Positions 1-5,574 of a stretch of 5,574 nt of DNA are shown here, piece after piece. The notes under the pieces are model-generated. The model made no database searches. It saw nothing but the letters and a program-made list of their open reading frames with translations, and had not been told where the DNA came from. The DNA comes from Candidatus Hadarchaeales archaeon (lineage in GTDB: Archaea; Hadarchaeota; Hadarchaeia; Hadarchaeales; WYZ-LMO6): the NCBI GenBank assembly GCA_038736355.1, contig JAVYML010000004.1, forward strand, positions 1 through 5,574, written 5' to 3'. A program made the translations under genes and the position numbers. How positions within the stretch are numbered: position 1 is the first letter of the stretch; the number at the start of each line of letters is the position of its first letter.

Positions 1-1
1 G

Positions 2-901
2 AGGATGAGGGGAACGAACGAACCCGGAGGCTTCCCCGACGGTTACATCTGCGACTTCATGCAGGCGGAAAGGGATCTCCCGGCCAGGAGGTTCCTGGAG
101 GTAGCCCAGGAGGATGAGGAGGAGGCCAAAAAGTACCTGAGGGCCTTGAACGAGGGAGTGGGAGGAATAGCGGCGGTGATAGACAACTCCATTTGGTTGG
201 GTTTCTACATGAGTGGAGGTATAGGTTTCTCCAACACCGTGGCTTCAGCCGCCTTGGCGGGTAACGTGATAGAATCCTTCTCCGATGAGCTGGTGGAGCT
301 CATCCACCGATACACCATGGGTGTGAGAAAGGCACCCCCTGAGTGGGATGTTGTGAAGTTCATGGTGAACACCATTATCCAATACACCATGGAAAGCTAT
401 GAGAAGTTCCCCACGTTGGCAGAATTCCATTGGGGAGGTGCCCACAGGGTTTCCGTTATAGGTTCCATAGCTGCGTCTACTGCAAGCATCATCACAGGCA
501 GTTCCACGATGGGATTGATGGCAGCTCACTACTCCATCGCCCATGTGATGAAAGAAGGCTGGCTCAGAACGGGATGGGCGGGACAAGAAATCCAAGACCA
601 TATAGGTCTTCCCTATCTGTGCAGCTTCAGGCCGGAGGAGGGAAACCTGGCGGAGTTGAGGGGACTGAACTATCCCATGCAATCCTTCAGCGCCGCCCAC
701 GGTGCGATCAGGGCAGCAGCCGTTTATGGGGCCATGATAGGAAGGGGAAGCGCCTGGTGCCTGAGCCCCATCGTGAAGGTGGCCTTCGCCGATCCCCATC
801 TGGTTTTCGACTTCAAACATCCCAGGCTCTGTATCGCCAAGGCAGGCATAAGACAGTTCATGCCTGCGGGGGAGAGGGACCCAGTACTCCCGCCCCACTG
901 A
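2..901 (+). CDS. mcrA: Methyl/alkyl-coenzyme M reductase subunit alpha, C-terminal half (5' partial)
   Basis: Catalytic alpha subunit of an MCR-family F430 nickel enzyme, which forms or activates alkyl-CoM with coenzyme B in the cytoplasm. The reading frame is open to the left edge; the ATG at base 5 is internal. The first codons give R-M-R-G-x-NEPGG, matching RARGxNEPGG of M. marburgensis McrA, so bases 2-4 encode the Arg271 equivalent. Family landmarks (counting from the Met at base 5): IWLGxYMSGGxGF at 63-75, WGGxHR at 143-148, GQEIQD around the thioglycine-position Gly193, LRGLNYP at 218-224, KVAFADPHLVFDF near the end, and a terminal PAGER. Divergences: Tyr333 is Thr78 or Val79, Tyr444 is Ala192, Gln400 is His147 and Cys452 is Ile200. 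About 16 extra, mostly charged residues lie near 24-45. These changes point to an alkyl-CoM reductase (AcrA) rather than a methane-forming enzyme. The SCP2-like gene follows after 9 bp. Family assignment is very secure; the substrate is inferred. Confidence 0.96.
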   Translation, partial: RMRGTNEPGGFPDGYICDFMQAERDLPARRFLEVAQEDEEEAKKYLRALNEGVGGIAAVIDNSIWLGFYMSGGIGFSNTVASAALAGNVIESFSDELVELIHRYTMGVRKAPPEWDVVKFMVNTIIQYTMESYEKFPTLAEFHWGGAHRVSVIGSIAASTASIITGSSTMGLMAAHYSIAHVMKEGWLRTGWAGQEIQDHIGLPYLCSFRPEEGNLAELRGLNYPMQSFSAAHGAIRAAAVYGAMIGRGSAWCLSPIVKVAFADPHLVFDFKHPRLCIAKAGIRQFMPAGERDPVLPPH

Positions 902-910
902 GGTGAGGGG
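902..910 (+). promoter_or_regulatory. Shine-Dalgarno site for the SCP2-like gene
   Basis: GGTGAGGGG lies directly between the mcrA stop codon TGA (899-901) and the ATG at 911. With the preceding GA it gives a GAGGTGAGG stretch complementary to the archaeal 16S rRNA 3' end. It supports 911 as the start and suggests translation that follows on from mcrA. Confidence 0.75.
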
Positions 911-1522
911 ATGAGAAAAATCCCCAAACTAGAAGAATGGTATCCCAACTTTGCAGAAGAGTTTGAAAAAACCAAGCTTCCATCCGTTATGGAAAGGGTG
1001 ACGACGGAAAAGCCGCCCCTCCCCAAGGCTTCACAACCTCGTCCGGAAGGATGGTGGAGGGAATACCCGCATTCCCTTTGGATAGTAGACCGGGGGAGGG
1101 AGCCTACAGCCTATGAGTTGCTCCATGACTTCATTATAGGAAAGGCCATGACGAGTCCTCTGGCCATCTCCATTGGAAGTACCCCTCCCTCTAGGCTCAT
1201 CCTCTTCGAAGTAAAGCATCCCACTAGAGGGATAGAATACGCAAGGATTTTCCTCAATCCCACGGATGTGATGGAGGGCTATGCGGAGGAGGAACCGGAC
1301 GTGGTGGTTAGAATAGGATACTACGATCTGGTGGCCGTTCTCTGCGGTGAACTACCCCCCTTCAATCCTTTATACGAGGGAAGGGTGGAAATCATAGGGA
1401 ATACGGTGGCAGCCATAGACCTTTTATGTGATGTGTTAGAAGCTACTAATGGTCGGGAGGCTGCTCCGGGGAGTCCCACACCCATCCCACGGCCCGTGAT
1501 GTGGCCTCTCGGACACCCGTAG
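911..1522 (+). CDS. SCP2-like domain protein encoded between mcrA and mcrB
   Basis: A 203-aa protein of unknown role. Residues 1-60 are charged and rich in Pro and Trp (EGWWREYPHSLW at 46-57) with no domain I recognise. From about 65 it resembles the SCP2 fold: a helix near 67-80, strands near 84-115 (LAISIGS, RLILFEVKH, YARIFLN), then PDVVVRIGYYDLVAVLCGEL at 129-148 followed by a Gly-Arg turn, VEIIGN at 159-164 and a terminal helix to about 179. The order 'pD-strand-xxDLxxLLxGExxPxxxxxxGxxxxxG' is characteristic of SCP2 domains, which form hydrophobic pockets for lipids, acyl-CoA or sterols. The last 25 residues are a Pro/Gly-rich tail. No signal peptide or membrane segment is seen. It is not McrC or McrD by sequence. 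A role in carrying or presenting a hydrophobic substrate, or in assembly of the enzyme, is inferred only from its place in the operon. Confidence 0.85.
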   Translation: MRKIPKLEEWYPNFAEEFEKTKLPSVMERVTTEKPPLPKASQPRPEGWWREYPHSLWIVDRGREPTAYELLHDFIIGKAMTSPLAISIGSTPPSRLILFEVKHPTRGIEYARIFLNPTDVMEGYAEEEPDVVVRIGYYDLVAVLCGELPPFNPLYEGRVEIIGNTVAAIDLLCDVLEATNGREAAPGSPTPIPRPVMWPLGHP

Positions 1523-1528
1523 GTGAGG
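1521..1528 (+). promoter_or_regulatory. Shine-Dalgarno site deciding the mcrB start
   Basis: AGGTGAGG overlaps the TAG stop (1520-1522) of the SCP2-like gene and sits two bases before the ATG at 1531. It favours 1531 over the upstream in-frame GTG at 1501, which lies inside the preceding gene and has no comparable purine-rich site. Confidence 0.7.
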
Positions 1529-1530
1529 AG

Positions 1531-2910
1531 ATGAAGGCGGAGACGAAGAGAAAGGAAACCGTGGACCTGTACGATGATCTAGGAAATTGCTTAGCCACGG
1601 ATATCCCCTTGAAGGCCCTTTCTCCCCTCTACAACCCCTACATGAGGGAAGTCCTTGACCTCTTCAAAAGGGTGGCCATTATCGATTTGGGCAAGCTCGA
1701 AACCCTGATGAAGAAAGGAATGGCCGGCTGGGAAACGGCAGTGGGACAGGATGAAAACAAGATGCCTTGGTATGGAAGGGACCTTCCGCTGGTTGACAAG
1801 GCCAAGGAGATCACGGAGAGAATAAGGGACAAGATAGAGAGGTATGGGGATGGAGAACCCCTCGTGGAGGGTGTGGGTAGATACATCATAGTAAAGGTTC
1901 CCCGCAGGATGATGGAGATTTCGGCCAGCAGGGATCCCGCCCTCACTTGGACAGCAGTAGCCCTCTGCCAGGCGGTGGCAGAAACTTTCAACATGACTCC
2001 AGAAACGGATCCAGACGGATGCAACATGTTGAAAGGGGCTGTTTTCGGAAGATATCCGCAATCTCCAGAGTTTCCTCCGGGTGGTCCAGTTTCCACCTTC
2101 CTCAAGCAAAGCAACACCGTCGACGGGCTGGGCTCGGGCTTCAAGGCCATCATGGTCAACCATCTGGTAGCTCTTTGTAACAAGAGGACCATGGATGGGG
2201 TGGCACTCGCCACTATTTTGGAGCAAGCCGCCCAGTGGGAGATGGGGAACGCTCTGGGGTGGTTTGAAAGATACCAACTCCTTGGTTCGGCTTACCAAGG
2301 CTTCAACGCCCATAATCTGGTACTCGACTTGGTGAAGGAGAACAGGGAGGGAACGATAGGGGACGTGGCTTACAGCATAGTGCGCAGGGGGATAGAGGAT
2401 GGGGTGATAAAGGTGAAGAGGACCCTACCGTCCGGTTACAAGATTTACTCCACCAACGATTATCCCCTTTGGAATGCATACACTTGTGCCGCCGTTTTGG
2501 CTGCTGTGATAGTGAATGTGGGTGCCAGCAGGGCAGCTCAAAGTGTTTCCACGGTAGTGGGATACTTCGGGGATCTCCTTTTGATGGAGACGGGTGGTCT
2601 TCCCGATCCAGATGCGGGTAGGGTGGAAGGGACGGGACAGGGTTTCGCCTTCTACACCCACTCCATTTATGGAGGAGCGGGTCCGGGTGCTTATACCCTC
2701 GACCATGTGATTCCCAGACATGGTTCTGGGTTCGTGGGTCCATGTATTGTGGCAGGCATGTGTCTGGATTCGGGTACTCAGCTCTTCTCTCCCGAAATGA
2801 CTTCCGCCAGTTACTTCAAGATAAGGGAAAGATTGCCCCTTCTCCATGAGCCCTTGAAGAAAGTGGCGGAGGCGGCGGAAAGGATAAAATCGGAGGTGAG
2901 GAGAGGGTAA
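1531..2910 (+). CDS. mcrB: Methyl/alkyl-coenzyme M reductase subunit beta
   Basis: Beta subunit of the alpha2-beta2-gamma2 MCR-family enzyme; it lines the substrate channel and helps bind coenzyme B. The start at 1531 gives 459 aa (M. marburgensis McrB is 443) and puts VDLYDDLGN at 11-19, as in other McrB N-termini. Landmarks: ALSPLYNP at 29-36, GRYPQSPEF at 173-181, ATILEQAAQWEMG at 227-239, AYQGFNAHNLVLDLVK at 254-269, WNAY at 314-317, GRVEGTGQGFAFYTHSIYGG at 363-382, DHVIPRH at 391-397 and GTQLFSPEMTS at 415-425. Tyr380 matches channel residue Tyr367, Phe374 matches Phe361 and His392 matches His379. Phe362 is replaced by Tyr375. The gene is complete without frameshifts. It is followed by mcrG after 2 bp, without the mcrD and mcrC genes found between them in methanogens. 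Assignment is secure; ACR-type function is inferred from its McrA partner. Confidence 0.97.
   Translation: MKAETKRKETVDLYDDLGNCLATDIPLKALSPLYNPYMREVLDLFKRVAIIDLGKLETLMKKGMAGWETAVGQDENKMPWYGRDLPLVDKAKEITERIRDKIERYGDGEPLVEGVGRYIIVKVPRRMMEISASRDPALTWTAVALCQAVAETFNMTPETDPDGCNMLKGAVFGRYPQSPEFPPGGPVSTFLKQSNTVDGLGSGFKAIMVNHLVALCNKRTMDGVALATILEQAAQWEMGNALGWFERYQLLGSAYQGFNAHNLVLDLVKENREGTIGDVAYSIVRRGIEDGVIKVKRTLPSGYKIYSTNDYPLWNAYTCAAVLAAVIVNVGASRAAQSVSTVVGYFGDLLLMETGGLPDPDAGRVEGTGQGFAFYTHSIYGGAGPGAYTLDHVIPRHGSGFVGPCIVAGMCLDSGTQLFSPEMTSASYFKIRERLPLLHEPLKKVAEAAERIKSEVRRG
2892..2903 (+). promoter_or_regulatory. Shine-Dalgarno region for mcrG inside the mcrB 3' end
   Basis: GGAGGTGAGGAG encodes the last residues of McrB and lies about nine bases before the mcrG ATG at 2913. 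It is the strongest match to an archaeal ribosome binding site in the window and implies coupled translation of beta and gamma subunits. Confidence 0.65.
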
Positions 2911-2912
2911 AA

Positions 2913-3698
2913 ATGGCAAAGACCAAATACGAGCCCCAAATCTATCCCGGAAAGGACGAGACTTCTGAAAGGAGGAGAAAACTCTGGGACAAGAGAAGGA
3001 AGTTGGCGAAATACCGCGAGATCTCCGATGACGATATCACGCGCCTGCTGGGTCATAGACCCGTGGGAGCCCTTTATCCGAGTGTGCATCCCCCTCTCGA
3101 AGAACTCATCGAGCCATACGATCCCATCAAGAACATCGTGGTCCCCACTCCCGGGGCTAGGGCTGGGGATAGGATAAGATTTGTACAGTTCGCGGACAGT
3201 TTCTGGCATCCGCCGATCGCACCCTATGGCAGGCTGAGGCTCTACTTCAACAGGTTGAGGGGAATAGATGTGGTGGCTTACAGTGGGAGGTGCATCTTGG
3301 AGATGAGGGAAAGGGACTTGGAGGCGGCGATGAAAATGCTTTTGGAGACCGAAATCTTTAACCCGGCTAGAACGGCCCTGAAGGGGATTACCATTCATGG
3401 TCACTCCCTCAGATTGGACGAGGATGGGTTGATGTTCGATGCCAGGAGGAGGTACATCTTGGACAAGGAAAGTGGAGAGGTGGTTTACATCAAGGATCAG
3501 ATGGGAAGGGTGCTCGATAACCCGGTTCCCGTGGGCAGACCCCTTTCCGAAGAAGAATGTAGGAAGCTCGATCTGGCTTATACTTGGGATACTCATCCCT
3601 TCAAGTCCAGAACGGAAGTTTTGGAAATCATTTCAAGGGCAGCCAAACTTAGGGTCATAGCGGGATTCAATCCAGAACTCCTCACAGAGGACATGTAG
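2913..3698 (+). CDS. mcrG: Methyl/alkyl-coenzyme M reductase subunit gamma
   Basis: Gamma subunit of the MCR-family enzyme, 261 aa against about 249 in M. marburgensis. Landmarks: YPGKDETSERRRKLWD at 11-26, LREISDED-like motif YREISDDDI at 34-42, LLGHRPVGALYPSVHPPLEE at 45-64, GARAGDRIRFVQFADS at 81-96, YSGRCILEMRERDLE at 123-137, HGHSLRLDEDGLMFD at 162-176 and the C-terminal GFNPE. Arg126 matches Arg120, which contacts coenzyme M. His162 and His164 match the HGH histidines near F430. Gln121 next to the catalytic arginine is Cys127 here. There is a short C-terminal extension past GFNPE. The gene is complete and follows mcrB after 2 bp; the unknown 523-aa gene starts 8 bp after its stop. Identity is certain. 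Confidence 0.97.
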   Translation: MAKTKYEPQIYPGKDETSERRRKLWDKRRKLAKYREISDDDITRLLGHRPVGALYPSVHPPLEELIEPYDPIKNIVVPTPGARAGDRIRFVQFADSFWHPPIAPYGRLRLYFNRLRGIDVVAYSGRCILEMRERDLEAAMKMLLETEIFNPARTALKGITIHGHSLRLDEDGLMFDARRRYILDKESGEVVYIKDQMGRVLDNPVPVGRPLSEEECRKLDLAYTWDTHPFKSRTEVLEIISRAAKLRVIAGFNPELLTEDM

Positions 3699-3703
3699 GT
3701 GTG
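3697..3703 (+). promoter_or_regulatory. Shine-Dalgarno site deciding the start of the 523-aa gene
   Basis: AGGTGTG overlaps the mcrG stop codon TAG (3696-3698) and lies three bases before the ATG at 3707. The longer run AGGTGTGATC resembles the consensus GGAGGTGATC. An in-frame GTG at 3701 falls inside this site, so 3707 is preferred. Confidence 0.6.
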
Positions 3704-3706
3704 ATC

Positions 3707-5278
3707 ATGAGCAGGCACCTAGAAGGTGTTAGCAGAGTACTGAGTCCTGAAGCTTTTGAGGATTTCAAGAAAAAAGTTAGTGGAACGGTACTGGAAATAA
3801 GGGAAAAACAGGCAGAAGTCTACAGGGATACTTACCCGCCGGGTTATGAGCACATAGCCCCAGATGGCATGGCCACCGAACCTTGGATGCTCAACTGGAT
3901 TAAGGAAAGGGGAGGGATAACCATGGAGGAGTATGACAAGTTGATTTATGAGGAATTCGTAGAGTGGGCTTATCGAGTTATCCATGCCATTGAGGTTTGC
4001 AAGAAAGCGGTGGCTGAGAAACCTCCCGTTTCAGAGCTCATCAAAGCCAAGTGGCTTTGCCACCTCAGCCATCCCCCCGCCTACATGGTGAGGCCGGACC
4101 TAGGTTTCTCCACCACCCAGATGCTCTATGGGAAATATGCAACCACCATGTGGTGCCATGTGGATTGGTGGAGAGGAGAATTCGTTTGGTTCCAAGGATA
4201 TCACAATGAGGATGGGGTACCGGTACAGCACTGGATCATAGGAATGACAAAGGAAATCGTACAGCATTTCGATGAAGAGGATAGACAAAAGCTCCTTACC
4301 CCCAGCGAATTCATGGCCGTTCCTTCCGATGTCACGGCACCGCTCGAACGCAGACACCTGCGTACTGGTATAAAACTCAAGGAAATTCCAAAGAAATCTC
4401 CCTATGATTTGATAGAATGGCTCCGGATGGCTAGGGACATCATCAAGGACCTGAGGGAAGAGATCTTCCCCAAGTGGACTCATGCCACTCTTTACATCTC
4501 CACTTCTCCTGGCAACATGGGTATTGCTTCCCAACACGCCTTCTGGACTTCACACTTTTGGGGCCTAGTTTGGATGGCCATGAACGCCACTAGATTGTTC
4601 GGTATCCCCATGATGTTCTACACCTATGAACCCCTTCCCCCCATCCTAAACACCCTTTTGGCCCTACCCTCCGAGCTTTGGGTTAGGAGACTCGATGAAC
4701 TTTTCACCACGGGACCGAAGGGTTTGGTATGTGATGCTATCAACAAGGTCATCACTCCTGAGAAGAAAACTCCCATGCTCCATCAGATGAGGGAACTCTA
4801 CCTCAAAGGAAAGGCGTTCAAAGGGTGGGCCATACCCTACGATGAAGGCATACCCCCACCCAAGGCCTTCCTCACCGCTCTCCCTGCCCCAGTTTATAGA
4901 GAGGCGAACATAAGGGATCTCATCGCCAATCCTGATAAGTTGCCCAAGGAGTATTGGGAGTTGTTGGAATCGGAGGGAGGAGTAGATAGGAAGACGGGGA
5001 GGGTTCCTCCCTACAATGAAGTACCGAGACTGAAGTATCTTTTTGATCCAACCATCGAATGGCTGAAGCCCAGCGATTTCCCATCCATAGATTGGAAGGA
5101 AGGACAGGTTTGGCCCTTGGACATGACGAGGGAGAAGATGCAGATCATGGTGGAAGAAGGGTATGATGGTTCTGGAGAAAACATCCTGCATTACAGCTGC
5201 TTGGCGGATAGGAAGATGGGTCAGGAAGGAAAATTGATACTCCTGGGAACTACTCCTTACAAGCTCCCGGTAGAGTAA
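3707..5278 (+). CDS. Unrecognised 523-aa Trp-rich protein of the mcr/acr operon; possibly URO-D/CoM-methyltransferase-like
   Basis: I do not recognise this protein with confidence. It is predicted soluble, with no signal peptide or clear membrane helix. It holds about 20 tryptophans, clustered at 149-161 (WCHVDWWRGEFVW) and 280-289, and Cys/His groups at 118-122 (CHLSH) and 150-151. Residues 279-345 (AFWTSHFWGLVW, then RLFGIPMMFYTYE, then LALPSELWVRRLDELF) and 373-405 (GWAIPYDEGIPPPKA followed by EANIRDLI) recall the last strands of uroporphyrinogen decarboxylase-type TIM barrels: 'FwxxxxxxxxxxxxxxgipxxxxxE', 'LxxLP' and 'GIPxxAxxEN'. That family includes the methylcobamide:CoM methyltransferases MtaA and MtbA. 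The zinc motif HxCG is not visible, and the C-terminal 120 residues are extra, so the resemblance is tentative. It is the last gene of the cluster, 8 bp after mcrG, which implies co-expression with the reductase. Handling of alkyl-CoM after alkane activation would fit but is inference. Confidence 0.9.
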   Translation: MSRHLEGVSRVLSPEAFEDFKKKVSGTVLEIREKQAEVYRDTYPPGYEHIAPDGMATEPWMLNWIKERGGITMEEYDKLIYEEFVEWAYRVIHAIEVCKKAVAEKPPVSELIKAKWLCHLSHPPAYMVRPDLGFSTTQMLYGKYATTMWCHVDWWRGEFVWFQGYHNEDGVPVQHWIIGMTKEIVQHFDEEDRQKLLTPSEFMAVPSDVTAPLERRHLRTGIKLKEIPKKSPYDLIEWLRMARDIIKDLREEIFPKWTHATLYISTSPGNMGIASQHAFWTSHFWGLVWMAMNATRLFGIPMMFYTYEPLPPILNTLLALPSELWVRRLDELFTTGPKGLVCDAINKVITPEKKTPMLHQMRELYLKGKAFKGWAIPYDEGIPPPKAFLTALPAPVYREANIRDLIANPDKLPKEYWELLESEGGVDRKTGRVPPYNEVPRLKYLFDPTIEWLKPSDFPSIDWKEGQVWPLDMTREKMQIMVEEGYDGSGENILHYSCLADRKMGQEGKLILLGTTPYKLPVE

Positions 5279-5300
5279 GCTTTTTATTTGATTCTCTCCT
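5279..5300 (+). terminator. Possible T-rich transcription termination region after the operon
   Basis: Right after the TAA stop the RNA-like strand reads GCTTTTTATTTGATTCTCTCCT, a pyrimidine/U-rich stretch of the kind archaeal RNA polymerase terminates at without a hairpin. I see no stem-loop. It overlaps the putative TATA box, so termination may be partial. Confidence 0.3.
5281..5288 (+). promoter_or_regulatory. Putative archaeal TATA box (box A) for the second mcrA
   Basis: TTTTTATT is centred about 28 bases before the GTG at 5313. Archaeal TATA boxes sit about 25-27 bases before the transcription start, so the start would fall at or just before the GTG and give a leaderless transcript. 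In agreement, no Shine-Dalgarno-like purine run precedes the GTG, unlike every other gene here. This is the only good promoter candidate in the window. Confidence 0.5.
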
Positions 5301-5312
5301 ACTTACCTAAAC

Positions 5313-5574
5313 GTGGAGAGAAGAAAGGGGCTGGACGAAAAAGCCGGCCAGCTTGAAGCTAGGGAAAGAGAATATATCCGCGAATTGTACGCTCTTTCCA
5401 AAAAATACCTTGAGGTAGAAAAGGAAAGACCACTTTATTCCATCATGCAAAGAACCTTTGGTGCCGATCCCTTTGCCCTCCAAGATTCCCAGATGTACAA
5501 GAGGGGAGGTTACAGGCAGTCAAAGCGCAAGCAGGAGTTCGCCAGGTTGGGAAGACAGGTGGCCATAGAGAGGG
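5313..5574 (+). CDS. mcrA: N-terminus of a second methyl/alkyl-coenzyme M reductase subunit alpha (3' partial)
   Basis: The frame is open from an in-frame stop at 5289-5291 to the right edge and gives 87 residues from GTG 5313. Residues 62-87 read YKRGGYRQSKRKQEFARLGR, then QVAIER, and line up with the McrA N-terminus YTLGGWKQSERKTEFVNAGK, then EVAAKR, of M. marburgensis; the upstream LYSIMQRTFG matches LFINALKKKF. Relative to that protein there are roughly 35-40 extra residues, a charged and probably helical stretch (EAREREYIRELYALSKKYLE). The GTG is chosen because a TATA-like box lies about 28 bases upstream. The internal ATG at 5445 would cut into the aligned region and has no ribosome site. 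TTG 5385 is another possibility. This is a different mcrA copy from the one at the left edge and probably begins the next acr operon. It shares no overlap with that first fragment, so their relatedness cannot be judged here. Confidence 0.85.
   Translation, partial: MERRKGLDEKAGQLEAREREYIRELYALSKKYLEVEKERPLYSIMQRTFGADPFALQDSQMYKRGGYRQSKRKQEFARLGRQVAIER

Follow-up and report, generated by a model that had tools for sequence, protein, structure and literature searches.

An apparently undescribed archaeal protein family that accompanies the long AcrA clade, and a tentative role for it in alkyl-CoM conversion

Genes of the acr locus

The window analysed here is an entire contig of 5574 bp from a Hadarchaeales genome of 1.27 Mb that is 95.8% complete. 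Its close relatives are the MAGs Hadesarchaea WYZ-LMO6 and S4B3_HD70. The latter appears to be Ca. Cerberiarchaeum oleivorans, the organism of a hexadecane culture at 70 degrees (hexadecane70; PMC10811742), because its sample code fits the suffix HD70 borne by the companion MAGs of that organism (PMC10811742). The window holds acr genes at both ends and between them an SCP2-like gene and a gene termed ORF5 (Table 1).

Table 1. Features of the window, in positions of the 5574-bp contig
Feature	Position	Strand	Evidence
acrA1, C-terminal half, cut by contig start	2..901	+	MCR_alpha PF02249, E=1e-24; score weak, like that of the ACR type
SCP2-like protein, 203 aa, adjoining acrA	911..1522	+	SCP2, E=0.12
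acrB	1501..2910	+	MCR_beta PF02241, E=4e-96
acrG	2913..3698	+	MCR_gamma PF02240, E=2e-90
ORF5, 523 aa, member of the ACR-linked family	3707..5278	+	no library match; purifying selection; confident predicted model
Conserved alpha/beta core of ORF5, residues 103-347, common to long and short forms	4013..4747	+	27-member alignment; HHalign of short vs long forms, 242 columns
C-terminal cassette of ORF5, residues 420-523, long forms only	4964..5275	+	DNA identity of 99-100% between non-acr paralogs within one genome
acrA2, N-terminal start, cut by contig end	5313..5574	+	87 aa, weak MCR_alpha_N match; BLASTN 77-83% to acrA of relatives

For acrB, the ATG at 1531 is a more likely start than the GTG at 1501. 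ORF5 runs for 523 codons from the ATG at 3707 to its stop at 5278, with an alternative GTG at 3701 that would give 525 aa. An earlier, sequence-only reading of this DNA had placed the gene 8 bp after mcrG, in agreement with the acrG stop at 3698. It had also taken ORF5 to be the last gene of the operon and to be as large as McrA, and both points need correction: a second acrA begins 34 bp downstream, at 5313, and full AcrA has ~607 aa. The complete order is seen on one contig of the relative G002 and reads acrA1-SCP2-acrB-acrG-ORF5-acrA2-SCP2'. The SCP2-like protein next to acrA1, whose homologs adjoining other acrA genes match SCP2 at up to E=2e-8, is a probable carrier of hydrophobic ligands. 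Compared with three orthologs, ORF5 has a dN of 0.043-0.113 and a dS from 1.4 to saturated; it is a real gene and, because of this strong purifying selection, not a chance open reading frame.

Hadarchaeota genomes carry at least two acrA copies with one acrB/acrG set in view (window 1-901 and 5313-5574; L025:13056-14879; L034), acrA1 and acrA2 lying on either side of acrBG-ORF5. The published description of Ca. Cerberiarchaeum oleivorans counted a single complete Acr operon (PMC10811742).

Family architecture and searches for relatives

ORF5 belongs to a family with 6-7 members in the window's own genome. Short forms of ~370-440 aa and long forms of ~490-580 aa constitute one homologous family (HHalign P 99.7%, E 2e-26, 242 columns), and their common core includes D153, E158, H166 (codon 4202-4204), E168, R215, R216, D248, E252 and R328. 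In an alignment of 27 members, H166 is invariant (27/27), and E86, W87, R90, P123-P124, D153, E158, E168, G170, E191, R215/R216, D248, R250, E252 and R328 are likewise conserved in at least 23. Some paralogs may be non-catalytic, since residues such as H217 and R250 are lost in some and D153 is replaced by N in four.

The C-terminal cassette has a history of its own. Between non-acr paralogs within one Hadarchaeota genome, the DNA of residues 420-523 is 92-100% identical and the remainder 41-67%; the comparison covered ~104 C-terminal codons of three paralogs in G000 (where assembled) and two in G003 (L023:8490-13243, L024:17848-19251, L030:8204-9787, L031:5062-6630). The segment differs by 17-33% between species, and the acr-operon copy has not been homogenised (73-76% in G000). 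This pattern is concerted evolution confined to one segment, presumably by gene conversion, and it suggests a common docking or oligomerisation segment of the non-acr copies. Contig breaks at ORF5-family genes agree with near-identical cassettes.

Library searches were employed to find known relatives. ORF5 gave no match in Pfam or NCBIfam at E<=1, none among PDB sequences at E<=10 and nothing below E 0.1 in PHROGs (phage families), and a profile of the wider family found no PDB relative. The earlier remark that ORF5 resembles no MCR accessory protein is borne out, curated NCBIfam and Pfam models of McrC/McrD and of other MCR accessory or marker proteins included. Like McrC and McrD of mcrBDCGA operons, ORF5 is an extra mcr/acr-operon gene outside the catalytic AcrABG core; unlike them, with which it has no sequence match, it is larger and multi-copy, also occurs away from the operon and does not accompany canonical mcr. 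No paper naming the family was found in the open literature searched for it or for an acr-operon unknown; the Ca. Alkanophaga paper depicts genes next to acr that carry no annotation and does not discuss them. Judged by its sequence, ORF5 is a member of an undescribed archaeal protein family, relative to Pfam, NCBIfam, PHROGs, the PDB and the open literature.

A structural model was predicted with AlphaFold2 from 14 sequences (pLDDT 89.1, pTM 0.90). Using Foldseek against the PDB, the best hits had E 0.44 for the full model and 0.15 for the core and were scattered actin-like and RNase H-like chains; a viral structure library returned nothing. In VIA-align, the top rows for the core were LCP (LytR-CpsA-Psr) proteins, which bind polyprenyl lipids and have a lipid-binding phosphotransferase fold (Z 3.5-4.0 over 116-127 residues, 5-11% identity), followed by alkylsulfatase SCP2-like domains and SCP2 (Z 2.7-3.2), all with Z <=4 and so within the range expected from common arrangements. 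The likeness of the predicted core to LCP and SCP2 is a weak lead, below the level at which kinship is demonstrated. HHalign found no profile similarity between ORF5 and SCP2 (P 0.2-0.4%) and no relation to the SCP2 neighbours, the 156-aa neighbour or the ~123-aa neighbours. Corrinoid, radical-SAM, Fe-S and nucleotide motifs are absent from the conserved positions of the 27-member alignment, and the family shows neither a known cofactor motif nor the catalytic motif of any established class of enzymes.

The sequence-only reading had seen a resemblance of parts of ORF5 to the URO-D barrel and had proposed a divergent URO-D/CoM methyltransferase. The operon position speaks for such an enzyme, as does an earlier proposal that methyltransferases carry out alkyl transfer (cited in PMC10322722), and URO-D/MtaA-type CoM methyltransferases (PF01208) are similar in length to the short forms. 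However, neither ORF5 nor 7 relatives matched PF01208 at E<=1, and 18 URO-D proteins compared with the family gave HHalign P of 0.3% and 0.2%, where short against long forms, the positive control, gave 99.7%. The zinc site of MtaA-type enzymes (His-x-Cys...Cys) is absent, and no Cys is conserved in >=70% of the 27 members. The strand order of the predicted model is also not that of a TIM-barrel (beta/alpha)8: by DSSP, the strands (144-153, 158-168, 171-180, 261-267, 341-345, 467-470, 510-513 and 516-519) form an antiparallel three-strand run plus a few further strands, with no alternating beta/alpha repeats. A PF01208 gene was found in neither G000 nor G003, the two long-AcrA Hadarchaeota genomes searched. 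With an unrelated predicted fold, the outcome that the sequence-only reading had itself named as refuting, and no search returning URO-D, this identity is largely refuted, and we regard it as extremely improbable.

Association with one long-AcrA clade

In a tree of 24 McrA/AcrA sequences, the 14 with ORF5 in the genome or locus and the 10 without it are split at one branch (100/99). The ORF5-associated AcrA proteins have 593-645 aa, the others 552-571 aa. In G712, G747 and G775, ORF5 adjoins the long acrA and is absent from the short operons of the same genome, and it is absent beside canonical Mcr and short Acr. The ORF5 tree places the long forms in Hadarchaeota, Bathyarchaeota BA2 and the family f138, and the short forms in f161, f154, f146, f158 and f164. 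The AcrA tree has the same long/short split and the same order of families inside the short half; the two trees mirror each other, and the ORF5 family and AcrA co-evolve. The window and G931, which lie in opposite halves of the tree, both have ORF5 adjacent to acrG, at a distance of 0-8 bp.

The long AcrA clade includes Ca. Cerberiarchaeum and a Methanoliparia-like family; judging from the AcrA pattern, f138 would correspond to Methanoliparia and f154 to Alkanophaga. Long-chain alkanes are activated by the AcrA clade to which Ca. Methanoliparum and Hadarchaea belong, and Ca. Alkanophaga has a related third acrA that is highly expressed and separate from acrB/acrG (PMC10811742, PMC10322722).

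The ORF5 family is present in Hadarchaeota (the Ca. Cerberiarchaeum family), Bathyarchaeota BA2, the Methanoliparia-like family and other Halobacteriota. In a survey of relatives, all four genomes of the window's family were positive (G001 being scored as ACR-bearing from acr neighbours on its contigs, with the mcrA C-terminus unassembled) and none of 390 others, 69 of which have mcrA. When 84,980 species genomes were scanned with two patterns specific to the long form, the family was found only in the Ca. Cerberiarchaeum family and BA2. Among 256 Bathyarchaeia genomes, the family and AcrA each occur once, in the same genome. Long-type AcrA is present in 10/392 Halobacteriota genomes, and all 10 have the family. 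In a draw of 167 Halobacteriota genomes searched with the family profile, 8 were positive, namely all 7 long-AcrA genomes and G677, a fragmented assembly from a genus-mate of ACR bearers (Fisher p 1e-11 for co-occurrence, kinship ignored). G667, with three mcrA-type genes of the short kind, has no family member. Among the relatives, Bathyarchaeia and Halobacteriota surveyed here, the ORF5 family accompanied the long AcrA clade and no other. The sequence-only reading had named homologs mainly in genomes without MCR/ACR genes as a refutation; the opposite was found, the family accompanying long AcrA. MAG contamination could be a source of noise, yet many assemblies from three phyla show the same link.

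The BA2 locus (L052:531-18251) holds an ORF5-SCP2-acrA cluster amid genes that we take to be methanogenesis-marker-like, a gene for what would be an AtwA-like ABC protein, and a pair with a FAD domain that we read as a GlcD/GlcF-type oxidase.

Pathway neighbours and candidate role

Genes expected directly downstream of alkyl-CoM recur beside non-acr paralogs of ORF5. An AMP-forming acyl-CoA ligase gene overlaps an ORF5 paralog by 4 bp in G000, is its direct neighbour in G003 and G002, and lies nearby in G837 and G653. An NDP-forming ligase is found in the same small clusters as ORF5 paralogs in G003, G001, G002, G747 and G775. The lineages in which an acyl-CoA ligase overlaps or adjoins ORF5 paralogs are Hadarchaeota, the Methanoliparia-like family, f154 and f161. 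AOR genes lie within a few genes of an ORF5-family gene in G000, G001, G003, G653 and G775, and in a tree of 39 AORs, drawn from 12 ACR genomes only, all five of these fall in one clade of nine (100/100). The clade is completed by two AORs from G784, one from G001 and one from BA2, where it is encoded 19 kb off on the same contig. In most loci, acrA or ORF5 is bordered by SCP2-like genes. Overall, gene context, as context and not proof, points to a pathway role after Acr over a role confined to Acr.

The conversion of alkyl-CoM to acyl-CoA in archaea has been called unknown, and the candidates put forward so far, AOR alone or methyltransferases, have been doubted (PMC10811742, PMC10322722, PMC9118554). 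The sequence-only reading had nominated ORF5 for this step; its link to alkane metabolism stands, tighter and broader than one operon, and its methyltransferase identity falls. We tentatively favour, at somewhat less than an even chance, that the ORF5 family works only with the long-AcrA clade as a dedicated alkyl-CoM handler, probably an enzyme acting between alkyl-CoM and the AOR and ligase steps. Beside the observed protein, clade specificity, co-evolution and gene context, we infer a binding, a chemistry and an order of steps. ORF5 would bind the alkyl-CoM made by Acr and would perform, or form part of, the release of CoM, passing on the carbon chain as an aldehyde-level or alcohol-level product; the co-encoded tungsten aldehyde:ferredoxin oxidoreductase and an AMP- or NDP-forming acyl-CoA ligase would then yield acyl-CoA. 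For Ca. Ethanoperedens and Ca. Cerberiarchaeum, tungsten AOR has itself been suggested to oxidise alkyl-CoM and so addresses the same gap, but it is a different protein, before or together with which ORF5 would act. The stronger version, that a new enzyme family cleaves long-chain alkyl-CoM at its C-S bond and, together with a specific AOR and acyl-CoA ligase, forms the missing route to acyl-CoA in long-AcrA archaea, is possible but doubtful.

In the predicted model, D153, E158, H166 and E168 lie on or beside the first antiparallel strands, and D248 and E252 on the long helix that follows. Either a metal site or a general acid/base site is plausible: the catalytic group would probably be the acid/base cluster D153-E158-H166-E168 with D248/E252, possibly with a metal there, and the conserved arginines R215, R216 and R328 could anchor the sulfonate. 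Where a genome has several paralogs, these would serve different chain lengths or attachment positions.

Gene context alone does not separate an enzyme from a carrier or an assembly factor, and neither an AOR nor a ligase is in view near some of the copies adjoining acr, which counts against an enzyme. ORF5 might instead be a non-catalytic accessory of long-clade Acr with a McrC/McrD-like role, as an extra subunit, substrate gate, assembly factor or F430-delivery protein. Its place in most lineages, where it immediately follows acrG or precedes acrA, the mirrored trees and the need of long AcrA to admit bulky alkanes, a problem not faced by other Acr/Mcr, all fit such an accessory. It is nonetheless unlikely: the sole copy of the Methanoliparia-like G653 lies by AOR and ligase, ~16 kb from acrBGA, most paralogs of G000 and G003 are not beside acr, and 6-7 diverged paralogs are more than a stoichiometric subunit would require. 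Substrate-specific enzymes fit better than one Acr subunit because that many paralogs are found in a 1.27-Mb genome.

That ORF5 binds or carries alkyl-CoM or long alkyl chains in concert with SCP2-like proteins seems quite improbable. The SCP2-like genes adjoining acrA in most long-clade loci and the order of the weak fold matches, LCP lipid binders and then SCP2-type proteins, would suit it; against it stand the Z values expected from common arrangements, the lack of profile similarity to SCP2, and several conserved acid/base residues that exceed the needs of a carrier. Longer alkanes are activated mainly at inner carbons and a rearrangement is thought necessary (PMC10322722, PMC9118554), and the family tracks the AcrA clade to which the long-chain enzymes belong, so that ORF5 could also be an isomerase that turns 2-alkyl-CoM into 1-alkyl-CoM, shifting CoM from an inner position to carbon 1. 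Such a rearrangement would be expected to need a cobalamin or radical-SAM motif or a conserved cysteine, none of which the family has, and this role is very improbable.

A family that tracks exactly one AcrA clade in three phyla, beside the expected downstream enzymes, provides a short gene list for bench tests. Alongside acrA, it may become a second marker gene for the archaeal oxidation of long-chain alkanes, and it is a good candidate for a step by which archaea that attack oil alkanes without oxygen turn the activated alkane into a fatty acid.

Several further features of these loci were observed. The distinct AOR clade accompanies the ORF5 family in three phyla (L025:6400-8343, L032:6204-8174, L121:4261-6156, L115:10403-12347, L193:638-2584); the G775 member (L115:10403-12347) is in two overlapping frames of 140 and 534 aa, owing to a frameshift or sequencing error. 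SCP2-like genes directly beside long-clade acrA (window 911-1522; L052:11374-11865; L110:7077-7616; L107:5062-5532; L117:6919-7515) possibly encode a carrier for alkanes or alkyl-CoM. In short-form genomes, a second, more distant ORF5-family member (E 1e-25 to 1e-34) lies away from acr (L206:482-1513, L207:1445-2572, L208:6640-7761, L209:458-1525), in two cases near an NDP-forming CoA ligase. Proteins of ~120-180 aa with several spaced cysteines adjoin short-form ORF5 genes, often between ORF5 and acrA (L110:13070-13834, L113:7961-8506, L116:5425-5814, L117:4554-4916, L118:4183-4578); those scanned have no Pfam match, and by eye they are zinc-ribbon-like.

Follow-up and report, generated by a model that had tools for sequence, protein, structure and literature searches.

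Contig C4 of the archaeal genome GCA_038736355.1 begins and ends inside a gene for the alpha subunit of an MCR/ACR enzyme, which raises the question of whether it carries parts of two neighboring mcrA genes or a single operon that was misassembled. The window analyzed here is this entire contig (5574 bases), one of four in a 1.27 Mb assembly placed in Hadarchaeota, GTDB family WYZ-LMO6 (Ca. Cerberiarchaeaceae). Its genes lie on one strand in the order mcrA 3′ part, s1, mcrB, mcrG, X, and mcrA 5′ part (Table 1), and Pfam and NCBIfam matches for all three subunits (alpha, beta, and gamma) show that these are encoded together. We regard it as highly probable that the window belongs to a tandem locus with a duplicated unit of mcrA and a small SCP2-like gene, homogenised copies, and two alternative alpha chains.

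Table 1. Coordinates of the features of the window (contig C4) and of the relatives of X elsewhere in the genome
Feature	Position	Strand	Evidence or remark
Left edge of the repeat core common to both mcrA genes	1..127	+	127 bases identical to C1 mcrA, next base diverges
mcrA1 (acrA1), 3′ part only, residues 310-607 in C1 McrA numbering	2..901	+	Pfam MCR_alpha 1.1e-24; TIGR03256 positions 269-547; 255/299 residues identical to C1 McrA
s1, 203-aa SCP2-fold protein	911..1522	+	Foldseek E 2e-6, VIA Z 12.3
mcrB, sole copy in the genome	1531..2910	+	Pfam MCR_beta 3.7e-96, single match
mcrG, sole copy in the genome	2913..3698	+	Pfam MCR_gamma 2.4e-90, single match
X, 525-aa protein	3701..5278	+	Family without Pfam, NCBIfam, or PDB match
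TATA-like element AAGCTTTTTAT	5277..5287	+	25 nt 5′ of the mcrA2 start; probable separate mcrA2 promoter
mcrA2 (acrA2), 5′ part	5313..5574	+	Joined to complete mcrA2 in WYZ-LMO6
Right edge of the repeat core common to both mcrA genes	5464..5574	+	111 bases identical to C1 mcrA
Relatives of X	C3:12489-17236; C1:50996-52279; C1:458847-460247; C2:2-115; C3:356342-357649		

The identity of the right-edge gene is borne out by several comparisons. As a preliminary description of the window had claimed, a McrA/AcrA N-terminus with the motif GGYRQSKRKQEF is encoded there, in a frame that opens with GTG and runs off the right edge, 34 bp after the stop codon of X. The region 5346-5574 shares 83% identity with the 5′ part of an intact mcrA (607 aa) on contig C1, and the frame corresponds to the N-terminal end of a full-length McrA (603 aa) in the sister genome WYZ-LMO6; these two matches rule out a chance similarity. 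Owing to its shortness, the right-edge piece matches the Pfam MCR_alpha_N profile weakly, at E=0.003, which does not reach the curated cut-off. The two fragments in the window indeed represent different, non-overlapping parts of McrA (residues 310-607 and about 1-91), with 652 bp between them missing from the window.

The head-to-tail arrangement by local duplication, which had been suggested from the two fragments, is seen uninterrupted in WYZ-LMO6, where the single contig QNVD01000218 carries the 3′ part of mcrA1, s1, mcrB, mcrG, X, a complete mcrA2, and s2, followed by a convergent acyl-CoA synthetase gene on the opposite strand; synteny and contig ends in three further genomes fit the same order. 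The mcrA2 of WYZ-LMO6 joins a window-type N-terminus to a C1-type C-terminus, and the C1 mcrA of the present genome joins the opposite N-terminus type to the same C1-type C-terminus. Two N-terminal and two C-terminal mcrA types were recovered in all four genomes of the family, including S4B3_HD70. The wording of the preliminary description, tandem MCR/ACR clusters, was nevertheless too strong. Only mcrA and its small neighbor are duplicated, and a second full MCR cluster or a duplicated whole mcr operon is ruled out by the presence of one mcrB and one mcrG in each of the four genomes. In WYZ-LMO6, the region after mcrA2 contains only the small SCP2-like gene and the convergent acyl-CoA synthetase, with no second mcrB or mcrG, and in the present genome the complete C1 mcrA is followed by a 194-aa s2 (near C1 position 54,900), again with no mcrB or mcrG on that contig.

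The edges of the window point to the cause of its isolation. Its first 127 and last 111 bases match C1 mcrA exactly and then diverge, bounding a core of ~890 bp. Two relatives (G001 and G003) also break within mcrA, where the contig ends overlap exactly by 141/141 and 127/127 bases, respectively. Exact overlaps of such size are what a repeat-broken short-read assembly leaves. The SPAdes settings given for related genomes by Hua et al., 2019 (PMC6783470) include k=127; since the right repeat edge is 111 bases and the left one 127, no single k-mer size explains both. An estimate of the identical-tract length in G001 and G003 from their contig gaps was dropped, as short diverged pieces could be lost in binning.

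Elsewhere in the assembly, the mcrA core has one other copy, in C1, so C4 either is a circle or belongs within the C1 mcrA, and synteny indicates the latter. One alternative, accordingly, is that C4 represents a single operon, circularised or misassembled, and that this genome has no tandem, for instance with a separate circle alongside a solitary C1 mcrA. Both ends of C4 do lie in mcrA with the halves in compatible order, and C1 was assembled without the operon, its mcrA being a single gene with the opposite N-terminus, which speaks against a tandem. Yet on the WYZ-LMO6 contig X is followed by a window-type N-terminus that continues into a C1-type C-terminus and then s2, the circle would carry the genome's sole mcrB and mcrG, and the two window ends neither overlap nor share a repeat, for which reason a circular contig by terminal overlap was rejected. 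We therefore judge this alternative very improbable. Most likely, on comparison with the sister gene order, C4 belongs inside C1; this placement of the tandem is by synteny rather than by junction-spanning reads. If C4 lies within it, the C1 mcrA would be an assembler-made hybrid, which is probably the case.

A further possibility is that both forms are real in the population, with recombination between the identical cores excising a 6.2-kb mcrA-s1-mcrB-mcrG-X segment and leaving the C1 hybrid. Direct repeats with an identical core would permit such recombination, and C1 and C4 are exactly the two products expected from it; however, assembly collapse at the repeat yields the same contigs without any biology, and excision would deprive the genome of its sole mcrB and mcrG. 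We give it a marginally lower probability still than the circle. The earlier concern about a recent repeat or an assembly artefact thus holds for the contig ends, which are caused by an identical repeat, and for the C1 mcrA, probably a collapsed hybrid, but the tandem itself is supported. We propose that the window is the middle of a tandem of the form [promoter-mcrA1-s1]-mcrB-mcrG-X-[promoter-mcrA2-s2], whose identical core would have broken the assembly, leaving C4 detached at the repeat and C1 bridged by one copy, with the hybrid mcrA as the result.

Comparison of the two mcrA copies across the family yields a mosaic. Within the present genome, the sequenced core edges (residues ~61-91 and 310-351) show 100% identity between the copies, and residues 578-607 are almost identical; the identity of the repeat core along its full length is extrapolated from these edges. 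Orthologues from different genomes differ in the same core-edge and tail segments by roughly 10-30% of bases. Trees group the sequences by genome for residues 322-351, mostly by genome for 548-607, and by paralogue for 352-510, with modest support for the two paralogue clades (63 and 88). Among three genomes, fixed paralogue-specific bases number 30 in residues 352-510, with none in 322-351 or 511-607, and homogenised genome-specific bases number 21 in 322-351 and 52 in 511-607. In the tail, the dS between paralogues is 0.02-0.13 as against 0.8-1.05 between orthologues within a genus. The simplest reading of these patterns would be that a joint duplication of mcrA and the small SCP2-like gene preceded the divergence of the two genera sampled in the family, that the N-terminal core and C-terminal tail of the copies were later homogenised in each genome, most simply by ongoing gene conversion, and that residues 352-510 and the first ~60 residues remained paralogue-specific, with selection keeping 17 amino-acid differences in the former. 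We also considered the Bathyarchaeota BA2 sequence as an outgroup for identifying the ancestral combination of mcrA ends; the signal from diagnostic sites was weak (7 vs 3 at the C-terminus and 2 vs 1 at the N-terminus), and this approach was set aside.

The retained segment also bears on whether, within a real tandem, the second alpha chain serves only for dosage and duplicates the function of the first, a reading that we hold to be unlikely though by some distance the most serious of the competing ones. The first-shell active-site residues of the two copies are identical and most of the protein is kept identical, as a dosage role would predict. However, the 17 amino-acid differences between the paralogues in residues 352-510 are fixed across three genomes of two genera, the paralogue dN in this segment is 0.16-0.19 compared with 0.03-0.04 between orthologues within a genus, and in WYZ-LMO6 the copies are low in synonymous differences there (0.32) and yet the amino-acid differences persist.

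With respect to function, the C1 McrA, when aligned with MCR alpha chains of solved structure, retains the F430 and cofactor motifs (AIQQM, KHA, RG.NEPGG, and GG.GF), the residues of which we take to have their usual roles in alpha chains. Both copies carry ACR-type changes (Tyr333 to Thr, Gln400 to His, Phe443 to Trp, Tyr444 to Ala, and Cys452 to Ile, in M. marburgensis numbering) at substrate-side sites conserved in methane MCR. From these changes and from the hexadecyl-CoM of a genome of the same family, the enzyme is predicted to be a long-chain alkyl-CoM reductase (ACR) rather than a methane MCR; in the literature, long-chain alkyl-CoM formation is documented for Ca. C. oleivorans alone. 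A different active-site first shell in the two copies was sought in the alignment and none was found at the motif positions; given this sameness, second-shell or tunnel positions would have to account for any difference in substrate. That the two alphas form a pair for different alkane lengths, as raised in the preliminary description, is accordingly possible.

As there is a single mcrB and a single mcrG per genome, both alpha chains, if both are made, must share partners. We envisage a long-chain alkyl-CoM reductase in which one beta/gamma set serves two alternative alphas, each with its own promoter and SCP2-like neighbor, and in which the second alpha would tune substrate range or expression rather than add a second enzyme set. 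More speculatively, and in our estimate improbably, the two alphas, which gene conversion would keep identical except for the catalytic segment and the short N-terminus, may assemble on a single beta/gamma scaffold into mixed alpha1/alpha2 hexamers; if true, the enzyme would be asymmetric, its active sites being of two kinds, or its alkane range would be tunable.

The proposed promoters are suggested by TATA-like elements found 22-25 nt before the start of both mcrA genes in the four genomes, the weakest being that of the G001 mcrA2. The element upstream of mcrA2 is the only match of the TATA-like pattern in the window (0.20 expected), and its position suggests that mcrA2 may be transcribed separately from the mcrA1 operon. 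On C1, a tRNA-Thr gene (anticodon TGT) lies directly 5′ of the mcrA1 promoter (piece L009, 11062-11135).

Each mcrA copy has its own SCP2-type gene directly 3′, the products of which, s1 and s2, are paralogues with 57% identity. The assignment of s1 to the SCP2 fold derives from its structural model (pLDDT 78) by Foldseek and VIA; s1 itself falls below the Pfam SCP2 cut-off (E 0.12), and its BA2 homologue (38% identity) is above it (2.4e-8). It is plausible that these SCP2-like proteins handle long-chain alkyl compounds. The literature searched, largely outside subscription journals, contained no paper combining alkyl-CoM reductase and sterol carrier protein. The region beside the C1 mcrA (piece L009, 1957-8471) encodes an aldehyde:ferredoxin oxidoreductase, SCP2-domain proteins, another copy of X, and an acyl-CoA synthetase, which could plausibly constitute a route from alkyl-CoM towards acyl-CoA.

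X is a multi-copy family tied to alkyl-CoM reductase, and its relatives occupy six further loci in the genome. When 394 genomes were searched with a profile, the four of GTDB family WYZ-LMO6 contained it; outside this family, it was seen in Bathyarchaeota BA2 only. Its AlphaFold model is confident (pLDDT 90, pTM 0.90), and no solved structure was found for it by sequence search of PDB or by Foldseek at E<=0.001; SCP2, its best VIA match at Z 3.3, was too weak to use. Its position in the operon suggests that X acts on the alkane, on alkyl-CoM, or on their delivery. The 3′ ends of X paralogues are homogenised too, with two copies on C3 (C3:12489-17236) sharing 323 identical bases; since C1 ends (460251) and C2 begins inside this 323-base stretch, the two contigs probably join there. 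In BA2, a single mcrA is surrounded by an X homologue and two SCP2-domain genes (piece L085, 9370-14865); the link of X and SCP2 to ACR is thus not confined to Hadarchaeota.

A second mcrA within a single mcr operon was previously reported in the Hadesarchaeota MAGs JZ-1 bin_103 and JZ-2 bin_199, where it was read as a duplication with possible neofunctionalisation (Hua et al., 2019, PMC6783470). Judged by description, those operons resemble the present tandem in having a second mcrA in one operon, and the architecture as such is thus already known. What sets the present case apart from the passages of that account consulted is the homogenisation of core and tail, the proposed separate promoters, the pairing with SCP2-like genes, and the probable collapse of the assembly, and as far as we have searched we have not found these described. 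Likewise, in the literature covered, largely outside subscription journals, we found no paper combining mcrA and gene conversion. Methanobacteriales and Methanomicrobiales, according to the same source, have duplicated mcr operons; they also possess two MCR alphas per organism, but there whole operons are duplicated, and here only the alpha gene and its small neighbor.

Hua et al., 2019 also have WYZ-LMO6 described with a single mcrA; contrary to this, the contigs of this genome (Wang et al., 2019) hold two, with the same gene order as here and a complete mcrA2. Benito Merino et al., 2024 (PMC10811742) describe one complete Acr operon for Ca. Cerberiarchaeum oleivorans S4B3_HD70, which forms hexadecyl-CoM. 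The S4B3_HD70 genome is presumably that of this organism, judging from the isolate name and the HD70 culture, and it contains the same operon and both mcrA end types as here on repeat-broken contigs. Its two sets of acrA ends are distributed over three contigs (pieces L033, L071, and L072) that break in the repeat. The second acrA of S4B3_HD70 is hidden by these contig breaks, and assembly collapse can explain single-mcrA, single-operon, or split-operon descriptions of the genomes of this family.

Such repeat collapse affects both gene counts and mcrA trees, and the C1 mcrA, as a probable hybrid, should stay out of the latter. Alkyl-CoM reductases carry out the first step of anaerobic oil degradation in archaea. 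A pair of alpha chains whose differences homogenisation has narrowed to residues 352-510 and a short N-terminus offers a ready-made comparison of which residues matter.
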